Of a DNA stretch of 64,000 bases, positions 1-64,000 are shown piece after piece. Within the stretch, counting starts at the first letter, position 1, and every line of letters begins with the position of its first letter. Position numbers and translations under genes: made by a program. The notes under the pieces are model-generated. The model made no database searches. It worked only from the letters and a program-made list of their open reading frames with translations, and was not told the DNA's origin. The DNA comes from Bradyrhizobium semiaridum (GTDB taxonomy: Bacteria; Pseudomonadota; Alphaproteobacteria; Rhizobiales; Xanthobacteraceae), in the NCBI RefSeq assembly GCF_020329505.1, contig NZ_JAGKJJ010000036.1:1-64000 (forward strand), given 5' to 3'.

Positions 1-895
1 CGGCGGCGGCCCCGACCCGCCAGATGTCGATGCGGTTGGTGAAGGTCGGATCGACCCCGACCAGGGCAACCAGCTCGCGCATCGCCGGCGAGATTGAGCA
101 GCCGATCGTGACGATGTTGAAGGTGGCGAGCCCGAGAAAGACCAGCGGGATCCGGATCGCCGGCCATCGCTCGAAGATCCAGGCGATGGCGAGAATGCCG
201 GGCAGCGCCGCGGTGGAGGATTTGCCGCCGGTCTGCGGAAGGAACACGACCGCGAGCAGCGTGATCACCGCGCCGGCGATGCGGCGGCCGGTGGCGTAGA
301 GATAGAGCCCGACGAAGCTGATCACCACCATGGCGGCGGCGGCAACATTCTTGTGCGCGAAATGACCGCGCCAGAGCCCGGCATTCATCGGCTCGCGGGT
401 CTCGCTGGCCTGGTGGATCGCAAGCTGCGGCAGCAGGGCGATGCCGATATAGGCCAGCAGCAGCGCGCCGAGACAGCACATCGTGAGCATACCGGCGAAC
501 TGCCGTTCCGAACGCGGCAGCAGCAGGAAGATGCCGGCATTGACGATCGTCAGCGCGGCCAGCACGACTCGCTTGAGCGCGAGGTCGGGATGCGCCGACA
601 CGGCCGAGACGATCGCAAACCAGAGCAGTGTCACGATCAGGAGGCTGCGTGGCCGCACCGCAAGATGGCGAGCCGGCGAGGAGAACGCGGTCAGCCAGAG
701 GCTCGCCGTCAATCCGAGGAACACGATCTGGTTGATCGTGTTCGAACGGTCGGCGGCCGGGTCTCCCGCGTCGGCGCCCGACAGGTCGATGAACGGCGTC
801 AGCGTGATCAAGTAGAACAGCAGCGTCGCCACGAACAGCGGCGGCCCCAGCACGCCGATCGCTCCGCCCTCGCGGATATCGTCGGCCGGCATCAT
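1..895 (-). CDS. O-antigen ligase / exopolysaccharide polymerase-like membrane protein (3' part missing)
   Basis: The minus-strand frame is open from an ATG at 895 to the window edge, giving about 298 residues. The sequence is a chain of hydrophobic segments (for example LFVATLLFYLITLTPFI, LLLAYIGIALLP, AAAMVVISFVGLYLYATG) with a loop containing GHFAHKNVAA. The H-K-N loop is typical of the Wzy_C/O-antigen ligase family, including ExoQ. Such proteins polymerise or ligate lipid-linked polysaccharide repeats at the periplasmic face. The start overlaps the stop of the Wzz/GumC gene by an ATGA, so the two are translationally coupled. Polymerase and ligase roles cannot be separated from sequence, and the C-terminus lies outside the window. 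Confidence 0.8.
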   Translation of the reverse strand, partial: MMPADDIREGGAIGVLGPPLFVATLLFYLITLTPFIDLSGADAGDPAADRSNTINQIVFLGLTASLWLTAFSSPARHLAVRPRSLLIVTLLWFAIVSAVSAHPDLALKRVVLAALTIVNAGIFLLLPRSERQFAGMLTMCCLGALLLAYIGIALLPQLAIHQASETREPMNAGLWRGHFAHKNVAAAAMVVISFVGLYLYATGRRIAGAVITLLAVVFLPQTGGKSSTAALPGILAIAWIFERWPAIRIPLVFLGLATFNIVTIGCSISPAMRELVALVGVDPTFTNRIDIWRVGAAA

Positions 896-2331
896 GCCGC
901 CTTGCTCCTGGCGAGCCGCAACGCGCCGAGATAGCCGGCACCGGCGAGGAAGCCGGCGCAGAGCAGCAGGCCGAGCAACGCGCCCGCCGCTGCGGCGATG
1001 AGCGGACGCGGCGGCCAGGTCGCGCGCAGCGGCGCGACGGCCGGGGAGATCACCCGCACGTCGGTGGCGTCGATCTGCTGGCGCTCGGCGGCCTCGCCGG
1101 CCCGCTTCAGAACGGTCTGGTAGAGCGCGGTCCTGGCGCCCGCCTCGCGCTCCAGTTCGCGCAGTTTCACCTGGGCCTGGTCGTCGACCGACACGCTGCC
1201 GCGCAGCGCGCGCGTCTCCTGGTTCAGCGTGTCGAGCGCCACCCTGGCCTGATCGACGTCGAGGCGCGCGGCACGGCGCAGCCGCTCGGTCTCCGCCTTG
1301 ATCGCCTTGCCGAGCGCCTCGGACTCGGCCATCGCGTTGAGCATGGCGGGATGCCGCGGCCCCAGCGTCTGCGACAGCGTGGCGATCTGGCGGCGCAAGG
1401 CGGCCTCGTCGGCGAGCAGGCCCGACAGCGTCTGCGACTGCACCGCGCCACCCTGCACGCCGTAGAGCGAAACCGCGCGCGAGACTTCATTGTAGCGCGC
1501 CTCGGCCTCGGCGAGACGCGCTCTCGCATCGGTCAGCTTGCCGTTCATCCGCTCCATCGCCTCGGAGCTGAGCGGCTGGCCGGACGGTCCCTGTTGCAGG
1601 CCATTAGCGCGGCGAAATTCCTCGGTGCGGTCGGCGGCCTCGGTCGCGGCGGCCTTGAGCTCGCCGAGCCGCGCGGCGAGCCCCTGCGCGGCACGCCCGG
1701 CGCGCTCGGCATCGGCGCGCACGATTTCCTCGCGGAACGTCTCGGCGATGGCATTGGCAAGCCGCGCCGAGATCGCAGGCTCGCTCGCCCAGACCGACAG
1801 CGTCACGACATAGGACCGCTCCTGCCGCGTGACGGTGATGCGCTTGGCCAGCGCACTCATCAGCGCGTTGCGTTGCGCCGCCGCCGACGGACGGTCGAAC
1901 AGCCAGCCGAGATCGAGCAAGCGCGGCTTGTCCGCAAATTCCGGATCGCCGATCAGGCCGAGCTTGTCGATCACGCGCCGCAGGACGTTTCCGGACGTGA
2001 TCGTCCGCATCTTGCTCTCGATGTCCAGGATCTGGCTGTCGCTCTGGAAGTTCGCCGTGTAGAGATCGTTCGGGGTCACCACCAGGTTCGTTGGCGGGAT
2101 TGTCAGCTCGGTGATCGCCGTGAACTTCGGTGTCATCAGTTGAGTGATGCCGACGCCTGCGATTGCGCCGGCGAGAACCGCGGCGACGATCCACCGCCAG
2201 CCGCGAAGCAGCCAGCCGGCGACCTGCATGGCGCTGATTGCGGCTCCCGGCATCGAGCCAGTCCCGCTCACCACCCGATACGGGACGGCATCGGTGCGCT
2301 GCGTCCTGCTGTTGTCGGCTGCTGTGTACAT
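892..2331 (-). CDS. Wzz/GumC-type polysaccharide chain-length determinant
   Basis: The 479-residue inner-membrane protein has one transmembrane segment near residues 38-60 (GWLLRGWRWIVAAVLAGAIAGVGI), a long periplasmic coiled-coil region rich in Ala, Glu and Arg (roughly 190-420), and a second membrane segment near the C-terminus after a Pro-rich TWPPRPLI stretch. This is the Wzz/GumC/ExoP-N arrangement, which sets polysaccharide chain length and couples polymerisation to export. No Walker or tyrosine-kinase domain follows the second membrane segment, so it is the kinase-less form. It is followed by an overlapping O-antigen-ligase-like gene. A start a few residues downstream is possible, since there are Met codons near residues 28 and 35. 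Confidence 0.85.
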   Translation of the reverse strand: MYTAADNSRTQRTDAVPYRVVSGTGSMPGAAISAMQVAGWLLRGWRWIVAAVLAGAIAGVGITQLMTPKFTAITELTIPPTNLVVTPNDLYTANFQSDSQILDIESKMRTITSGNVLRRVIDKLGLIGDPEFADKPRLLDLGWLFDRPSAAAQRNALMSALAKRITVTRQERSYVVTLSVWASEPAISARLANAIAETFREEIVRADAERAGRAAQGLAARLGELKAAATEAADRTEEFRRANGLQQGPSGQPLSSEAMERMNGKLTDARARLAEAEARYNEVSRAVSLYGVQGGAVQSQTLSGLLADEAALRRQIATLSQTLGPRHPAMLNAMAESEALGKAIKAETERLRRAARLDVDQARVALDTLNQETRALRGSVSVDDQAQVKLRELEREAGARTALYQTVLKRAGEAAERQQIDATDVRVISPAVAPLRATWPPRPLIAAAAGALLGLLLCAGFLAGAGYLGALRLARSKAA

Positions 2332-2682
2332 GTCAGTTCAATTTCAACTTGTGCCCGTCCGGGCCCACTATCTCCCTCCCGTTTCCGCAGACAACTTTAA
2401 GTAGCTTTTAGCGTTAGGTATTAATGTTAACCTTACTATCAAATTGCGTGATGGGTGCGTTTGCCCTGATATCCCCATCAAAGCTGATGCCTGGCAGCGT
2501 ATTTATCGGACATTAAAATCAACCTTTAATTGAAACTCTGATTGACCCTGCGTGCTGAACCTGCGCACGGACGTTGCCTGCACGACCCGGGCGGAGCGGG
2601 GTCGCCGTTCCGCCCGCAACATCGAATGAGCCTGGCGCCGAACCGTCGGTGCCGGCGGCGCGCAACGAAGGGCTGTAACGCA
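2332..2682. other. AT-rich divergent intergenic region of the polysaccharide locus
   Basis: This 351-bp gap separates the divergent Wzz/GumC and flippase genes. Positions about 2390-2540 are clearly more AT-rich than the surroundings (TTTAAG, TTAATG, TTAACC, ACATTAAAATCAACC), which fits promoters for both operons. The flippase frame stays open upstream to 2542, but that stretch is Arg/Pro-rich and lacks membrane character, so I treat it as leader. I could not assign individual -35/-10 boxes. Confidence 0.45.
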
Positions 2683-4068
2683 ATGCTGTACGTGCAAGCC
2701 GTCAGCCGGACGATCTCGACGGCCACGCCGATGGTCGTCAGCTATCTACTGTCGAGCGGATCGCTGGCGGCGGCGAGCATCGCCCAGCTCGTGACGTTTG
2801 CGATCCTCGCGCGCGCCCTCGGGCCTGCCGAGTTCGGCCTGTTCGTGCAGATATCGGCGGCAACCGCAATCGCGGCACAGATCTGCGGCCTCGGCGGTTC
2901 GGATTGCCTGCTGCGCGGCGTCGCGCGTGATCGGGCGAGGTACGCCCCCCTGCTCGGCCACAATCTGCTCCTGATCGGCCTCTCGGGCATCGTGCTTGTG
3001 CTCGGCGGCGTCGCCGCGATGGAGTTCTGGACGCGCACGGCGTCCGACCCGGCCATCGCCGTCTCGACCGTGGCGCTGCTGCTGTTCAGCAACATCGTGC
3101 TGATCCGCCTGATCCTTCTCGTCGAAACCGTATTCCTCGGTCTCGGCGAGGTGCGCGCCGCAAGCCGCTCCGTGATCGGCTTTGCTCTCGCGCGCACCGC
3201 CACCGCAGCGCTGGCCTGCTTCGCGTTCAAGGCATCGAGCCTCGCGGAATGGGCGGTCTGGCAGTTCTGCGGCCACCTGCTCTATGCGCTGGTGGCGCTG
3301 GCGTGGCTGCGGCCGCTCGGCCGGCCGCAGCTTGCGATCCTGCGCGCGGAGCTGCGTCCCGGCATCCTGTTCAGCTCGCAATTCGTCGTCCGCGCGCTCC
3401 GCTCCAATGTCGACCTGTTCGTGATCGGCCTGTTCACGCCGATCGAAACCGTCGGCAGCTACGGCGTGGCGCGGCGCATCATGGACAGCAGCTATCTTTC
3501 GATCGACGCCTTCAACCGGCTGATCTATCCGCGCTTCGCGCGCGCCAGCCATGACGGCCTGCATCTGGCGCTGCCGGCGGCAAAGCGCGCCCTGGTCGCG
3601 GCGCTCGGCCTCGGCGTCGCGACGTTCCTTGCCGTGTTCGCGCTCGCGCCCGAGCTGCCGCTGCTGTTCGGGCGCGAGTACCATGACCTGCCGTTCTTCG
3701 TGCGCTGCCTGTCGGGCACCGTCATCCTGATCGGCGCCTGGGGCGTTGCGATCGACTTGCTGGGCGCATCGGGCCGGCAAGGCGCGCGCGCCCTGATCCT
3801 CAACAGCATCAATCTCGTCGGCAGCGGCCTGATCGCAGCCGCGACGTGGCTCGCCGCCCCGATCGGCACGTTCGTTGCGCTCTATGCAATCGAGGTACTG
3901 CTCGTCATTTCCACCTGGCTGGTGCTGCTGCGGCTGTCGCGCCGCAGCCGCCGGGATGCAGCACAATTTGCGACGGCAACCGCCGCGCCGTCAGGAAATG
4001 TCCTGGACGACGCGGCTGTCGATCCAGGCCGCCGGAGCCTTGCGGCCCTGGAAGAAGCCGAGCGGTAG
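2683..4068 (+). CDS. Wzx-like polysaccharide flippase
   Basis: From the ATG at 2683 the product is 461 residues with about 12 hydrophobic segments (for example ASIAQLVTFAILARALGPAEFGLFVQISAATAIAAQI and LLLIGLSGIVLVLGGVAAM). The N-terminal LARALGPAEFGLF motif is typical of the PST/Wzx polysaccharide-biosynthesis family, which flips lipid-linked repeat units to the periplasm. I chose 2683 because the membrane sequence begins there and GAAGGG lies about 12 nt upstream; the frame itself is open to 2542. The last 78 bp overlap the convergent glycosyltransferase gene, so the last 25 residues are encoded opposite the other gene's C-terminus. Whether it exports an exopolysaccharide or an O-antigen is not clear. 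Confidence 0.8.
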   Translation: MLYVQAVSRTISTATPMVVSYLLSSGSLAAASIAQLVTFAILARALGPAEFGLFVQISAATAIAAQICGLGGSDCLLRGVARDRARYAPLLGHNLLLIGLSGIVLVLGGVAAMEFWTRTASDPAIAVSTVALLLFSNIVLIRLILLVETVFLGLGEVRAASRSVIGFALARTATAALACFAFKASSLAEWAVWQFCGHLLYALVALAWLRPLGRPQLAILRAELRPGILFSSQFVVRALRSNVDLFVIGLFTPIETVGSYGVARRIMDSSYLSIDAFNRLIYPRFARASHDGLHLALPAAKRALVAALGLGVATFLAVFALAPELPLLFGREYHDLPFFVRCLSGTVILIGAWGVAIDLLGASGRQGARALILNSINLVGSGLIAAATWLAAPIGTFVALYAIEVLLVISTWLVLLRLSRRSRRDAAQFATATAAPSGNVLDDAAVDPGRRSLAALEEAER

Positions 4069-4989
4069 CGCCGCAGCGTGGAACAGCCAGGCGACGACGG
4101 CGTAGAGGCCGAGCGACAGGCTGCGCTGGCGGACGCTCATCAATGCGACGATGCCGGCGATCAGCGCGGCATCGATCGCAAGTCCGAGAGCCGGCGGCGT
4201 GGTCAGGAACGGCAGCACGACCATCGCGGCCAGCCACAGATAGACCGCGGCCCATAGCTTCAGCTCGGGCAACTCCTGCACCAGTTGCTTCCATTGCGGC
4301 TTGCCGAACGCCGCGCGCAGCAATTCCCCGATCCCGCGCAAATAGCCCGACTTCCAGCGCCGGACCAGCAGCGCATAGGCATTCACCGCGTGCCCGAAAT
4401 GACGGACGAAGCTGCGGTCGAGACGATGCAGCGTCCAGCCCCGCGCGCGCAATCTCACGCCAAGATCGAACTCCTCATAGCCGTGCAGATTGCGGTCCGA
4501 CAGATATCCGACCTGCTCGATCGCCTCGCGCCGGTAGAGGCCGCCGCCGTTCATGCGATCGATCGCGCCGGTGCGGTTCTCCGGCGAGACCCTGCGGCCG
4601 CGGCGGACATATTCCAGGCTGGTGTCGTTCATCTCCACGACATGGCCGGTCACGCCGGCCGCGCCGGGATTTGCCGCGAGGTAGGCAAGCGCGTCCGGCA
4701 GAAAGGCGGGATCGAGCAGCATGTCGCCGTCCATCAGGCAGACGAACGGCTGGCGGCTATACTGGAAGCCGAGTTGCGGGCCGATGCCGCAACTCGGCGG
4801 GATCGCGGGAACGAGCTGAACGACGCGGACCGGATAGTTGGCCGCGACCGCAAGCGTGCGATCGCGCGAGCCGCCGTCGGCCACGATGATCTCGCCGCCG
4901 ATTCCCTCGAGCGCCGTCAGCACGCTCTCGATCGCAGCGCCGATCCTCGCCTCCTCATTGAGCGTCTTGAGAATGACCGATACCGCCAT
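3991..4989 (-). CDS. Family 2 glycosyltransferase
   Basis: The 332-residue protein starts with the GT-A fold of GT2 enzymes: VSVILKTLNEEARIGAAIESVL, then a DGGSRDRT nucleotide-sugar motif near residues 39-46 and a metal-binding MDGD near residue 90. GYEEFDLGVRLRARGW near residue 180 supplies the usual acidic catalytic region. The C-terminal third has two hydrophobic stretches (AAVYLWLAAMVVLPFL and LYAVVAWLFHAAALPLGFF), suggesting membrane association, so it probably adds a sugar to a lipid-linked repeat unit on the cytoplasmic face. Its 3' end overlaps the convergent flippase gene by 78 bp. Only 13 bp separate it from the upstream GNAT-like gene, so these two form an operon. Confidence 0.85.
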   Translation of the reverse strand: MAVSVILKTLNEEARIGAAIESVLTALEGIGGEIIVADGGSRDRTLAVAANYPVRVVQLVPAIPPSCGIGPQLGFQYSRQPFVCLMDGDMLLDPAFLPDALAYLAANPGAAGVTGHVVEMNDTSLEYVRRGRRVSPENRTGAIDRMNGGGLYRREAIEQVGYLSDRNLHGYEEFDLGVRLRARGWTLHRLDRSFVRHFGHAVNAYALLVRRWKSGYLRGIGELLRAAFGKPQWKQLVQELPELKLWAAVYLWLAAMVVLPFLTTPPALGLAIDAALIAGIVALMSVRQRSLSLGLYAVVAWLFHAAALPLGFFQGRKAPAAWIDSRVVQDIS

Positions 4990-5002
4990 CGTGCCGCCCG
5001 CC

Positions 5003-6142
5003 TCAGTGGAAATCGTTCATCAGCCGGCTCCAGTCCTCGCCCGCCAGCCCGCCGACATAGACGTCGCCGCGCGCGACAGCTTCGCCGACATCCGGCAGCC
5101 GCGTCAGCGCCATCGCGAACGCCCTGTGCCGGAACACCAGCCAGCGCTGCAGCGCCAGTCCCATCATTAGCGCTGGCTGCGCACGGCCGCGGGCCTCGAC
5201 ATGGCCGGAGCTTTCGAGATGCCGGAACATCGCATCGAGCACGGCGATCTCCTGGCCGGGAAGCGACAGGATGTTGAGGACATGCGCGGTCCGCCCCGGC
5301 GCGGCGTAGTAGACGAAGGCGCCGACGATCGCGCCGGTGCGATCCTCCACCGCGCGGATCGTGAATGCGCCGAGCCTGGTGTTCTGCGCCGCCAGCGACA
5401 CCAGCCAGGCGAGCTCATCCTCCGGCCACAGCGGCCGCACCGCATAGTGCGCGATGAGCCGTGGCGCGTGCACGAGAAAATCCGGGATGGACATTTCCGT
5501 CGCCTTCGCCGCACCGGCCTGCTCGGCGTCAGCGCCGCCGCGCCAGCGCCGGAGCAGCATGTCGACAGGCCGCACGAGCGTTGCAAGACCAGGATCCCTG
5601 CGGCGCAGCACCCGCTCACCAACGCGCGCCGCGAAGGCTCCCATCGGACGGAAGCTGCGCGACCATTCGAGGTTCTGAACGGGGATCGGCCGGCCGCCGA
5701 TCGCCAGAAGGTGGCTCGCGCTGGTCGGCGACGCGCTGTCGCAGAAGGCAAAGTCCGCACGCCGCGGCCGCAGGGCAAGGATCAGCTGCGCGGCGCCGGC
5801 CGCCTCCTTGTTGGCGTCGGTCATGAAGACGCCGAGCAGCCGCCCCGGCACGATATTGCCGCAGGCGACGAAGCGCATCGGCACCGCAAGCAGCGCACTG
5901 CGGATACGCCCGTCCTGCTGCTCATAGACTTGCGTGCCAACCGTTTCGCTGTGGGAGGGAGAGCCGAGGGTCAGCGCCCGCAGATATGCTTCAAGGTCCT
6001 CGCTCGCCGGCCGGTCGACGCCCCTGAAGACCTTGAGGAACAGGCGGGCGACCGCCGGCACATCGGCTGACGCCATCGCCCTGACGGCGCCCTTGCGCGG
6101 GGCCGGCGCAGCGACCTGCGCTCGTGGTCCGGCCTGCTGCAT
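5003..6142 (-). CDS. GNAT-like acyltransferase of the polysaccharide locus
   Basis: The protein has 379 residues. The segment around 20-150 (VRAMASADVPAVARLFLKVFRG, RLLGVFMTDANKEAAGAAQLILA) looks like a GNAT N-acetyltransferase fold, and a second weaker GNAT-like segment (GAIVGAFVYYAAPGRTAHVLNIL) lies near 270-300. Such double-GNAT proteins occur in exopolysaccharide clusters and may acylate a sugar or an amino-sugar precursor. The substrate cannot be read from the sequence. It lies 13 bp upstream of the glycosyltransferase gene in the same direction. The family call is weak because the acetyl-CoA loop is not canonical. Confidence 0.6.
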   Translation of the reverse strand: MQQAGPRAQVAAPAPRKGAVRAMASADVPAVARLFLKVFRGVDRPASEDLEAYLRALTLGSPSHSETVGTQVYEQQDGRIRSALLAVPMRFVACGNIVPGRLLGVFMTDANKEAAGAAQLILALRPRRADFAFCDSASPTSASHLLAIGGRPIPVQNLEWSRSFRPMGAFAARVGERVLRRRDPGLATLVRPVDMLLRRWRGGADAEQAGAAKATEMSIPDFLVHAPRLIAHYAVRPLWPEDELAWLVSLAAQNTRLGAFTIRAVEDRTGAIVGAFVYYAAPGRTAHVLNILSLPGQEIAVLDAMFRHLESSGHVEARGRAQPALMMGLALQRWLVFRHRAFAMALTRLPDVGEAVARGDVYVGGLAGEDWSRLMNDFH

Positions 6143-6496
6143 CTAGCGCACGGGGATTGGCGGACGCGATCCCGCGTCACGCGGATGTGTAGCCTGGGGA
6201 ACGGTATGAAGCCTTGAGTTCAGCATGCTTCGCCACGTGATGTCGTGCCCAATCGCAACGGCGTCGCCAGACGCCCAGTATCAATAATCTCGAAGTATCG
6301 ATGACCGCCTCATGGCTCACCATGTGGTGCGCTGAGCGGTCATCGTAGTCCCGCAACAGGATCGGAAGCCGCGCACCCGATCCGCCGTCTTGCGTGCTCG
6401 CAACCCTCTATCTTGAGCCGGGAGCCGTCAAGAAATTCAACTTGTGGAGGTTAATGCGGCAAGTGGTCCGGCGGGCAAGGTGGATCGCGTGGCTCG
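6143..6496. other. Intergenic region with a nested palindrome
   Basis: No gene is visible in these 354 bp, which lie upstream of the GNAT-like gene and downstream of the small SH3-like gene, both on the minus strand. The only structure I see is the palindrome at 6300-6344, listed separately. The promoter of the GNAT-glycosyltransferase operon should lie between 6143 and about 6300. Confidence 0.4.
6300..6344. repeat. Nested inverted repeat (cruciform-like), 45 bp
   Basis: The outer arms GATGACCGC (6300-6308) and GCGGTCATC (6336-6344) are perfectly complementary. They continue inward as CTCA and TGA with one bulged C. Inside sits a second small palindrome, CACCATGTGGTG (6318-6329). No T-run follows on either strand, so it is not a standard terminator. 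It lies about 160 bp upstream of the GNAT-like gene start, so an operator or an RNA structure are both possible. Confidence 0.6.
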
Positions 6497-6877
6497 CTAT
6501 TGTTTCGGACTGACCGTGCCGGTGAGCTTCAGCCGCGCCGACCTGACCCAGCCCGAGACATCCTTGCCGGTCTTGGCGTTGAGGTACATCACGGACGACC
6601 AGCCATCGCGGGTTTGCGCATACGCGACGAGTTCATCCTTTGGGACAAGGAAGACCCCGCTGACCGGACAGTGCAGGTTCGGCGCGGAATACAACTTCAC
6701 CCGTCGCGTCCCCGTGACCACGCCGGCCTGCGGCGGCCACAGCAGCGGAACGCGCTTGCTGCCCGATGGCGGCTCCTTGCAGCTCGACGGCGTCTGCGCG
6801 TGCACCGACGCGCCAAGCGCAGCGAGGATCACGGCGCTGCCGACGAGGTAGCCGAGCACGGTCCTGTTCGACATCAT
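6497..6877 (-). CDS. Small secreted SH3-like protein
   Basis: The product is 126 residues. It begins with a clear signal peptide (MMSNRTVLGYLVGSAVILAALGASVHA, cleavage after about residue 27). The mature part RVKLYSAPNLHCPVSGVF...DELVAYAQTRDGWSSVMYLN...VSGWVRSARLKL resembles a bacterial SH3 (SH3b) domain, as found in periplasmic or cell-wall-associated proteins. Two Cys residues could form a disulfide. I set the start at 6877 because GGGAGT sits 5 nt upstream and the signal peptide begins there, although the frame is open to 7291. Binding target and function are unknown. Confidence 0.65.
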   Translation of the reverse strand: MMSNRTVLGYLVGSAVILAALGASVHAQTPSSCKEPPSGSKRVPLLWPPQAGVVTGTRRVKLYSAPNLHCPVSGVFLVPKDELVAYAQTRDGWSSVMYLNAKTGKDVSGWVRSARLKLTGTVSPKQ

Positions 6878-7374
6878 TTTACTCCCGGACGCGCCGACGG
6901 TGCGGCGCGATCGCACGCTACCCCGAGCTGTTGGTCGCCGTCCATGCCGCGCAGGTTCTGCGCGCACGCCGAATTTGCTCGCCGGCGCCGACCACCGCCG
7001 ACATCGGCGGATTTTGACATGTCCCTTTAGGGCATGGCTAACCGAGCTTCGTGGGCGGATCTTAACGAGCCGCAGGCACCATGCGCAAAGACCCCCGATT
7101 GGTCCGGTCATGCGCCATCTGCCTACCATCCTCCTGTCGCGTTGCCCCCGTCGGCCGAACGGGAATTGGCCAACCGCGCGGAGCTGGCTCGGTGGTGCGC
7201 CGCGGCTGGGCGCGGCGTCGTGGCCGAGAGACGGGAGTGGCGAGCCGCTGCACTTCGTTGCCCAGATCGATCTGGCCGATCTCCGCGCCACGGCGCGCCG
7301 GTCGCATCCGACTTCCCTTACGCGGAGTGGCTGCTCAAGCTAGTCTGAAAACCCCGGGATGGAGGTTTTGCAGC
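6878..7374. other. Gene-poor gap between divergent genes
   Basis: I see no credible gene in these 497 bp. Open frames run on both strands, but their products are Arg/Pro-rich without domains, signal peptide or a good ribosome binding site. The region should contain the divergent promoters of the SH3-like gene and the RibD-like reductase gene. I found no clear promoter boxes, repeats or hairpins. Confidence 0.4.
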
Positions 7375-7908
7375 ATGGCGAAGATCGTGTTCGGAATGAA
7401 CGTGTCACTGGACGGCTATGTCGACCATGACGCATATGCGCCGCCGGGTCCCCTGCTGTTTCGTCACTTCATCGAGCAGGTGCGCGGCCTGACCGGCAGC
7501 GTGTACGGCCGCCGCTTGTATGAGCTGATGCGTTATTGGGACGACGACCATCCCGAGTGGACGCCGGAGCAACATGAGTTCGCGGCGGCGTGGCGCAGCC
7601 AGCCGAAATGGGTCGTCTCGCGATCGCTGAAGTCGGTCGGCCCCAACGCCACGCTCGTCGCTGACGACATCGAGGCGTTGATCCGCAGGCTGAAGGCCGA
7701 GCACGCGGGCGAGATCGACGTCGGCGGACCGGACCTTGCGGGAAGTCTCAGCGACCTTGGCCTGATCGATGAGTATCAACTCTACGTCCGTCCCTTCGTG
7801 CTCGGCCGCGGCAAGCCGTTCTTCACCAGCCCCCGCCCGCCGCTCCGCCTGGTCGCCAACGATCGCATCGGCGAGGACACGGTCAGGTTGACCTGCGTGC
7901 CGGCGTGA
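7375..7908 (+). CDS. RibD C-terminal / dihydrofolate-reductase-fold oxidoreductase
   Basis: The 177-residue protein starts MAKIVFGMNVSLDGYVDH, the typical opening of stand-alone RibD_C (DHFR-like) proteins such as YyaP/YwjB. SVYGRRLYELMRYW, DDIEALIRRLKAEHAGEIDVGGPDLAGSL and DEYQLYVRPFVLGRGKPFF are the family's conserved blocks; the GG motif binds NADPH. It is a predicted cytoplasmic NAD(P)H-dependent reductase of unknown substrate, and the family expands widely in soil bacteria. GGAGGT 8 nt upstream supports the start at 7375. It appears to be a single-gene unit. Confidence 0.85.
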   Translation: MAKIVFGMNVSLDGYVDHDAYAPPGPLLFRHFIEQVRGLTGSVYGRRLYELMRYWDDDHPEWTPEQHEFAAAWRSQPKWVVSRSLKSVGPNATLVADDIEALIRRLKAEHAGEIDVGGPDLAGSLSDLGLIDEYQLYVRPFVLGRGKPFFTSPRPPLRLVANDRIGEDTVRLTCVPA

Positions 7909-7975
7909 GGCTGACGCGAGAGGGATGTTCGCCGACACGGCATAGCGCATCGCGGAAATCGTGGATTCAGCGGAA

Positions 7976-8052
7976 TGGCGCGCCCGGAACGATTCGAACG
8001 TCCGACCCTCAGATTCGTAGTCTGATGCTCTATCCAGCTGAGCTACGGGCGC
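7976..8052 (-). tRNA. tRNA-Arg (anticodon ACG)
   Basis: The minus strand folds into a complete cloverleaf. The acceptor stem is GCGCCCG (8052-8046) with CGGGCGC (7986-7980), discriminator G at 7979 and an encoded CCA at 7978-7976. The D arm reads AGCTCAGCTGGATAGAGC. The anticodon loop CTACGAA is closed by CAGA/TCTG and gives ACG, and the T arm contains GTTCGAATC. ACG (wobble inosine) reads CGU, CGC and CGA arginine codons. No integration remnant is seen beside it. Confidence 0.97.
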
Positions 8053-8180
8053 ATTTTCGCGGCAGGGTTCGAAGCCCGCGGGGATCCGGGAGGCCCGAAC
8101 CATCGCGAAAGAGCGCTCTAGCTACAGGCTCCCGGTCCGGTTGGCAAGGTCTGGCTGGCATGTTTGGAACGGCGATTTGA

Positions 8181-8200
8181 CGGGGAGAGCCCCGATTTTT
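8181..8200 (+). terminator. Possible weak intrinsic terminator
   Basis: CGGGG (8181-8185), loop AGAG, CCCCG (8190-8194) and then ATTTTT on the plus strand form a short hairpin plus T-tract. The only plus-strand gene upstream is the RibD-like reductase, about 270 bp away, so the assignment is tentative. It lies just beyond the 3' end of the convergent histidine kinase gene. Confidence 0.3.
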
Positions 8201-8271
8201 CGTCGTTCCGGGGGCTTCGCGCCAGCGACGAGCCCGGATCTCGGGATTCCCGATGCGGGAATGAGACCGGC

Positions 8272-9750
8272 CTACGCCCGCGCCCGCTCGCTGCGGATCG
8301 ACAGCAGTTCCACCGGGCGGTCCGGAATCGAAATCCGGAAGGTGGCGCCGATGGTGCCCTCGACCAGATGGATGTTGCCGCCATGGGCGCGGATCAGCTC
8401 GGCGGCGATGGCAAGGCCAAGGCCGCTGCCGCCGGGGCGGCCCGAGGTCTGGAACGCCTCGAACAGATGCTCGCGCGCCTTGGCCGGCACGCCGGGGCCG
8501 GTGTCGGAGACCTCGATGATCGCAACCGTTCCCTCGCGGCGGCCGGTGATGCGGATCTGCTGCGCCCCGCCGTCGCCCGTGGTCCGGCTCTCCAGCGCCT
8601 GCGCGGCGTTGCGCACCAAATTGAGCAGCACGCGGAACAGCTGGTCGGGATCGGCATCGATCGTCAGCCCACGCTCGATCGCGCTGATCCAGGTGATCGA
8701 GGCATCGGTGGCGAGCCCGGCCGATTCGCGTACCTCGGCGACCGCCGGCTCGACCAGGATCATGCGCCGGTCGGGTGCCGCCTCCTGGGCGCGGCCGTAC
8801 GACAATGTCGACTGGCAGAAGGCGATGGCGCGCTCCAGCGAGCGCAGCAGCTTTGGCGCAAAGCGCTGCACCCGCGGATCGGGCACGCTGGCGAGCTGAT
8901 CCGACAGCAGTTGCGAGGATGCCAGCAGGTTGCGCAAATCGTGGTTGATCTTCGAGACGGCAAGGCCCAGCGCGGCGAGCCGGCTCTTCTGATGCAGCAT
9001 CGAGACCAGATCGCGCTGCATGTCCGACAGCTCGCGCTCGGCCACGCCGATCTCGTCGCCGCGCTGGCTCGGCACGATGATCCGCGCCGAGCTCTCGGGA
9101 TTTTCGTGGAAGCCGATCAGACTCGCGGTCAGCCGCCGCATCGGACGGACGAACAAATAATGCAGCGCGAGATAGACCAGACCCGAGGTCAGGCCGGCGA
9201 TCAGCAGCGCCACCACGAGGACGTTGCGCGAGAAGCGATACATCGCCTGGCGCAGCGGCTTCTCGTCGATCACCACCTCAATGAACTGCGCCTGGCCTGG
9301 TGCTGCTCCGACCACGCGGATGGTCTGATCGCCGCGCTCCAGCATCATCTCGAAGGAATCGACGATCGCCGACCACACCGTCATGGTCCGCATGTCGATG
9401 TCATGGTCGATCGCGGCCGGCAGGTCGGCGCTGGCGAGCAGGCGGCGCTGTTGTCCGAGCTTGATGGCGACCGCGCGCGCCCCGATGCTGGACAGGATCT
9501 GCCGCGCCAGCGAATCCGGCACCATCCCGGAGGGCGCAGCGTCCAGCACCAGCGCCGCGGTATTGGCGGCGGCGAGCCGGTCGTTCAGGCGGTTGACGCG
9601 GAAGTTGGCGATCGCAGGGATATAGATCAGCATCCCGGCGATCATCGCCAGGGGAATGGTCAGCAGCAAAAGCTTGCCCGACAGTCCCAGCCGGACAGAC
9701 GGCTTGGGCCGAGGCTTCTGCAATGCAGCCTGATCGTCAGTTTCAGCCAA
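8272..9750 (-). CDS. Membrane sensor histidine kinase
   Basis: The 492-residue protein has a membrane segment at about 25-47, a periplasmic sensor region (about 48-172), a second membrane segment at 177-200, a HAMP linker (RPMRRLTASLIGF onwards), and a HisKA-like dimerisation region with the phospho-accepting His270 in KINHDLRN. The ATPase follows with N (LLNLVRNAAQAL), G1 (SDTGPGVP) and G2 (GGSGLGLAIAAELI) boxes. It should phosphorylate a response regulator, but no regulator gene is adjacent, so it is an orphan kinase. The ligand is unknown. It is divergent from rpmH, and its promoter shares the 379-bp gap. Confidence 0.9.
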   Translation of the reverse strand: MAETDDQAALQKPRPKPSVRLGLSGKLLLLTIPLAMIAGMLIYIPAIANFRVNRLNDRLAAANTAALVLDAAPSGMVPDSLARQILSSIGARAVAIKLGQQRRLLASADLPAAIDHDIDMRTMTVWSAIVDSFEMMLERGDQTIRVVGAAPGQAQFIEVVIDEKPLRQAMYRFSRNVLVVALLIAGLTSGLVYLALHYLFVRPMRRLTASLIGFHENPESSARIIVPSQRGDEIGVAERELSDMQRDLVSMLHQKSRLAALGLAVSKINHDLRNLLASSQLLSDQLASVPDPRVQRFAPKLLRSLERAIAFCQSTLSYGRAQEAAPDRRMILVEPAVAEVRESAGLATDASITWISAIERGLTIDADPDQLFRVLLNLVRNAAQALESRTTGDGGAQQIRITGRREGTVAIIEVSDTGPGVPAKAREHLFEAFQTSGRPGGSGLGLAIAAELIRAHGGNIHLVEGTIGATFRISIPDRPVELLSIRSERARA

Positions 9751-10129
9751 AAGATAAGGCCTTGTTTGGCTCCGGGGCTGGAAGATGCGGCCCGGCCCCC
9801 AAGCCGGTCAAATTACGGATCGCTAATGTCGGCGGTTCCCCGGAGCGCCGCCAAGCGCCCCCTCACCGTCAAAAACACCGTGAAAACAGATATATTCGCC
9901 CGAATTGCGACGTTTCAAAGAAGCCCGTTGGCGGCGGCCTCCGAGATTGACGAAAACTGGGCACTCCCTTATAAGCCGCGCCAACTGTCCGCGATGGCCC
10001 GGTTCTTGACCGGGGGCGGCTCGTTTGGGGCCGCAAACGGCCTGCATTGAGCCCGCCAGCATCACCGGACTTCATCTCAATGGACGTATCTTAATCCTGG
10101 CAAATTGCCCGGTCAGCGGAGACTTACCC
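9751..10129. other. Divergent regulatory region, kinase / rpmH leader
   Basis: This 379-bp gap holds the promoter and leader of the rpmH operon (listed separately) and presumably the kinase promoter. The rpmH leader is about 150 nt and contains two GC hairpins: CCCGGT/ACCGGG at 9998-10014 with a 5-nt loop, and GCGGC/GCCGC at 10016-10034. Neither is followed by a T-run. I see no protein-coding signal. Confidence 0.5.
9947..9975 (+). promoter_or_regulatory. Sigma-70-type promoter of the rpmH operon
   Basis: TTGACG (9947-9952) and TATAAG (9970-9975) are separated by exactly 17 bp, close to the consensus housekeeping promoter. Transcription would start near 9983, leaving a leader of about 150 nt before the rpmH start. 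A strong promoter fits the high demand for L34. Confidence 0.7.
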
Positions 10130-10264
10130 GTGAAGCGGACTTATCAACCCAGCAAACTGGTGCGCAAGCGCCGTCACGGCTTCCGCGCCCGTCTCGCCAC
10201 GGCCGGCGGCCGCAAGGTTCTCGCTGCGCGCCGTGCGCGTGGCCGCAAGCGCCTAAGCGCCTGA
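10130..10264 (+). CDS. rpmH: 50S ribosomal protein L34
   Basis: The 44-residue product [43 protein letters not shown] matches L34 over its full length, with the expected strongly basic composition. L34 lies near the base of the large ribosomal subunit. The start is GTG at 10130, with GGAGA about 8 nt upstream; there is no in-frame ATG close by. It is first in the conserved rpmH-rnpA-yidC order, 31 bp before rnpA, and is served by the promoter at 9947-9975. Confidence 0.97.
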
Positions 10265-10295
10265 GCCCGGACGTCTCCTCTTCAGGAGATTCTTT

Positions 10296-10649
10296 ATGGA
10301 TCGGCTAAGGCAGCGGGCGGACTTCCTCGCCGTTGCCAATGGCGCGCGGGCGAATACCGCCGGCTTTGTGCTGCAGGGCCGCCGCCGCGACGATGAGGGC
10401 CCGGTCCGCATCGGCTTCACCGTCACCAAGAAGAATGGAACCGCGACCGAGCGCAACCGCATCCGCCGCCGGCTCCGCGAAGTGGTGAAGCGCATCGACG
10501 AGGTATCGATGCGCCCACATCATGATTATGTGCTAGTCGGCCGCCGTGATGCGCTGACGCGCGATTTTGCGACCATGCTTGACGACCTGCGGTCGGCGCT
10601 GCGCCGGCTCGACCGGCCTGCGCCCAAAGCGCGTAACCAGGGCGCGTAA
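10296..10649 (+). CDS. rnpA: Ribonuclease P protein component
   Basis: The 117-residue basic protein carries the RnpA signature ERNRIRRRLREVVKR around residues 51-65 and GFTVTKKNGTATERN just before it. It binds the catalytic RNase P RNA and assists 5' maturation of tRNA precursors. The RNA subunit gene is not in this window. It sits between rpmH (31 bp) and yidC (28 bp), as in most bacteria. An AGGAG-like site precedes the ATG. Confidence 0.97.
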   Translation: MDRLRQRADFLAVANGARANTAGFVLQGRRRDDEGPVRIGFTVTKKNGTATERNRIRRRLREVVKRIDEVSMRPHHDYVLVGRRDALTRDFATMLDDLRSALRRLDRPAPKARNQGA

Positions 10650-10677
10650 TCCGAACGGAATGACGAGACCTTAAGAG

Positions 10678-12561
10678 ATGTCCGACAACCGCAACACCAT
10701 CATTGCCGTCATCCTGTCCGGCCTCGTCCTGATCGCCTGGCAATATTTTTACAACATGCCGCAGATGGAGAAGCAGCGCGCCGAGCAGCAGCGTCAGGCG
10801 GAGCTGCAGAAGGCGGCGCCGCAGCCGGCGCCGGCCCCGGGCCAGGCGGCTCCGGGCTCCACGGCGCCGACCCCGTCGGCCAGCGGCACGCCCTCTCCCG
10901 CACAGCCGGCCGGCGCCGGACCGGTCATCAGCCGCGAAGCCGCGCTCGAGGCCGGCCCGCGCATCAAGATCGAGACCCCGCGCCTCGCTGGCAGCATCGC
11001 CCTGAAGGGCGCGCGCATCGACGACATCGCGCTGGTCCAGTACCGTGAGACGGTCGATCCGGCATCGCCGCCGATCGTGCTGTTCGCGCCGTCGCAGACC
11101 GCTTCTCCCTACTACGCCGAGTTCGGCTGGGTGCCCGCGAGCGGCACGACGACGAAGATTCCCGACCAGAACACGGTGTGGCAGCAGGAGGGCTCCGGCA
11201 GCCTGACGCCGACGACACCGATCACGCTGAAATACGACAATGGCGAAGGACTCACCTTCCGCCGCACCATCGCGGTCGACGAGCGCTATCTGTTCACCAT
11301 CAAGGACGAGGTCAGCAATCTCGGCAGCGCGCCCGTCACCCTCTATCCGTTCGCGCTGATCTCGCGCCACGGCACGCCCCAGGTCTCCGGCTACTACATC
11401 CTGCATGAAGGCCTGATCGGCTATCTCGGCGACCAGGGCCTGCAGGAATACGCCTACAAGAAAATCGACGAGACCAAGGCGGTGACCTTCGACGTCACCA
11501 ACGGCTGGATGGGCATGACCGACAAGTATTGGGCGTCGGCGCTATTGCCCGACACCAGTGCCAAGCTGCACGTGACCTACCGGTCGAACGCGGTCGGCAA
11601 CAATCACAACTACCAGACCGATTATCTGCAGGATGCGCAGACGCTGCCGATCGGCGGCACCATCAGCACCAATGCGCGGCTGTTCGCCGGCGCCAAGGAA
11701 GCCAGCGTCGTCGGCATCAACTTCCCGCTGGTCGGCTTCGGCGGCTACAACAAGCAGCTCGGGCTGAACCATTTCGACCTCTTGATCGACTGGGGCTGGT
11801 TCTACTTCATCACCAAGCCGATGTTCCTGGCGCTCGACTGGTTCTTCCGCCTGTTCGGCAATTTCGGCGTCTCGATCCTGCTCGTGACCGTGATCGTGAA
11901 GCTGCTGTTCTTCCCGCTCGCCAACAAGTCCTACGCTTCGATGGCGAAGATGAAGTCGGTGCAGCCGCAGCTGCAGGCGCTGAAGGAGCGCTATCCCGAC
12001 GACCGCGTGAAGCAGCAGCAGGAGATGATGGAGATCTACAAGAAGGAGAAGATCAACCCGATCGCCGGTTGTCTTCCCGTCGCGCTGCAGATTCCCGTCT
12101 TCTTCTCGCTCTACAAGGTGCTGTTCGTCACCATCGAGATGCGGCACGCGCCGTTCTTCGGCTGGATCAAGGACCTCTCGGCGCCCGATCCGACCAATCT
12201 GTTCAACCTGTTCGGCCTGCTGCACTTCGATCCGACGCAGATTCCGGTGTTCGGCCACTATCTGTGGCTCGGCGTCTGGCCCCTGATCATGGGCGTCACG
12301 ATGTGGGTGCAGATGAAGCTCAATCCGGCGCCGCCGGATCCGACCCAGAAGATGATCTTCGACTGGATGCCGCTGATCTTCACCTTCATGCTGGCGGGCT
12401 TCCCGGCAGGTCTTGTGATCTACTGGGCCTGGAACAACCTGCTGTCGGTGCTGCAGCAGAGCTACATCATGCGCCTCAACGGCGTGAAGGTGGAACTGTT
12501 CGACAATCTCAAGTCGACATTTCAAAAAAAAAGCGTGAAGACCGAGACTAAGGCAACGTAG
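10678..12561 (+). CDS. yidC: Membrane protein insertase YidC
   Basis: The 627-residue protein has the Gram-negative YidC layout: an N-terminal membrane anchor (NTIIAVILSGLVLIAWQYFYN, residues 6-26), a Pro/Ala-rich linker, a large periplasmic beta-sandwich domain (about 85-350), and the C-terminal Oxa1-like core with five membrane segments from about residue 370. LLFFPLANKSYASMAKMKSVQPQLQALKERYP forms the cytoplasmic hairpin. It inserts and folds inner-membrane proteins with SecYEG or alone. It follows rnpA by 28 bp. A dispersed repeat separates it from engB downstream. Confidence 0.97.
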   Translation: MSDNRNTIIAVILSGLVLIAWQYFYNMPQMEKQRAEQQRQAELQKAAPQPAPAPGQAAPGSTAPTPSASGTPSPAQPAGAGPVISREAALEAGPRIKIETPRLAGSIALKGARIDDIALVQYRETVDPASPPIVLFAPSQTASPYYAEFGWVPASGTTTKIPDQNTVWQQEGSGSLTPTTPITLKYDNGEGLTFRRTIAVDERYLFTIKDEVSNLGSAPVTLYPFALISRHGTPQVSGYYILHEGLIGYLGDQGLQEYAYKKIDETKAVTFDVTNGWMGMTDKYWASALLPDTSAKLHVTYRSNAVGNNHNYQTDYLQDAQTLPIGGTISTNARLFAGAKEASVVGINFPLVGFGGYNKQLGLNHFDLLIDWGWFYFITKPMFLALDWFFRLFGNFGVSILLVTVIVKLLFFPLANKSYASMAKMKSVQPQLQALKERYPDDRVKQQQEMMEIYKKEKINPIAGCLPVALQIPVFFSLYKVLFVTIEMRHAPFFGWIKDLSAPDPTNLFNLFGLLHFDPTQIPVFGHYLWLGVWPLIMGVTMWVQMKLNPAPPDPTQKMIFDWMPLIFTFMLAGFPAGLVIYWAWNNLLSVLQQSYIMRLNGVKVELFDNLKSTFQKKSVKTETKAT

Positions 12562-12570
12562 CTCCAATCG

Positions 12571-12654
12571 CGTCATTGCGAGGAGTGGAGCGACGAAGCA
12601 ATCCATCTTTCGCCGCGCCGAGACATGGATTGCTTCGCTTCGCTCGCAATGACG
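12571..12654. repeat. Dispersed palindromic repeat, CGTCATTGCGAG type
   Basis: The left arm begins CGTCATTGCGAGGAGTGGAG and the right arm ends CTTCGCTCGCAATGACG. The arms are inverted copies with conserved GAAGCAATCCAT / ATGGATTGCTTC inside. It fills the gap between yidC and engB and would form a long hairpin in the transcript. Elements of this sequence type are common between genes in Bradyrhizobium, by my recollection. Confidence 0.75.
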
Positions 12655-12689
12655 GATGGGCCGGCCGGCCCCTTGATGGACGTCTTCAC

Positions 12690-13343
12690 ATGAGCACCGA
12701 ACCGGACGCGGCGCTGATCGAGCAGGGGCGAAAGCTGTTCGCCGGCGACTGGCGCTTCATCTGGGCCTCGCCCTCGATCGCGACGCTGCCGCCGATGTCG
12801 GGGCTCGAGGTCGCCTTTGCCGGCCGGTCCAATGTCGGCAAGTCGAGCCTGATCAACGCGCTGACCGGCCGCAACAACCTGGCACGCACCTCGCACACGC
12901 CCGGCCGGACCCAGGAGCTGATCTTCTTCGAAGGACCTGCGAGCGCCGGCTTCCGCCTCGTCGACATGCCCGGCTACGGCTACGCCGCGGCGGCGAAGTC
13001 CAAGGTCGCGTCCTGGACCGAGCTGATCCACAAATTCCTGCTCGGTCGCGCCACGCTGGCGCGGGTCTATGTCCTGATCGATGCCCGCCACGGCATCAAG
13101 GACGTCGATCTCGACGTGCTGAAGACGCTCGACAAGTCAGCGGTCAGCTATCAGGTCGTGCTGACCAAGGCCGACCAGGTCGAACCCGCCGAACTGAAAA
13201 CCATGATCGCCGACACCACGGCGGCGTTGGCAAAGCATCCCGCGGCGTTCCCCGAGGTGCTGGTGACCTCGTCCCGCACCGGCGGCGGCATGCCCGAGCT
13301 GCGCGCCGCGATGGTGCGCCTGATCGAGGAGCGGCGCCGATGA
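12690..13343 (+). CDS. engB: Ribosome-biogenesis GTP-binding protein YihA/EngB
   Basis: The 217-residue protein has the G1 loop AGRSNVGKS (residues 44-52), the G3 motif DMPGYGYA, and the G4 motif TKAD, spaced as in the YihA/EngB/YsxC family. It is an essential GTPase for assembly of the large ribosomal subunit. I start it at 12690, because the open frame upstream of this ATG is only translated repeat. Its stop overlaps the DUF423 gene by ATGA. The position after yidC is conserved in Alphaproteobacteria. Confidence 0.95.
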   Translation: MSTEPDAALIEQGRKLFAGDWRFIWASPSIATLPPMSGLEVAFAGRSNVGKSSLINALTGRNNLARTSHTPGRTQELIFFEGPASAGFRLVDMPGYGYAAAAKSKVASWTELIHKFLLGRATLARVYVLIDARHGIKDVDLDVLKTLDKSAVSYQVVLTKADQVEPAELKTMIADTTAALAKHPAAFPEVLVTSSRTGGGMPELRAAMVRLIEERRR

Positions 13344-13711
13344 GCGGCGTCCCTCGCCTCCTGATCGTCCTCGCCGCGATCATGGGCGCGTGCGGCGTGA
13401 TGCTGGCGGCCGCCGCGGCCCATCTGCCCGACGCTTCGCGGCTGGCAGCGGCCTCCTCGATGCTGCTGTTTCATGCCTGTGCGGCGATCGCGACGGCTGC
13501 GGTTGCGGACCGCGCGATCGTTCATGCGACGATCGGGATCGTGGCGGCGTCCGGCTTTGTCATCGCCACGTCATTGTTCGCCGGCGACCTCGTGCTGCGC
13601 CAATATGCCGGCCACGGCTTGTTTCCGATGGCCGCTCCGGCCGGCGGAACGCTGCTGATCGCAAGCTGGGTGCTGCTCGCCGTCGCCGCGATGTGGCCGA
13701 GGCAGCGCTGA
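13340..13711 (+). CDS. DUF423-family small membrane protein
   Basis: The 123-residue protein has four hydrophobic segments (LLIVLAAIMGACGVMLAAAAAHL, MLLFHACAAIATAAVA, TIGIVAASGFVIATSLFAGDLVL, GTLLIASWVLLAVAAMW). AAAHLPD, a LFHA motif and PAGGTLLIASW match the DUF423/YwdK family of inner-membrane proteins of unknown function. It overlaps engB by 4 bp and is probably co-translated with it. No enzymatic motif is visible. Confidence 0.8.
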   Translation: MSGVPRLLIVLAAIMGACGVMLAAAAAHLPDASRLAAASSMLLFHACAAIATAAVADRAIVHATIGIVAASGFVIATSLFAGDLVLRQYAGHGLFPMAAPAGGTLLIASWVLLAVAAMWPRQR

Positions 13712-13753
13712 TCCTTCCTTCCCTTCTTCCCCTGTGGGAGAAAGTGAGAGCCA

Positions 13754-13833
13754 TAGCCCGGATGGAGCGAAGCGCAATCCGGGATCTTGCCGCGGGGACA
13801 GCCCCGGATTTCGCTCCGCTCCATCCGGGCTAC
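13754..13833. repeat. Dispersed palindromic repeat, TAGCCCGGATGGAGCG type
   Basis: TAGCCCGGATGGAGCGAAGC on the left and GCTCCGCTCCATCCGGGCTA on the right form a long inverted repeat around a GC-rich centre. Related copies lie at 51201-51283 and 61966-62047, with a half copy at 16774-16805. It separates the DUF423 gene from argB. Confidence 0.8.
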
Positions 13834-13924
13834 TGAAATCTGCAAATACCTCTCCCGCTTTGCGCCCTGCCCGGCAATCAGCTAGAACCGCGCCGATCCC
13901 TCCGCTGACGACGAGACCCGCCCC

Positions 13925-14815
13925 ATGACCGACCACATCAGCCCGCTCGATCAGGCCCGCATCCTGTCGGAAGCGCTGCCGCACATGCAAGAATATGACG
14001 AAGAGACCATCGTCATCAAATATGGCGGCCATGCCATGGGCGCAGAGGACACCGCGAAGGCGTTCGCCCGCGACATCGTGTTGCTGGAGCAGACCGCGAT
14101 CAATCCGGTGGTCGTGCACGGCGGCGGGCCGCAGATCGCGACCATGCTGAAGCGGCTCGGCATCCAGTCGGAATTCGCCGCGGGCCTGCGCATCACCGAC
14201 GCCGCGACCATCGAGATCGTCGAGATGGTGCTGGCAGGTTCGGTCAACAAGCAGCTGGTCGGCTACATCAACGAGGCGGGCGGCAAGGCCGTGGGCCTGT
14301 CGGGCAAGGACGGCAACATGGTGAAAGCGTCGAGGACGACGCGCACCATGGTCGATCCCGACTCCAACATCGAGAAGGCGGTCGATCTCGGCTTCGTCGG
14401 CGACCCCGAGAAGGTCGACCTCACGCTGCTGAACCAGCTGATCGGCTACGAGCTGATCCCGGTGCTGGCGCCGCTGGCAACCTCGCAGGACGGCCAGACG
14501 CTGAACGTCAACGCCGACACCTTCGCCGGCGCGGTGGCGGGCGCGCTGAAGGCCAAGCGCCTGCTGCTCTTGACCGACGTGCCCGGCGTGCTCGACAAGT
14601 CGAAGAAGCTGATCCCGGACCTGTCGATCAAGGACGCCCGCAAGCTGATCGCCGACGGCACCATCGCCGGCGGCATGATCCCGAAGGTCGAGACCTGCAT
14701 CTACGCGCTCGAACAGGGCGTGCAGGGCGTCGTGATCATCGACGGCAAGACGCCGCACGCGGTGCTGCTCGAGCTCTTCACCAACCAGGGCACCGGCACG
14801 CTGATCCACAAGTGA
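13925..14815 (+). CDS. argB: Acetylglutamate kinase
   Basis: The 296-residue protein belongs to the amino-acid kinase family. It has [10 protein letters not shown] (phosphate-binding, near residue 30), [13 protein letters not shown] (N-acetylglutamate loop, near 60-75) and a C-terminal [10 protein letters not shown] nucleotide-binding block. It phosphorylates N-acetyl-L-glutamate in the second step of arginine synthesis. Length and motifs are those of an active enzyme. Its stop TGA shares a base with the ATG of the DUF1036 gene, so these are probably co-expressed. Confidence 0.97.
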
Positions 14816-15888
14816 TGGCAGGCGCGGCAGCGCGATTGAAGACCATCGTCGCCTGGCTCACGGCTAGGCGGCCGCGCCGGTCGCCGCCCGCGCGGCTCAT
14901 GATGGCGCTGCCCGCCGCCGCCGCCTCGTTCCTGTTCTCGTCGGCGCCGGCGCATGCCGACCTCAAGCTCTGCAACCGCATGAGCTATGTGATCGAGGCC
15001 GCGATCGGCATCGACGACAAGGCAGCGACCGCGACGCGCGGCTGGTTCCGAATCGATCCCGCGACCTGCCGCGTCCTGGTGCAGGGCGCGCTCACTGCCG
15101 ACCGCCTGCTGCTCAATGCCCGCGCGCTCGGCGTCTACGGCGCCTCGCCGATCCCGCAGAACGGCACCGACACGCTCTGCGTCGCGCAGGACAATTTCGT
15201 GATCGCCGCCGCACGCCAGTGCCGCTCCGGCCAGACGCCCGCGCAATTCACCCAGATCACGCCGACCCGGACCGACGACGGCAATCTCGTCGCCTATCTT
15301 GCTGAGGACAGCGAGTACGACGACGAACAGGCGCGGCTCGCCGGCATCCAGCGCCTGCTGGTCATCGCGGGCTACGACGCGGCGCCGATCGACGGCGTCG
15401 ACGGGCCGAAGACGCAGGCTGCGCTGTCGGCGTTCCTGAAGAGCCGCGGGCTGAGCAGCGACATCGTGCAGTCGCCGACCTTCTTCACCACAATGGTCGA
15501 CGCCGTGCAGAAGCCGTCACCATCCGGGCTGACCTGGTGCAACGACACGCCGCACAAGGTGATGGCGGCGGTCGCGATTGACGATGGCAAGGTGGTGACC
15601 AGCCGCGGCTGGTATCGCATCGATCCCGGCAAGTGCCTGCATCCCGATGTTTCAGGCACGCCGAAGCAGATCTATTCCTTCGCCGAGGCGGTCGACAGCG
15701 ACAACCGCACCATCCGCATCAAGGACAGACCGCTGAACTGGGGCGGCGCGGTGCAGCTCTGCACTCGCGAGAGCAAGTTCGAGGTCAACGAGCAGGGCGA
15801 CTGCGCCAGCCGCGGCCTCGCCGCAACCGGCTTTACCACCGTCGACATGACCACCGGCGGCAAGACGCTGCGCTTTGCGATGCCGTGA
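14815..15888 (+). CDS. Secreted protein with two DUF1036 domains flanking a peptidoglycan-binding domain
   Basis: The 357-residue protein has a twin-Arg-rich N-terminus and a signal-like segment (LMMALPAAAASFLFSSAPAHA, ending near residue 48). Two DUF1036 domains follow, at about 50-165 and 235-355; each opens with a short Cys-containing motif (DLKLCNRMSYVIEAAIGID and GLTWCNDTPHKVMAAVAID) followed by the shared SRGWYRIDP / TRGWFRIDP. Between them (about 170-225) RLLVIAGYDAAPIDGVDGPKTQAALSAFLKSRGL is a peptidoglycan-binding domain. It is therefore a predicted envelope protein. Four or more paired Cys suggest disulfides. GTG at 14812 is an alternative start. The role of DUF1036 is unknown. Confidence 0.8.
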   Translation: MAGAAARLKTIVAWLTARRPRRSPPARLMMALPAAAASFLFSSAPAHADLKLCNRMSYVIEAAIGIDDKAATATRGWFRIDPATCRVLVQGALTADRLLLNARALGVYGASPIPQNGTDTLCVAQDNFVIAAARQCRSGQTPAQFTQITPTRTDDGNLVAYLAEDSEYDDEQARLAGIQRLLVIAGYDAAPIDGVDGPKTQAALSAFLKSRGLSSDIVQSPTFFTTMVDAVQKPSPSGLTWCNDTPHKVMAAVAIDDGKVVTSRGWYRIDPGKCLHPDVSGTPKQIYSFAEAVDSDNRTIRIKDRPLNWGGAVQLCTRESKFEVNEQGDCASRGLAATGFTTVDMTTGGKTLRFAMP

Positions 15889-15916
15889 TGGCCACAGTGG
15901 TGCCAGCAATATCCAT

Positions 15917-16033
15917 GTCGTCCTGGCGAAGGCCAGGACCCATAACCACAGGATTGCGTTTGGCGAAGAACAACGAGCACCATGCCCTATTGGTGGATTC
16001 CGCGGTATGGGTCCTGGCTTTCGCCAGGACGAC
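15917..16033. repeat. 117-bp element with 27-bp terminal inverted repeats (copy 1)
   Basis: The first 27 bp (GTCGTCCTGGCGAAGGCCAG onwards) and the last 27 bp are inverted copies with one mismatch. Each end is itself a hairpin, CCTGGC-(4 nt)-GCCAGG. Two related copies are at 23545-23665 and 60619-60739. The interior of this copy differs from the other two. It separates the DUF1036 gene from the nucleotidase gene. Confidence 0.85.
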
Positions 16034-16078
16034 GGCGGAGGGCTGGGCAAGGCTTGCGCCGACGGATGGAGGACAATC

Positions 16079-16774
16079 ATGAAAACTCCCCGCGCTTTCA
16101 ACCATGTCGACACCTGGGTGTTCGACCTCGACAACACGCTGTATCCGCATCACGTCAATCTGTGGCAGCAGGTCGACGCACGGATCGGCGAGTTCGTCAG
16201 CAACTGGCTGAAGATCTCGCCCGAGGAGGCGCGGGTGCTGCAGAAGGACTATTACCTGCGCTACGGCACCACGATGCGCGGCATGATGACCGAGCACGGC
16301 GTGCAGGCCGACGACTATCTCGCCTATGTGCACAGGATCGACCACTCGCCGCTGCAGCCCAATCCGGCGATGGGTGCTGCGATCGAGCGGCTGCCGGGAC
16401 GCAAGCTGATCCTGACCAACGGTTCGGTCGACCATGTCGATGCGGTGCTCGGCCGGCTCGGCATCGGCCACCATTTCGAGGGCGTGTTCGACATCATCGC
16501 CGCCGAGCTCGAGCCGAAGCCGGCGCCGCAGACCTACCAGAAATTCCTCAAGCTCCACGGCGTCGACCCCAAGCGTTCCGCGATGTTCGAGGATCTTGCG
16601 CGCAATCTCGTGGTGCCGCACGAGCTCGGCATGACCACCGTGCTGGTCGTCCCCGACGGCAGCCAGGAGGTGGTGCGCGAGACCTGGGAGCTGGAAGGCC
16701 GCGACGCCGCCCATGTCGACCACGTCACCGACGATCTGACCGGCTTCCTGCAGCGGCTGAACGGGAAGCCGTAA
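16079..16774 (+). CDS. HAD-family pyrimidine 5'-nucleotidase-like hydrolase
   Basis: The 231-residue protein has HAD motif I WVFDLDNTLYP (residues 13-23, nucleophile Asp and second Asp), motif II ILTNGS (near 113), motif III Lys in PKPAPQTYQKF and motif IV MFEDLARNL. The DLDNTLYP signature and size match the Sdt1/PHM8-type pyrimidine nucleotidases, which dephosphorylate UMP or CMP. The start at 16079 has a GGAGGA site upstream; the frame upstream is translated repeat. A half repeat begins directly at the stop codon. Confidence 0.85.
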   Translation: MKTPRAFNHVDTWVFDLDNTLYPHHVNLWQQVDARIGEFVSNWLKISPEEARVLQKDYYLRYGTTMRGMMTEHGVQADDYLAYVHRIDHSPLQPNPAMGAAIERLPGRKLILTNGSVDHVDAVLGRLGIGHHFEGVFDIIAAELEPKPAPQTYQKFLKLHGVDPKRSAMFEDLARNLVVPHELGMTTVLVVPDGSQEVVRETWELEGRDAAHVDHVTDDLTGFLQRLNGKP

Positions 16775-16805
16775 GCCGGATGGAGCGCAGCGCAATCCGG
16801 GCTAC
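16774..16805. repeat. Half copy of the TAGCCCGGATGGAGCG repeat
   Basis: AGCCGGATGGAGCGCAGCGC through CCGGGCTAC matches the left arm of the 13754-13833 element and its closing CCGGGCTA. Only one arm-length remains. It begins at the last base of the nucleotidase stop codon. Confidence 0.6.
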
Positions 16806-16999
16806 GCAGCTGCACGAGTGTGCGGCACCCGCTATCCCAATCGCTACGGCGCCAATCCGCTGAAGCAAGTCCAGGCAAGACCGCGTGACAACCGCGACAA
16901 CAGGCCGCGCGCCACGCAGGGCTGGGATCAGCAGAGCGAGCTCGAAATCGTGCCGCACGAAGCTGGTCCACTGCCGGTGTGGCGTGTTAAGCGGGAGGC

Positions 17000-18166
17000 A
17001 TGAGTGATGCCGTTTCGATTACCCGCGATCTCGTCCGCTGCCCGTCCGTCACGCCCGCCGATGCCGGCGCGCTCGGCGTTCTCGAAGCCCTGCTGAAGCA
17101 AGCCGGCTTCGAGGTCCATCGCGTCACCTTCTCGGAGCCCGGCACCGCCGACATCGACAATCTCTATGCCCGGATCGGCAGCGCCGCGCCGCACATCACC
17201 TTCGCCGGCCACACCGACGTGGTGCCGCCCGGCGATGAGGCCGCGTGGTCGGTCGGCGCATTCTCCGGCGAGGTGAAGGACGGCTATCTCTACGGCCGCG
17301 GCGCGGTCGACATGAAGGGCGGCATCGCCTGCAGCGTCGCCGCGGTGCTGCAATATCTCAAGGACCATGGCGGCAGGCCGCGCGAAGACGGCGGGGGCTC
17401 GATCTCGTTCCTGATCACCGGCGACGAGGAGGACGTCTCGATCAACGGCACCGTCAAGTTGCTGAAATGGTGCGCCGAGCGCGGCGAGAAGTTCGACCAT
17501 TGCGTGCTCGGCGAGCCCTCCAATGTCGAGGTGCTCGGCGACATGATCAAGATCGGCCGGCGCGGCTCGCAATCCGGCACGCTCATTGTGGACGGCGTGC
17601 AGGGCCATGTCGCCTATCCGCATCGCGCCTCGAACCCGGTGCCCGATATCTCGCGGCTGATCGTGGCACTGAGCGACGAGCCGCTCGATCACGGCAGCGC
17701 CCAGTTCCAGGCCAGCAATCTCGAATTCACCACGGTCGATGTCGGCAACGCCGCAAGCAACGTGATCCCCGGCCAGGCGCGGGCGAAATTCAACATCCGC
17801 TACAACGACAACCACAGCCAGGAGAGCCTGCGCCGGCTGGTCGACGAGCGGCTCGCGAAAGCTTGCGGCAACCGCATCCGCGCCCGCATCGAATGGGCGC
17901 CGTCGAACTCCAACGTGTTCGTCACCAAGCCCGGCCCGTTCACCGACCTCGCGGTGTCGGCGATCGAGGAGGTCACCGGCCGCAAGCCGGAGCTCTCGAC
18001 ATCAGGCGGCACCTCGGATGCGCGCTTCATCTTCAGTCATTGCCCGGTGATCGAGTTCGGCCTGGTCGGCCAAACCATGCACCAGGTCGACGAGCGGACC
18101 CCGGTGTCCGACCTGGAGAAGCTGACGCGGATCTATCGCGGCATCCTCGACCGGTATTTTGCTTAG
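17000..18166 (+). CDS. dapE: Succinyl-diaminopimelate desuccinylase
   Basis: The 388-residue M20-family metallopeptidase has [12 protein letters not shown] (first zinc His and catalytic Asp, near residues 72-83), [13 protein letters not shown] (bridging Asp), [12 protein letters not shown] (general-base Glu) and SGGTSDARF (substrate binding). It hydrolyses N-succinyl-LL-diaminopimelate for lysine and peptidoglycan synthesis. GGGAGG 5 nt before the ATG fixes the start. Convergent truA-fmt-def lies downstream beyond a repeat. Confidence 0.96.
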
Positions 18167-18172
18167 TGCCTG

Positions 18173-18316
18173 CTCCCCTTTCCCCGTTCTTTACGGGGAG
18201 AGGGTCAGGGTGAGGGGCTGCTTCCGCGTATAAGGCGGCAGTCGAACTCGCGAAGGCTCCCCCTCACCCGGAACGCATCTGACGTTCCGACCTCTCCCCG
18301 CAAGCGGGGCGAGGTG
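18173..18316. repeat. GC-rich palindromic repeat, CTCCCC...GGGGAG type (copy 1)
   Basis: This repeat has a hairpin at each end (CCCCGTTCTTTACGGGG; CCCCGCAAGCGGGG) and a central pair of complementary runs, GGTGAGGGG and CCCCTCACC. Related copies are at 21954, 37762, 56895, 58581 and 62911, plus a half copy at 50564. It lies between convergent dapE and truA and may act as a bidirectional end-of-transcript structure. Confidence 0.8.
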
Positions 18317-18356
18317 AAAACCCCGAAAACAACCCCATGCACAGTAAGTATTGGGG

Positions 18357-19097
18357 TTACTGATAGTCTACACGCACCAGATATAGCCCCTCCGGCGGCG
18401 CGACTGGACCGCAGGCGGCGCGGTTGCGGGCTTTGAGCGCGGCGGCGAGGTCGTCGGCGCTCCAGCGGCCCTCGCCGACCCAGACCAGCGACCCGACCAT
18501 CGAGCGCACCTGGCTGTGCAGGAACGAGCGCGCCGATGTGACGATGTTGATGGCGTCGCCCTCGCGCGTGACGTCGAGCTGGTCGAGCGTCTTCTCCGGC
18601 GACTTGGCCTGGCACTCGGTGTCGCGGAAGGTCGTGAAGTCGTGCTTGCCGAGCAGCCGTTGCGCGGCCGCGTGCATCGCGCCGGCATCGAGTGCGCGCG
18701 GCACCCGCCAAACTCGGCCGATGTCGAGCGCAAGGTTGGCGCGGGTGTTGACGATCCGATAGAGATAATGCCGCTTGATCGCCGAGAAGCGCGCCTCGAA
18801 ATCGTCAGGCACGATCTCGGCTGCAAGCACGGCGATCGGATGCGGGCGCAAATGCGCGTTCAGCCCGTCGCGCAGGCGCCCGCGCGGAAACGATTTGGCG
18901 ATGTCGCAATGCGCGACCTGGCCGCGCGCATGAACGCCGGCGTCGGTACGCCCCGCGCCATGGACCCGCACATCCTCGCCGCAGATCGCCTTGACCGCGG
19001 CTTCCAGCGTGCCCTGCACGGTCGGCGCGGTGTCCTGGATCTGCCAGCCGGAGAACGGCGTGCCGTCATATTCGATGGTGAGCTTGTAGCGGGGCAT
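18357..19097 (-). CDS. truA: tRNA pseudouridine(38-40) synthase
   Basis: The 246-residue protein has the TruA signature [12 protein letters not shown] (catalytic Asp near residue 52) and [12 protein letters not shown], plus the C-terminal [19 protein letters not shown] block. It makes pseudouridine at positions 38-40 of the anticodon arm of many tRNAs. The ATG at 19097 overlaps the fmt stop by one base (TGATG), so truA is translationally coupled to fmt. The frame is open further upstream only because it runs antisense-free through fmt. Confidence 0.96.
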
Positions 19098-20032
19098 CAG
19101 GCGAGCCGCGCAGGCGGCTTCAGCGGCGTGCCGCGCAGGAAGTCGGCGGCCTTCATCGGCGCCTTGCCGGCGCGCTGCAATTCGCGAATCCGGATCGCGC
19201 CGTCGCCGCAGGCGATCGCCAGATTGTCGTCGAGCACGTCGCCGGGCGCGCCCGACCCCTTGGCGAGCTCGCAGCGCAAAATCTTCAGCCGCACTGGCTC
19301 GCCCTCGCCGGCCAGTTCGCACCAGGCGCCCGGGAACGGCGACAGCCCGTGGATATACCGCAGCACCGCATGCGCCGGCCTGGACCAGTCGATCCGCGCC
19401 TCGGCCTTCTCGATCTTGGCGGCGTAGGTGACGCCGTCCTCGCTCTGCTTCGTGAGTAGCAAGCTGCCGCGCTCGAGCCCGGCCATCGCGCGCACCATCA
19501 GAGCGGCGCCGAGCGGCGCCAACGCGTCGTGCAGGTCGGATGCCGTCATGCTGTCGGAGATCGCCAGCCGCTCGGCCATCGCGACGTCGCCGGTGTCGAG
19601 GCCGACGTCCATCTTCATCACCATGACGCCGCTCTCGGCATCGCCGGCCATGATGGCGCGGTTGATCGGCGCGGCGCCGCGCCAGCGCGGCAGCAGCGAG
19701 GCGTGCAGGTTGAAGCAGCCGAGTTTTGGCGCATCGAGAATGGCCTGCGGCAGGATCATGCCGTAGGCGACGACGACCGCCGCGTCCGCGTCATGCGCGC
19801 GGAACTCCTCGAGCGCCTCGGCCGTCTTCAGCGTCTTCGGCGTCAGCACGGGAATGCCGAGCCGCCGCGCCTCCCGCTCGACCGGGGTCGGCTGCAACTG
19901 CAGCCCGCGCCGACCGGCGGGCTTCGGCGCGCGGGTGTAGACCGCCACCACCTCGTGACCGTGGGCCACGAGTTCCAGCAGCGTCGGCACCGCAAAATCG
20001 GGCGTGCCCATGAAAACAAGACGAAGCGGCAT
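19097..20032 (-). CDS. fmt: Methionyl-tRNA formyltransferase
   Basis: The 311-residue protein starts [21 protein letters not shown], the usual Fmt opening. The formyl-folate site is [22 protein letters not shown] (near residues 107-128) and a C-terminal OB-like domain follows. It formylates Met-tRNAfMet for initiation. It lies 4 bp downstream of def, which removes the formyl group after translation, and upstream of truA. This def-fmt-truA-dapE neighbourhood is common in alphaproteobacteria. Confidence 0.97.
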
Positions 20033-20036
20033 GGCG

Positions 20037-20564
20037 CTACTCTGCCGCGCGCTTGGCGGCCTTCTCGAATTTCTTGAAGACGCGGTCGCGCTTCAGCTTC
20101 GACAAATAGTCCACGAACAGCACGCCGTTGAGATGGTCGATCTCGTGCTGGATGCAGGTGGCGTAGAGCCCCTCCGCGTCTTCCTCGTGCAGCTTGCCGT
20201 CGAGATCGAGGAAGCGCACGCGCACCCGCGCCGGGCGCTCGACCTCCTCGTAATATTCGGGAATCGAGAGGCAACCTTCCTCGTAGACCGACAGTTCCTC
20301 GGACCGCGCCACGATCTCCGGATTGATGAAGACGCGCGGCTTCGCCTGCGTTTCGCCGTTCTCGTCACGCTTGGCGAGGTCCATGGTGATCAGCCGCAGC
20401 GGCTCAGCGACTTGGATCGCCGCGAGCCCGATGCCGGGCGCGTCGTACATGGTCTCCAGCATGTCGTCGGCCAGCTTGCGGATTTCCGGCGTCACCTTCT
20501 CGATCGGTTTCGACACCAGCCGCAACTGCTTGTCCGGCAGGATGATGATTTCTCTTAATGCCAT
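20037..20564 (-). CDS. def: Peptide deformylase
   Basis: The 175-residue metalloenzyme shows all three motifs: GIGLAAIQV (motif 1, near residues 45-53), EEGCLSIP (motif 2, Cys ligand) and QHEIDHLNG (motif 3, two His ligands and the catalytic Glu). It removes the N-formyl group from nascent proteins. It is the first gene of the def-fmt-truA operon, and its promoter lies in the 171-bp gap shared with rmuC. Confidence 0.97.
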
Positions 20565-20625
20565 GGCGGCGATTTAAGCCGCTGACTTGATGGGGTCAAT
20601 GCGCCCCGGAACCGGTCAAGCGGGC

Positions 20626-20659
20626 GTTAACCACGTTTCTTCACACGCCGTTAACCACG
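20626..20659. promoter_or_regulatory. Direct repeats GTTAACCACG between def and rmuC
   Basis: Two perfect copies of GTTAACCACG lie at 20626-20635 and 20650-20659, 24 bp apart. Each contains the palindrome GTTAAC. They lie in the AT-rich divergent region about 60-90 bp from both start codons, so they could be a binding site for a dimeric regulator. The regulator is unknown. Confidence 0.4.
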
Positions 20660-20735
20660 AAATTTAACGATCGATTAGGCATAAATGTTCCCTCTTCGTT
20701 CGCAGCCGGCCGCGAATCGGGGTACAACGGCCGGC

Positions 20736-21944
20736 ATGAACGAGATTCTCCTCACCATCGGCGACCTGCCGGTCCGCGTCTCCGACGCGTTAATCGGCCT
20801 TGGCATGCTGGCGCTGATCCTGCTGCTCACCATCGCGATCGTCATCGTGCGGGCAAGCCGGCACGGCGCGGAACTGGCGATGGCCCAGACCATCCGCGCC
20901 GACGAGCTGGAAGAGCGGCTCGCCGCCGTGCTGCGCGCCCAGAGCGAATCCTCCGGGCGGGTCGACGCGATGGCGCAGGCGCTCGCCGGCCGCCAGGCCG
21001 AGATGGCGCGCGCCGTCAACGAGCGGCTGGATTCGGTCACCCACCGGGTCGGCCAATCGATGGAACAATCGACCCGCAACACCATGGACTCGCTGCGCGT
21101 GCTGCACGAGCGGCTCGGGATCATCGATCACGCCCACAAGAACCTGAACGAGCTCACCACCCAGGTCACGACGTTGCGCGATGTGCTCGCCAACAAGCAG
21201 TCGCGCGGCGCGTTCGGCCAGGCGCGGATGGAGGCGATCGTCCAGGATGGCCTGCCGCAGGGCTCCTACGAGTTCCAGCACACGCTGAGCACGGGCAAGC
21301 GGCCGGACTGCGTGGTGTTCCTGCCGGACCAGCGCCCGCTCTGCATCGACGCGAAGTTTCCGCTGGAGGCGATGACCGCGCTGCACGACGCGCGCAGCGA
21401 CGACGAGCGCAAATTCGCCAGCCAGCGGCTGCGCGCCGATGTGCTCAAGCATGTCAGCGACATCGCGGAGAAATATTTGATCCCGGGCGAGACCCAGGAC
21501 ACCGCGCTGATGTTCGTGCCGTCGGAATCGGTCTATGCCGAGATCCATGACGGGTTCGACGACGTGGTGCAGAAGGCTTACCGTGCCCGCGTCGTGCTGG
21601 TGTCGCCCTCGCTCTTGATGCTGGCGATCCAGGTGATGCAGCAGATCCTGAAGGATGCCCGCATCCGCGACGCCGCCGACCAGATCCGCAACGAGGTGAT
21701 GCATCTCGGCGACGACCTCGGCCGCCTGCGCGAGCGCGTGCTCAAGCTGCAAACCCATTTCGGCCAGGTCAACGAGGACGTCAGGCAGATCCTGATCTCC
21801 GCCGACAAGATCGAAAAGCGCGCCGGCCGCATCGAGGAGCTCGACTTCAGCAAGTCCGAAGCTCCGATCGAAGTCCCCCGCTTTGTCAAGGGCGCAACAC
21901 AAGAACTGTTCCCCGCCCCGCGCAAGCTGCAGGCGGGGGAGTAG
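20736..21944 (+). CDS. rmuC: DNA recombination protein RmuC homologue
   Basis: The 402-residue protein begins with a membrane anchor (IGLGMLALILLLTIAIVIV), then a long coiled coil (about 40-140), and then the RmuC nuclease-like domain with GSYEFQHTLSTGKRPDCVVFLPDQRPLCIDAKFPLEAM; the D and DAK residues are typical of the PD-(D/E)xK fold. RmuC limits sequence inversions between short repeats in E. coli. I favour the ATG at 20736; an in-frame ATG at 20685 would add 17 residues. Confidence 0.9.
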   Translation: MNEILLTIGDLPVRVSDALIGLGMLALILLLTIAIVIVRASRHGAELAMAQTIRADELEERLAAVLRAQSESSGRVDAMAQALAGRQAEMARAVNERLDSVTHRVGQSMEQSTRNTMDSLRVLHERLGIIDHAHKNLNELTTQVTTLRDVLANKQSRGAFGQARMEAIVQDGLPQGSYEFQHTLSTGKRPDCVVFLPDQRPLCIDAKFPLEAMTALHDARSDDERKFASQRLRADVLKHVSDIAEKYLIPGETQDTALMFVPSESVYAEIHDGFDDVVQKAYRARVVLVSPSLLMLAIQVMQQILKDARIRDAADQIRNEVMHLGDDLGRLRERVLKLQTHFGQVNEDVRQILISADKIEKRAGRIEELDFSKSEAPIEVPRFVKGATQELFPAPRKLQAGE

Positions 21945-21953
21945 CCACGGAGT

Positions 21954-22097
21954 CACCTCGCCCGCGCGCGGGGAGAAGTCGAAATTCGCGCATCGCGCGA
22001 ATTTCGGGTGAGGGGAAGCCTCCGCATGCGACCCCGTCCGAATTCGCTCAAGCAGCCCCTCACCCCCACCTCTCCCCGCGAAAGAGCGGGGAGAGGG
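21954..22097. repeat. GC-rich palindromic repeat (copy 2)
   Basis: The left end CACCTCGCCCGCGCGCGGGGAG and right end CTCTCCCCGCGAAAGAGCGGGGAGAG flank a central hairpin, GAAATTCGCGC/GCGCGAATTTC. It belongs to the same family as copy 1. It fills the rmuC-ampG gap. Confidence 0.75.
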
Positions 22098-22135
22098 AGC
22101 GGAGGCAGCGTCGCTCGAATCTGCTAACAGGAGGC

Positions 22136-23506
22136 ATGACCGCACCTGAAGCGACGTCGGACGTATCTGCAAAGATGGCACCGAAGCCCACCTCCTGGCG
22201 CGACAGCCTTGCTGTGTACCTGCAGCCGCGGGTGCTGATCGTGCTGCTGCTCGGTTTCTCCTCTGGCCTGCCACTGGCGCTGTCGGGCTCGACGTTGCAG
22301 GTGTGGATGAAGGAATCCGGCGTCGATCTCGGCACCATCGGGCTGCTGGCGCTGATCGGAACGCCCTACACGCTCAAGTTCCTGTGGGCGCCGCTGGTCG
22401 ATGCGCTGCATGTGCCGCTGTTCACCCAGATGTTCGGGCGCCGCCGCGGCTGGCTGCTGTTCTCGCAGCTGCTGCTGATCGCCGCGATCCTGGTGCTGGC
22501 GATGGCCGATCCGGCGGGCTCGCCATGGTTCGCTGCCTTTGCCGCGCTGCTGGTGGCGACGACGTCGTCGACGCAGGACATCGTGGTCGACGCGTTCCGC
22601 GTCGAGAGCCTGCCCGAGAGCGAGCAGGCCGCCGGCATGGCATCCTATGTCGCGGCCTATCGCGTCGGCATGCTGGTCTCGACCGCGGGCGCATTGTTCA
22701 TCGTCAGCGGCTTCGAATCGTCGGGCCTTGCGCGTCCATCGGCGTGGATGTGGGGCTATGTGGTGATGGCGGCGATGATCCTGATCGGCGTCGTCACCGC
22801 CCTTGCCGCCACCGAGCCGGCGCAATCGCGGGACGCCGAAGCCGCCACCCATGCCCAGAATGCGGCGCAACGCGTGTTCCACGCCGCGCTCGGCGCGTTC
22901 TCCGAGTTCCTGACCCGCAAGGACGCCTTCGCCGCGTTGGCCTTCGTGGTGCTGTTCAAGTTCACCGACGCGTTCTCCGGCACCATGACCGCGCCGTTCG
23001 TGATCGACATCGGCTTCTCCAAGGTCGACTACGCCGCGATCGTGAAGGGCGTCGGCCTCGCCGCGACGCTGATCGGCGGCTTTGCCGGCGGCTTCGTGGC
23101 GCGGCGCTACCCCCTCGCGACCAGCCTCTGGATCGGCGGCGTGCTGCAGGCGCTGGCCAATCTCTCCTTCTCCTGGCTCGCCCATGTCGGCGTCAATCAA
23201 TGGGCGCTGGCGCTCGCGATCACCGCGGAGAACTTCACCAGCGCGATCGGCACCGTGATCTTCGTCGCCTATCTCTCGGCGCTGTGCCGCAATCCGCTGC
23301 ACACCGCGACCCAGTACGCGCTGCTCACCGCGCTCGCCGCGGTCGGCCGCACCTATCTGTCATCGGGTGCCGGCTATGTGGCGCAGTATGTCGGCTGGTC
23401 GGCGTTCTTTGTGATCTGCGTGCTGGTCGCGATCCCGAGCCTGCTGCTGCTCGCCTGGCTGCAACGGCGGGGGCATTTCGACGAGCTCGGGCCGGTGCGG
23501 GTTTAG
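22136..23506 (+). CDS. ampG: AmpG-type muropeptide MFS permease
   Basis: The 456-residue protein has about 12-14 hydrophobic segments. GFSSGLPLALSGSTLQVWMKESGVDLGTIGLLALIGTPYTLKFLWAPLVD at residues 38-87 is the AmpG signature region; SSTQDIVVDAFRVE follows. AmpG imports GlcNAc-anhydroMurNAc peptides released from the wall, for recycling and for beta-lactamase signalling. AGGAGG sits just before the ATG. It is monocistronic, with repeats on both sides. It is closer to AmpG than to general sugar permeases, but the substrate is inferred. Confidence 0.85.
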   Translation: MTAPEATSDVSAKMAPKPTSWRDSLAVYLQPRVLIVLLLGFSSGLPLALSGSTLQVWMKESGVDLGTIGLLALIGTPYTLKFLWAPLVDALHVPLFTQMFGRRRGWLLFSQLLLIAAILVLAMADPAGSPWFAAFAALLVATTSSTQDIVVDAFRVESLPESEQAAGMASYVAAYRVGMLVSTAGALFIVSGFESSGLARPSAWMWGYVVMAAMILIGVVTALAATEPAQSRDAEAATHAQNAAQRVFHAALGAFSEFLTRKDAFAALAFVVLFKFTDAFSGTMTAPFVIDIGFSKVDYAAIVKGVGLAATLIGGFAGGFVARRYPLATSLWIGGVLQALANLSFSWLAHVGVNQWALALAITAENFTSAIGTVIFVAYLSALCRNPLHTATQYALLTALAAVGRTYLSSGAGYVAQYVGWSAFFVICVLVAIPSLLLLAWLQRRGHFDELGPVRV

Positions 23507-23544
23507 CTCAGGGTGACGATGATGGAATTGCGGTAAGCCTCCCC

Positions 23545-23665
23545 GTCGTCCTGGCGAAAGCCAGGACCCATAACCACCGAATCTGATTGAGAGCGGGATA
23601 GTGGCCCCAGCGTCGCGCAACACCAAGCAGTTGGGATAATGGGTCCTGGCTTTCGCCAGGACGAC
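23545..23665. repeat. 121-bp element with 27-bp terminal inverted repeats (copy 2)
   Basis: The ends GTCGTCCTGGCGAAAGCCAG and CTGGCTTTCGCCAGGACGAC are part of perfect 27-bp inverted repeats. Each end forms CCTGGC-GAAA-GCCAGG. The interior matches the reverse complement of copy 3 (60619-60739) over most of its length, and both are exactly 121 bp. It lies between ampG and a convergent secreted-protein gene. Confidence 0.9.
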
Positions 23666-23718
23666 GCTGAACGTTTGGTGCCGCTCATGGGCGATGACAG
23701 CGGAATTGGGGCGCGAGC

Positions 23719-24144
23719 CTACTTCGTCACCACGCTCCACTTTGTGACGATGGCTTCGCTGACCTGGCCGGCGTCCTGGGCGCAGGCGACCTCGTCGATC
23801 TTCACCGAGATTTCCTTGCCGACGAGCCGCTTGAGCTGCGTGGTCTGCGCGTCGCTGGTGGTGACGAGCTGGAAGGTCTCGGGACCGGTCTCGAGGTTGC
23901 AGAGGCCGTTCGGCGCCGGCAGGCGGCGCGGCTCGCTGGTGATCTGGTAGGTCGCGACCCGCTTGCCCTGCTTGCCGGCACGCACCCGCAGGGCGCTGAG
24001 TTCCCCCGACAGCACGTCGCCGGCATGGATCGGCTTGCCGGGCTTCTGCGGCACGTCGGCCTGCTGCGCTATCGCGCAGGGGGACGCCAGAGTTACCGCC
24101 AGAAGCGCAAAGCTCAGGCGGACGCCGAATCGGTATGTCGTCAT
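23719..24144 (-). CDS. Small secreted protein of unknown function
   Basis: The 141-residue product starts with a signal peptide (MTTYRFGVRLSFALLAVTLASPCAIA, cleavage near residue 26). The mature part (PGKPIHAGDVLSGELSALRVRAGKQGKRVATYQITSEPRRLPAPNGLCNLETGPETFQLVTTSDAQTTQLKRLVGKEISVKIDEVACAQDAGQVSEAIVTKWSV) contains two Cys that may form a disulfide. I do not recognise a family. The start at 24144 is chosen for the signal peptide; the frame continues to 24207. Confidence 0.65.
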   Translation of the reverse strand: MTTYRFGVRLSFALLAVTLASPCAIAQQADVPQKPGKPIHAGDVLSGELSALRVRAGKQGKRVATYQITSEPRRLPAPNGLCNLETGPETFQLVTTSDAQTTQLKRLVGKEISVKIDEVACAQDAGQVSEAIVTKWSVVTK

Positions 24145-24284
24145 GTCGAGTGAATCCGTATTTGATTCGCGAGCAGCGTGAATGACCGTCCCCGAATCGT
24201 CATCCACCCTATCACATTGTTTCAGCGCGGCCTCTTCAGATGCCCAACGGGCATCGCCGCGTCCGGCCTTTTGAACCTTTGGCG

Positions 24285-24890
24285 CTAGAATAGCGTCCGC
24301 TGCCGCATCGCAGCCGATAGCGTACCTTCGTCGAGATAATCAAGCTCGCCGCCGACCGGGACGCCATGCGCCAGCCGCGTCACCCGCACATTGGCTTCCG
24401 ATAACAGGTCGGTGATGTAATGCGCCGTGGTCTGGCCGTCGACGGTGGCATTGAGCGCCAGGATGATCTCGCTGACCTCAGGCGCATGCGCGCGTGCCAC
24501 CAACTGATCGATGGTGAGGTCCTGCGGGCCGACGCCGTCGAGCGGCGACAGCGTCGCGCCCAGCACGTGATAGCGGCCATTGGTCGCGTTGGCGCGTTCC
24601 AGCGCCCAGAGATCGGCAACATCGGCGACCACGACAATGATCGAGGGATCGCGGCGTGGATCGGTGCATACCGTGCAGGGATTATGTGTATCGATGTTGC
24701 CGCAGGTCTTGCAGACCTGGATCTTGTCGATCGCCACCTGCAGCGCCGCGGTCAGGGGCGTCATCAGCGCTTCGCGCTTCTTGATCAGGTGCAGCGCCGC
24801 GCGCCGCGCCGAGCGCGGCCCAAGCCCGGGCAAACGCGCCAGGAGCTGGATCAGGCGTTCAATCTCGGGGCCGGCAACGCTTGCGGGCAT
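24285..24890 (-). CDS. recR: Recombination mediator RecR
   Basis: The 201-residue protein has the helix-hairpin-helix [22 protein letters not shown] (residues 17-38), a four-Cys zinc finger ([17 protein letters not shown]) and a Toprim domain ([15 protein letters not shown]). With RecO and RecF it loads RecA on gapped DNA. I start at 24890 because the frame upstream runs through a palindromic repeat (24893-24941). It is the last gene of the dnaX-ybaB-recR series. Confidence 0.96.
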
Positions 24891-24892
24891 TA

Positions 24893-24941
24893 GAGCATGA
24901 TCCGGAAAAGTGCGAAGCGGTTTTCCGAGAAGATCATGCTC
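24893..24941. repeat. Palindromic repeat with GAGCATGATC ends
   Basis: GAGCATGATC (24893-24902) and GATCATGCTC (24932-24941) are perfect inverted copies enclosing CGGAAAAG and CGGTTTTCCG. The repeat starts 3 bp upstream of the recR ATG, so any ribosome binding site must lie inside it. This type is widespread in Rhizobiales, to my knowledge. Confidence 0.75.
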
Positions 24942-24983
24942 AAACAAAGAGCCAAGCGATGATTCATCTTGATCTCACCGCAC

Positions 24984-25304
24984 CTATGTCGGACCGAATC
25001 CCGGCGGCAGGCCGAGGCCGCCGGTGAGCGCCATCATCTTTTCCTGCATCGCGGTCTCGGCCTTGCGGCGCGCATCGCCCAGCGCGGTGACGAGCAGGTC
25101 CTCGAGCACCTCGCGCTCTTCTTCCTTCATCAGCGAGGGATCGATCTTGACGCCCTTCACCTCCATCTTCGCGGTCATGCGGACCGCGACCAGGCCGCCG
25201 CCGGAAATGCCCTCGACCTCGACATTGCCGAGTTCGTCCTGCATCGCCTGCATCTTCGATTGCAGCTGCGCTGCCTGCTTCATCATGCCGAGAAAATCAG
25301 CCAT
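24984..25304 (-). CDS. ybaB: YbaB/EbfC nucleoid-associated protein
   Basis: The 106-residue protein starts [26 protein letters not shown] (coiled-coil tweezers arm) and has [29 protein letters not shown], the YbaB core. EbfC-family proteins are dimers that bind DNA. It lies 21 bp after dnaX and before recR, the standard order. The C-terminal GLPPGFGPT tail is unstructured. Confidence 0.95.
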
Positions 25305-25325
25305 GGCTCAATCCCTGTGACCAGA

Positions 25326-27176
25326 TCAATCGTCGTCGCTGTCGGAAGTTTCAATCGCGTCTTCGCCGGCGGCATCCGCGACCGGGACCTCGGCGGCCAG
25401 GCGGCGAACCTCGATCACCTTGGTGCCGGGAAATCGCGCCAGCACCTCCTGCACCCGCGGATCGGCCTCGGCGGCGCGCTGATGCTCGCTGCGCGCCTGT
25501 TCGTTCTGCGAGCGCACCGTCGGCTGGCCGGCCTCGTTGGAGATGATCACGGTCCAGCGCCGCCCGGTCCATAGTTCGAGCTTGCGCGACAGATCGGTGA
25601 CCAGCGCGCGCTGGGCTTTCGGCTCCAGCGCGATCTCGAGCTGGCCGTCCTCGATGCGCACCAGCCGCACATCGGCTTCCAGCGCGGCCTTCGTCATGAT
25701 GTCGCGCTTCTCGCCGGCGAGCGCGATCAGTTGCGGAAAGCTCGATATCCGCAGCGCGGGTGTCGCACCGGCTGCAGGCGCGGCCATCTGCGGCCGCGCC
25801 GCGAGATCGGCGCGCGGCGCGCCCTGCGGCGCGCGGACCGGCGCGGAGGATGCCGCAGACATCGCCGATGTCGGCGCGCCGCGTGACGCCGCTGAAGCCC
25901 CTGATGATATCGCGGGCGCCGAGCCGCCGCCATTCTGCTCGATCATCCGGATGACTTCGTCCGGCGTCGGCAGGTCGGCGACATAGGCGATCCGCACCAG
26001 CACCATTTCCGCCGCCGCCGCGGGCCGCGTCGCGGTCTGCACCTCGGCGATGCCCTTGAGCAGCATCTGCCACATCCGCGACAGCACGCGCGTCGACAGC
26101 TTGGCCGCATACTCGCGCGCGCGGACGCGCTCGGTCTCGCCGAACGCGACATTGTCTGCGGTCGCGGGGACGAACTTCACGCGGGTGACGAAATTGACGA
26201 ACTCGGCGAGATCGGACAGCACCACGACCGGATCGGCGCCGACGTCGTATTGCGCGCGGAACTCGGCGAAGGCGCTGGCGATGTCGCCACGCGCCAGCGA
26301 ATCGAAGAGGTCGATGACGCGGGTGCGGTCGGCGAGGCCGAGCATCTGCCTGACCGCATCGGCCTTCACCTGGCCGGCGGCATGCGCGATCGCCTGGTCG
26401 AACAGCGACAGCGAGTCGCGCACCGAGCCTTCGGCGGCACGCGCGATGATGCCGAGCGCCTCCGGCTCGACCCCGACGCCTTCCTTGGCCGCGATATTGC
26501 CGAGGTGCTTCATCAGCACGTCGGCCTCGACGCGGCGCAGGTCGAAGCGCTGGCAGCGCGACAGCACCGTGATCGGCACCTTGCGGATCTCGGTGGTGGC
26601 GAACACGAATTTTGCGTGCTCCGGCGGCTCCTCCAGCGTCTTCAGGAAGGCGTTGAACGCCGCCGTCGACAGCATGTGGACTTCGTCGATGATGTAGACC
26701 TTGTAGCGCGCGCTGGCCGGCGCGTAGCGCACGCTGTCGTTGATCTGGCGGACATCGTCGACGCCGGTGTGGGAGGCGGCGTCCATCTCCAGCACGTCCA
26801 TGTGCCGGCTTTCCATGATCGCCTGGCAGTGCACGCCGAGGTCGGGCATGTGGATGGTCGGCCCCTGCACCGAACCGTCCGGCTTCTCGTAGTTCAGCGC
26901 GCGGGCAAGAATGCGGGCGGTCGTGGTCTTGCCGACCCCGCGCACCCCGGTCAGGATCCAGGCCTGCGGAATCCGCCCGGTCTCGAACGCGTTCGAGACG
27001 GTGCGCACCATGGCCTCCTGGCCGATCAGGTCCTCGAAGCTGGAGGGGCGGTATTTGCGGGCGAGGACGCGGTAGGGCCTGGCGGCATCCGCCGCGCCCA
27101 AATCGAAACCGCCTTGGTCAAAGCTGCCTTGGCCTGCACCGTCGGACGAGTGGGGAGGGTCGCCAGCGTCGTTCAT
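25326..27176 (-). CDS. dnaX: DNA polymerase III subunit gamma/tau
   Basis: The 616-residue clamp-loader ATPase has Walker A GVRGVGKTT (residues 77-85), Walker B VYIIDEVHML, a sensor 1 TTEIRKVPITVLSRC region with the SRC arginine finger, and a long Ala-rich C-terminal region (about 410-616) with a tau-type domain. It loads the beta clamp. Of the usual zinc-module Cys, I see only one in the LNYEKPDG...GVHC segment, which seems to be normal for alphaproteobacterial DnaX. A repeat and the SRP RNA gene precede it. Confidence 0.96.
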   Translation of the reverse strand: MNDAGDPPHSSDGAGQGSFDQGGFDLGAADAARPYRVLARKYRPSSFEDLIGQEAMVRTVSNAFETGRIPQAWILTGVRGVGKTTTARILARALNYEKPDGSVQGPTIHMPDLGVHCQAIMESRHMDVLEMDAASHTGVDDVRQINDSVRYAPASARYKVYIIDEVHMLSTAAFNAFLKTLEEPPEHAKFVFATTEIRKVPITVLSRCQRFDLRRVEADVLMKHLGNIAAKEGVGVEPEALGIIARAAEGSVRDSLSLFDQAIAHAAGQVKADAVRQMLGLADRTRVIDLFDSLARGDIASAFAEFRAQYDVGADPVVVLSDLAEFVNFVTRVKFVPATADNVAFGETERVRAREYAAKLSTRVLSRMWQMLLKGIAEVQTATRPAAAAEMVLVRIAYVADLPTPDEVIRMIEQNGGGSAPAISSGASAASRGAPTSAMSAASSAPVRAPQGAPRADLAARPQMAAPAAGATPALRISSFPQLIALAGEKRDIMTKAALEADVRLVRIEDGQLEIALEPKAQRALVTDLSRKLELWTGRRWTVIISNEAGQPTVRSQNEQARSEHQRAAEADPRVQEVLARFPGTKVIEVRRLAAEVPVADAAGEDAIETSDSDDD

Positions 27177-27200
27177 GCGTCGATCCGCAACTTGATCTCT

Positions 27201-27306
27201 CCAGAGCGTTTTCCGCTCCGATGGAATCGGAGCGGAGCTCTGGATTCTTGTTTTGACGCGTTTTCTTTACGCGAACCGGTAACCACTTCGCTCAAAAACG
27301 CTCCAG
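27201..27306. repeat. Palindromic repeat with GAGCGTTTT / AAAACGCTC ends
   Basis: The outer arms GAGCGTTTT and AAAACGCTC enclose smaller hairpins: CGCTCCGAT/ATCGGAGCG and GACGCG...CGCG. A diverged copy in the opposite orientation is at 42753-42833; both share the TCTTGTTTTGA(C/T)GCG(T/C)TTTCTT block. It sits in the dnaX leader. Confidence 0.7.
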
Positions 27307-27393
27307 GGCAGCCGGCGTGCGGATAGGAGCCAAAATCGAGCGGCCGGGCGCGGAGACCGCCGTTCCAGCGCGATTCGCTCGGAAAAACAGGTA

Positions 27394-27490
27394 GGAGACT
27401 GACGAGCGACCCGATCCGGACCTCGTTAGGGCTGCTTCCTTCCGGACCTGACCCGGTTGGCGAGTGGCTCGTCCACCGCCAATCTCCCGG
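27394..27490 (-). ncRNA. ffs: Signal recognition particle RNA, small (4.5S) type
   Basis: The minus strand carries the invariant SRP domain IV: GGTCAGGTCCGGAAGGAAGC, then AGCCCTAACGAGG. The outer stems GGGAGA/TCTCC and GACGAGC/GCTCGTC pair across the molecule, giving a single hairpin of about 97 nt. With Ffh it forms the SRP for co-translational targeting. TTTTT directly after the 3' end (27380-27390, minus strand) could terminate it. TTGCTT with AAATAG about 18 bp apart just upstream is a candidate promoter. The ends are set by pairing, within a few nucleotides. Confidence 0.93.
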
Positions 27491-27596
27491 TCCCTATTTG
27501 GGGCCAAAAGCGCCGGAAAGCAAGCGGCCTGACGCAGCTTGGCGGTCCGGTTTGTGGGACTTGTAAGGGAACACGGAAAGGCATTACTTGCCCCTC

Positions 27597-28013
<417 letters not shown>

Positions 28014-28019
28014 TATTCA

Positions 28020-28970
28020 ATGTCCGCATCCAATTCGTTTCCGCTCGGGCAACCGGCCTTCGTCACCAATGTGCTCGACCGCGCGGCGCATCTGCGCACC
28101 AATGACGAAAAGCTGTTCGCGCTGGAGGGCCACCGCGAGGCCAGAGCCTATGTGATCTACCGCGACTCGCTGGTGGTGAAGCGGGAGGATGGCGGCGCCC
28201 GCGCGCTGCTGTCGCTCGACGAGGCGCGCGGCTTCGGCGCCAATCCCGGCACGATCTTCCTCGGCCTGCGCGACGGCGCGCCGGTGTTCGGCATGGGCAT
28301 CGCGCCGCAGGCCGCCGAGAAGCTGGTCGGGCGCAGCGACGTCGCGGTCACCGAATTGCGCGGCATGGCGATGCAGGGCGTGGTGCCGGTCGAGCAGCTC
28401 TCGGCCATCGCGATGGCGAAATCGCTGGTGAGCTGGCACCAGCGCCACGGCTTCTGCGCCAATTGCGGCGTGCGCACCGCGATGAAGGACGGCGGCTGGA
28501 AGCGCGAATGCCCGAGCTGCAAGGCCGAGCATTTCCCGCGCACCGACCCGGTCGTGATCATGCTGGTGACCCATGGCGACCGCGTGCTGCTCGGCCGCCA
28601 GAAGCAGTTCATGCCCGGCATGTATTCCTGCCTCGCCGGCTTCGTCGAGGCGGCCGAGACCATCGAGGATGCGGTGCGCCGCGAGATCTTCGAGGAATCC
28701 GGCATCCGCTGCACCGACGTCAATTACTACATGACGCAGCCCTGGCCCTATCCGTCATCGCTGATGATCGGCTGCACCGCGCGCGCGACCAACGAGGAGA
28801 TCGTGGTCGACCGTGCCGAGCTGGAGGACGCCCGCTGGTTCGACCGGGCCGAGGCGACGCTGATGCTGAAGCGCGAGCACCCCGACGGCCTCGCCGGCCC
28901 GCATCCGTTCGCCATTGCCCATCATCTGCTCGGCCGCTGGGTGCACGACGGAGCCGGCTCCGGCAAATAG
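28020..28970 (+). CDS. nudC: NADH pyrophosphatase / NAD-cap hydrolase NudC
   Basis: The 316-residue protein has the NudC zinc ribbon (FCANCG...ECPSCK, near residues 144-166), a full Nudix box GFVEAAETIEDAVRREIFEESGI (near 205-227) and the NADH-type TQPWPYPSSLMIG motif. It cleaves NAD(H) to NMN(H) and AMP and removes NAD caps from RNA in E. coli. It follows the HIT gene by 6 bp. Pairing two nucleotide-pyrophosphate enzymes suggests a shared house-cleaning role (inference). Confidence 0.95.
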   Translation: MSASNSFPLGQPAFVTNVLDRAAHLRTNDEKLFALEGHREARAYVIYRDSLVVKREDGGARALLSLDEARGFGANPGTIFLGLRDGAPVFGMGIAPQAAEKLVGRSDVAVTELRGMAMQGVVPVEQLSAIAMAKSLVSWHQRHGFCANCGVRTAMKDGGWKRECPSCKAEHFPRTDPVVIMLVTHGDRVLLGRQKQFMPGMYSCLAGFVEAAETIEDAVRREIFEESGIRCTDVNYYMTQPWPYPSSLMIGCTARATNEEIVVDRAELEDARWFDRAEATLMLKREHPDGLAGPHPFAIAHHLLGRWVHDGAGSGK

Positions 28971-29049
28971 TGGGAACCGGACATCGTTCTGCCGATTAGA
29001 TCGGACACCGGTTCTGGCAGTTGACGGAACCCTCGCGACGGACCCCCGC

Positions 29050-29997
29050 ATGAATCCTCAAAACGGCGCCTCAAAAGTCCCGCCCCGCATCCTCTGCATC
29101 GGCCTTCCGGTGCGCGACCTGACCTTCCGCGTCAGCGTGCCGGCGCGCGGCTCTAAGGAAAATGCGACGCATTTCGACGAGATCTGCGGCGGCAACGCCC
29201 TGAATGCGGCGATCGGGATCGCCCGGCTCGGCGGCCGCGCCTCGATCTGCGGACCGATGGGCGATGCCAGGGAAACCTCGAGCCGCTACATCTTCGAGAA
29301 AATGGCCGAAGAAGGCATCGAGACCAACCATCTCATCCACATGCCGAACCTGGTGACGCCGATCTCGGCGATCATGATCGACGACACCGGCGAGCGCACC
29401 ATCGTCACCTTCCGCGATCCCGAACTCTGGAAGGTGAAGCTGCCGCCGACCGACGTGCTGCTGGAGGATTGCGCGGCGATCCTGACCGAGAGCCGCTGCG
29501 CCTCTTTCTGCACCGAGCTGTGCGCCGAGGCTGTCAGGCGCGGCATCCCCGTGGTAGTCGACGTCGACCGCGCGATGTCGATGCGCGAGGGGTTGCTTAC
29601 CGCCTCCTCCCACCTGGTGTTTTCCAGCGAGCCGCTGCAGGAGACCGCCGACGTCACCGACGACGGCCAGGCGCTGCGGAAGCTCGCCGAGCTGACCCCC
29701 TCCTTCCTGGCCGGGACCCGCGGCCCAAGGGGCACCATCTGGCTCAATGAGAGGGGCGCGCTGGAGGAGACCCCGGCGTTCCCAGTGCATACCGTCGACA
29801 CGCTCGGGGCCGGCGACGTCTTCCACGGGGCGTTCGCGCTGGCCGTCACCGAGGGGCAGGAGCTGCGGCAGGCGCTGCGCTTCGCCTCGGCCGCCGCAGC
29901 GCTGAAATGCACCCGCTACGGGGGCGCTTATGCCGCACCGCAACGTGCTGAAGTTGAAGCGTTTTTGGCCGAACACCAGGAAGCCTCGACGGTTTAG
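29050..29997 (+). CDS. PfkB-family carbohydrate/nucleoside kinase
   Basis: The 315-residue protein has the N-terminal GGNALNAAIGIARLGG (PfkB signature 1) and the C-terminal DTLGAGDVFHGAFAL (signature 2, catalytic Asp and anion hole). Length and motifs fit ribokinase-like enzymes that phosphorylate a sugar or nucleoside with ATP. The substrate cannot be deduced. The frame is open upstream to 28915, overlapping nudC, but the RILCIGLPVRDLTF core only begins after 29050. An Lrp regulator follows. Confidence 0.85.
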   Translation: MNPQNGASKVPPRILCIGLPVRDLTFRVSVPARGSKENATHFDEICGGNALNAAIGIARLGGRASICGPMGDARETSSRYIFEKMAEEGIETNHLIHMPNLVTPISAIMIDDTGERTIVTFRDPELWKVKLPPTDVLLEDCAAILTESRCASFCTELCAEAVRRGIPVVVDVDRAMSMREGLLTASSHLVFSSEPLQETADVTDDGQALRKLAELTPSFLAGTRGPRGTIWLNERGALEETPAFPVHTVDTLGAGDVFHGAFALAVTEGQELRQALRFASAAAALKCTRYGGAYAAPQRAEVEAFLAEHQEASTV

Positions 29998-30073
29998 GCG
30001 GACAGGAACCGCTTGCTCGAGAAGATTTTTCTCTATATGAGGGATATCGAACCTTCATGTGGAACTTTCTTCT

Positions 30074-30571
30074 ATGTCCGACGCTGCCATTCAGATTCCA
30101 GAGAACCGCCGGCTTGACGCCATCGACCGCAAGATCCTGACCGTGCTGCAGGAGGACGCCTCGCTCTCCGTCGCCGAGATCGGCGACCGGGTCGGGCTGT
30201 CGTCGACGCCGTGCTGGAAGCGCATCCAGCGGCTGGAGGCCGACGGGGTGATCCTGCGCCGGGTGGCGCTGGTCGACCAGAACAAGATCGGGCTCGGGAT
30301 CTCGGTGTTCGTCTCGGTCGAGAGCGCCGACCATTCGGAAGCCTGGTTGCGCAAATTCGCCGACGCCGTCAGCGCCATGCCGGAGGTGATGGAGTTCTAC
30401 CGGATGGCCGGCGACGTCGACTACATGCTGCGCGTCGTTGTCGCCGACATGCAGGCCTATGACGTCTTCTACAAGAAGCTGATCTCAGCGGTGCCGCTGA
30501 AGAACGTCACCTCGCGCTTCGCGATGGAGAAGATCAAGTCCGTGACCGCACTGCCGGTGCCGGCGGCGTAA
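30074..30571 (+). CDS. Lrp/AsnC-family transcriptional regulator
   Basis: The 165-residue protein has a helix-turn-helix in RRLDAIDRKILTVLQEDASLSVAEIGDRVGLSSTPCWKRIQRLEADGVI (residues 11-56) and an alpha/beta RAM ligand domain (about 70-155) with AGDVDYMLRVVVADMQAYDVFYKKL. Such proteins sense amino acids and form octamers. No amino-acid gene is next to it, so the target is unknown. GTG at 30059 is an alternative start. A hairpin-free gap of about 75 bp separates it from the kinase gene. Confidence 0.92.
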   Translation: MSDAAIQIPENRRLDAIDRKILTVLQEDASLSVAEIGDRVGLSSTPCWKRIQRLEADGVILRRVALVDQNKIGLGISVFVSVESADHSEAWLRKFADAVSAMPEVMEFYRMAGDVDYMLRVVVADMQAYDVFYKKLISAVPLKNVTSRFAMEKIKSVTALPVPAA

Positions 30572-30655
30572 CTCACCGCCACACCCTTGCGCGAACACCC
30601 CAAGTAGTTTGCCGGTGCAGGCATTTACCTGAAGTTAGCGCCGCCAGCATAGTCT

Positions 30656-31030
30656 ATGCCCATGGAGCCGGGGGGCATCATCCCGACGACGCGATGGCCT
30701 GCATGGCTGGGCGCGGCTGCGCTGCTGATCACGAGCTGGATCGTGCTGGCGGCGATGTCGCTCCAGGCGCGTGCGGGTGCCGAGTTGGTCGCTATCGCTT
30801 TTCCGCCGTGGTGGAAGGCTGAACGGGCGTTTCAGGCCACAGCATCCGCCAATGCGTCGATCGTCCGGATGACTGCCGTTCCGACCGTGCTGGTGGTGCG
30901 GCCCGATCGCGACGACGGGCTGCGCCGGCTGTACGCGGCCGGTGCCTGGCTGACCCTTGATCCGCAGGCGATCGCCGCCTGCTTCAAGGCCAATGACGAC
31001 CTGGGGGCTGGGGATGTTCGAAGGCAATGA
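30656..31030 (+). CDS. Hypothetical protein with one membrane segment
   Basis: The 124-residue product has one clear hydrophobic stretch ([19 protein letters not shown], residues 17-35) and then a soluble domain ([69 protein letters not shown]). I do not recognise a family. Its 3' end overlaps the chemoreceptor gene by 17 bp in another frame, which supports a functional pair. A second Met at residue 3 is an equally good start. Confidence 0.55.
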
Positions 31031-32477
31031 AATGGCCGCGCTGCGCGGCACGGCCGGCAAGATCCTGCTCGCGGTGCTCTGGCTGCACGTGCCGATCGCA
31101 ATCGGCATCGGCCTCGTGCTGCACACCGAATGGCTGATGCCCGCTGCCTTCATGGTGGCGATGGCGCTGGCCACGACTTTGTCGTGGCGCGCGTCGGGCA
31201 ATGGCGCTGCGACCCGCATGATCGTCGCCGTCGCCCTGATGGCCGGCGTCTCGATGCTGGTCTACCAGTTTGCCGGCCACGCCTGGCAGGTCGACATGCA
31301 CATGTATTTCTTCGCGGCGCTCGCCTGCCTCGTCGCCTATTGCGACTGGCGGCCGGTCGTCGCCGGCACCGCGGCGGTCGCGCTGCATCATTTGACGCTG
31401 AACTTCCTGCTGCCGGCCGCGATCTATCCCGGCGGCGCCGATCTCGGCCGTGTCGTGCTGCACGCCGTCATCCTGCTGATCGAGGCCGGCATCCTGATCT
31501 GGCTCGCCCACACGCTGGCCGGCCTGTTCGAGACGGCGGCCCGCAAGACCGCGGAGGCCGAGGCGGCCGGCGCCGCCGAAGCGCGCGCCAATGCCGACCG
31601 CCTCGAGGCCGAGCAGGCCAAGCAGAGCCGCGACGCGGCGCGGCGCGAGCTTGCCGCCGGCTTCGAGCGCAAGATCAGTGACGTCGTCGCGGCGGTCGCG
31701 GCGGCAGCAGGCGCGATGCAGTCGCTGTCGGCGTCGATGGACGACGGCAACGCGGAAACCATGCGCCAGGCCGCAGCGGTCGCCTCCGCATCGAGGCTGG
31801 CATCGAGCAATGTGGAAACCGTCGCGTCGGCGACCGAAGAGCTCACCGCCTCCGTCAACAGCATCGCCGAGCAAGTGACGCGCTCGACCCAGATTGCCGC
31901 CAAGGCCGCCGAGGAAGCGCGCCGCACCAACACCGTGGTCGAGGGGCTCGCCGCCGGCACGCAGAAGATCGGCGAAGTGGTGACGCTGATCTCGAGCATC
32001 GCCAGCCAGACCAACCTGCTGGCGCTGAACGCGACCATCGAGGCGGCCCGCGCCGGCGAACATGGCAGGGGATTTGCCGTGGTCGCGAGCGAGGTCAAGG
32101 CGCTCGCCAATCAGACCGCCAAGGCGACCGAGGAAATTTCGGCGCAGATCCAGGACATCCAAAGCGCAACCGGCGAGGCCGTCGGCGCCATCGCCGCGAT
32201 CGGCGGCACGATCGCCGAGATCGACCAGATCGCCGGCGAGATCGCCGCCGCGGTCGGCCAGCAGGGCGCCGCGACCCGCGAGATCTCCGGCAACCTGCAG
32301 CAGGCCGCTGACCGCACCAGGGATGTCAGCAGAGGCATCCTCAGCGTCAATCAGGCGTCCGAGCAGGCCGGCAAGTCCAGCGCGCAACTGCTCGATGCCG
32401 CGAACGGCCTGTCGTCCCAATCGGACCGGCTGAAATCCGAGCTCGACCGCTTCCTGGACTCGCTGCAGGCGGCGTGA
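31014..32477 (+). CDS. Methyl-accepting chemotaxis protein
   Basis: The 487-residue receptor has about five to six N-terminal membrane segments (residues 13-180), no large periplasmic domain, then a coiled coil and the signalling domain. The hairpin tip [39 protein letters not shown] is fully conserved. The membrane-embedded sensor carries HH and [11 protein letters not shown] motifs found in other alphaproteobacterial receptors, suggesting it senses redox state or a small hydrophobic signal (inference). GGGG directly precedes the ATG at 31014. No che genes are nearby. Confidence 0.9.
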
Positions 32478-32549
32478 TGCCGTCAATGCAGATCGTCACC
32501 CGCGGGCCTGACCGGCGTGTCCATAGACCTGCGCAAGGATCTTTCGGCG

Positions 32550-32579
32550 ATGGATTGCCGGGTCAAGCCCGGCAATGAC
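32550..32579. repeat. Short palindrome, remnant of a dispersed repeat
   Basis: ATGGATTGCCGGGTCAAGCC through GGCAATGAC forms a hairpin (TTGCCGGG/CCCGGCAA). It resembles the right end of the 48561-48648 element. It lies between the chemoreceptor and the convergent phosphomutase gene. Confidence 0.6.
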
Positions 32580-32602
32580 AATCGGAGAAGATACGGCTCC
32601 GC

Positions 32603-34102
32603 TCAGATCTTCTGATTGTACTCGCCGACTTCGGGATGGGTGCGCAGCACCGAATCCATCGCCTCGAACATGTCGTGCATGCGCCGTTCGCTGACCGGGC
32701 TTTCGACCACGACCACCAGCTCCGGCTTGTTCGATGACGCCCGCACCAGCCCCCAGCTGCCGTCCTCGGCGGTGACGCGGACGCCGTTGACGGTGACGAG
32801 ATCACGGATCGCCTGGCCCGCGACCTTCCCGCCCTTCTGCTGCAACGTCTCGAAGTGCTTTACCACGGCGTCGACGACGCCGTACTTCGCTTCGTCTGCG
32901 CAATGCGGCGACATGGTCGGTGACGACCAGGTCTTCGGAATCGCGTCCTTCAGATCGGCCATCGACTTGCCGGGCGCGCGATCGAGCATCTCGCAGATCG
33001 CGATCGCCGACACCAGGCCGTCGTCATAGCCGCGGCCGAACGGCTTGTTGAAGAAGAAATGGCCGGATTTCTCGAAGCCGGCGAGCGCGCCCAATTCGTT
33101 GGTGCGGCGCTTCATGTAGGAATGGCCGGTCTTCCAGTAGACGGTCTTGGCGCCCTGCTTTTGCAGCACCGGGTCGGTGACGAACAGCCCGGTCGACTTC
33201 ACGTCGACGACGAACTGCGCGTCCATGTGGATCGCCGACATGTCGCGCGCCAGCATCACGCCGACCTTGTCGGCAAAAATCTCCTCGCCGGTGTTGTCGA
33301 CCACGCCGCAGCGGTCGCCATCGCCGTCGAAGCCGAGACCGACATCGGCCTTGTGCGCCAGCACCGCATCGCGGATCGCGTGCAGCATCTCCATGTCTTC
33401 CGGATTTGGATTGTATTTCGGGAAGGTGTGATCGAGCTCGGTGTCGAGCGGAATCACCTCGCAGCCGATCGCCTCCAGCACCCGCGGCGCGAAGGCACCC
33501 GCGGTGCCGTTGCCGCAGGCGGCGACGACCTTGAGCTTGCGCTTCAGCTTCGGCCGGTTGGTGAGGTCGGCGATGTAGCGCGCCGGATAGTTTTCATGGA
33601 ATTGGTAGGAGCCGCCGGCCTTGTTGTTGAACTCGGCGTTGAGCACGATCTGCTTCAACCGCGTCATCTCGTCGGGGCCGAAGGTGAGCGGACGGTTGGC
33701 GCCCATCTTGACGCCGGTCCAGCCATTGTCGTTATGCGAGGCGGTGACCATGGCGACGCAGGGCACATCGAGATCGAACTGCGCGAAGTATGACATCGGG
33801 GTGACGGCAAGGCCGATATCATGCACCTTGCAGCCCGCCGCCATCAGGCCCGAGATCAGCGCATATTTGATCGAGGCGGAATAGCCGCGGAAATCATGGC
33901 CGGTGACGATCTCCTGGCGGACGCCGAGCTCCGCGATCAGCGCGCCGAGCCCCATGCCCAGCGCCTGCACGCCCATCAGGTTGATTTCCTTGTTGAACAG
34001 CCACCGTGCATCGTATTCGCGAAACCCGGTCGGTTTCACCATCGGCTCGGATTCGAACGCATAGGTATTCGGAACCAGCGCGGATTTCGGCTTGGGAAAC
34101 AT
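32603..34102 (-). CDS. Phosphomannomutase / phosphoglucomutase
   Basis: The 499-residue enzyme has the alpha-D-phosphohexomutase hallmarks: the active-site serine loop VTASHNDNGWTGVKMG (near residues 118-133), the metal-binding loop GFDGDGDRCGVV (near 258-269), a sugar-binding GFEKSGHFFF and a C-terminal phosphate-binding RASSNKPELVVVVES. It interconverts hexose 1- and 6-phosphates, feeding GDP-mannose or UDP-glucose synthesis. This fits the polysaccharide genes at 1-6 kb and ugd at 38 kb. I start at 34102; the frame continues to 34159. Confidence 0.92.
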   Translation of the reverse strand: MFPKPKSALVPNTYAFESEPMVKPTGFREYDARWLFNKEINLMGVQALGMGLGALIAELGVRQEIVTGHDFRGYSASIKYALISGLMAAGCKVHDIGLAVTPMSYFAQFDLDVPCVAMVTASHNDNGWTGVKMGANRPLTFGPDEMTRLKQIVLNAEFNNKAGGSYQFHENYPARYIADLTNRPKLKRKLKVVAACGNGTAGAFAPRVLEAIGCEVIPLDTELDHTFPKYNPNPEDMEMLHAIRDAVLAHKADVGLGFDGDGDRCGVVDNTGEEIFADKVGVMLARDMSAIHMDAQFVVDVKSTGLFVTDPVLQKQGAKTVYWKTGHSYMKRRTNELGALAGFEKSGHFFFNKPFGRGYDDGLVSAIAICEMLDRAPGKSMADLKDAIPKTWSSPTMSPHCADEAKYGVVDAVVKHFETLQQKGGKVAGQAIRDLVTVNGVRVTAEDGSWGLVRASSNKPELVVVVESPVSERRMHDMFEAMDSVLRTHPEVGEYNQKI

Positions 34103-34597
34103 CAGGAATGGCCTCGTGGGAGTGCGGAGAAACAATGCCGCTGGCTTTAGCGAATGCATCGCCGCAGCGAAAGGCGGGATTGACGGCTTGTGGCTAATAA
34201 TTGCGGCAGATTTGGCGTCGGCAAAATACTGCCATCATCCACCCGTCCTTGCAGGTTGGCGCAATACGCCGCGTTGTTGCGTCCTAGGACCTGCCTGACC
34301 GCTAATCGCTCCGATCCAGCATGGCTTCTGCAGGGGTGGCCAGGCATGGACAGGTGCGGTTGTTATTTCAGCCGCTCCCGCTCTGCAATCTGCGCGTCGA
34401 ATAGTGCTCGACCAAGCCATGCTCGACCAAGTCAGTTGACACGTCGGCAACTCACTCGCTTTCGACTCACAAGGTTGTGGGGCCGAATGCCGACTTCATC
34501 GGGGCTGGAGAGAGCGGAGAGATCGAGCGTTGCTGTAAGATGACGGGTAAAAATCAGCCTGGCGGTTTGCTGGTTTAAGGCTTGGTGCCAATCGGCC
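34103..34597. other. Gene-poor region upstream of the phosphomutase gene
   Basis: I find no credible gene in 495 bp. It should contain the phosphomutase promoter near 34110-34250 (AATAATTGCGG, AAAATACTGCC). A short direct repeat, TGCTCGACCAAG, occurs at 34405-34416 and 34420-34431. An open frame at 34190-34543 is rejected, as it has an Arg/Ser-rich product and no family. Confidence 0.4.
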
Positions 34598-35110
34598 TTA
34601 CTGCTCCAGCACCAGCTTGCCGTTGGCGTATTCGAAGCGCTTCAGCTTCGACAGGAAGGACAGGCCGAGCAGGTTTTCCGAAAGCGCCTCGTCGGGCAGC
34701 ACCAGCGCCTCGACGTCGCGCACGGTGAGGTCGCCGAGCGTGATCATGGCGATGCGCGTGGGCGCGGCCTTGATGGTGCCGTTGGCGGTGGTTACGCGCG
34801 CGGTGTAGGCGTTCGGCGTCGGGCGCACGCCGAACCGCGCGGCCGAGCTCTCGTTCAGCGCGACCACCGATGCGCCGGTGTCGATCATGAAGTTGACGCG
34901 CTGGCCGTCGATGCGGCCGTCGGTCGCGAAATGACCGCGGGAGTCGCGGGGAATGCTCAGCGTGCGGGCGCCGGCCTGCGCCACCGTGACGGCGGACGCT
35001 GCGATCAGCGGCGTCGTGGTCGCAGCGGCGGGCGTCATCCTGCTGGCCATCTGGGCCATGAACGTGCCCAGCCCGATCAGGATGGCCGCGAAAATCATCA
35101 GGTTACGCAT
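34598..35110 (-). CDS. Retropepsin-like aspartic protease, TIGR02281 type
   Basis: The 170-residue protein has an N-terminal anchor or signal (MRNLMIFAAILIGLGTFMAQMA) and a retropepsin domain. GHFATDGRIDGQRVNFMIDTGASVVALN carries the catalytic DTGAS motif (near residue 90), and LLGLSFLSKLKRFEYANGKLVL closes the fold. Clan AA single-domain proteases of this type are membrane-anchored and act as homodimers with one Asp each. Substrates are unknown. The frame extends to 35233, but the signal begins at 35110. It is separate from hrpB upstream by 160 bp. Confidence 0.85.
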   Translation of the reverse strand: MRNLMIFAAILIGLGTFMAQMASRMTPAAATTTPLIAASAVTVAQAGARTLSIPRDSRGHFATDGRIDGQRVNFMIDTGASVVALNESSAARFGVRPTPNAYTARVTTANGTIKAAPTRIAMITLGDLTVRDVEALVLPDEALSENLLGLSFLSKLKRFEYANGKLVLEQ

Positions 35111-35270
35111 GACACCATACTCGGACAACCGAACACGCAATTTCACCACGCCGCGCACCCCGCCGCGAGCAAGGGCGGCAGTGCGAACCTGCCATTTTGG
35201 CGAAAAGGATGAGCGAAGAGTTAATGCGAACACTCGGTTCGCGTGAAGAAACCGATCTAGCCCAAAGCGC

Positions 35271-37739
35271 TCAGGTGCCGCGCGGCTTCACCCGCCTGGT
35301 CGGCAATGCGCTTGCGGGATCCTCCGGCCAGGGGTGGCGCGGGTAGCGGCCGCGCAGGTCGGAGCGGACGGCGGCATAGCTGCCGCGCCAGAATCCCGGC
35401 AGGTCGCGCGTGACCTGCACCGGGCGCTGCGCCGGCGACAGCAATTCCAGCACCAGCGGCACCGCGCCCTTGGCGATCGAGGGATGGGTGTTGAGCCCGA
35501 ACAGCTCTTGCAGCCGCACCGCGATGGTCGGACCCTGCTCGGCCTCGTAATCGATCGCAAGCTGGGTGCCGGTCGGCGCCTCGAAATGCGTCGGTGCCTC
35601 GCGGTCGAGCCGCGCCCGCAGCTCCCACGGCAACAGCGCCGTCAGCGCATCCGACAGATCGCCGGCGGAGAGATCCTTCAGCGCCGCCTTGTCGTAGAGC
35701 GCCGGCACCAGCCAGTCGTCGGCGCGCGCGGCAAGCGCGGCATCCGACAGATCGGGCCAGCTGTCGCCCTCGGCCTTGCGCAGGAACATGACGCGGTCGC
35801 GCCATTGTTTGGCGTGTTTCGACCAGGGCAGCCGGTCGAGCCCGGCCGCGATCAGACCATCGGCGAAGATGCGCGCGGTCTCGGCCGACGGGGTGAGCGG
35901 CATCGGCGCCTCCGACAGCGTGATCGCATGCAGCGATCGCCGGCGGCGCGCACGCAGCGCCATGGCGCCGCGGTCGAACGTCACCTCCTCGACGTTGTCG
36001 ATCTGGTCGCCGAAGCGCTGCTCGATCTCCTCCAACGTGATCGGCGCCGCCAGCAGGATGCGGCCGCTCGCCGCCGTTCCGGTCAGCTCGGCGACCGCGA
36101 TGTAGGGCGCACGCGCCAAGCCTGAGGTCTGCTCGACGGCAGCGCCGCGGCCATTGGCCAGCACGAAACTGCCATTGCCGCGGTTCTTGGCGACACGATC
36201 CGGGAACGCGAAGGCCAGCATCACGCCGGTCGAGAGAGTCTGCTCTTCGCTCACTGACGCCTCGACCTGTCTCGCCCAGCGCTCAGCCATGCTGCGCGCA
36301 CTCGACGCGCGTTGCGACCGGTCACGGCGGAACTGATCGAGCCTGACATCGAGGTCGACGCTGTCGCCGCCGAGCCCGCGCTCGGTGAGAACAGCCGCGA
36401 TGTCGGCCGCCGCCTCCGCCGCGCCGAAGCGGGCGGAATCCACGATCATGCGCGCCAGCCGCGGCGGCAGCGCCAGCGCGCGCAGGCTCTTCCCCTCCGC
36501 AGTGATGCGCCCGTCGCCGTCGAGCGCACCGAGCTCTGATAGCAGCGCTTTGGCCTCCTTCCAGGCCGGCGCTGGCGGCGGGTCGAGAAAGGCAAGGCCC
36601 GCAGGATCGCTGACACCCCATTGCGCGAGGTCGAGCACCAGCGAGGACAGGTCGGCGGACAGGATTTCGGGCGCGGTGTAGGCCGCAAGTGAGGCGGTCT
36701 GCGGCTCGTCCCAGAGCCGGTAGCAGACGCCGGGCTCGATGCGGCCGGCGCGGCCGCGCCGCTGGTCGACCGCCGCACGCGAGGCCCGCACCGTCTCCAG
36801 CCGGGTCAGTGCAATATCAGGCTCGTAGCGCGGCACTCGGGCGAGGCCCGAATCCACCACGATGCGGACCCCCTCGATGGTCAGCGAAGTCTCGGCGATC
36901 GACGTCGCCAGCACCACCTTGCGCACGCCCTTCGGCGCCGGCGCGATGGCGCGGTCCTGCACGGTCGCATCGAGCGCGCCGAACAGCGGCACGATCTCGA
37001 CCGACGGGTCCTGTACCCGTTCGGCGAGGAACGTCTGCGTGCGCCTGATCTCGGCCGCGCCGGGCAGGAAGGCGAGCACCGAGCCGGCATCAGCGCGTAG
37101 CGCAGTCGCGATGGTCTCCGCCATCTGCCGCTCCACCGGCGCATCCATCTTGCGGCCGACATAGCGGGTCTCGACCGGGAAGGCGCGGCCCTCGCTCTCG
37201 ATCACCGGCGCGTCGCCGAGCAGTTCGGCGACGCGCGCGCCGTCGAGCGTCGCCGACATCACGAGGATGCGCAGATCCTCGCGCAGCCCGGCTTGCGCGT
37301 CGCGCGCCAGCGCCAGCCCGAGATCGGCATCGAGCGAGCGCTCGTGGAATTCGTCGAACAAAACAGCGGCGACGCCGGTGAGTTCGGGATCGTCGAGGAT
37401 CTGCCGCGAGAAGATGCCCTCGGTGACCACCTCGATCCGCGTCGCGCGCGACACCTTGGAGCCGAAGCGGACGCGATAGCCGACCGTCTCGCCGGCACGT
37501 TCACCAAGCGTCTTCGCCATCCGCTCGGCGCTGGCGCGCGCGGCGATGCGGCGCGGCTCCAGCACGATGATCTTCTTGCCCCTGGCCCAGGGGACGTCGA
37601 GCAGCGCCAGCGGCACGCGCGTGGTCTTGCCGGCGCCGGGCGGCGCCACCAGCACCGCGGCGTTGTGGCCCTCGAGCGTGCGGTCGAGGTCATCGAGCAC
37701 GGCATCGATCGGGAGGGGTGAGTCAAAAGTTCGAGGCAA
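35271..37739 (-). CDS. hrpB: ATP-dependent helicase HrpB
   Basis: The 822-residue DEAH-type helicase has Walker A APPGAGKTT (residues 32-40), motif Ia LEPRRIAARA, the DEFH box (FDEFHERSLDAD), SAT in VMSATLDG, motif V TSIAETSLTIEGV and motif VI QRRGRAGR, followed by the HrpB C-terminal domain. E. coli HrpB is non-essential and its RNA target is unknown. Length is typical. The start at 37739 has no strong ribosome binding site, and a GC-rich repeat lies just upstream. Confidence 0.93.
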   Translation of the reverse strand: MPRTFDSPLPIDAVLDDLDRTLEGHNAAVLVAPPGAGKTTRVPLALLDVPWARGKKIIVLEPRRIAARASAERMAKTLGERAGETVGYRVRFGSKVSRATRIEVVTEGIFSRQILDDPELTGVAAVLFDEFHERSLDADLGLALARDAQAGLREDLRILVMSATLDGARVAELLGDAPVIESEGRAFPVETRYVGRKMDAPVERQMAETIATALRADAGSVLAFLPGAAEIRRTQTFLAERVQDPSVEIVPLFGALDATVQDRAIAPAPKGVRKVVLATSIAETSLTIEGVRIVVDSGLARVPRYEPDIALTRLETVRASRAAVDQRRGRAGRIEPGVCYRLWDEPQTASLAAYTAPEILSADLSSLVLDLAQWGVSDPAGLAFLDPPPAPAWKEAKALLSELGALDGDGRITAEGKSLRALALPPRLARMIVDSARFGAAEAAADIAAVLTERGLGGDSVDLDVRLDQFRRDRSQRASSARSMAERWARQVEASVSEEQTLSTGVMLAFAFPDRVAKNRGNGSFVLANGRGAAVEQTSGLARAPYIAVAELTGTAASGRILLAAPITLEEIEQRFGDQIDNVEEVTFDRGAMALRARRRRSLHAITLSEAPMPLTPSAETARIFADGLIAAGLDRLPWSKHAKQWRDRVMFLRKAEGDSWPDLSDAALAARADDWLVPALYDKAALKDLSAGDLSDALTALLPWELRARLDREAPTHFEAPTGTQLAIDYEAEQGPTIAVRLQELFGLNTHPSIAKGAVPLVLELLSPAQRPVQVTRDLPGFWRGSYAAVRSDLRGRYPRHPWPEDPASALPTRRVKPRGT

Positions 37740-37761
37740 TATTGATCCGGTGTGGCGACAC

Positions 37762-37883
37762 TTCCCCTCGCTCCGCTTGCGGGGAGAGGGTCAGGGTAAG
37801 GGGACTTTCCACAGCGCGCTTGTGGCGAGCCCCCCTCACCCGGCGCTCCGCGCCGACCTCTCCCCGCAAGCGGGGCGAGGTGA
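37762..37883. repeat. GC-rich palindromic repeat (copy 3)
   Basis: CCTCGCTCCGCTTGCGGGGAG at the left and CTCCCCGCAAGCGGGGCGAGG at the right are inverted, with internal complementary runs. Orientation matches copy 1. It separates hrpB from ugd and ends 8 bp from the ugd stop codon. Confidence 0.8.
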
Positions 37884-37891
37884 AACAGATA

Positions 37892-39211
37892 TCACGTCCG
37901 CGGCAGCGACGGGCGGCCGACGCTCTCATAGGCAAAGCCGAGCGCGGCCATGTCCTCGGGCCGGTAGATGTTGCGCAGGTCGATCACGACCGGCTGCTTC
38001 AGCTCGGCCTTCAGCCGCTCGAGGTCGAGCGTGCGGTACTGCACCCATTCGGTGACGACGACCATGGCATCGGCACCCCTGACGCAATCATAGGGATCGT
38101 CGCAATATTCGATGTCGGGCAGCTCCTTGCGGGCCTGCTCCATGCCGACCGGATCGTGCGCGCGCACCTTGGCGCCCATGTCGAGCAGCCCGGTGACCAG
38201 CGGGATCGACGGCGCCTCGCGCATGTCGTCGGTGTCGGGCTTGAAGGTGAGGCCGAGCACCGCGATGGTCTTGCCGCGCAGGTTGCCGCCGGACAGGCTG
38301 GCGACCTTGCGCGCCATCGCGCGCTTGCGGTTGTCGTTGACGCCGAGCACCGCCTCGACGATACGCAGCTGCACGTCGTGGTCCTGCGCGATCTGGATCA
38401 GCGCGCGGGTGTCCTTGGGGAAGCAGGAGCCGCCGAAGCCGGGACCGGCATGCAGGAATTTCGAGCCAATGCGGTTGTCGAGCCCGATGCCACGCGCGAC
38501 CTCCTGCACATCGGCGCCGACCTTTTCCGACAGATCGGCGATCTCGTTGATGAAGGTGATCTTGGTGGCGAGGAAGGCGTTGGCGGCATACTTGATCAGC
38601 TCCGCCGTGCGCCGCGCCGTGTACATCACCGGCGCCTGGTTCAGCGACAGCGGCCGGTAGACGTCGCCGAGCAGCTTGCGGCCGCGCTCGTCCGAGGTGC
38701 CGACCACGATTCGGTCGGGGAATTTGAAGTCGCGGATCGCGGCGCCCTCGCGCAGGAACTCCGGATTGGAGGCGACCACGACATCGGCCGCGGGATTGGC
38801 CTCGCGGATCAGCCGCTCGACCTCGTCGCCGGTGCCGACCGGCACGGTCGACTTGGTGACCACGACGGTGAAGCCTTTCAGCGCGGCGGCGATCTCGCGC
38901 GCGGCGCCGTAGACATAGGTGAGGTCGGCATGGCCGTCGCCGCGCCGCGACGGCGTGCCGACCGCGATGAAGACCGCGTCGGCCTCGGCCACCGGCGCCG
39001 GGAGGTCGGTGGTGAATTCGAGGCGCTTGGCCTTCACATTGGCCGCGACGAGCGCATCGAGGCCGGGCTCGAAGATCGGGATCTCACCGCGATGCAGCGC
39101 GGCGATCTTGCCGGCATCCTTGTCGACGCAGGTCACATGGTGACCGAAATCCGCAAAACAGGCGCCCGACACCAGCCCCACGTAACCCGTGCCAATCATG
39201 GCAATGCGCAT
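37892..39211 (-). CDS. ugd: UDP-glucose 6-dehydrogenase
   Basis: The 439-residue protein has the N-terminal NAD fold MRIAMIGTGYVGLVSGACFADFGHHVTCVD, the catalytic-Cys block GPGFGGSCFPKDTRAL (Cys near residue 261), VVTKSTVPVGTG and a C-terminal UDP-binding domain with LGLTFKPDTDDMREAPS. It oxidises UDP-glucose to UDP-glucuronate for acidic exopolysaccharide and cell-surface sugars. It is divergent from the acyltransferase gene, with 165 bp between starts. It presumably supplies the polysaccharide locus. Confidence 0.95.
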   Translation of the reverse strand: MRIAMIGTGYVGLVSGACFADFGHHVTCVDKDAGKIAALHRGEIPIFEPGLDALVAANVKAKRLEFTTDLPAPVAEADAVFIAVGTPSRRGDGHADLTYVYGAAREIAAALKGFTVVVTKSTVPVGTGDEVERLIREANPAADVVVASNPEFLREGAAIRDFKFPDRIVVGTSDERGRKLLGDVYRPLSLNQAPVMYTARRTAELIKYAANAFLATKITFINEIADLSEKVGADVQEVARGIGLDNRIGSKFLHAGPGFGGSCFPKDTRALIQIAQDHDVQLRIVEAVLGVNDNRKRAMARKVASLSGGNLRGKTIAVLGLTFKPDTDDMREAPSIPLVTGLLDMGAKVRAHDPVGMEQARKELPDIEYCDDPYDCVRGADAMVVVTEWVQYRTLDLERLKAELKQPVVIDLRNIYRPEDMAALGFAYESVGRPSLPRT

Positions 39212-39376
39212 GAAACAACCCGCTTCCTATGGTTAACCGCCCCTGGATTCGTGCGCCTCTTAGAACATTTGCCGACCCAGGGAAAGCGCAGGTCCCGGCA
39301 CATTGCTTGAATGAATTTAGGAGAACGCAACGGATCGGGCCGATGATGGCGCCGGCCACGCTGAAACGAGACGAAG

Positions 39377-40441
39377 ATGACCAGAAACGGCACAACCACC
39401 GCGACAGATCGTTCCGCCGGAACGGCCGGACGCGTCGACTGGGTCGACTATGCCAAGGGCATCTGCATCGTGATGGTGGTGATGATGCACTCGGTGCTCG
39501 GGGTCGAGAAGGCCGCCCACGAGATCGGCTTCATGAATTATGTCGTGATGTTCGCGAAACCGTTCCGGATGCCGGATTTCTTCCTGATTTCCGGGCTTTT
39601 CCTCTCAGTCGTGATCGATCGCGACTGGCGCACCTATCTCGACCGCAAGGTGGTGCACTTCGCCTATTTCTATGTGCTGTGGGTGACGATCCAGCTCGGC
39701 TTCAAGGCGCCGTCGATGGCCGCCGAGTCAGGCTGGAGCCAGGTCGGGCTGCTTTATCTGCAATCCTTCATCGAGCCGTTCGGCACGCTGTGGTTCATCT
39801 ATCTGCTGCCGATCTTCTTCGTCGTCACCAAACTGACACGTAATGTTCACCCATTCGTCATCTGGCTGCTCGCCGCCGCGCTCGAGATGGCGCATGTCGC
39901 GACCGGCTGGATGGTGATCGACGAATTCTGCTCGCGCTTCGTCTATTTCTTCACCGGCTACATCCTGGCCGACTACGTCTTCGCGCTGTCGGACCGCGCG
40001 CGGGCACGACCCGCCCTCGCCCTGCTCGGATTGGGCGTCTGGGCGCTCGTCAATGGCGGCCTGGTCACGCTCGAGGTCAGCGAATGGCCGCTGGTGTCGC
40101 TGGCGCTTGGGCTCGCCGGCGCCTGCGCGATCATCGTGATCGGCACCTTGCTGGCGCGGGCGCGCTGGCTCAACTTCCTGCGCTTCTGCGGCGAGCATTC
40201 TATCGTGATCTATCTCGCCTTCTTTCTGCCGATGGCCGCGACCCGGACGCTCCTGCTGCGGACCGGCGTGATCGCCGACATCGGCCTGATCTCGCTGATC
40301 GTGACCGCGGTCGGCGTCGCCGGCTCGCTGGTGATCTGGCGGCTGGCGCTGGCGGCCCGGGCCAATTTCCTGTTCGAGCGGCCGGCCGCGTTCTGGATCG
40401 CCCCGAAGAAGGCAGCGCCTGCTTTGCAAGCGGCCGAATAG
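39377..40441 (+). CDS. Acyltransferase-3 family membrane protein
   Basis: The 354-residue protein has about ten hydrophobic segments. VDWVDYAKGICIVMVVMMHS (residues 20-39) is the family opening, with the active-site His in MMHS, and FRMPDFFLISGLFLS follows. The family (PF01757, e.g. OafA, ExoZ, NodX) transfers acetyl or similar groups to surface polysaccharides across the inner membrane. Proximity to ugd fits polysaccharide decoration. It reads as a single gene. Confidence 0.88.
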   Translation: MTRNGTTTATDRSAGTAGRVDWVDYAKGICIVMVVMMHSVLGVEKAAHEIGFMNYVVMFAKPFRMPDFFLISGLFLSVVIDRDWRTYLDRKVVHFAYFYVLWVTIQLGFKAPSMAAESGWSQVGLLYLQSFIEPFGTLWFIYLLPIFFVVTKLTRNVHPFVIWLLAAALEMAHVATGWMVIDEFCSRFVYFFTGYILADYVFALSDRARARPALALLGLGVWALVNGGLVTLEVSEWPLVSLALGLAGACAIIVIGTLLARARWLNFLRFCGEHSIVIYLAFFLPMAATRTLLLRTGVIADIGLISLIVTAVGVAGSLVIWRLALAARANFLFERPAAFWIAPKKAAPALQAAE

Positions 40442-40534
40442 TGCCAAAAGTCACTCCGGGATTCGTTCAATCGGAGCGGATTCTTGCCGTTCGAATTTTC
40501 CACCCATTGAAATAATTGGTTTTTTGGCCCCGAA

Positions 40535-40563
40535 TGTTTCGTCGCGGCGCCGCCGACGAAACA
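40535..40563. promoter_or_regulatory. Inverted repeat TGTTTCGTCG upstream of the ECF sigma gene
   Basis: TGTTTCGTCG (40535-40544) and CGACGAAACA (40554-40563) are perfect 10-bp arms around a 9-bp GC centre. The right arm with its flank, GACGAAACAATT, recurs as the same 12-mer at 41311-41325, downstream of the gene. It lies about 113-141 bp before the sigma gene start and is a candidate operator or autoregulatory site. Confidence 0.5.
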
Positions 40564-40675
40564 ATTCTCCCGCTCACGAAACCATTTTCCGCTTTTCGCG
40601 CAGACATCCAGAAACCGGCGGTAACTAACAATCCTCCCAACGAACTGCCGCCTAACGGCGAACTGGGAGCCTGTC

Positions 40676-41287
40676 ATGCCGAACGTCATCGCCATCAACG
40701 CCGCAGCCAAGAAGCACATTGTCGCTGCCCGCGCGACCTCGGATGAAATGCTGCTCGAGAGTATCGGCAAGGGCGACCGCACCGCGATGCATGTGCTCTA
40801 TTCCCGCCACAACGTCCGGGTCTACCGTTTCGTGCTGCGGATGGTGCGCGATACCACGCTGGCCGAGGACCTTGTCAGCCAGGTGTTCCTGGACGTCTGG
40901 CGCACCGCCACGCAGTTCGAAGGCCGCTCGCAGGTTTCGACCTGGCTGCTGTCGATTGCCCGCTTCAAGGCGCTGACCGCGCTGCGCCAGCGCAAGCATG
41001 AGGATATCGACCAGGAGGACGTGCTGGAGATCGCCGACAGCGCCGACACGCCGGAAACCTCGCTGGACCGCGCCACCACCAGCCAGATCCTGCGCGCCTG
41101 CGTCGCCAAGCTGTCGCCGGCGCACCGCGAGATCATCAACCTGGTCTACTACCATGAGAAGTCGGTCGAGGAGGCCGGACAGATCATCGGCATTCCGCAG
41201 AGCACGGTGAAGACCCGCATGTTCTACGCCCGCAAGCAGCTCGCCGACCTGCTGAAGTGCGCCGGCGTGGACAGCGTGGCGGCATAG
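40676..41287 (+). CDS. ECF-type RNA polymerase sigma factor
   Basis: The 203-residue protein has sigma region 2 (GDRTAMHVLYSRHNVRVYRFVLRMVRDTTLAEDLVSQVFLDVWRTATQF, residues 33-82) and region 4 (LSPAHREIINLVYYHEKSVEEAGQIIGIPQSTVKTRMFYARKQL, about 146-190). It should direct RNA polymerase to a small regulon. Most ECF factors have an adjacent anti-sigma gene, but none is visible within about 300 bp on either side. A perfect inverted repeat lies upstream, and an intrinsic terminator follows. Confidence 0.92.
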   Translation: MPNVIAINAAAKKHIVAARATSDEMLLESIGKGDRTAMHVLYSRHNVRVYRFVLRMVRDTTLAEDLVSQVFLDVWRTATQFEGRSQVSTWLLSIARFKALTALRQRKHEDIDQEDVLEIADSADTPETSLDRATTSQILRACVAKLSPAHREIINLVYYHEKSVEEAGQIIGIPQSTVKTRMFYARKQLADLLKCAGVDSVAA

Positions 41288-41626
41288 AAAGCCGAAAATT
41301 TCCGACGACGAAACAATTGAAACAGACGACGACATCGGCCCGAAAAATTTAGCCCTTATACCTGCTACCGACGACGACGCTTTTTGAACCAACCTCCCAA
41401 GTAGCCTCCAACGACCCGGCGGGATGCCCCCTAGCCGGGTCGTTCTCTGTTTGGCGCATGCTTGCGATCAGCCCCGGTCCGATTTGCGTGATGCAGAGCC
41501 TGGCCCGTCTCACACAGACGTGAGGGTGTCAGCGACCGGATCGGCGTAACGGCGCAAGCCGTCTCCCGAAGTACATCAGGCGTCCCTGGCACGGCCTGAT
41601 CAGGCGCGCCGGGATCTGATGGACGG
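41288..41626. other. Intergenic region with terminator, ECF sigma to ccdA remnant
   Basis: The first part contains CGACGAAACAATTGAAACAG (41313-41332) and an AT-rich run. The terminator at 41410-41452 follows. The last 170 bp before the ccdA remnant show no gene or clear promoter. Confidence 0.45.
41410..41452 (+). terminator. Intrinsic terminator of the ECF sigma gene
   Basis: AACGACCCGGC (41410-41420) pairs perfectly with GCCGGGTCGTT (41434-41444) around a 13-nt loop. CTCTGTTT follows. It lies about 120 bp downstream of the sigma gene. Confidence 0.8.
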
Positions 41627-42158
41627 ATGACGATGCTCAGCCTTGCTCTTGCCCTGCTTGCCGGTGTCGCCACCGTCGCCGCCCCCTGCACCCTGCCGAT
41701 GCTGCCGATCCTGCTCGGGGCATCGATAGGGCAGACTCGCAAGGCGCGGCCCGCGATGATCGCGCTCCGCCGCGGGCAATCTCGGCAACGCCGTGCCGTC
41801 GCCGAGCTTGTTCGGCGGCTTCGTGCTCGGCTCGACGCTCGGCCTGGTCTGGACGCCGTGCGCGGGCCCGGTGCTCGGCTCGATCCTGACCATCGTCGCG
41901 ACCTCGAAGGACACCGCGTGGGCGAGCCTGCAGCTCGTCATCTACGCGGTCGGCGCGGCGATCCCGATGCTCGCGATCGCCTATGGCGGCCAGACGGTCA
42001 CCACCCGCGTGCGCGGCCTGGCGCGGATCGCGCCGCGGCTGCAGCAGGGCTTCGGCGTCGTGATCATCGGCTTCGCCGCGCTGTCCTACCTGCAATACGA
42101 CACGCTGATCGTGGCGTGGCTGACGCAATTCTATCCCAACGGCCAGATCGGCCTGTAG
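41627..42158 (+). pseudogene. ccdA: ccdA (cytochrome c biogenesis / thiol transport), internal deletion with frameshift
   Basis: The 5' frame encodes CcdA's first membrane segment: MTMLSLALALLAGVATVAAPCTLPMLPILLGASIG, then QTRKARPAMIAL (about 41627-41767). CcdA sequence resumes in the next frame from about 41775: GNLGNAVPSPSLFGGFVLGSTLGLVWTPCAGPVLGSILTIVA...YPNGQIGL, ending at 42158. Both redox Cys segments (APC and TPC) survive, but about 65-70 residues (transmembrane segments 2-3) are missing. The change is a deletion of roughly 200 bp out of frame. CcdA normally carries electrons to periplasmic thioredoxins such as the one encoded next. A sequencing or assembly error could explain the frame change, but not the lost segment. 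Confidence 0.8.
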
Positions 42159-42175
42159 ACCGAGAGGAGAGTTCG

Positions 42176-42754
42176 ATGCCCGTCCGCCTGCTTGCCGTAT
42201 CCGCCCTCGTTGCCGCCCTCGGCCTCGGCGGCGCCGTGATCCCCGGCCTCTGCACCGAGGCCGACGTGCCGGCGCGGCCGGTGCCGATGCTGACCGCGAT
42301 GACCGCGGGGCAGACCGAGACCGCGCCCGAATTCGTCGGCATCAACAGATGGTTCAACTCGCAGCCGCTGAAGCTGGCCGATCTGCGTGGCAAGGTCGTG
42401 CTGGTGGACTTCTGGACCTATGGCTGCGTCAATTGCGTCAACACACTGCCGCATGTCACGCAACTTCATTCAAAGTACCGGGATCGCGGCCTCGTCGTGA
42501 TCGGCGTCCACACCCCGGAATTCCCGTTCGAGCATTCCGCGTCCAACGTGCAGGCGGCGCTGAAGCGCCACGGCATCCTCTATCCGGTGGCGCAGGACAA
42601 CGACTCGCAGACCTGGAACGCCTACCGCAACCAGTATTGGCCGGCGCAATATATCATCGACCAGAACGGCAAGATCGTGTTCCAGCACGCCGGCGAGGGC
42701 CAGTATGACGAGATCGACCGCACCGTCGCCCGGCTGCTGAACGCCAACAGCTAG
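42176..42754 (+). CDS. TlpA/DipZ-like periplasmic thioredoxin
   Basis: The 192-residue protein has an N-terminal signal or anchor (LLAVSALVAALGLGGAVIPGL) and a thioredoxin domain. VVLVDFWTYGCVNCVNTLPHV holds the CVNC redox pair (residues 84-87). WTYGCVNC is typical of thioredoxins fused or adjacent to CcdA/DipZ. It should reduce or exchange periplasmic disulfides, with electrons from CcdA. GAGGAGA precedes the ATG at 42176. Its partner ccdA just upstream is broken, so another DsbD/CcdA would be needed. Confidence 0.85.
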   Translation: MPVRLLAVSALVAALGLGGAVIPGLCTEADVPARPVPMLTAMTAGQTETAPEFVGINRWFNSQPLKLADLRGKVVLVDFWTYGCVNCVNTLPHVTQLHSKYRDRGLVVIGVHTPEFPFEHSASNVQAALKRHGILYPVAQDNDSQTWNAYRNQYWPAQYIIDQNGKIVFQHAGEGQYDEIDRTVARLLNANS

Positions 42755-42833
42755 AGCGGTTCGCGCATAATGGCGTCAAGAAAGCGCATCAAAACAAGAC
42801 TCTAAGGGTTTGCTCCTGATTCAATAAGAGCAG
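42753..42833. repeat. Diverged palindromic repeat, opposite orientation to 27201-27306
   Basis: The reverse complement carries AGAGTCTTGTTTTGATGCGC and a nearby GCGCGAACCGCTC, matching the 27201-27306 element. It begins at the thioredoxin stop codon and ends about 80 bp before cioA. Confidence 0.55.
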
Positions 42834-42868
42834 CAATCCCTAGACAATCCGTCCCGTATTGCCGTCAC

Positions 42869-42896
42869 CTCTGGCGTGGTAGGCTCCACGCCAGAG
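42869..42896 (+). promoter_or_regulatory. Perfect 11-bp hairpin just upstream of cioA
   Basis: CTCTGGCGTGG (42869-42879) pairs perfectly with CCACGCCAGAG (42886-42896) around TAGGCT. It ends 19 nt before the cioA ATG (42916), and no T-run follows. It may be a protein operator or an RNA structure in the leader controlling the oxidase operon. Confidence 0.65.
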
Positions 42897-42915
42897 CAGT
42901 GATGGATGGTGCGTG

Positions 42916-44325
42916 ATGTTCGAAGGCTGGGATGCGGTCGCGCTGGCCCGCGCGCAATTTGCTTTCACGATGTCGTTCCACATCGTGTTTCCGGCGTTCT
43001 CGATCGGCCTTGCGAGCTACCTCGCGGTGCTGGAAGCGCTGTGGCTCATCACCAGGCGCGAGGTCTACATCAACCTGTTCAAATACTGGCTGAAGATCTT
43101 CGCGGTCGCGTTCGGCATGGGCGTGGTGTCGGGCATCGTGATGTCCTACCAGTTCGGCACCAACTGGTCCGCCTTCGCCGACAAGACTGGGCCGGTGATC
43201 GGCCCGCTGATGGCCTATGAGGTGCTGACCGCGTTCTTCCTCGAGGCGGGCTTCCTCGGCGTGATGCTGTTCGGGCTCGAGCGCGTCGGTCCCCGGCTGC
43301 ATTTCGTCGCGACGCTGATGGTTGCGATCGGCACGCTGATCTCGGCGTTCTGGATCCTGTCGGCGAATTCCTGGATGCAGACGCCGGCCGGTCACGCCAT
43401 CAACGCCGACGGCCAGTTCGTCGCCGCCGACTGGCTGAAGCTGATCTTCAACCCGTCGTTCCCCTACCGTCTCGTGCACATGGTGCTGGCGGCCTATCTC
43501 ACCACCTCGCTGGTGGTCGGTGCGGTCGGCGCCTGGCATCTGCTGCGCGACCAGCATCTGGCCGGACCGCGCGTGATGTTCTCGATGGCGATGTGGATGG
43601 CGACCCTGGTGGCGCCGCTGCAGATCCTGGCCGGCGACCAGCACGGCCTCAACACGCTGGAGCATCAGCCCGCCAAGGTGATGGCGATGGAAGGCCACTT
43701 CCAGAGCCATCCGAATGGCGCGCCGCTGGTGCTGTTCGGCTGGCCCGACGAAAGGGACGCCAAGGTGAAATACGCGATCGAGGTGCCGAAACTGTCGTCG
43801 CTGATCCTGAAGCATTCGCTCGACGCGCCGCTGGCCGGCCTCGACACCGTGCCGCGTGAGAACTGGCCGCCGGTGCCGATCACCTTCTGGGCGTTCCGCG
43901 TCATGGTCGGGCTCGGCTTCCTGATCATGGGGCTCGGCCTGCTCAGCCTTTTGATGCGCGTGCGCGGAATGATGTACCAGTCGGCGCTGCTGCATCGCTT
44001 CGCGGTCGCGATGGGGCCGGCCGGGTTCATCGCGGTGCTCGCGGGCTGGATCACCACCGAGACGGGACGGCAGCCTTTCACCGTCTACGGGCTGCTGCGC
44101 ACCGCCGACTCGGTGTCGCCGCTGGCGGCGCCGGCGGTCGGCTCCTCGCTGATCGCCTTCATCATCGTCTATTTCGCCGTCTTCACCGCGGGCGTGATCT
44201 ACATCCTGCGGCTGATGGCACAGCCGCCGCAGCCCGGCGAGCGGGGCCCGGCGACCGACCTGCCGGCACGGGCCGCGGGCATCACGCCGGCGGCAGGTGC
44301 CGCAGCTGTGGAGGGCGCACGATGA
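42916..44325 (+). CDS. cioA: Cyanide-insensitive cytochrome bd-type ubiquinol oxidase subunit I
   Basis: The 469-residue subunit has about nine membrane segments. RAQFAFTMSFHIVFPAFSIG contains the heme-ligand His22, and GRQPFTVYGLLRTADSVSP is the C-terminal quinol-oxidase signature. The Q-loop (GWPDERDAKVKYAIEVPKL..., about residues 275-310) is short, the form called CIO. It oxidises ubiquinol and reduces O2 with heme d or b595, tolerating cyanide and low oxygen. ATG at 42916 is used; GTG at 42913 is also in frame. It overlaps cioB by ATGA. Confidence 0.94.
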   Translation: MFEGWDAVALARAQFAFTMSFHIVFPAFSIGLASYLAVLEALWLITRREVYINLFKYWLKIFAVAFGMGVVSGIVMSYQFGTNWSAFADKTGPVIGPLMAYEVLTAFFLEAGFLGVMLFGLERVGPRLHFVATLMVAIGTLISAFWILSANSWMQTPAGHAINADGQFVAADWLKLIFNPSFPYRLVHMVLAAYLTTSLVVGAVGAWHLLRDQHLAGPRVMFSMAMWMATLVAPLQILAGDQHGLNTLEHQPAKVMAMEGHFQSHPNGAPLVLFGWPDERDAKVKYAIEVPKLSSLILKHSLDAPLAGLDTVPRENWPPVPITFWAFRVMVGLGFLIMGLGLLSLLMRVRGMMYQSALLHRFAVAMGPAGFIAVLAGWITTETGRQPFTVYGLLRTADSVSPLAAPAVGSSLIAFIIVYFAVFTAGVIYILRLMAQPPQPGERGPATDLPARAAGITPAAGAAAVEGAR

Positions 44326-45332
44326 GCATCGCGATCGACCTCACCACGATCTGGGCCTTCATCATCGCCTTTGCCGTGTTCGTCTATGTCGTGATGGATG
44401 GCTTCGATCTCGGCCTCGGCATCCTGTTTCCATTGTTTCCGCAGAAGACCGACCGCGACGTCATCATGAACACGGTGGCGCCGGTGTGGGACGGCAACGA
44501 GACCTGGCTGGTGCTCGGCGGCGGCGGCATGATGGCGGCGTTTCCGCTGGCCTATGCGGTGCTGATGCCGGCGCTCTACACGCCGATGATCGCGATGCTG
44601 CTCGGCCTCGTGTTCCGCGGCGTCGCCTTCGAATTCCGCTGGCGCACCCAGAAGGCGCGCAACAAGTGGGACATCGCCTTCACCGGCGGCTCGCTGCTGG
44701 CAACGGTGGCGCAGGGCATTGCGCTCGGCGCCATCCTGCAGGGCATCCATGTCGAGGGACGCCACTATGCCGGCGGCTGGTGGGACTGGCTGACGCCGTT
44801 CAGCATCCTGACCGGCGTGTCGCTGGTGATCGGCTATGCGCTTCTGGGCGCGACCTGGCTCGTGCTGAAGACCGAAGGCGGGCTGCGCGAGCGCGCCTAC
44901 GTCTTGAGCTGGGTGCTGCTGATCGCGATGCTCGGCGCGATCGGCGCGGTCAGCATCGCGACGCCTTTCCTCGCCGTGCAATACACCCAGCGCTGGTTCG
45001 CCTGGCCCAACATCATCCTGACCGCGCCGGTGCCGATCGCGGTCGCCGCCGTCACCGCGCTGCTGCTGCGTGCGCTCAGCAATCGCAATGACGTCCAGCC
45101 ATTCTTCCTATCGCTGGCGCTGTTCGCGCTGTCCTATGCCGGGCTCGGCATCAGCATGTATCCCTACATCGTGCCGCAGAGCATCACGATCTGGCAGGCC
45201 GCCGCGCCGGAGAACAGCCAGATCTTCATGCTGTTCGGCGTCTCGATCCTGATCCCGCTGATCCTCGGCTACACCGCATGGGCCTATTGGGTGTTCCGCG
45301 GCAAGGTCCGTCCCGGGCACGGGTACCATTGA
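44322..45332 (+). CDS. cioB: Cyanide-insensitive cytochrome bd-type oxidase subunit II
   Basis: The 336-residue subunit has about eight membrane segments (TIWAFIIAFAVFVYVVMDGFDLGLGIL; AVLIAML-like blocks). VWDGNETWLVLGGGGMMAAFPLAYA near residues 53-77 is the family's signature. It supports the heme-bearing subunit I. Its start overlaps cioA by 4 bp, and its stop overlaps the DUF2474 gene (TGATG). This arrangement is typical of CIO operons in Rhizobiales and Pseudomonas. Confidence 0.95.
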   Translation: MSIAIDLTTIWAFIIAFAVFVYVVMDGFDLGLGILFPLFPQKTDRDVIMNTVAPVWDGNETWLVLGGGGMMAAFPLAYAVLMPALYTPMIAMLLGLVFRGVAFEFRWRTQKARNKWDIAFTGGSLLATVAQGIALGAILQGIHVEGRHYAGGWWDWLTPFSILTGVSLVIGYALLGATWLVLKTEGGLRERAYVLSWVLLIAMLGAIGAVSIATPFLAVQYTQRWFAWPNIILTAPVPIAVAAVTALLLRALSNRNDVQPFFLSLALFALSYAGLGISMYPYIVPQSITIWQAAAPENSQIFMLFGVSILIPLILGYTAWAYWVFRGKVRPGHGYH

Positions 45333-45460
45333 TGCCGACCGATCCATCCCGGCGGCCGCTCGGCCAGCGCCTGCTGTGGTTCGTGGCGCTGTGGCTCGGC
45401 GGCGTCGGCACCGTGGCGCTGATCTCGTTCGTCCTGCGAATCTGGATCGCGCCGAAGTAA
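45332..45460 (+). CDS. DUF2474 small membrane protein, CIO accessory subunit
   Basis: The 42-residue product is MPTDPSRRPLGQRLLWFVALWLGGVGTVALISFVLRIWIAPK by composition: a short basic N-terminus and one membrane helix (LLWFVALWLGGVGTVALISFVLRIWI). It belongs to the DUF2474 family found at the end of CIO operons and probably corresponds to the CydX-type subunit that stabilises the oxidase. The ATG overlaps the cioB stop by one base. It is easy to miss because it is so short. Confidence 0.8.
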   Translation: MPTDPSRRPLGQRLLWFVALWLGGVGTVALISFVLRIWIAPK

Positions 45461-45630
45461 AGCCGGACACCGTCGCGCGTTTCTACCCGGCGACAAAAAA
45501 CGGAAGCATTACAGCGATATACCGACCATGCTCGCCGCAAGCTTGCCATCAAGCTGCCGCTGGGATTTGATGATTCGGCGATTTGGGTGGAGCAACCGTT
45601 TGGCCTCGGGCCAACAAGGAGAGCTTTGCA

Positions 45631-46224
45631 ATGACGAGACTTCGTCACCTGGTCTGGATGTTGATCGCCACGGGCGTCCTCGTGCTGTCGACATCGCAGG
45701 GCTTCGCCCAGGGGCGCCCGGACGCCGACGAGCCCGGCCTGATCGCCGACGACAGCTACGAGCTCGATCCGGAATGGCAGAAGCAGGTGGTGTATTACCG
45801 CACCAACGAGGCGCCGGGGACCATCATCGTCGCCACCGCCGAGCGCCACCTCTATCTCGTCCAGGGCAACGGTCGCGCGCTGCGCTACGGCATCGGCGTC
45901 GGCCGCGAGGGTTTTCAGTGGCAGGGCCTCGTCACCATCACCCGCAAGGCGGAGTGGCCGGACTGGGTGCCGCCGCCCGAAATGATCGCCCGTCAGCCCT
46001 ACCTGCCGCGCTTCATGGCCGGTGGCCCCGGCAACCCGCTCGGCGCCCGCGCCATGTATCTCGGCACCACGGTCTACCGCATTCACGGCACCAACCGGCC
46101 CGACACGATCGGCACCGCCGTCTCCTCGGGCTGCTTCCGCCTGGTCAACAACGACGTCGCCGACCTCTACAACCGCGTGCCTGTCGGCACCAAGGTGATC
46201 ATCCGCCAGAAGCCCGAACTCTAG
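45631..46224 (+). CDS. L,D-transpeptidase (YkuD domain)
   Basis: The 197-residue protein has a signal peptide (HLVWMLIATGVLVLSTSQGFA) and a YkuD domain (about 60-197). HGTNRPDTIGTAVSSGCFRLVNNDVADLYNRV holds the catalytic His-x-Gly-Thr ... SSGCFR motif. It links peptidoglycan stem peptides 3-3 or attaches lipoproteins. AAGGAGAG lies 7 nt before the ATG. It is monocistronic, followed by a solute-binding protein gene. Confidence 0.93.
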   Translation: MTRLRHLVWMLIATGVLVLSTSQGFAQGRPDADEPGLIADDSYELDPEWQKQVVYYRTNEAPGTIIVATAERHLYLVQGNGRALRYGIGVGREGFQWQGLVTITRKAEWPDWVPPPEMIARQPYLPRFMAGGPGNPLGARAMYLGTTVYRIHGTNRPDTIGTAVSSGCFRLVNNDVADLYNRVPVGTKVIIRQKPEL

Positions 46225-46282
46225 CCGCTCACCCGCCTTCGATATCCGTCCGCTTTTCCCGGTCATTCGCGAGAGAGAATCC

Positions 46283-47320
46283 ATGCGCACATTTCGAGGC
46301 GGCCTGATCATCGGGCTCGCGGTCGCCGTGCTGGTGGCGGCCGCCGCCATCACCTACGAGCGTTACGACACAAAGACGCTGAAGCGCACCATGCGCCGCG
46401 GCGAGGTGCTGTGCGGCGTCAACAAGGGCTTGCCCGGCTTCTCGATCCCCGACGACAAGGGCAACTGGACCGGCTTCGACGTCGATTTCTGCCGCGCGGT
46501 CGCCGCCGCGATCTTCGACGATCCGTCGAAGGCGAAGTTCGTTCCGCTCGATGCCGGCGAGCGCTTCAAGGAGCTGCAGAACCGCACGGTCGACATCCTC
46601 TCGCGCAACACCACCTGGAGCATGTCGCGCGAGACCAATTACGACCTCTATTTCCCAGCGGTCGCCTATTATGACGGCCAGGGCTTCATGATCCCGCGCT
46701 CGCGCAACATCGATTCCGCGCTCGACCTCAACGACAGCAAGGTCTGCGTGCAGGCCAACACCACGACGCAGCTCAACCTCGCCGACTATTTCCGTGCCAA
46801 CAACATGAAGTACACGGAGATGAAGTTCGAGAAGCTCGACGACGTGGTGAATGCCTACAATTCCGGCCAGTGCGACACGCTGACCTCGGACGCATCGCAG
46901 CTCTACGCGCTGCGGTTCAACCTCGCCAAGCCGAACGACCACATGATCCTGGCCGACATCATCTCCAAGGAGCCGCTGGCGCCGGTGGTCCGCCAGCGCG
47001 ACGACGACTGGATGATGATCGTGAAGTGGACGCTCTACGCCATGATCAACGCCGAGGAGCTCGGCATCACCTCCAAGAACATCGACGAGGCGCTGAAGTC
47101 GAAGAAGCCCGAGGTGATGCGGCTGGTCGGCACCGAGGGCTCCTACGGCGAGGATCTCGGCCTGAGCAAGGACTGGGCGGCGCGCATCATCCGCCGTGTC
47201 GGCAATTACGGCGAGATCTACGACCGTAACGTCGGCGCCGACTCCAAGCTGAAAATTCCGCGCGGCATGAACCAGCTCTGGAACGCCGGCGGCGTCCAGT
47301 ACGCGCCGCCGATTCGGTGA
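46283..47320 (+). CDS. Amino-acid ABC transporter substrate-binding protein (orphan)
   Basis: The 345-residue periplasmic protein has a signal or anchor (GGLIIGLAVAVLVAAAAITYERY) and the SBP_bac_3 domain: RRGEVLCGVNKGLPGFSIPDDKGNWTGFDVDFCRAVAAAIF and RFKELQNRTVDILSRNTTWSMSRE, resembling AapJ/BztA general L-amino-acid binders. No permease or ATPase gene is adjacent, so it either serves a distant transporter or acts as a sensor component. It converges with the acyl-CoA dehydrogenase gene, 45 bp away. Confidence 0.85.
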   Translation: MRTFRGGLIIGLAVAVLVAAAAITYERYDTKTLKRTMRRGEVLCGVNKGLPGFSIPDDKGNWTGFDVDFCRAVAAAIFDDPSKAKFVPLDAGERFKELQNRTVDILSRNTTWSMSRETNYDLYFPAVAYYDGQGFMIPRSRNIDSALDLNDSKVCVQANTTTQLNLADYFRANNMKYTEMKFEKLDDVVNAYNSGQCDTLTSDASQLYALRFNLAKPNDHMILADIISKEPLAPVVRQRDDDWMMIVKWTLYAMINAEELGITSKNIDEALKSKKPEVMRLVGTEGSYGEDLGLSKDWAARIIRRVGNYGEIYDRNVGADSKLKIPRGMNQLWNAGGVQYAPPIR

Positions 47321-47365
47321 CGGCGAAGTCTCGCGAGGACCGCGCCTAAGTGGTGAGGCCTACCT

Positions 47366-48505
47366 TCAATAACCCTTGCCGCGCGCGAGTTGGTCGGCGT
47401 GGAAGTTGCTGTCGCCGAGCAGTTCCTGGCAGACGCGGGCGCGCTTCATGAAGAAGCCGATATCGAACTGGTCGGTCATGCCCATGCCGCCATGCATCTG
47501 CACGCCCTCCTGCACCGCCAGCGTCGCCGTGGTGCCGGCGCGCGCCTTGGCCACGGCGACCGCCGTGCCGGCCTTGCCGACATCGGCGTCGAGCGCCTGC
47601 AGTGCCTTCAACACCGCGGCGCGGGTAATCTCGATGTCGATATAGAGCTGGGCGGCGCGGTGCTGCAGCGCCTGGAATTCGCCGATCGCCTTGCCGAACT
47701 GCTTGCGCTCCTTCAGATAGGTCACGGTGCGGCCGAACACCTCCTCGGAGAGGCCGACCATCTCGGAGGCGACAGCGCCGCGGCCGATATTGAGCACGCT
47801 CTCAAGCAATGCAAAGCCCTGATCGACCTCGCCGAGCACGCTGTCGGCGTTGACCTCGACTTTGTCGAACACGATGCGCGCGGCATTGTGGGAATCGACC
47901 ATCGCGGTGCGCTCGATCGCGAGCCCCTTGGCCTTCGGATCGACCAGGAACAGCGTCAGCCCGTCCTTGTCGCCGGCGCTGCCTGCACTGCGCGCAGCGA
48001 CGATCAACAGATCGGCGGCGTGACCGTCGACCACGAAAGCCTTGTCGCCCGACAGCTTGAAGCCGTTGCCGGAGCGCGTCGCCGCGAGCCTGGTCTGCAA
48101 CGGCCGGTGCTTGGCGCCCTCGTCGATCGCGAGCGCCGCCAGCAGCGAGCCGTCGGCGATCTTGGGCAGATGTTGCGCCTTCTGCGCCACGCTGCCGCCG
48201 CGCGACAGCGCGGATGCGGCGAGCACCGACGTCGCGAGGAACGGCGACGGCATCAAGGTGCGGCCGATCTCCTCCATGACGATGCCGGCCTCGACGCAAC
48301 CAAGCCCGCTGCCGCCGAATTGGTCCGGCACCAACAGGCCGGAGAAGCCCATCTCGGCAAAGGTCTTCCAGAGCTCGCGCGAGAAGCCGTCGGCATCCTT
48401 GCCGTCGCGCAGGGCCCGCAGATGCGACACCGGCGCCTTGTCGCTGATGAGACCGCGCGCACTGTCGCGCAGCATGGATTGTTCTTCGGTGAGGACGAGG
48501 GCCAT
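47366..48505 (-). CDS. Acyl-CoA dehydrogenase (small-subunit type)
   Basis: The 379-residue flavoprotein has VPDQFGGSGLGCVEAGIVMEEIGRTL in the N-domain, the beta-barrel middle domain and the FAD-binding C-terminal helix domain with ERKQFGKAIGEFQALQHRAAQLY. It should introduce a 2,3-double bond in an acyl-CoA. The upstream dehydrogenase gene (48657-49841) lies in the same direction, so they may form a heteromeric enzyme of the kind known for pimeloyl-CoA and steroid degradation. I chose 48505; the frame continues to 48586. The substrate is unknown. Confidence 0.88.
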   Translation of the reverse strand: MALVLTEEQSMLRDSARGLISDKAPVSHLRALRDGKDADGFSRELWKTFAEMGFSGLLVPDQFGGSGLGCVEAGIVMEEIGRTLMPSPFLATSVLAASALSRGGSVAQKAQHLPKIADGSLLAALAIDEGAKHRPLQTRLAATRSGNGFKLSGDKAFVVDGHAADLLIVAARSAGSAGDKDGLTLFLVDPKAKGLAIERTAMVDSHNAARIVFDKVEVNADSVLGEVDQGFALLESVLNIGRGAVASEMVGLSEEVFGRTVTYLKERKQFGKAIGEFQALQHRAAQLYIDIEITRAAVLKALQALDADVGKAGTAVAVAKARAGTTATLAVQEGVQMHGGMGMTDQFDIGFFMKRARVCQELLGDSNFHADQLARGKGY

Positions 48506-48560
48506 GGATGGATCCGGTAACTCTGAAGTTGATCGTTCGTTCGGTTGAATTCCAAGATGT

Positions 48561-48648
48561 CGTCTGCCCGGCCTTGTGCCGGGCATCCACGTCTTCAGCC
48601 TGCCGCAACAAAGACGTGGATGGCCGGGTCAAGCCCGGCCATGACGGC
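48561..48648. repeat. Dispersed palindromic repeat, ATCCACGTCTT/AAGACGTGGAT type
   Basis: ATCCACGTCTT and AAGACGTGGAT form the central stem. Outer GCCCGGC/GCCGGGC hairpins occur on both sides (CGTCTGCCCGG...GCCGGGCATCC and GGCCGGGTC...AAGCCCGGCC). It fills the gap between the two dehydrogenase genes. Confidence 0.75.
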
Positions 48649-48656
48649 GGAGAGCG

Positions 48657-49841
48657 TCAGGCTCCCGGCAAATCCAGGATGCGCTTGGCGACGATGCCGA
48701 GCATCACCTCTGAGGTGCCGCCCTCGATCGAATTGGCCTTGGTGCGCAGCCAGGCGCGCGGGCGGGCGCCGCCTTTGGAGCGTTCGCTTTCCCACTCCAG
48801 CGCGTCGATGCCGCCGGCCGACATCAGGATCTCGTGGCGGCGCTTGTTGAGCTCGGTGCCGTAATATTTCATCGCCGAGGAAAACGCCGGATGCGACTGC
48901 CCGGCCTTGGCGAGATCGACCGCGCGCTCAGCGGCCGCGGCAAGCGCGGCCTCGTCGACCTCGAAGCTTGCGATCTGGCTGCGCAGCTGTGCGTCGTCGA
49001 GCTTGCCCTGCGCATCGGTGCCGATCGAATCCGCCGCGATCTGGCCGAGCGGACGGCCGACGCCACGCTCGCCCATGCCCGAGATCATCGCACGCTCGTG
49101 CTGCAGCAGATACTTTGCGACATCCCAGCCGCGGTTGACGGTGCCGACGACATGCGATTTCGGCACCCGGACATTGTCGAAGAAGGTCTCGCAGAACGGC
49201 GAATAGCCGGAGATCAGCAGGATCGGCTTGGTCGATACGCCCTTCGAGGTCATGTCGAACAGGATGAAACTGATGCCGTCGTGCTTCTTCGCCGCCGGGT
49301 CGGTGCGCACCAGGCAGAAAATCCAGTCGGCGTAGTTGGCATAGGACGTCCAGATCTTCTGGCCGTTGATGATGTAGTCGTCGCCGTCGCTGACCGCGCG
49401 CGTCTGCAGCGAGGCGAGGTCGGAGCCGGCATTCGGCTCGGAATAGCCCTGGCACCAGCGGATCAGGCCCGCCGTGATCTTCGGCAGATGCTCCCGCTTC
49501 TGCTCTTCGGTGCCGTATTTCAACAGCGCCGGCCCGAGCATCGAAATGCCGAACGAGGTCAGCGGCGCCCGCGCGCCGATCGCGGCCATTTCCTGGCGCA
49601 CGATCTTGGCCTCCTCGGCATCGAGGCCGCCGCCGCCATATTCCTTCGGCCAGTGCGGCACGGTCCAGCCCTTGTCGCGCATCCGCTCGAACCAGACGCG
49701 CTGCGCTTCGGAGGAGAATGTCGCGTTGCGGCCGCCCCAGAAGGTGTCGCCGTCGGAGGTCATCGGCTTGCGCATCTCCGGCGGGCAGTTCTGCTCCAGC
49801 CAGGCGCGGGTCTCACTGCGGAATGTCTCGAGGTCAGCCAT
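48657..49841 (-). CDS. Acyl-CoA dehydrogenase (large-subunit type)
   Basis: The 394-residue protein has WPKEYGGGGLDAEEAKIVRQEMAA, the substrate and FAD region CQGYSEPNAGSDLASLQTRAVSDGDDYIINGQKIWTSYA (typical of acyl-CoA dehydrogenases), and the C-terminal SKGGARPRAWLRTKANSIEGGTSEVMLGIVAKRILDLP. EGGTSE is the usual FAD-contact motif. It precedes the smaller dehydrogenase in the same direction, with a repeat in between. A carboxymuconolactone-decarboxylase-like gene diverges from it. Confidence 0.9.
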   Translation of the reverse strand: MADLETFRSETRAWLEQNCPPEMRKPMTSDGDTFWGGRNATFSSEAQRVWFERMRDKGWTVPHWPKEYGGGGLDAEEAKIVRQEMAAIGARAPLTSFGISMLGPALLKYGTEEQKREHLPKITAGLIRWCQGYSEPNAGSDLASLQTRAVSDGDDYIINGQKIWTSYANYADWIFCLVRTDPAAKKHDGISFILFDMTSKGVSTKPILLISGYSPFCETFFDNVRVPKSHVVGTVNRGWDVAKYLLQHERAMISGMGERGVGRPLGQIAADSIGTDAQGKLDDAQLRSQIASFEVDEAALAAAAERAVDLAKAGQSHPAFSSAMKYYGTELNKRRHEILMSAGGIDALEWESERSKGGARPRAWLRTKANSIEGGTSEVMLGIVAKRILDLPGA

Positions 49842-50005
49842 GTACGTTTCCGGTCATATCAGACGAATTGAAATCGACCTTAGCCACCACACCGTGGAAT
49901 TCAATATGTCTCGCGGCCGCGCCATGCTCTGACGGCGGTGGTCAGGCTGCATGATCGGGTGTATCGCGAGACAGGGTAACAATTGAAAAACAAGAGGAAA
50001 CGGAC

Positions 50006-50551
50006 ATGCGGCTCAAGCTGCTTTCGCCTAGCGAAATGAACGCCGCCCAAAAAGAAACCTACGACGAATCGATCGCCGGCAAACGCGGCGCGCCGCCGGC
50101 GCCGATGATGGCCTGGCTCAACAGCCCGGAGATGGCGCGGCACGCCACGCGGCTCGGCGAGGTGCTGCGCTTCGACACGGTGTTTCCCCCAAAGCTGTCG
50201 GAAATCGCGATCCTCGTCACGGCGCGGCACTGGACCGCGCATTACGAATGGTACGCCCACAAGCGGCTCGCCCTGAAGGGCGGCATGGATCCGAAGCTGA
50301 TCGAGGACATCCGCGTCCGCCGCACGCCTGTTTTCGACGACCCCAGGGCGAAGATGATCTATGACGTCGCCAAGGCGCTGCACGAGGGGCACGGCCTGCC
50401 GAAGCCGCTCTACGACGAGGCGGTCGAGGTGCTGAGCCTGCGCGGCGTGGTCGAGATCATCGGCCTATGCGGCTACTACACGATGGTGTCGATGACGCTG
50501 AACACGTTCGAATTCGAGCTGCCCGGCGGCGAGCTGTCGGAGCTCGGCTGA
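50006..50551 (+). CDS. Carboxymuconolactone-decarboxylase/AhpD-fold protein
   Basis: The 181-residue all-helical protein has ILVTARHWTAHYEWYAHKRLALKGG in the CMD-domain core. The CxxC pair of AhpD peroxidases is absent; instead there are H and W residues, so it is the CMD subtype without a redox pair. Reported relatives act on lactones or have unknown roles. AGAGGAAA lies 6 nt before the ATG. It diverges from the acyl-CoA dehydrogenase gene, and its gene ends at a short hairpin. Confidence 0.8.
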   Translation: MRLKLLSPSEMNAAQKETYDESIAGKRGAPPAPMMAWLNSPEMARHATRLGEVLRFDTVFPPKLSEIAILVTARHWTAHYEWYAHKRLALKGGMDPKLIEDIRVRRTPVFDDPRAKMIYDVAKALHEGHGLPKPLYDEAVEVLSLRGVVEIIGLCGYYTMVSMTLNTFEFELPGGELSELG

Positions 50552-50563
50552 TATCTTCTCCCT

Positions 50564-50583
50564 CTCCCCGTTCTTACGGGGAG
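50564..50583. repeat. Half copy of the GC-rich palindromic repeat
   Basis: CTCCCCG (50564-50570), loop TTCTTA, CGGGGAG (50577-50583) matches the left hairpin of the 18173 element. The rest of the repeat is absent. It follows the CMD-family gene and may serve as a terminator-like structure. Confidence 0.6.
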
Positions 50584-50700
50584 AAGCGGAGCGAGGCTGG
50601 CGGCGCCGCCGCCGGAAACGATGTGTTTCGGAACTGATCGGTGTTCGATCCCCAAACCGAGGTTTAGATTGCGGTTTAGAGAAAACAATGGAGCCAGGGC

Positions 50701-51195
50701 ATGCCGCAAAATCCTCCCATCATCGCGGGCACGCGGATCGGGCATGTCCATCTCAAGGTCGCCGATCTCGACCGCGCGCTCGGCTTCTATTGCGGCGTGC
50801 TCGGCTTCGAGCTGCAGCAGCGGCTCGGCTCGGGCGCGGCGTTCATCGCGGCCGGCGGCTATCACCACCACATCGGCCTCAACACCTGGGAGAGCAAAGG
50901 CGGCCATCCGCCGCCGCCGGGCACCACCGGCCTGTTCCACACCGCGATCGTCTATCCGACCCGCCCGGCTCTCGCCGATGCGCTGCATCGGGTGCTGTCG
51001 GCCGGCATCCAGCTCGACGGCGCCAGCGACCACGGCGTCAGCCAGGCGCTGTATCTGCGCGACCCCGACGAGAACGGCGTCGAGCTGTATTGGGATCGCC
51101 CTGAAGCGGAATGGCCGCGCGATGGCGACGGCAAGCTCGCGATGTTCACGCGGCGGCTCGATCTCGATGATCTCATGAAGCAGCGGGTGACCTAA
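50701..51195 (+). CDS. VOC-family (glyoxalase/ring-cleavage dioxygenase-like) protein
   Basis: The 164-residue protein has two beta-alpha-beta-beta-beta modules. GHVHLKVADLDRALGFYCGVLGF starts module 1 with its metal-ligand His, TGLFHTAIVYPTRPALADAL starts module 2 with another His, and DPDENGVELYWDR supplies the Glu. This is the CatE/2,3-dihydroxybiphenyl dioxygenase-like single-copy form. Substrate is unknown. The gene stands alone; a palindromic repeat begins 5 bp after its stop. Confidence 0.85.
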   Translation: MPQNPPIIAGTRIGHVHLKVADLDRALGFYCGVLGFELQQRLGSGAAFIAAGGYHHHIGLNTWESKGGHPPPPGTTGLFHTAIVYPTRPALADALHRVLSAGIQLDGASDHGVSQALYLRDPDENGVELYWDRPEAEWPRDGDGKLAMFTRRLDLDDLMKQRVT

Positions 51196-51200
51196 TTCCG

Positions 51201-51283
51201 TAGCCCGGATGTGCGCAGCGCAATCCAGGATCTCTCCGCCGGGCGAGACTGCCCCCGGATTACGCTTCGCTCCATCCGGGCTA
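51201..51283. repeat. Palindromic repeat, TAGCCCGGATG type
   Basis: TAGCCCGGATGTGCGCAGCG at the left and CGCTTCGCTCCATCCGGGCTA at the right form a long inverted repeat. The stop codon of the downstream MFS gene (minus strand, 51281-51283) lies inside the right arm. It separates two convergent genes. Confidence 0.8.
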
Positions 51284-52498
51284 CAATCGTCTCCGGACCA
51301 TGATCGTCACGGCGGCGATCAGCTCGAGGCCGATGCAGCCGTAGAACGGCAGCGCGTAGCTGCCGGAGAGATCGCGCAGCAGGCCGACCACGCCGGGGCC
51401 GAACGCATAGGTGATCTGGTTGATCGCCGTGATCAGGCTGACCAGCACGCCGAACGCCCGCGGATCGAACTCGCGTTGCACGATCAGCGCCGGCAGCGTG
51501 ATCAGATTGCCGACCGAGAAACCGAACAGCGCGCAGGCCGCGATCTGCGCGATGTCGTTGTGCACGTTGATGATGACGGCAAGCGCGACCGCCTGGCTGG
51601 CAAACGACAGCGCCGAGGCCAGCCGCTGGTTGAGCCGGTCGATGACGAAGGAGAACGAGACGCGGCCGACCACGGCCATCGCGGTCAGCAGCGCCATCGC
51701 CACCGTGGCGCGCTCGCGGCCGATCACCTGGTCGAGATAGGCGATCAGATGCACGATGAAGCCGACCTGGGCGAACAGCACCAACGCGAAGGCCACCGAG
51801 ACCGAGAGGAAGCTGACGTCGCGCAGCGCCCGCGCGCGCACCTGCGTCGCCGACGGCGCGTCGGCGGCGGCCGCCGTCACCGCGTGCAGATGCGCCGGCG
51901 GCCGGCCGACGAAGAGCACGATCACCGGCACCATCACTACGACCAGCAGCACCGCGGCGGCGATCATCGCACCGGAGAAGCCGAAGGCGCCGATTCCCGC
52001 GACCAGCAGCGGTACGCCGACGATGCCGCCGAAGCTGGCGCCGTTCAGCGCCAGGCTGATCGCCATGCCGCGTTTCTTGTCGAACCACAGGCCGAGCGTG
52101 TTGGTGATGATGCCGAGGCTGGTGCCGGCCCAGCCGAACGCCAGCAGCGCGTTGGCGAGATAAAGCTGCCAGGGCTCGCGCACCTCGCCGATCGCGACCG
52201 CTGCAACCGCCATCGCAAACGTGCCGGCGATCAGGCAGCTGCGCGCACCGAACGCCCGGATCGCCTCGCTGACGAAGGCGACCAGCGCCGCACCGAACAG
52301 ATAGAAGAACGTCGTGCCCGACGAGATCAGCGAGGCCGGCCAGCCGTGCAGCCGCTGCAGCTCGGCGACGTAGACGCTCTGCCCGTAGAAGCCGAGGCCC
52401 CAGCCGAAGGTCGCCAGCAGGAAGCAGACGACGACGATGCGCCAGCCCTCGTAGCGCAGTGTCGCTTCGTCATTCGGGGAGGATGAGGATGCGTCCAT
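51281..52498 (-). CDS. MFS transporter (first of two)
   Basis: The 405-residue protein has 12 hydrophobic segments and the MFS loop-2-3 region LWFDKKRGMAISLALNG after segment 4. It resembles the monocarboxylate/OFA-type group (GWRIVVVCFLLATFGWGLGFYGQSVYV opening). The substrate is unknown. Its stop codon is part of a palindromic repeat, suggesting the repeat replaced the original end or the gene used it as a terminator. The second MFS gene lies 118 bp upstream in the same direction. Confidence 0.8.
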   Translation of the reverse strand: MDASSSSPNDEATLRYEGWRIVVVCFLLATFGWGLGFYGQSVYVAELQRLHGWPASLISSGTTFFYLFGAALVAFVSEAIRAFGARSCLIAGTFAMAVAAVAIGEVREPWQLYLANALLAFGWAGTSLGIITNTLGLWFDKKRGMAISLALNGASFGGIVGVPLLVAGIGAFGFSGAMIAAAVLLVVVMVPVIVLFVGRPPAHLHAVTAAAADAPSATQVRARALRDVSFLSVSVAFALVLFAQVGFIVHLIAYLDQVIGRERATVAMALLTAMAVVGRVSFSFVIDRLNQRLASALSFASQAVALAVIINVHNDIAQIAACALFGFSVGNLITLPALIVQREFDPRAFGVLVSLITAINQITYAFGPGVVGLLRDLSGSYALPFYGCIGLELIAAVTIMVRRRL

Positions 52499-52616
52499 TT
52501 CTTGCTCTTGCTTCTCACATCGTCATGGCCGGACCAATCCGTTCTCACGATGTAAGAAGGCTGGCAAGCCGATCATTTCGATCCGGATCGAAATGTCAGC
52601 AGCTGGCAGCAAGAGA

Positions 52617-53861
52617 TCAGATGCTGGGATCGGGAATCTCGTCCACCGCGCGCAATTTGGCGCGGCGCTGCGCGAATGAGGCGAGCGACAGCACGACGAG
52701 GCCGAGCAGCACCGGCGGGAACACCACCAGGTTCACGGCATTCCAGCCGTAATGCGCGAGCAGCTGGCCGGACGAGAACGAGCCGACCGCCATCATGCCG
52801 AACACCAGGAAATCGTTGAACGCCTGCACCTTGTTGCGCTCCTGCGGCCGGTGCGTTTCCAGCACCAGCGCTGAGGCGCCGACGAAGGCGAAGTTCCAGC
52901 CGACCCCGAGCACGACCAGCGTCGCCCAGAAGTGCGGCGCCGTGATGCCGGACAGCCCGATCATCGCGGCGACCGCTTCCAGCGCCAGCCCGAGCGCGAC
53001 GATGAGCGGCGCGCCGAACCGCGCGATCAGCGATCCCGTGAAGAAGCTCGGGCCGTACATCGCGACGATGTGCCACTGAATGCCGAAATTGGAATCGCTG
53101 ACTGTGAGCCCGCACATCTTCATCGCGAGCGGCGCCGAGGTCATCACGAGGTTCATCATCGGATAGGCGATCACGCCGCACAACGCCGCGGCCATGAAGC
53201 GCGGCTGCCTTGCGATCTCGAGCAGCGGACGGCCGCCATGCAGGTCCGCCGCCGCCGGCTTCGGCGCATCGACGCCCGACAGCACGGCCATCGCCACCAG
53301 CGCGACCAGCGCCTGCATCACAAAGGAGAACGCGAACAGATAGGGCGGCCAGACGTCCATGGTCCACTGCACGAGCTGCGGCCCGAGCACGCCGGCGAAC
53401 ACGCCGCCGGCCATTACCCACGACACCGCCTTGGGGCGGAACGCGACGCTGGCGCCATCGGCCGCCGCGAAGCGGTAGGATTGCGCGACCGAGCCATAGA
53501 GCCCGCCGAGGAACGTCGCGGCGCAGAACAGCCAGAACGACGAATGCAGGATCGCCCAGGCACCGAGCGCGCCCGTCAGCGTGCCGCAGAACGTGCCGAT
53601 GATGAAGGCGGTGCGGCGGCCATAGGCGCGCGAGATCGCGCCGGTCGGCAGCGTGCCGAGGGCCATCCCGAGCACATACATCGAGAGCGGCACGGTCGCG
53701 AGCGAGACTGATGGGGCCAGCGTCGCGCCGACGATCGAGCCGGTGGCGAAGATCACGGCCGAGTTGGCGCCGGTCAGCGCCTGCGCCGCCGCGAGCCGCC
53801 ACACATTGCTGCGCGCCCGCGCGTCGTCGGCGGTCTCGTCGGAAGCAGTCACGTCGATCAT
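52617..53861 (-). CDS. MFS transporter (second of two)
   Basis: The 414-residue protein has about 12 hydrophobic segments (MYVLGMALGTLPTGAISRAYGRRTAFIIGTFCG contains the loop-2-3 GRR motif). YRFAAADGASVAFRPKAVSWVMAGGVFAGVLGP is typical of the YfcJ/UMF-like group. The substrate is unknown. It precedes the first MFS gene in the same direction; the two share little sequence, so they are not a recent duplication. The region upstream (53862-54210) holds no gene except the repeat. Confidence 0.8.
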   Translation of the reverse strand: MIDVTASDETADDARARSNVWRLAAAQALTGANSAVIFATGSIVGATLAPSVSLATVPLSMYVLGMALGTLPTGAISRAYGRRTAFIIGTFCGTLTGALGAWAILHSSFWLFCAATFLGGLYGSVAQSYRFAAADGASVAFRPKAVSWVMAGGVFAGVLGPQLVQWTMDVWPPYLFAFSFVMQALVALVAMAVLSGVDAPKPAAADLHGGRPLLEIARQPRFMAAALCGVIAYPMMNLVMTSAPLAMKMCGLTVSDSNFGIQWHIVAMYGPSFFTGSLIARFGAPLIVALGLALEAVAAMIGLSGITAPHFWATLVVLGVGWNFAFVGASALVLETHRPQERNKVQAFNDFLVFGMMAVGSFSSGQLLAHYGWNAVNLVVFPPVLLGLVVLSLASFAQRRAKLRAVDEIPDPSI

Positions 53862-54062
53862 CGGCAGTCCCGCCTGGCAGGCCCCGGCGGGAGCCTCGAA
53901 TGGCCGGCACTATGGAGAGCGCATGGGGGCCGATCAACCGACGCAAACGGGCGCAGGCTATGCGGGGAGCGCACGGTGGCTCGCATTGCCGGTCCCGTCA
54001 TCCTGAGAGGGTGACGGTCATGGAGTTCGCGCGCGGCGCGGCGAGAAGGAACGAGCCGTCCA

Positions 54063-54194
54063 CTCTGTCATTCCGGGGCTCGCGAAGCGAGAGCCCGGAA
54101 TCCATTCATCGTCAGAACGTGCGGCCTGATGGATTCCGGGCTCGCGCCAAGAGGCGAGCCCTCAGGTGCGCATTGGGCACGGGGAATGACAGAG
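54063..54194. repeat. Dispersed palindromic repeat, CTCTGTCATTCC type
   Basis: CTCTGTCATTCCGGGGCTCG at the left and GGGGAATGACAGAG at the right are inverted. Inner stems GAGCCCGGAATCCAT / ATGGATTCCGGGCTC pair across. It is about 132 bp, in the gap between the convergent MFS and HicB-like genes. The remaining 200 bp upstream (53862-54062) carry no gene. Confidence 0.75.
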
Positions 54195-54210
54195 AGAAAC
54201 GACTGCGCTC

Positions 54211-54705
54211 CTATCGCGCCTTCCTCCCCGGCCGCTTCTCGGCGCGGATCGTGCCGGTCTTGTGCACCTTGGAGCGCGGGCCGATCGGGGCACCGCGCGG
54301 ATAGCCGCCGGGCCATTCCAGCGCGAGCGAGCTGGCGAAGCCGAAGAAGCTGGAGCGGCTCATGCCGAGCTCGGCGGCGCGCTTGTCGATCCGCGCGATC
54401 AGGCTTTTCGGCAAATAAACGTTGACGCGCTCGGAAGGATCGGGCGGATCGACGCCGACGATGAAATAGGCCGCGACGTCGGAGCCCTTGGGCGGCACGA
54501 TCCGTTCGATCGGCGTCGGCTCCGGCAGCACGCGCCCCTGCTCGACCCAGCCGTCGACAGCCTGCGCCAGCGCGCGCTCGGCACGCTCGATCGCCTCCTC
54601 CTGCGATTTGCCGCCGGCCACGCAGCCGGGGAAATCGGGAAACCAGGCGCCGAAAGCGCCGCGGGACCCGCGCTCCAGCACTGCCGGATAAAGCCGCTTC
54701 TTCAT
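54211..54705 (-). CDS. HicB-like antitoxin with ribbon-helix-helix domain (orphan)
   Basis: The 164-residue protein has a HicB fold at the N-terminus (YPAVLERGSRGAFGAWFPDFPGCVAGGKSQEEAIERAERALAQAVDGW, residues 6-53) and a C-terminal ribbon-helix-helix (ERVNVYLPKSLIARIDKRAAELGMSRSSFFGFASSLAL). HicB normally neutralises HicA, an mRNA-cleaving toxin, and represses its own promoter. I find no HicA reading frame within 250 bp on either side. A palindrome at 54749-54764 upstream looks like the operator. It may be a lone repressor left from a toxin-antitoxin pair, or a stand-alone regulator. Confidence 0.8.
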   Translation of the reverse strand: MKKRLYPAVLERGSRGAFGAWFPDFPGCVAGGKSQEEAIERAERALAQAVDGWVEQGRVLPEPTPIERIVPPKGSDVAAYFIVGVDPPDPSERVNVYLPKSLIARIDKRAAELGMSRSSFFGFASSLALEWPGGYPRGAPIGPRSKVHKTGTIRAEKRPGRKAR

Positions 54706-54737
54706 TCTGGCCTCCGTATCCGCGAGTATGCTATTTC

Positions 54738-54764
54738 ACATACCTAGGTGTGTCAAATGACACA
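54738..54764. promoter_or_regulatory. Operator-like overlapping palindromes upstream of hicB
   Basis: TGTGTCAAATGACACA (54749-54764) is a perfect 7-bp inverted repeat around AA. It overlaps a second imperfect palindrome, ACATACCTAGGTGTGT (54738-54753, one mismatch). The centre lies about 50 bp upstream of the hicB-like start, the usual place for antitoxin self-repression. Confidence 0.6.
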
Positions 54765-54953
54765 TCATCGGGGCAGCAGGAGAACCGCAAATGGACCGGC
54801 AAGCCGAACTCCGCATCATGACGGCTGGGACAGGAGAACAAGCGCTTGCTGAAGCCTTCGCCCACCGCGGCTGCCAGAGGTGACACGGACCTAGCGCGTT
54901 TCAGATATTTCCGACGAGCGCTGCCGGCTGCGCGGCAGCGGGTGGCGCCTCGC

Positions 54954-55643
54954 CTACGACTGAGCAACATCCTTGCGGACGAACATCAGGATCATGTTGT
55001 TGGCCGGCATCTCGAAGGTCTCGGCCAGTCGCAGGCCGACGCTGTCGGCCAGTGCCTGTAGATCGGCGATGTCGCGGACGCCCCACTCCGGATCGCGCTC
55101 GCGCAAGGAAGTGTCGAACACGGCGTTGCTCAGCGCGGTGTGCTTGCCGTCACGCTTGAACGGGCCGTAGAGGAACAGCCGCCCGTCGGCGCGCAGATGC
55201 CGCACCGCGCCGGCGAACAGGCCCTCGGCGACGCGCCACGGCGCGATGTGAACGACATTGGCGCAAAAGATCGCCAGCAGTTTGTCCGGACCTTTGCCGT
55301 CCGGCGGTGCCGGCGACCACGCCGGATCGGACAGATCGATCGGCTGCGGCGGCCGGATGTTGGCGAAGCCGGCATGAGCGCGCCAGGCCGCGATGCTGCG
55401 CAGATGCGCGGCACTCAGATCGCTCGGCCACCAGACGATGTCGGGCGTATGACCGGCAAAATAGACGACATGCTGGCCGGTGCCGCTGCCGGCCTCCAGC
55501 ACGTCGCCGGACCGGCCGGCGAGGAAATCCTTCAGGACCGCCCAGATCGGCCGATGGTTGCGATGGAACGCAGCCGCATCGAGCCGCCCATCCGGCTCAA
55601 CGGGGCTGCCGTCCTTGCCGAACTCCACGACGAACTCTGCCAC
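54954..55643 (-). CDS. DUF938 SAM-dependent methyltransferase-like protein
   Basis: The 229-residue protein has a class I methyltransferase core. GDVLEAGSGTGQHVVYFAGHTPD (residues 47-69) is the SAM-binding motif I, and LLAIFCANVVHIAPWRVAEGLFAG matches DUF938. The family is widely distributed and its substrate is not known to me. It is monocistronic and convergent with nothing nearby. A palindromic repeat lies upstream between it and the sox cluster. Confidence 0.85.
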   Translation of the reverse strand: MAEFVVEFGKDGSPVEPDGRLDAAAFHRNHRPIWAVLKDFLAGRSGDVLEAGSGTGQHVVYFAGHTPDIVWWPSDLSAAHLRSIAAWRAHAGFANIRPPQPIDLSDPAWSPAPPDGKGPDKLLAIFCANVVHIAPWRVAEGLFAGAVRHLRADGRLFLYGPFKRDGKHTALSNAVFDTSLRERDPEWGVRDIADLQALADSVGLRLAETFEMPANNMILMFVRKDVAQS

Positions 55644-55718
55644 CGCATTCTCCTGTCAGCCTGTTTGTGGACTCGATCCCAACGGCAAAGTTGGAACCCC
55701 GCCCAACATTGTCTGCCC

Positions 55719-55829
55719 CGTCATCCTGAGGCGCGAGCCTCTTCGGCGAGCCTCGAAAGATGCACGGCCGCCAGCGGGGCCGTCGACCCTTCGAGGGCCG
55801 CTGAAGAAGCGGCCACCTCAGGGCGACGG
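55719..55829. repeat. Dispersed palindromic repeat, CGTCATCCTGAGG type
   Basis: CGTCATCCTGAGGCGCGAGC and its inverted partner near 55810-55829 (GGCCACCTCAGGGCGACGG) flank an inner GGGCCGTCGACCCTTCGAGG block. It separates the DUF938 gene from soxX; the other 200 bp of this 322-bp gap show no gene. Confidence 0.65.
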
Positions 55830-55965
55830 ATCTGAATGGGCGCACGCGGACATCATTAACCGCCGTCTCGCCAGCCTATTCTCCGCATTGCCAGCCGATG
55901 GCCTTTGTGCTTTCCACTCTCTATATTGCGATGGGATCATCGAGATTGAAGCCCGGGAAACGTCC

Positions 55966-56313
55966 TTGATCGCCACTTTCTCCAAGCCGGCCGTCCTGCT
56001 GGCGCTGCTGGCGGGCGCCGCGATGGCTGCGCCTGCCAAGGCCCAATCCGCCGCCGAGGGCCAGAAGCTCGCCTTCGACCGCGGCAAGGGCAATTGCCTG
56101 ACCTGCCATGTGATCAAGGGCGGCGATCTGCCGGGCACGATCGGCCCCGAGCTGAGCGGCCTCAAGGCGAAATACAGCCGCGACGAGCTGATCGCGATCG
56201 TGTCGGACGAAACCACGCGCAATCCGCAGACCGTGATGCCGCCGTTCGGCCGCAACCGGATCCTGAGCGAGAAGGAGATCAACGCGGTGGTGGATTTCCT
56301 GCTGACGCTGTGA
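55966..56313 (+). CDS. soxX: SoxX, c-type cytochrome of the thiosulfate-oxidising complex
   Basis: The 115-residue product has a signal peptide (SKPAVLLALLAGAAMAAPAKA), one heme site CLTCH (residues 44-48) and the distal heme ligand Met91 in TVMPPFG. That is the SoxX pattern: it partners SoxA to attach thiosulfate to SoxY. No ATG precedes the signal peptide in this frame, so I use TTG at 55966; ATT at 55948 is also conceivable. It is the first gene of the sox cluster, 44 bp before soxY. Confidence 0.85.
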   Translation: MIATFSKPAVLLALLAGAAMAAPAKAQSAAEGQKLAFDRGKGNCLTCHVIKGGDLPGTIGPELSGLKAKYSRDELIAIVSDETTRNPQTVMPPFGRNRILSEKEINAVVDFLLTL

Positions 56314-56357
56314 CGTCGCAGCGTCGCTTGACGAGTTTTGCGCTTGAGGAGTTTTGC

Positions 56358-56852
56358 ATGAGCATCACGAGCAACGAGTTTTCGCCGACGCGCCGCCTGG
56401 TGCTGAAGGGCGCCGGCATCGCCGCGCTGATCGGCCTCGGCGCCGTTCCGTTCGATGTTGCGCCGGCGCTCGCCGCCGCCAACGACGCCTATCCGGCGGA
56501 GGCGTTCAAGCAGAAGAGCGAGGCCGACGCGATCAAGGCGCTGTACGGCAAGACCGCGGAACCGTCGGACAGGGTGAAGATGGACGCGCCCGAGATCGCC
56601 GAGAACGGCGCCGTGGTGCCGATCTCCGTCACCACGACGCTGGCGGACGTCACCTCGATCTCGTTCCTGGTCAGCGAGAACCCGATCGCGCTGGTGGCCT
56701 CCTACAGGATTCCGGCGGGCACGCTGCCGAGCGTCGGCAACCGTATCAAGATGGCGAAGACCAGCAATGTGACCGTGCTGGTCGAAGCCGGCGGCAAGCT
56801 CTACAGCGCGGTCAAGGAAATCAAGGTTACCGTCGGCGGCTGCGGCGGCTAG
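56358..56852 (+). CDS. soxY: SoxY, sulfur-substrate carrier protein
   Basis: The 164-residue protein has a Tat-type signal (TRRLVLKGAGIAALIGLG), then the SoxY domain and a C-terminal GGCGG (residues 160-164). Cys162 of that swinging arm carries the sulfur substrate through the cycle. Size and tail agree with canonical SoxY. The start at 56358 follows soxX by 44 bp. A GC-rich repeat separates it from soxZ. Confidence 0.97.
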   Translation: MSITSNEFSPTRRLVLKGAGIAALIGLGAVPFDVAPALAAANDAYPAEAFKQKSEADAIKALYGKTAEPSDRVKMDAPEIAENGAVVPISVTTTLADVTSISFLVSENPIALVASYRIPAGTLPSVGNRIKMAKTSNVTVLVEAGGKLYSAVKEIKVTVGGCGG

Positions 56853-56894
56853 CAAACATATGATGAGCCTCGATCGAATCCGCGAACTCACTGT

Positions 56895-57030
56895 GCCCCC
56901 TCTCCCGCGCGCGGGGGAGGGTTGGGGTGGGGGTCTCGCCACAATCGAGAGTCACCAATTGGATAAAACCCCCACCCGGATCGCATCTGTCGATGCGATC
57001 CGACCTCCCCCGCAAGCGGGAGAGGTGAAG
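56895..57030. repeat. GC-rich palindromic repeat (copy 4), in the soxY-soxZ gap
   Basis: CCCCCTCTCCCGCGCGCGGG at the left pairs internally, and CCTCCCCCGCAAGCGGGAGAGG closes the right. The centre holds ATCGCATC...GATGCGATC. It lies inside the sox operon, between two genes that must be made together. Confidence 0.8.
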
Positions 57031-57073
57031 CGAGCCCGCGGTCGGGTCGCTACGACAACAGAGGACTAAACCG

Positions 57074-57385
57074 ATGGCATCGAGCATTCGCGTGCGCGCC
57101 ACCTCGAACGGCGACACCACCGAGGTGCAGGCGCTGATCCAGCACCCGATGGATTCCGGCTTCGTCAAGGACGCCAAGGGCGAGATCATTCCGCCGCACT
57201 TCATCCAGCAGCTCACCTTCGAACATGACGGCAAGCCGGTGTTTCTCGCCGACTGGGGCGGCGGCGTCTCCAAGGACCCCTATGTGAAGTTCGCCTTCAA
57301 GGGCGGCAAGAAGGGCGACGAGCTGAAAATCAGCTGGGTCGACAACAAAGGCGCGACCGACAGCACCACGGCGAAGATTCAATGA
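57074..57385 (+). CDS. soxZ: SoxZ, partner of SoxY
   Basis: The 103-residue protein is a full-length SoxZ (IRVRATSNGDTTEVQALIQHPMDSGFVKDAKGEIIPPHFIQQL, then an immunoglobulin-like beta fold with VKFAFKGGKKGDELKISWVDNKGATDS). It binds SoxY and presents its Cys arm. It has no signal peptide of its own, so it is probably exported with SoxY. Its stop overlaps the soxA ATG (ATGA). Confidence 0.96.
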   Translation: MASSIRVRATSNGDTTEVQALIQHPMDSGFVKDAKGEIIPPHFIQQLTFEHDGKPVFLADWGGGVSKDPYVKFAFKGGKKGDELKISWVDNKGATDSTTAKIQ

Positions 57386-58233
57386 CGCATTTTGCAATCC
57401 GCGCCGCGATCGCAGCCTTCGCTGTGCTGGCGCTCGCACCGGCCGCTCACGCGGCCGACACCGTCGATCCCGCCGCCGACAAGGCTGCGTTCCAGAAATT
57501 CTTCACCAGCAAATTCCCCAAGCTGAAGCTGGAGGATTTCGTCAACGGTCCCTATTCGATGAATGAGGACCTGCACAAGCAGTGGGAAGAGAAGGAGCAG
57601 TTTCCGCCCTACGAGTTCTCGCTCGAGGCCGGCAAGGAGATGTTTTCCAAGCCGTTCAAGAACGGCAAGACCTATGCGGACTGCTTCCCGAACAAGGGCA
57701 TCGGCATCCGCCAGGACTATCCTTACTTCGACGAGAAGGAAGGCAAGGTCATCACGCTGGAGCTTGCGCTCAACCGCTGCCGCGAGGCCAATGGCGAGAC
57801 GCCCTATTCCTATGTGAAGGACGAGATGGCGGCGCTGACCGCCTACATGGCCTACACCTCGCGCGGCAAGCTGATGGACATCAAGATCCCGAACGATCCG
57901 CGCGCGCTCGAGGCCTACCAGAACGGCAAGGAATATTTCTACACCCGCCGCGGCCAGCTCAATTTCTCCTGCGCCACCTGCCACGTGCAGAGCCCGGGCG
58001 AGCGCATCCGCGCCGAGGTGCTGGCGCCGGCGCTCGGCATCTTGAACGCGATGCCGATCTACCGCTCGGAATGGTCGGGCATGGGCACGACCAGCCGCCG
58101 CTTCACCACCTGCAACAGCCAGATCCGCGGCGTGCCGCTCAACCCGCAGGACGACGAGTACCGCAATCTCGAATACTACCTGTCCTATGTCAGCAACGGG
58201 CTGCCGATCTCGGGTCCGGGAGCACGACCATGA
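57382..58233 (+). CDS. soxA: SoxA, mono-heme c-type cytochrome
   Basis: The 283-residue protein has a signal peptide (MTHFAIRAAIAAFAVLALAPAAHA) and one CATCH heme site (residues 197-201). The heme-ligand Cys244 in RRFTTCNSQIRG is present; it is the cysteine-persulfide ligand of the active heme. The first domain lacks a CxxCH and keeps only Cys101 and Cys133, so this is the mono-heme type known from Starkeya. SoxAX joins thiosulfate to the SoxY cysteine. It overlaps soxZ and soxK by 4 bp at each end. Confidence 0.95.
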   Translation: MTHFAIRAAIAAFAVLALAPAAHAADTVDPAADKAAFQKFFTSKFPKLKLEDFVNGPYSMNEDLHKQWEEKEQFPPYEFSLEAGKEMFSKPFKNGKTYADCFPNKGIGIRQDYPYFDEKEGKVITLELALNRCREANGETPYSYVKDEMAALTAYMAYTSRGKLMDIKIPNDPRALEAYQNGKEYFYTRRGQLNFSCATCHVQSPGERIRAEVLAPALGILNAMPIYRSEWSGMGTTSRRFTTCNSQIRGVPLNPQDDEYRNLEYYLSYVSNGLPISGPGARP

Positions 58234-58550
58234 ACGCGGCGATGAGAGGCATCACAATCTTCGCCGCATCCGTTCTGCTGCTGGCCGGCGCGACCGCCCT
58301 CGCCGCAGCCTCCGAAGCCGACTACAAGGCGGCCTATGCCGCGGCCGAAGCCGCCAACAAGGAAGCCGGCGCCCTGCGCAATCAGTGGACCACGACCGCC
58401 GCGGCGCTCGCTGCCGCAAAAAAGGCCGGCGACGCTGGTGATTTCGACACCGCAGTGGCGCAGGCCAAGGAGGCCGAGGCCCTGGCAAAGGCATCGATCT
58501 TCCAGGCCACCAGCGAAAAGGAACGCTGGAAGGATCTGGAAATTCGCTGA
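58230..58550 (+). CDS. soxK: SoxK-like small protein (SoxAX-binding)
   Basis: The 106-residue protein has a signal peptide (ITIFAASVLLLAGATALAA) and a short helical domain rich in Ala, Glu and Lys. Position after soxA, overlapping its stop by ATGA, and composition fit the SoxK/SAXB family, which binds SoxXA and raises activity in Starkeya-type systems. The family call rests on context and composition, not on a strict motif. It is followed by a repeat and soxB. Confidence 0.75.
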   Translation: MNAAMRGITIFAASVLLLAGATALAAASEADYKAAYAAAEAANKEAGALRNQWTTTAAALAAAKKAGDAGDFDTAVAQAKEAEALAKASIFQATSEKERWKDLEIR

Positions 58551-58580
58551 CACGTTAGGGAGGCATTGGCGAGCGGGTTC

Positions 58581-58681
58581 CCTCCCCCCTTGCGGGGGAG
58601 GGTTAGGGAGAGGGGTGAGCCGCACGGGCGGTGTTCGTGGCTCACCCCTCTCTCCAGCTCTCCCCCGCAAGGGGGGAGAGA
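58581..58681. repeat. GC-rich palindromic repeat (copy 5), in the soxK-soxB gap
   Basis: CCTCCCCCCTTGCGGGGGAGG forms one hairpin and CTCCCCCGCAAGGGGGGAG the other; GGGGTGAGCC and GGCTCACCCC pair across the centre. It precedes the soxB start by about 47 bp. Confidence 0.8.
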
Positions 58682-58727
58682 GCCCTACCACCGCCCGCGT
58701 GGCTTCGAACCAAATGCCGGGAGAGTG

Positions 58728-60476
58728 ATGAGGATCCGCCGCCGGGATTTCCTGAAAGCATCGGTCGCCGCGACCCTGACGGCCGGCCTGCCCCGGCTTG
58801 CCCGTGGCGCCGACACCGCCAGCGTCTACGACCTCGAGCGCTTCGGCAACGCCCGCATCCTGCACATCACGGATACCCACGCGCAGCTGCGGCCGGTGTT
58901 GTTCCGCGAGCCCAGCGTCAATATCGGCGTCGGCGCGATGGCCGGCCAGCCGCCGCATCTGGTCGGCAAGGCGTTCCTCGACCGCTTCGGCATCCGCCCT
59001 GACAGTGCCGACGCCTATGCCTTCACCTGCGTCGAGTTCGAGAAGGCCGCCGCCCGCTTCGGCCGGCTCGGCGGCTTCGCGCATCTGAAGACGCTGATTG
59101 ACAAGCTGCGCGCCGATGTCGGCGAGCGGCGCACGCTGCTGCTCGACGGCGGCGACCTCTGGCAGGGCACCGGTCTCGCCAATGCCATGAAGGGCGCCGA
59201 CATGGTGGAGGCCGCCAACCTGCTCGGCATCGAGGCGATGACCGGGCATTGGGAGTTCACCTATGGCGAAGAGGTGCTGCGCGACAATCTCGCGCGCTTC
59301 AAGGGCGAATTCCTGGCGCAGAACGTGTTCCTGACCGAGGAAGCCGCATTCAACGACGCCAAGGCGTTCGATCCGGCCTCGGGGCGGGTATTCAAGCCCT
59401 CGATCGTCAAGGAGATCGGCGGCCACCGCGTCGCGATCATCGGCCAGGCCTTTCCCTACGTGCCGATCGCGCATCCCAAACGCTTCACGCCGGACTGGAC
59501 CTTCGGCATCCGCGACGAGGAGCTGCAGAAGCTGGTCGACGGCCACCGCAACAACGACAAGGTCGACGCGGTGATCCTGCTGTCGCACAACGGCATGGAT
59601 GTCGATCTCAAGCTCGCCAGCCGCGTCACCGGCATCGACATCATCCTCGGCGGCCACACCCATGATGCGATCCCGCTGCCGATCACGGTGACCAATGCCG
59701 GCGGCGTCACGCTGGTGACCAATGCCGGCTCCAACGGCAAGTTCATCGGCGTGCTCGATCTCGACCTCGCCAAGGGCAGGGTTGCCAACGTGCGTTATCG
59801 GCTGCTGCCGGTGTTCGCCGAGCTGCTGAAGCCAGAGCCGGCGATGCAGACGCTGATCGACAAGATGCGCCAGCCCTATGTCGACGATTGGGACGACAAG
59901 CTCGCCGCCGCCGACCGGCTGCTCTACCGCCGCGGCAATTTCTCCGGCACCGTCGACCAGCTGATCTGCGACGCGCTGCTCAGCGAGCTCGATGCCGAGA
60001 TCGCGCTGTCGCCAGGTTTCCGCTGGGGCCTCACCACGCTGGCCGGCCAGCCGGTGACCATGGAAGACGTGCTCTCGGAAACTGCGATCACCTATCCGCA
60101 GACCTACGTCGCCACCATGACCGGCGGCCAGATCAGGGATGTGTTGGAAGACGTCTGCGACAACCTGTTCAACGCCGATCCCTATTATCAGCAGGGCGGA
60201 GACATGGTCCGGGTCGGCGGCCTCGCCTACACCTGCACGCCCGGAGAAAGCGTCGGCAAGCGCATTTCCGAGCTGAAGCTCAGCAACGGCAAGCACCTCG
60301 AAGCCGGCAAGAGCTACAAGGTCGCGGGCTGGGCCTCGGTCAACCAGCAGAGCGGCGCGCCGGTCTGGGATGTCGTGGCAAAGCACCTGCGCGCCGGCCG
60401 GCCGCCGAACCGCGACGCGCCGGGCGTGACGCTGAAGGGCGTCGACGACAATCCGGGGATCACGAGGCTGGGGTGA
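58728..60476 (+). CDS. soxB: SoxB, sulfate thiohydrolase
   Basis: The 582-residue periplasmic protein has a Tat signal (RRRDFLKASVAATLTAGL) and the 5'-nucleotidase-like fold: ILHITDTHAQLRPVLF (first metal site), LDGGDLWQGTGLANAM, MTGHWEFTYG and GGHTHDAIP (metal ligands). SoxB hydrolyses SoxYZ-bound sulfonate to release sulfate, using a di-manganese centre. The start at 58728 follows a GAGAG site; the open frame upstream is translated repeat. No soxCD follows within the window. Confidence 0.97.
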   Translation: MRIRRRDFLKASVAATLTAGLPRLARGADTASVYDLERFGNARILHITDTHAQLRPVLFREPSVNIGVGAMAGQPPHLVGKAFLDRFGIRPDSADAYAFTCVEFEKAAARFGRLGGFAHLKTLIDKLRADVGERRTLLLDGGDLWQGTGLANAMKGADMVEAANLLGIEAMTGHWEFTYGEEVLRDNLARFKGEFLAQNVFLTEEAAFNDAKAFDPASGRVFKPSIVKEIGGHRVAIIGQAFPYVPIAHPKRFTPDWTFGIRDEELQKLVDGHRNNDKVDAVILLSHNGMDVDLKLASRVTGIDIILGGHTHDAIPLPITVTNAGGVTLVTNAGSNGKFIGVLDLDLAKGRVANVRYRLLPVFAELLKPEPAMQTLIDKMRQPYVDDWDDKLAAADRLLYRRGNFSGTVDQLICDALLSELDAEIALSPGFRWGLTTLAGQPVTMEDVLSETAITYPQTYVATMTGGQIRDVLEDVCDNLFNADPYYQQGGDMVRVGGLAYTCTPGESVGKRISELKLSNGKHLEAGKSYKVAGWASVNQQSGAPVWDVVAKHLRAGRPPNRDAPGVTLKGVDDNPGITRLG

Positions 60477-60618
60477 TGCGGCACTATTCTGGCCGCCACC
60501 ATCGTACCGTCAGGTGCCGTGCATTTGGTGGAGCTGCCGGAGCTGCATCCGGCAGCGAGGCTACTCGATCCGCGCATATGCCGAAGGTATGGCTCGCGAG
60601 CGGTGCCAAAGATTCAGC

Positions 60619-60739
60619 GTCGTCCTGGCGAAAGCCAGGACCCATTACCCCCAGCCGCGAATTGTTGCGCGACGGTGGAGCGACTATCCCCTCTCGATCA
60701 AATTCGGTGGTTATGGGTCCTGGCTTTCGCCAGGACGAC
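60619..60739. repeat. 121-bp element with 27-bp terminal inverted repeats (copy 3)
   Basis: This copy is the same length as 23545-23665 and is inverted relative to it. Its reverse complement matches that copy through most of the interior, including an ATAACCACCGAAT block and a GTCGCGCAACA block. The ends fold into CCTGGC-GAAA-GCCAGG. It lies between soxB and the persulfide dioxygenase gene. Confidence 0.9.
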
Positions 60740-60828
60740 GGCGTGCGGGAGGCCGCTCGCCAAAATTTCATATCGTGGCGCAGGGCACCGGAATCTCCTG
60801 GGGATGGATTTGCTTTGAGTCGACCATA

Positions 60829-60867
60829 TCTATGGAATAATCTCCTCCCGGAGACTCAATCCATAGA
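60829..60867. promoter_or_regulatory. Inverted repeat upstream of the persulfide dioxygenase gene
   Basis: TCTATGGA (60829-60836) pairs with TCCATAGA (60860-60867), and the inner TCTCC (60841-60845) pairs with GGAGA (60850-60854). It ends 14 bp before the ATG. It may be an operator for a sulfur-responsive regulator, or a hairpin in the leader. Confidence 0.5.
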
Positions 60868-60881
60868 ATAGGTAAGCCGCC

Positions 60882-61922
60882 ATGATCTTTCGCCAGCTCT
60901 TCGACAGCGTGTCCGGCACCTACAGCTATCTGCTCGCGAGCCGCGCCGGCGGCGAGGCGCTGATCCTCGATCCCGTGCTCGAAAAGGCCGACCGCTACTG
61001 CAAGCTGCTGCAGGAACTCGACCTCCGTTTGGTCAAGGCCGTCGACACCCATCTGCACGCCGATCACGTCACGGGCCTCGCCGAGCTGCGCGACCGCACC
61101 CAGTGCATCACCATCATGGGCGAGCAGAGCAAGGCCGACGTGGTCTCGATGCGCGTCTCCGACGGCGACAAGGTGACGATCGAGGGTCTCTGCCTCGATG
61201 CGATATACACGCCCGGCCACACCGACGATTCCTACAGCTACCTGATGGGCGACCGCGTCTTCACCGGCGACACGCTGCTGATCCGCGGCACCGGCCGCAC
61301 CGATTTCCAGAACGGCAGCGCGCGGGCGCAATACGATTCGATCTTCAATCGCCTGCTGAAGCTGCCGGACGAGACCATGGTATTCCCCGCGCATGACTAC
61401 AAGGGCGACACCGTCTCCACCATCGGCGAGGAGAAGCGCTACAATCCGCGGCTGCAGGTGAAATCGATCGACGACTATGTCGAGCTGATGAACAATCTCA
61501 ACCTGCCGAACCCGAAGCTGATGGACGTGGTGGTGCCGGCCAACATGCATGTCGGCCTGCATCAGGACGAGCTCGCCAAGGAAGGCCTCTCGCTCACCGC
61601 GCGCGACGCCATCGCGAGCCTCGGCCGCCCCGACATCCTGCTGGTCGATCTGCGCGAGACCGGCGAGCGCGCCAAGCACGGCACGCTGGCCGGCGCACTG
61701 CACGCGCCTTATCCCGGCATCTGCGCTACGCTACAGCCCGGCGGCATGCTGCGCGAAGTCGCCGCCGCGACTGGCCGCCGCGTCGTGTTCTTCTGCGCCT
61801 TCGGCGAGCGCTCCGCGATGGCGGTGGCCGCCGCCAAGAAGGCGGGACTGGCGAACACCGCTCATATCGAAGGCGGCATCGACGCCTGGAAGAAAGCCGG
61901 CGGCCCGGTGGTGATGGGATAG
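60882..61922 (+). CDS. Persulfide (sulfur) dioxygenase fused to a rhodanese
   Basis: The 346-residue protein joins an MBL-fold ETHE1-like domain (residues 1-230) to a rhodanese domain (about 238-346). Iron ligands are His57 and His59 of THLHADH, with Asp61 and His62, His113 (PGHTDD), Asp130 and His171. The rhodanese loop FCAFGERSA has the catalytic Cys305. It should oxidise glutathione persulfide to sulfite, and the rhodanese would supply or remove sulfane sulfur. This suits disposal of the sulfur left on SoxYZ without SoxCD. Confidence 0.9.
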   Translation: MIFRQLFDSVSGTYSYLLASRAGGEALILDPVLEKADRYCKLLQELDLRLVKAVDTHLHADHVTGLAELRDRTQCITIMGEQSKADVVSMRVSDGDKVTIEGLCLDAIYTPGHTDDSYSYLMGDRVFTGDTLLIRGTGRTDFQNGSARAQYDSIFNRLLKLPDETMVFPAHDYKGDTVSTIGEEKRYNPRLQVKSIDDYVELMNNLNLPNPKLMDVVVPANMHVGLHQDELAKEGLSLTARDAIASLGRPDILLVDLRETGERAKHGTLAGALHAPYPGICATLQPGGMLREVAAATGRRVVFFCAFGERSAMAVAAAKKAGLANTAHIEGGIDAWKKAGGPVVMG

Positions 61923-61965
61923 CCGCGGAGAGTTGAAACCGCCCTTCAAACCGCGATCGGATCCG

Positions 61966-62047
61966 TAGCCCGGATGGAGCGTAGCGCAATCCGGGGCAGG
62001 TCCATCCGCGGATTCCGGATTTCGTTGCACTTCATCGAAGCGACGAG
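61966..62047. repeat. Diverged copy of the TAGCCCGGATGGAGCG repeat
   Basis: TAGCCCGGATGGAGCGTAGC starts it and GAAGCGACGAG ends it; the right half is degenerate. It separates convergent genes, ending 1 bp before the binding-protein stop codon. Confidence 0.6.
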
Positions 62048-62048
62048 A

Positions 62049-63068
62049 CTACCGCGTCACGCGCTGCAGCTCCGCGGTCAGCTTATCCAGCGCATCCGCC
62101 AGCATCACGCCGCCGCAGACCGTGAGCCGCTCGGGCAGCACGATGCGCTTGTCCGGCGGGTAGAAGCGCTGCAGCGCGGGGTGCAGCAGGAAGGCGCGGC
62201 CGTCGTCCTCGGCGCGGTCGCCGGCCTCGGCGACCAGGATGAAATCGGGTCGCAGTTTTACAATCGCTTCCAGCGAGGCGAAGCCGCCGGCGCCGATGCC
62301 GAGCTCGCCGGCGGCGTTGGTAAGACCGACTTCCCTGAGCAGCGAATTGACTAGGCTGGCTTCGCCGGAGACAAAGCCGCGGCGCTCCAGCGGCAAGGCG
62401 CGATAATGACGGCCGCTCGCCGCGGCCCGCGCGCGGGCGATCGCGGCATCGAGCCGGGCGATCACGCTTGCCGCGCGATCCGGATGCTGCACCACATCGC
62501 CCATCTCGCGGATCTGCGCCTTCACCTCGTCGAGCGTGCGCGGCACCGTGAACTCGACGAGATGCAGCCCGTTGGCCTTCAGCAGCTCGCGCGTCGCGCG
62601 CTTGTCGAACAGGCTGACGACGACGATATCCGGCTTCAGCACCAGCACGTCCTCGGCCTCGCCCGACAGTCGCGGATAGTTGCGCGCCTTGTCGGCGGCC
62701 CACGATTGCCAGGCATCGCGCGAGAACCGGCTGAGGCCGAGGATCTGGTCGGGATCGGCCAGCGACAGCACCAGCTGATCGCTGCACACATTCATCGAGA
62801 CGATGCGCGGACCGTCGGCGGACGACGCGCTAGGCGAGATAAGGCAAGCGAGAACCGAGAGCGCCAGGACAAGACAACAGGAAGCGAGACGGCGGCCACG
62901 AACCCGCCGCGCCCCCTCTCCCGCTTGCGGGAGACGGCTGGGGCGGGGGTTTTGCCGCAACGAGCACTCTTCGAATGGAGAGAGCCCCCACCCGCCGCGC
63001 TCTTCGCGCGCGGCGACCTCCCCTGCAAGCGGGAAAGGTGAAGCGAGTTTGCGGCAGCGCCACCGCAT
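62049..63068 (-). CDS. BtuF/FecB-like periplasmic binding protein with repeat-derived N-terminus
   Basis: The helical-backbone TroA/BtuF domain begins RIVSMNVCSDQLVLSLADPDQILGLSRFSRDAW, after a signal segment LASCCLVLALSVLACLISPSASSA. It should capture a corrinoid, heme or ferric siderophore. The ATG at 63068 overlaps the ATPase stop (TGATG), but its first 50 or so residues are a translated GC-rich repeat (62911-63043). TTG at 62960, with GAAGAG before it, is an alternative start inside the repeat. No ATG lies between the repeat and the signal segment, so either the repeat forms the N-terminus or initiation is at a non-ATG codon. Substrate is unresolved. Confidence 0.75.
   Translation of the reverse strand: MRWRCRKLASPFPLAGEVAAREERGGWGLSPFEECSLRQNPRPSRLPQAGEGARRVRGRRLASCCLVLALSVLACLISPSASSADGPRIVSMNVCSDQLVLSLADPDQILGLSRFSRDAWQSWAADKARNYPRLSGEAEDVLVLKPDIVVVSLFDKRATRELLKANGLHLVEFTVPRTLDEVKAQIREMGDVVQHPDRAASVIARLDAAIARARAAASGRHYRALPLERRGFVSGEASLVNSLLREVGLTNAAGELGIGAGGFASLEAIVKLRPDFILVAEAGDRAEDDGRAFLLHPALQRFYPPDKRIVLPERLTVCGGVMLADALDKLTAELQRVTR
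62911..63043. repeat. GC-rich palindromic repeat (copy 6), inside the binding-protein reading frame
   Basis: CCCCCTCTCCCGCTTGCGGG at one end and CCTGCAAGCGGGAAAGGTG at the other belong to the same family as copies 1-5. The repeat lies within the 5' part of the open frame at 62049-63068 and keeps it open. Its reading gives residues such as LASPFPLAGEV...LPQAGEG, the same kind of peptide seen when copies elsewhere are read through. Confidence 0.85.
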
Positions 63069-63841
63069 CACACGTCTGCCCACGGCACGATGACGGCCTC
63101 GCTTCGGTACTCGGCGCGATAGGCGCTGATCCGGAACACCTCGGCCATCACCGCCTCCGACAGCGCCTCGCGAGGGGCGCCCTGCGCCACGAGCCGGCCC
63201 TCCGACAGCAGCAGCACGTGATCGGCGAAGCGCGCGGCGAGGCCGAGATCGTGTGTCACGACGATCACCAGCACACCGGCATCGGCGACGTTGCGCAGTT
63301 TTTGCATCACGTCGATCCGGTGGCGCGGATCGAGCGAGGCGGTCGGCTCATCGGCCAGGATCACCGGCGCCTCGACCGCGAGCACGCGCGCCAGCGCGAC
63401 GCGGCTGCGCTCGCCGCCGGAGAGCTCGGTGACGCGGCGGTCGGCGAACTCGGTGACGTCGACCGCCTGCATCGCCCTGATCACCGCGTCGAGGTCCCTC
63501 TGTGACAGCCTTGCCGGATCGGTCGCGCCGTGCGGATAGCGGCCGAGCGCGACGATGTCGCGCGCCGGCAGCGGCCAGTGCACCATGTGGCCCTGCGGCA
63601 GGTAGGCAAAACGTTTTGCGCGCTCACGCAGCGGCAAGGCCGCCAGCATGTCGCCGGCGATCCTGATCTCGCCGCTGGACGGGATCAACCCGGCCAGCGC
63701 ACGGAGCAACGTGGTCTTGCCGGCGCCGTTCGGGCCGACCAGCGCGACCAGATGCCCTGCAGACAACGACAGCGAGATATCGTGCAGCACCTTCCGAGTG
63801 CCGAGCGATGCATTGAGGCCCGTGGCGGAGAGCAACGTCAT
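63068..63841 (-). CDS. ABC transporter ATPase, BtuD/FecE/HmuV type
   Basis: The 257-residue ATPase has Walker A GPNGAGKTT (residues 37-45), a Q-loop (YLPQG), the signature LSGGERSRVALARVLAV, Walker B VILADEPTASLD and the H-loop VTHDL. It powers uptake of corrinoid, heme or siderophore. It is flanked by permease (ATGA overlap) and binding-protein (TGATG overlap) genes in one operon. Confidence 0.92.
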   Translation of the reverse strand: MTLLSATGLNASLGTRKVLHDISLSLSAGHLVALVGPNGAGKTTLLRALAGLIPSSGEIRIAGDMLAALPLRERAKRFAYLPQGHMVHWPLPARDIVALGRYPHGATDPARLSQRDLDAVIRAMQAVDVTEFADRRVTELSGGERSRVALARVLAVEAPVILADEPTASLDPRHRIDVMQKLRNVADAGVLVIVVTHDLGLAARFADHVLLLSEGRLVAQGAPREALSEAVMAEVFRISAYRAEYRSEAVIVPWADV

Positions 63842-64000
63842 GCCACGCCTCCGCCGAGCGCGCGGCGCTCGCGCATGATCAGATAGAGGAAGAACGGCAC
63901 GCCGATGATCGAGGTCAGCACGCCGACCTTGATATCCGAGGTCGAGGGGATGATGCGCACCGCGATATCGGCCGCGAGCAGCAGCGCCGAGCCGGCGAGC
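63838..64000 (-). CDS. FecCD/BtuC-family permease (C-terminal end only)
   Basis: The last 53 residues are visible: LAGSALLLAADIAVRIIPSTSDIKVGVLTSIIGVPFFLYLIMRERRALGGGVA, matching the C-terminal end of FecCD permeases (the VGVLT...G.PFF motif). The stop TGA overlaps the ATPase start by ATGA. The rest lies beyond 64000. It forms the membrane channel of the uptake system. Confidence 0.85.
   Translation of the reverse strand, partial: LAGSALLLAADIAVRIIPSTSDIKVGVLTSIIGVPFFLYLIMRERRALGGGVA

Follow-up and report, generated by a model that had tools for sequence, protein, structure and literature searches.

Is a dispersed palindromic repeat translated as the N-terminal part of a periplasmic binding protein, or does it merely lie between two genes of an operon? 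The question is raised by a transporter locus of Bradyrhizobium semiaridum in the 64,000-nt stretch of contig NZ_JAGKJJ010000036.1 that was analysed, called the window below. Here the minus strand carries an ABC transporter ATPase gene (63068-63841; ABC_tran, E 9.7e-31) and, behind it, a gene for a BtuF-like periplasmic binding protein (62049-63068; 339 codons and a stop; Peripla_BP_2, E 3.5e-24), whose ATG at 63068-63066 overlaps the ATPase stop at 63070-63068 as TGATG (63066-63070). The sequence-only reading had placed a repeat between this coupled ATG and the signal segment, with the frame left open; that is indeed the arrangement, as the minus-strand frame stays open from the ATG at 63068 across repeat and signal segment to the Peripla_BP_2 domain. 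The proposed span of the repeat, 62911-63068, was close but shifted: by alignment of copies, with the edges set by eye, the element lies at about 62892-63055 on the minus strand and would, when read, supply about residues 5-59. The predicted signal-peptide helix of an AlphaFold model (residues 61-76) corresponds to 62841-62888, minus strand.

The curated BtuF model matches the binding protein, but below the model's cut-off, and the PDB offers only weak relatives among periplasmic binding proteins. A cobalamin riboswitch (123.9 bits) lies on the other strand at contig positions 64994-65194, divergent to the transporter operon, and is followed by an ORF that we take to resemble a TonB-dependent receptor. 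Hence a B12-binding role, that of BtuF, is likely.

That the repeat belongs to a real dispersed family, as the sequence-only reading had it, is borne out by BLAST: the genome of the window itself gives 75 matches, and 32 of them span at least 97 of the 159 query bases. Matches at E ≤1e-6 number 47 and 53 in two other Bradyrhizobium genomes (G009 and G003, arm-only rows included), and 33 of 61 genomes drawn from the taxonomic family have a match at E ≤1e-10, many over one arm only. The count of five further copies in the window did not hold: BLAST finds one other full copy (56891-57034, minus strand; 77-86% identity; RNA fold z -10.6) and an unstranded pair of inverted arms with a partial match (58575-58685), which precedes an ORF with a clear ATG (MRIRRRDFLK). 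An arm-motif search of the window with up to 2 mismatches gave 11 overlapping matches versus 1.4 expected by chance, all of them at the btuF repeat and these two places. Direct and inverted repeats at 15912, 23540, 60614 and 60688 belong to another family; this second dispersed family occupies 15912-15954, 23540-23596 and 60614-60741 and begins near CGTCGTCCTGGCGAAAGCCAGGACC.

The unit is about 165 nt long, with several hairpins, the arms being hairpins themselves; its inverted ends, of the GCCGCGAA type, were recognized by eye only, and the insert measures 168 nt in two genes. No target site duplication was evident by eye in the site alignments, and Rfam gave no family over the repeat, either at E up to 1 or at gathering scores. 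We propose that these are palindromic, MITE-like elements of Bradyrhizobium.

Filled and empty btuF loci

A search of the genus returned a close orthologue of the binding protein (E ≤1e-125) in 35 of 265 genomes and a match at E ≤1e-30 in 100 of 242; 23 of the 112 match rows of the latter search, weaker or second matches, were left unfetched. Two sets of 30 and 40 loci and 60 fetched stretches made up 130 loci, 129 of them usable (L087 is cut off), and removal of 35 duplicates left 94 distinct ones. Seventeen of these carry the repeat, 1 carries another repeat (L157), 1 ends within the repeat (L008) and 75 are others, L157 and L008/L073 being counted apart from the repeat-bearing loci. In 74 of the 75, the ATPase stop and the mature part are no more than 100 nt apart; the coupled frame (a distance of 2 modulo 3) recurs in 66, a different short layout is present in 8, and 1 locus is unlinked. 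In the alignment of orthologues that the sequence-only reading had called for, close empty orthologues have the identical TGATG layout and share the coupled start codon, 16-18 codons before the mature part. Among distinct loci that share 78% or more identity with the protein of the window, 16 of 37 have the repeat.

From the same perspective, filled loci can be asked whether they keep the frame that begins at the ATPase stop. As at the empty loci with the coupled start, the distance to the mature part is 2 modulo 3 in 15 of the 16 filled loci that have the ATPase upstream, even as its length ranges from 140 to 293 nt; the one deviation is L022, which is shifted by one base relative to the coupled ATG. 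Within the filled alignment, gains and losses are codon-sized, a second palindrome of 51-54 nt is nested in the repeats of L012 and L023, and a compensating +2/+1 pair occurs in L027 and L082; in L004 and L024 the copies are shortened between the arms. Among 8 loci, the codons of the repeat have no third-position excess of differences (180/184/156), and one is present in the signal part (293/272/391). The reading frame is thus kept, but the peptide shows no amino-acid constraint.

Start codons point the same way. No start behind the repeat is common to the filled loci, and in 6 of the 17 the stretch from the repeat up to the signal helix has no ATG, GTG or TTG at all; of these, L010, L025, L027 and L082 are four species with both arms, the others being L004 and L024. 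It had been suggested that the protein might alternatively begin at a TTG inside the repeat (62958-62960, minus strand, first letter at 62960), in which case only the second half of the repeat would be translated in the window species. The codon is as described, in frame and the sole other ATG, GTG or TTG between the coupled start (GTG or ATG) and the signal helix, and the listing of start codons in the 17 loci has it at the same place in L001, L007, L011, L012 and L014. The other 12 lack it, however, and empty orthologues use the coupled start, which makes a TTG start very improbable, although in the window the codon could serve as one. Filled orthologues with a clear downstream start, the outcome named beforehand as speaking against translation, are not the rule, the exceptions being L022 and L020. 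From these comparisons of sequence, we consider it probable that the repeat is translated in frame from the coupled ATG as a leader ahead of the signal peptide of the BtuF-like protein.

Three loci deserve separate mention. In L157 (G100:C100:32919-33079) a different repeat family, with 51 mostly short matches in G100, lies in frame at the same place of btuF; the site thus seems able to accommodate inserts of this kind. L020/L077 (Bradyrhizobium sp. NAS96.2) lacks the ATPase gene upstream; its repeat, which may stand at a rearrangement joint, contains the first in-frame start, an ATG. In L008/L073 (B. uaiense) the contig ends in the repeat, the interior of which seems to be inverted, perhaps through an error of assembly.

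As for the history of the insert at btuF, a tree of the mature part (44 rows) requires 11 switches between filled and empty, and well-supported branches force at least 9 of them. In a tree of the repeats, the window copy clusters (SH-aLRT 95) with the btuF copies of L011, L012 and L014, apart from the other copies in its genome; 6 of 14 btuF copies fall elsewhere in this tree, which has few columns and is mostly unresolved. Inheritance with losses, allele exchange and several insertions are all possible, and L150 and L028 may be separate insertions.

This pattern also bears on a possible function of the translated leader: it might, for example, adjust how the binding protein is translated or exported, and owe its retention to this. 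Such a function would fit the number of close loci that carry the repeat and the grouping of the window copy with three other btuF copies. It would also fit the longer signal helix region of filled alleles, which exceeds that of empty ones by about 6 residues, a difference that the repeat itself does not explain. Yet the absence of amino-acid constraint, the shortened copies of L004 and L024, the 11 changes of state and the empty site in the closest relative found (L067, 94% identity) all run counter to it, and we regard it as quite improbable.

In-frame copies in two further genes

Two unrelated genes carry the repeat in frame as well. The SURF1 gene (PF02104) starts on the stop codon of the preceding gene, as GTGA; the gene ahead is presumably cyoD. 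Among 30 SURF1 loci fetched, 5 have the repeat (L038, at G000:C34:65674-65813, L166, L167, L170 and L171) and 1 has a remnant (L165), all in frame from the GTGA start, and 13 other loci at least 72% identical are empty, with one identical spacing. A nested palindrome like that of L012 and L023 recurs in the SURF1 copies of L167 and L170, again with the frame kept. The second gene, with POR and DUF6537 domains, we take to be of the indolepyruvate ferredoxin oxidoreductase type. Here the repeat stands mid-gene, in the opposite orientation and in frame, in 4 of 30 loci (L058, at G000:C62:20860-20986, L193, L196 and L197), and every filled locus exceeds 25 of the 26 empty loci by 168 nt in length. 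Since these copies lie in the middle of a gene, the argument from alternative starts cannot remove this case. Strains with the repeat include B. ivorense CI-1B and Bradyrhizobium sp. C9 at the binding-protein gene, C9 also at SURF1, and B. uaiense UFLA03-164 at the oxidoreductase gene. The claim that a mobile-type repeat has become part of a 5′ coding region thus gains, as far as comparison of loci can carry it, from the frame kept at btuF and from these two genes.

When 30 copies from each of G000, G009 and G003 were surveyed, partly by eye, only those in btuF, SURF1 and the POR/DUF6537 gene were classed as coding. Other open copies were rejected as coding because a likely start lies behind the repeat, as judged by eye (L051, L221, L223, L228, L236, L240, L241, L246 and L250; L260, L265, L271, L276 and L278), and the L060 rows of the survey are an artefact of a short locus.

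An open frame may of course arise by chance in GC-rich sequence, and the repeat might be nothing but an untranslated intergenic hairpin, with translation starting at or behind its end. The control is the set of G000 and G009 copies that lie in none of the three genes, of which 52 of 55 could be measured. The length from arm to arm is divisible by 3 in 13 of 15 btuF copies, 5 of 5 SURF1 copies and 4 of 4 oxidoreductase copies, versus 26 of 52 controls, 19 of which are also open in that frame. The copies of the window genome were left out of the test, because SURF1 and the oxidoreductase had been chosen for having an open copy there. With these and L020 removed, 19 of 20 copies stand against 26 of 52 for length (p 3e-4) and against 19 of 52 when openness is counted (p 4e-6); for btuF alone (12 of 13) the values are 0.01 and 4e-4. 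These tests treat related species as independent, and the p values are therefore optimistic.

In favour of the hairpin, more than a third of the control copies (the same 19) are open with a frame-keeping length, the RNA folds strongly, the content of the peptide is unconstrained, and several copies open into other genes have a likely start behind the repeat; moreover, the passages of PMC3733652 considered here caution that many N-terminal REPs may be extragenic. Against it stand the frame kept in 15 of 16 loci, the existence of mid-gene copies, and start codons behind the repeat that are never common to the filled loci and missing altogether in 6 of 17. An untranslated hairpin therefore seems unlikely. 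RNA structure was not weaker in gene copies than in copies outside genes (p 0.12), and with a hairpin of similar strength in both settings the repeat may also have a role as RNA.

Placement behind stop codons and a proposed route into proteins

How might such an element come to be read? In the three genomes, 45 copies lie between tandem genes, 35 between convergent and 3 between divergent ones. Within 40 nt of a copy are 61 of 115 flanking stops versus 8 of 51 flanking starts (p 6e-6), as placed by a gene caller that is a simple codon-usage score; 6 of 89 copies, in-gene or unclear, were excluded, with btuF and SURF1 copies otherwise kept. That REPs lie close to the 3′ ends of genes is also reported in PMC3733652. 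When an element lands behind a stop that serves as the next gene's start, it has to be read through.

For btuF, the course that we infer, from re-initiation and translation to removal with the signal peptide and near-neutrality, would be as follows. Elements of the family mostly settle close behind stop codons, and since the start of the binding-protein gene overlaps the ATPase stop, an element inserted behind this stop would come to separate start codon from signal peptide. Re-initiation at the coupled ATG would then take ribosomes through the element in frame, and the product would carry a proline-rich leader of about 55 residues, predicted to be unstructured, ahead of the signal peptide. 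In the AlphaFold model (35 sequences, mean pLDDT 70), residues 1-61 fall below pLDDT 50, ahead of the helix at 61-76, and the fold begins at about residue 89. The simplest view of a frame that is kept around a peptide that is not is that the leader is lost along with the signal peptide, signal peptidase most likely removing the two together. The mature protein would be unchanged, and the insertion therefore tolerated and near-neutral.

A wider reading is possible, though on balance doubtful: the family may be a coding-compatible mobile palindrome, independent of that of Rickettsia, carried in frame in genes in either orientation, whose habit of settling behind stops would, where operon genes overlap, repeatedly give rise to new N-terminal leaders in front of membrane or export signals. 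The palindromic arms spell nearly the same peptide on both strands (PLPLAGE ... PPPQAGE), and carriage in frame in either orientation would be possible for this reason. Insertion behind a stop, combined with overlapping genes, would be a simple route from mobile DNA into protein. Numerous species of this free-living genus, with filled and empty alleles, length changes that keep the frame and a mid-gene case, together make a natural experiment. For annotation there is also a warning, namely to avoid shifting such starts downstream.

Relation to known palindromic elements

Protein-coding palindromes are best known from Rickettsia. The likeness to these in-frame elements, which the sequence-only reading had drawn, holds by analogy: the btuF repeat works like them. 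What was found is a palindromic dispersed repeat, within a size range of about 100-170 nt, that is in frame in unrelated genes with empty orthologues. The palindromic elements of Rickettsia (RPE), in the passages of PMC10969869 and PMC2229807 drawn on here, are units of about 105-150 bp, likewise palindromic and in frame within unrelated genes, with relatives that lack the insert. Unlike them, the Bradyrhizobium repeat has a free-living, GC-rich host, is found in only three genes and lies mostly near stops, and in two of the genes it enters via an overlapping start; the two are likened by behaviour, not by sequence kinship.

Another comparison is with YPAL/RU-2 of Yersinia, described in the relevant part of PMC2229807 as 168 bp with a 56-residue open frame and in-frame fusions, in one of which the signal peptide is partly formed by the element. 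The difference is that the hydrophobic Yersinia element supplies part of the signal, whereas the btuF repeat precedes an existing one. From the same genus, Br-REP1 and Br-REP2 of B. japonicum USDA 110 contain palindromes too and are located in 3′ untranslated regions according to the section of PMC5082802 consulted, but the consensus sequences printed there differ from the btuF repeat when compared by eye. Searches of a limited literature collection for Bradyrhizobium palindromic or in-frame repeats, MITEs and N-terminal extensions found no description of this element; in the same collection, the arm sequence gave no match and shorter words of it gave only unrelated-looking papers.

The GTAG- and CGTC-tagged REPs of PMC3733652, a study whose genera include Bradyrhizobium and whose text has the phrase "protein-coding palindromic repeats", are similar in being palindromes near the 3′ ends of genes, some of them inside ORFs. 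As described there, they are units of 20-40 bp with tag tetranucleotides, unlike the btuF repeat of about 165 nt with its several hairpins. Many N-terminal cases are called doubtful in that source, and the frame-keeping of the btuF repeat argues for coding. As far as sequence can, this answers, for the btuF locus, the published doubt whether N-terminal repeats are coding or misannotated. The CGTCGTCCTGGCGAAAGCCAGGACC family of the window resembles, by eye only, the CGTC-tagged REPs of the same excerpts.
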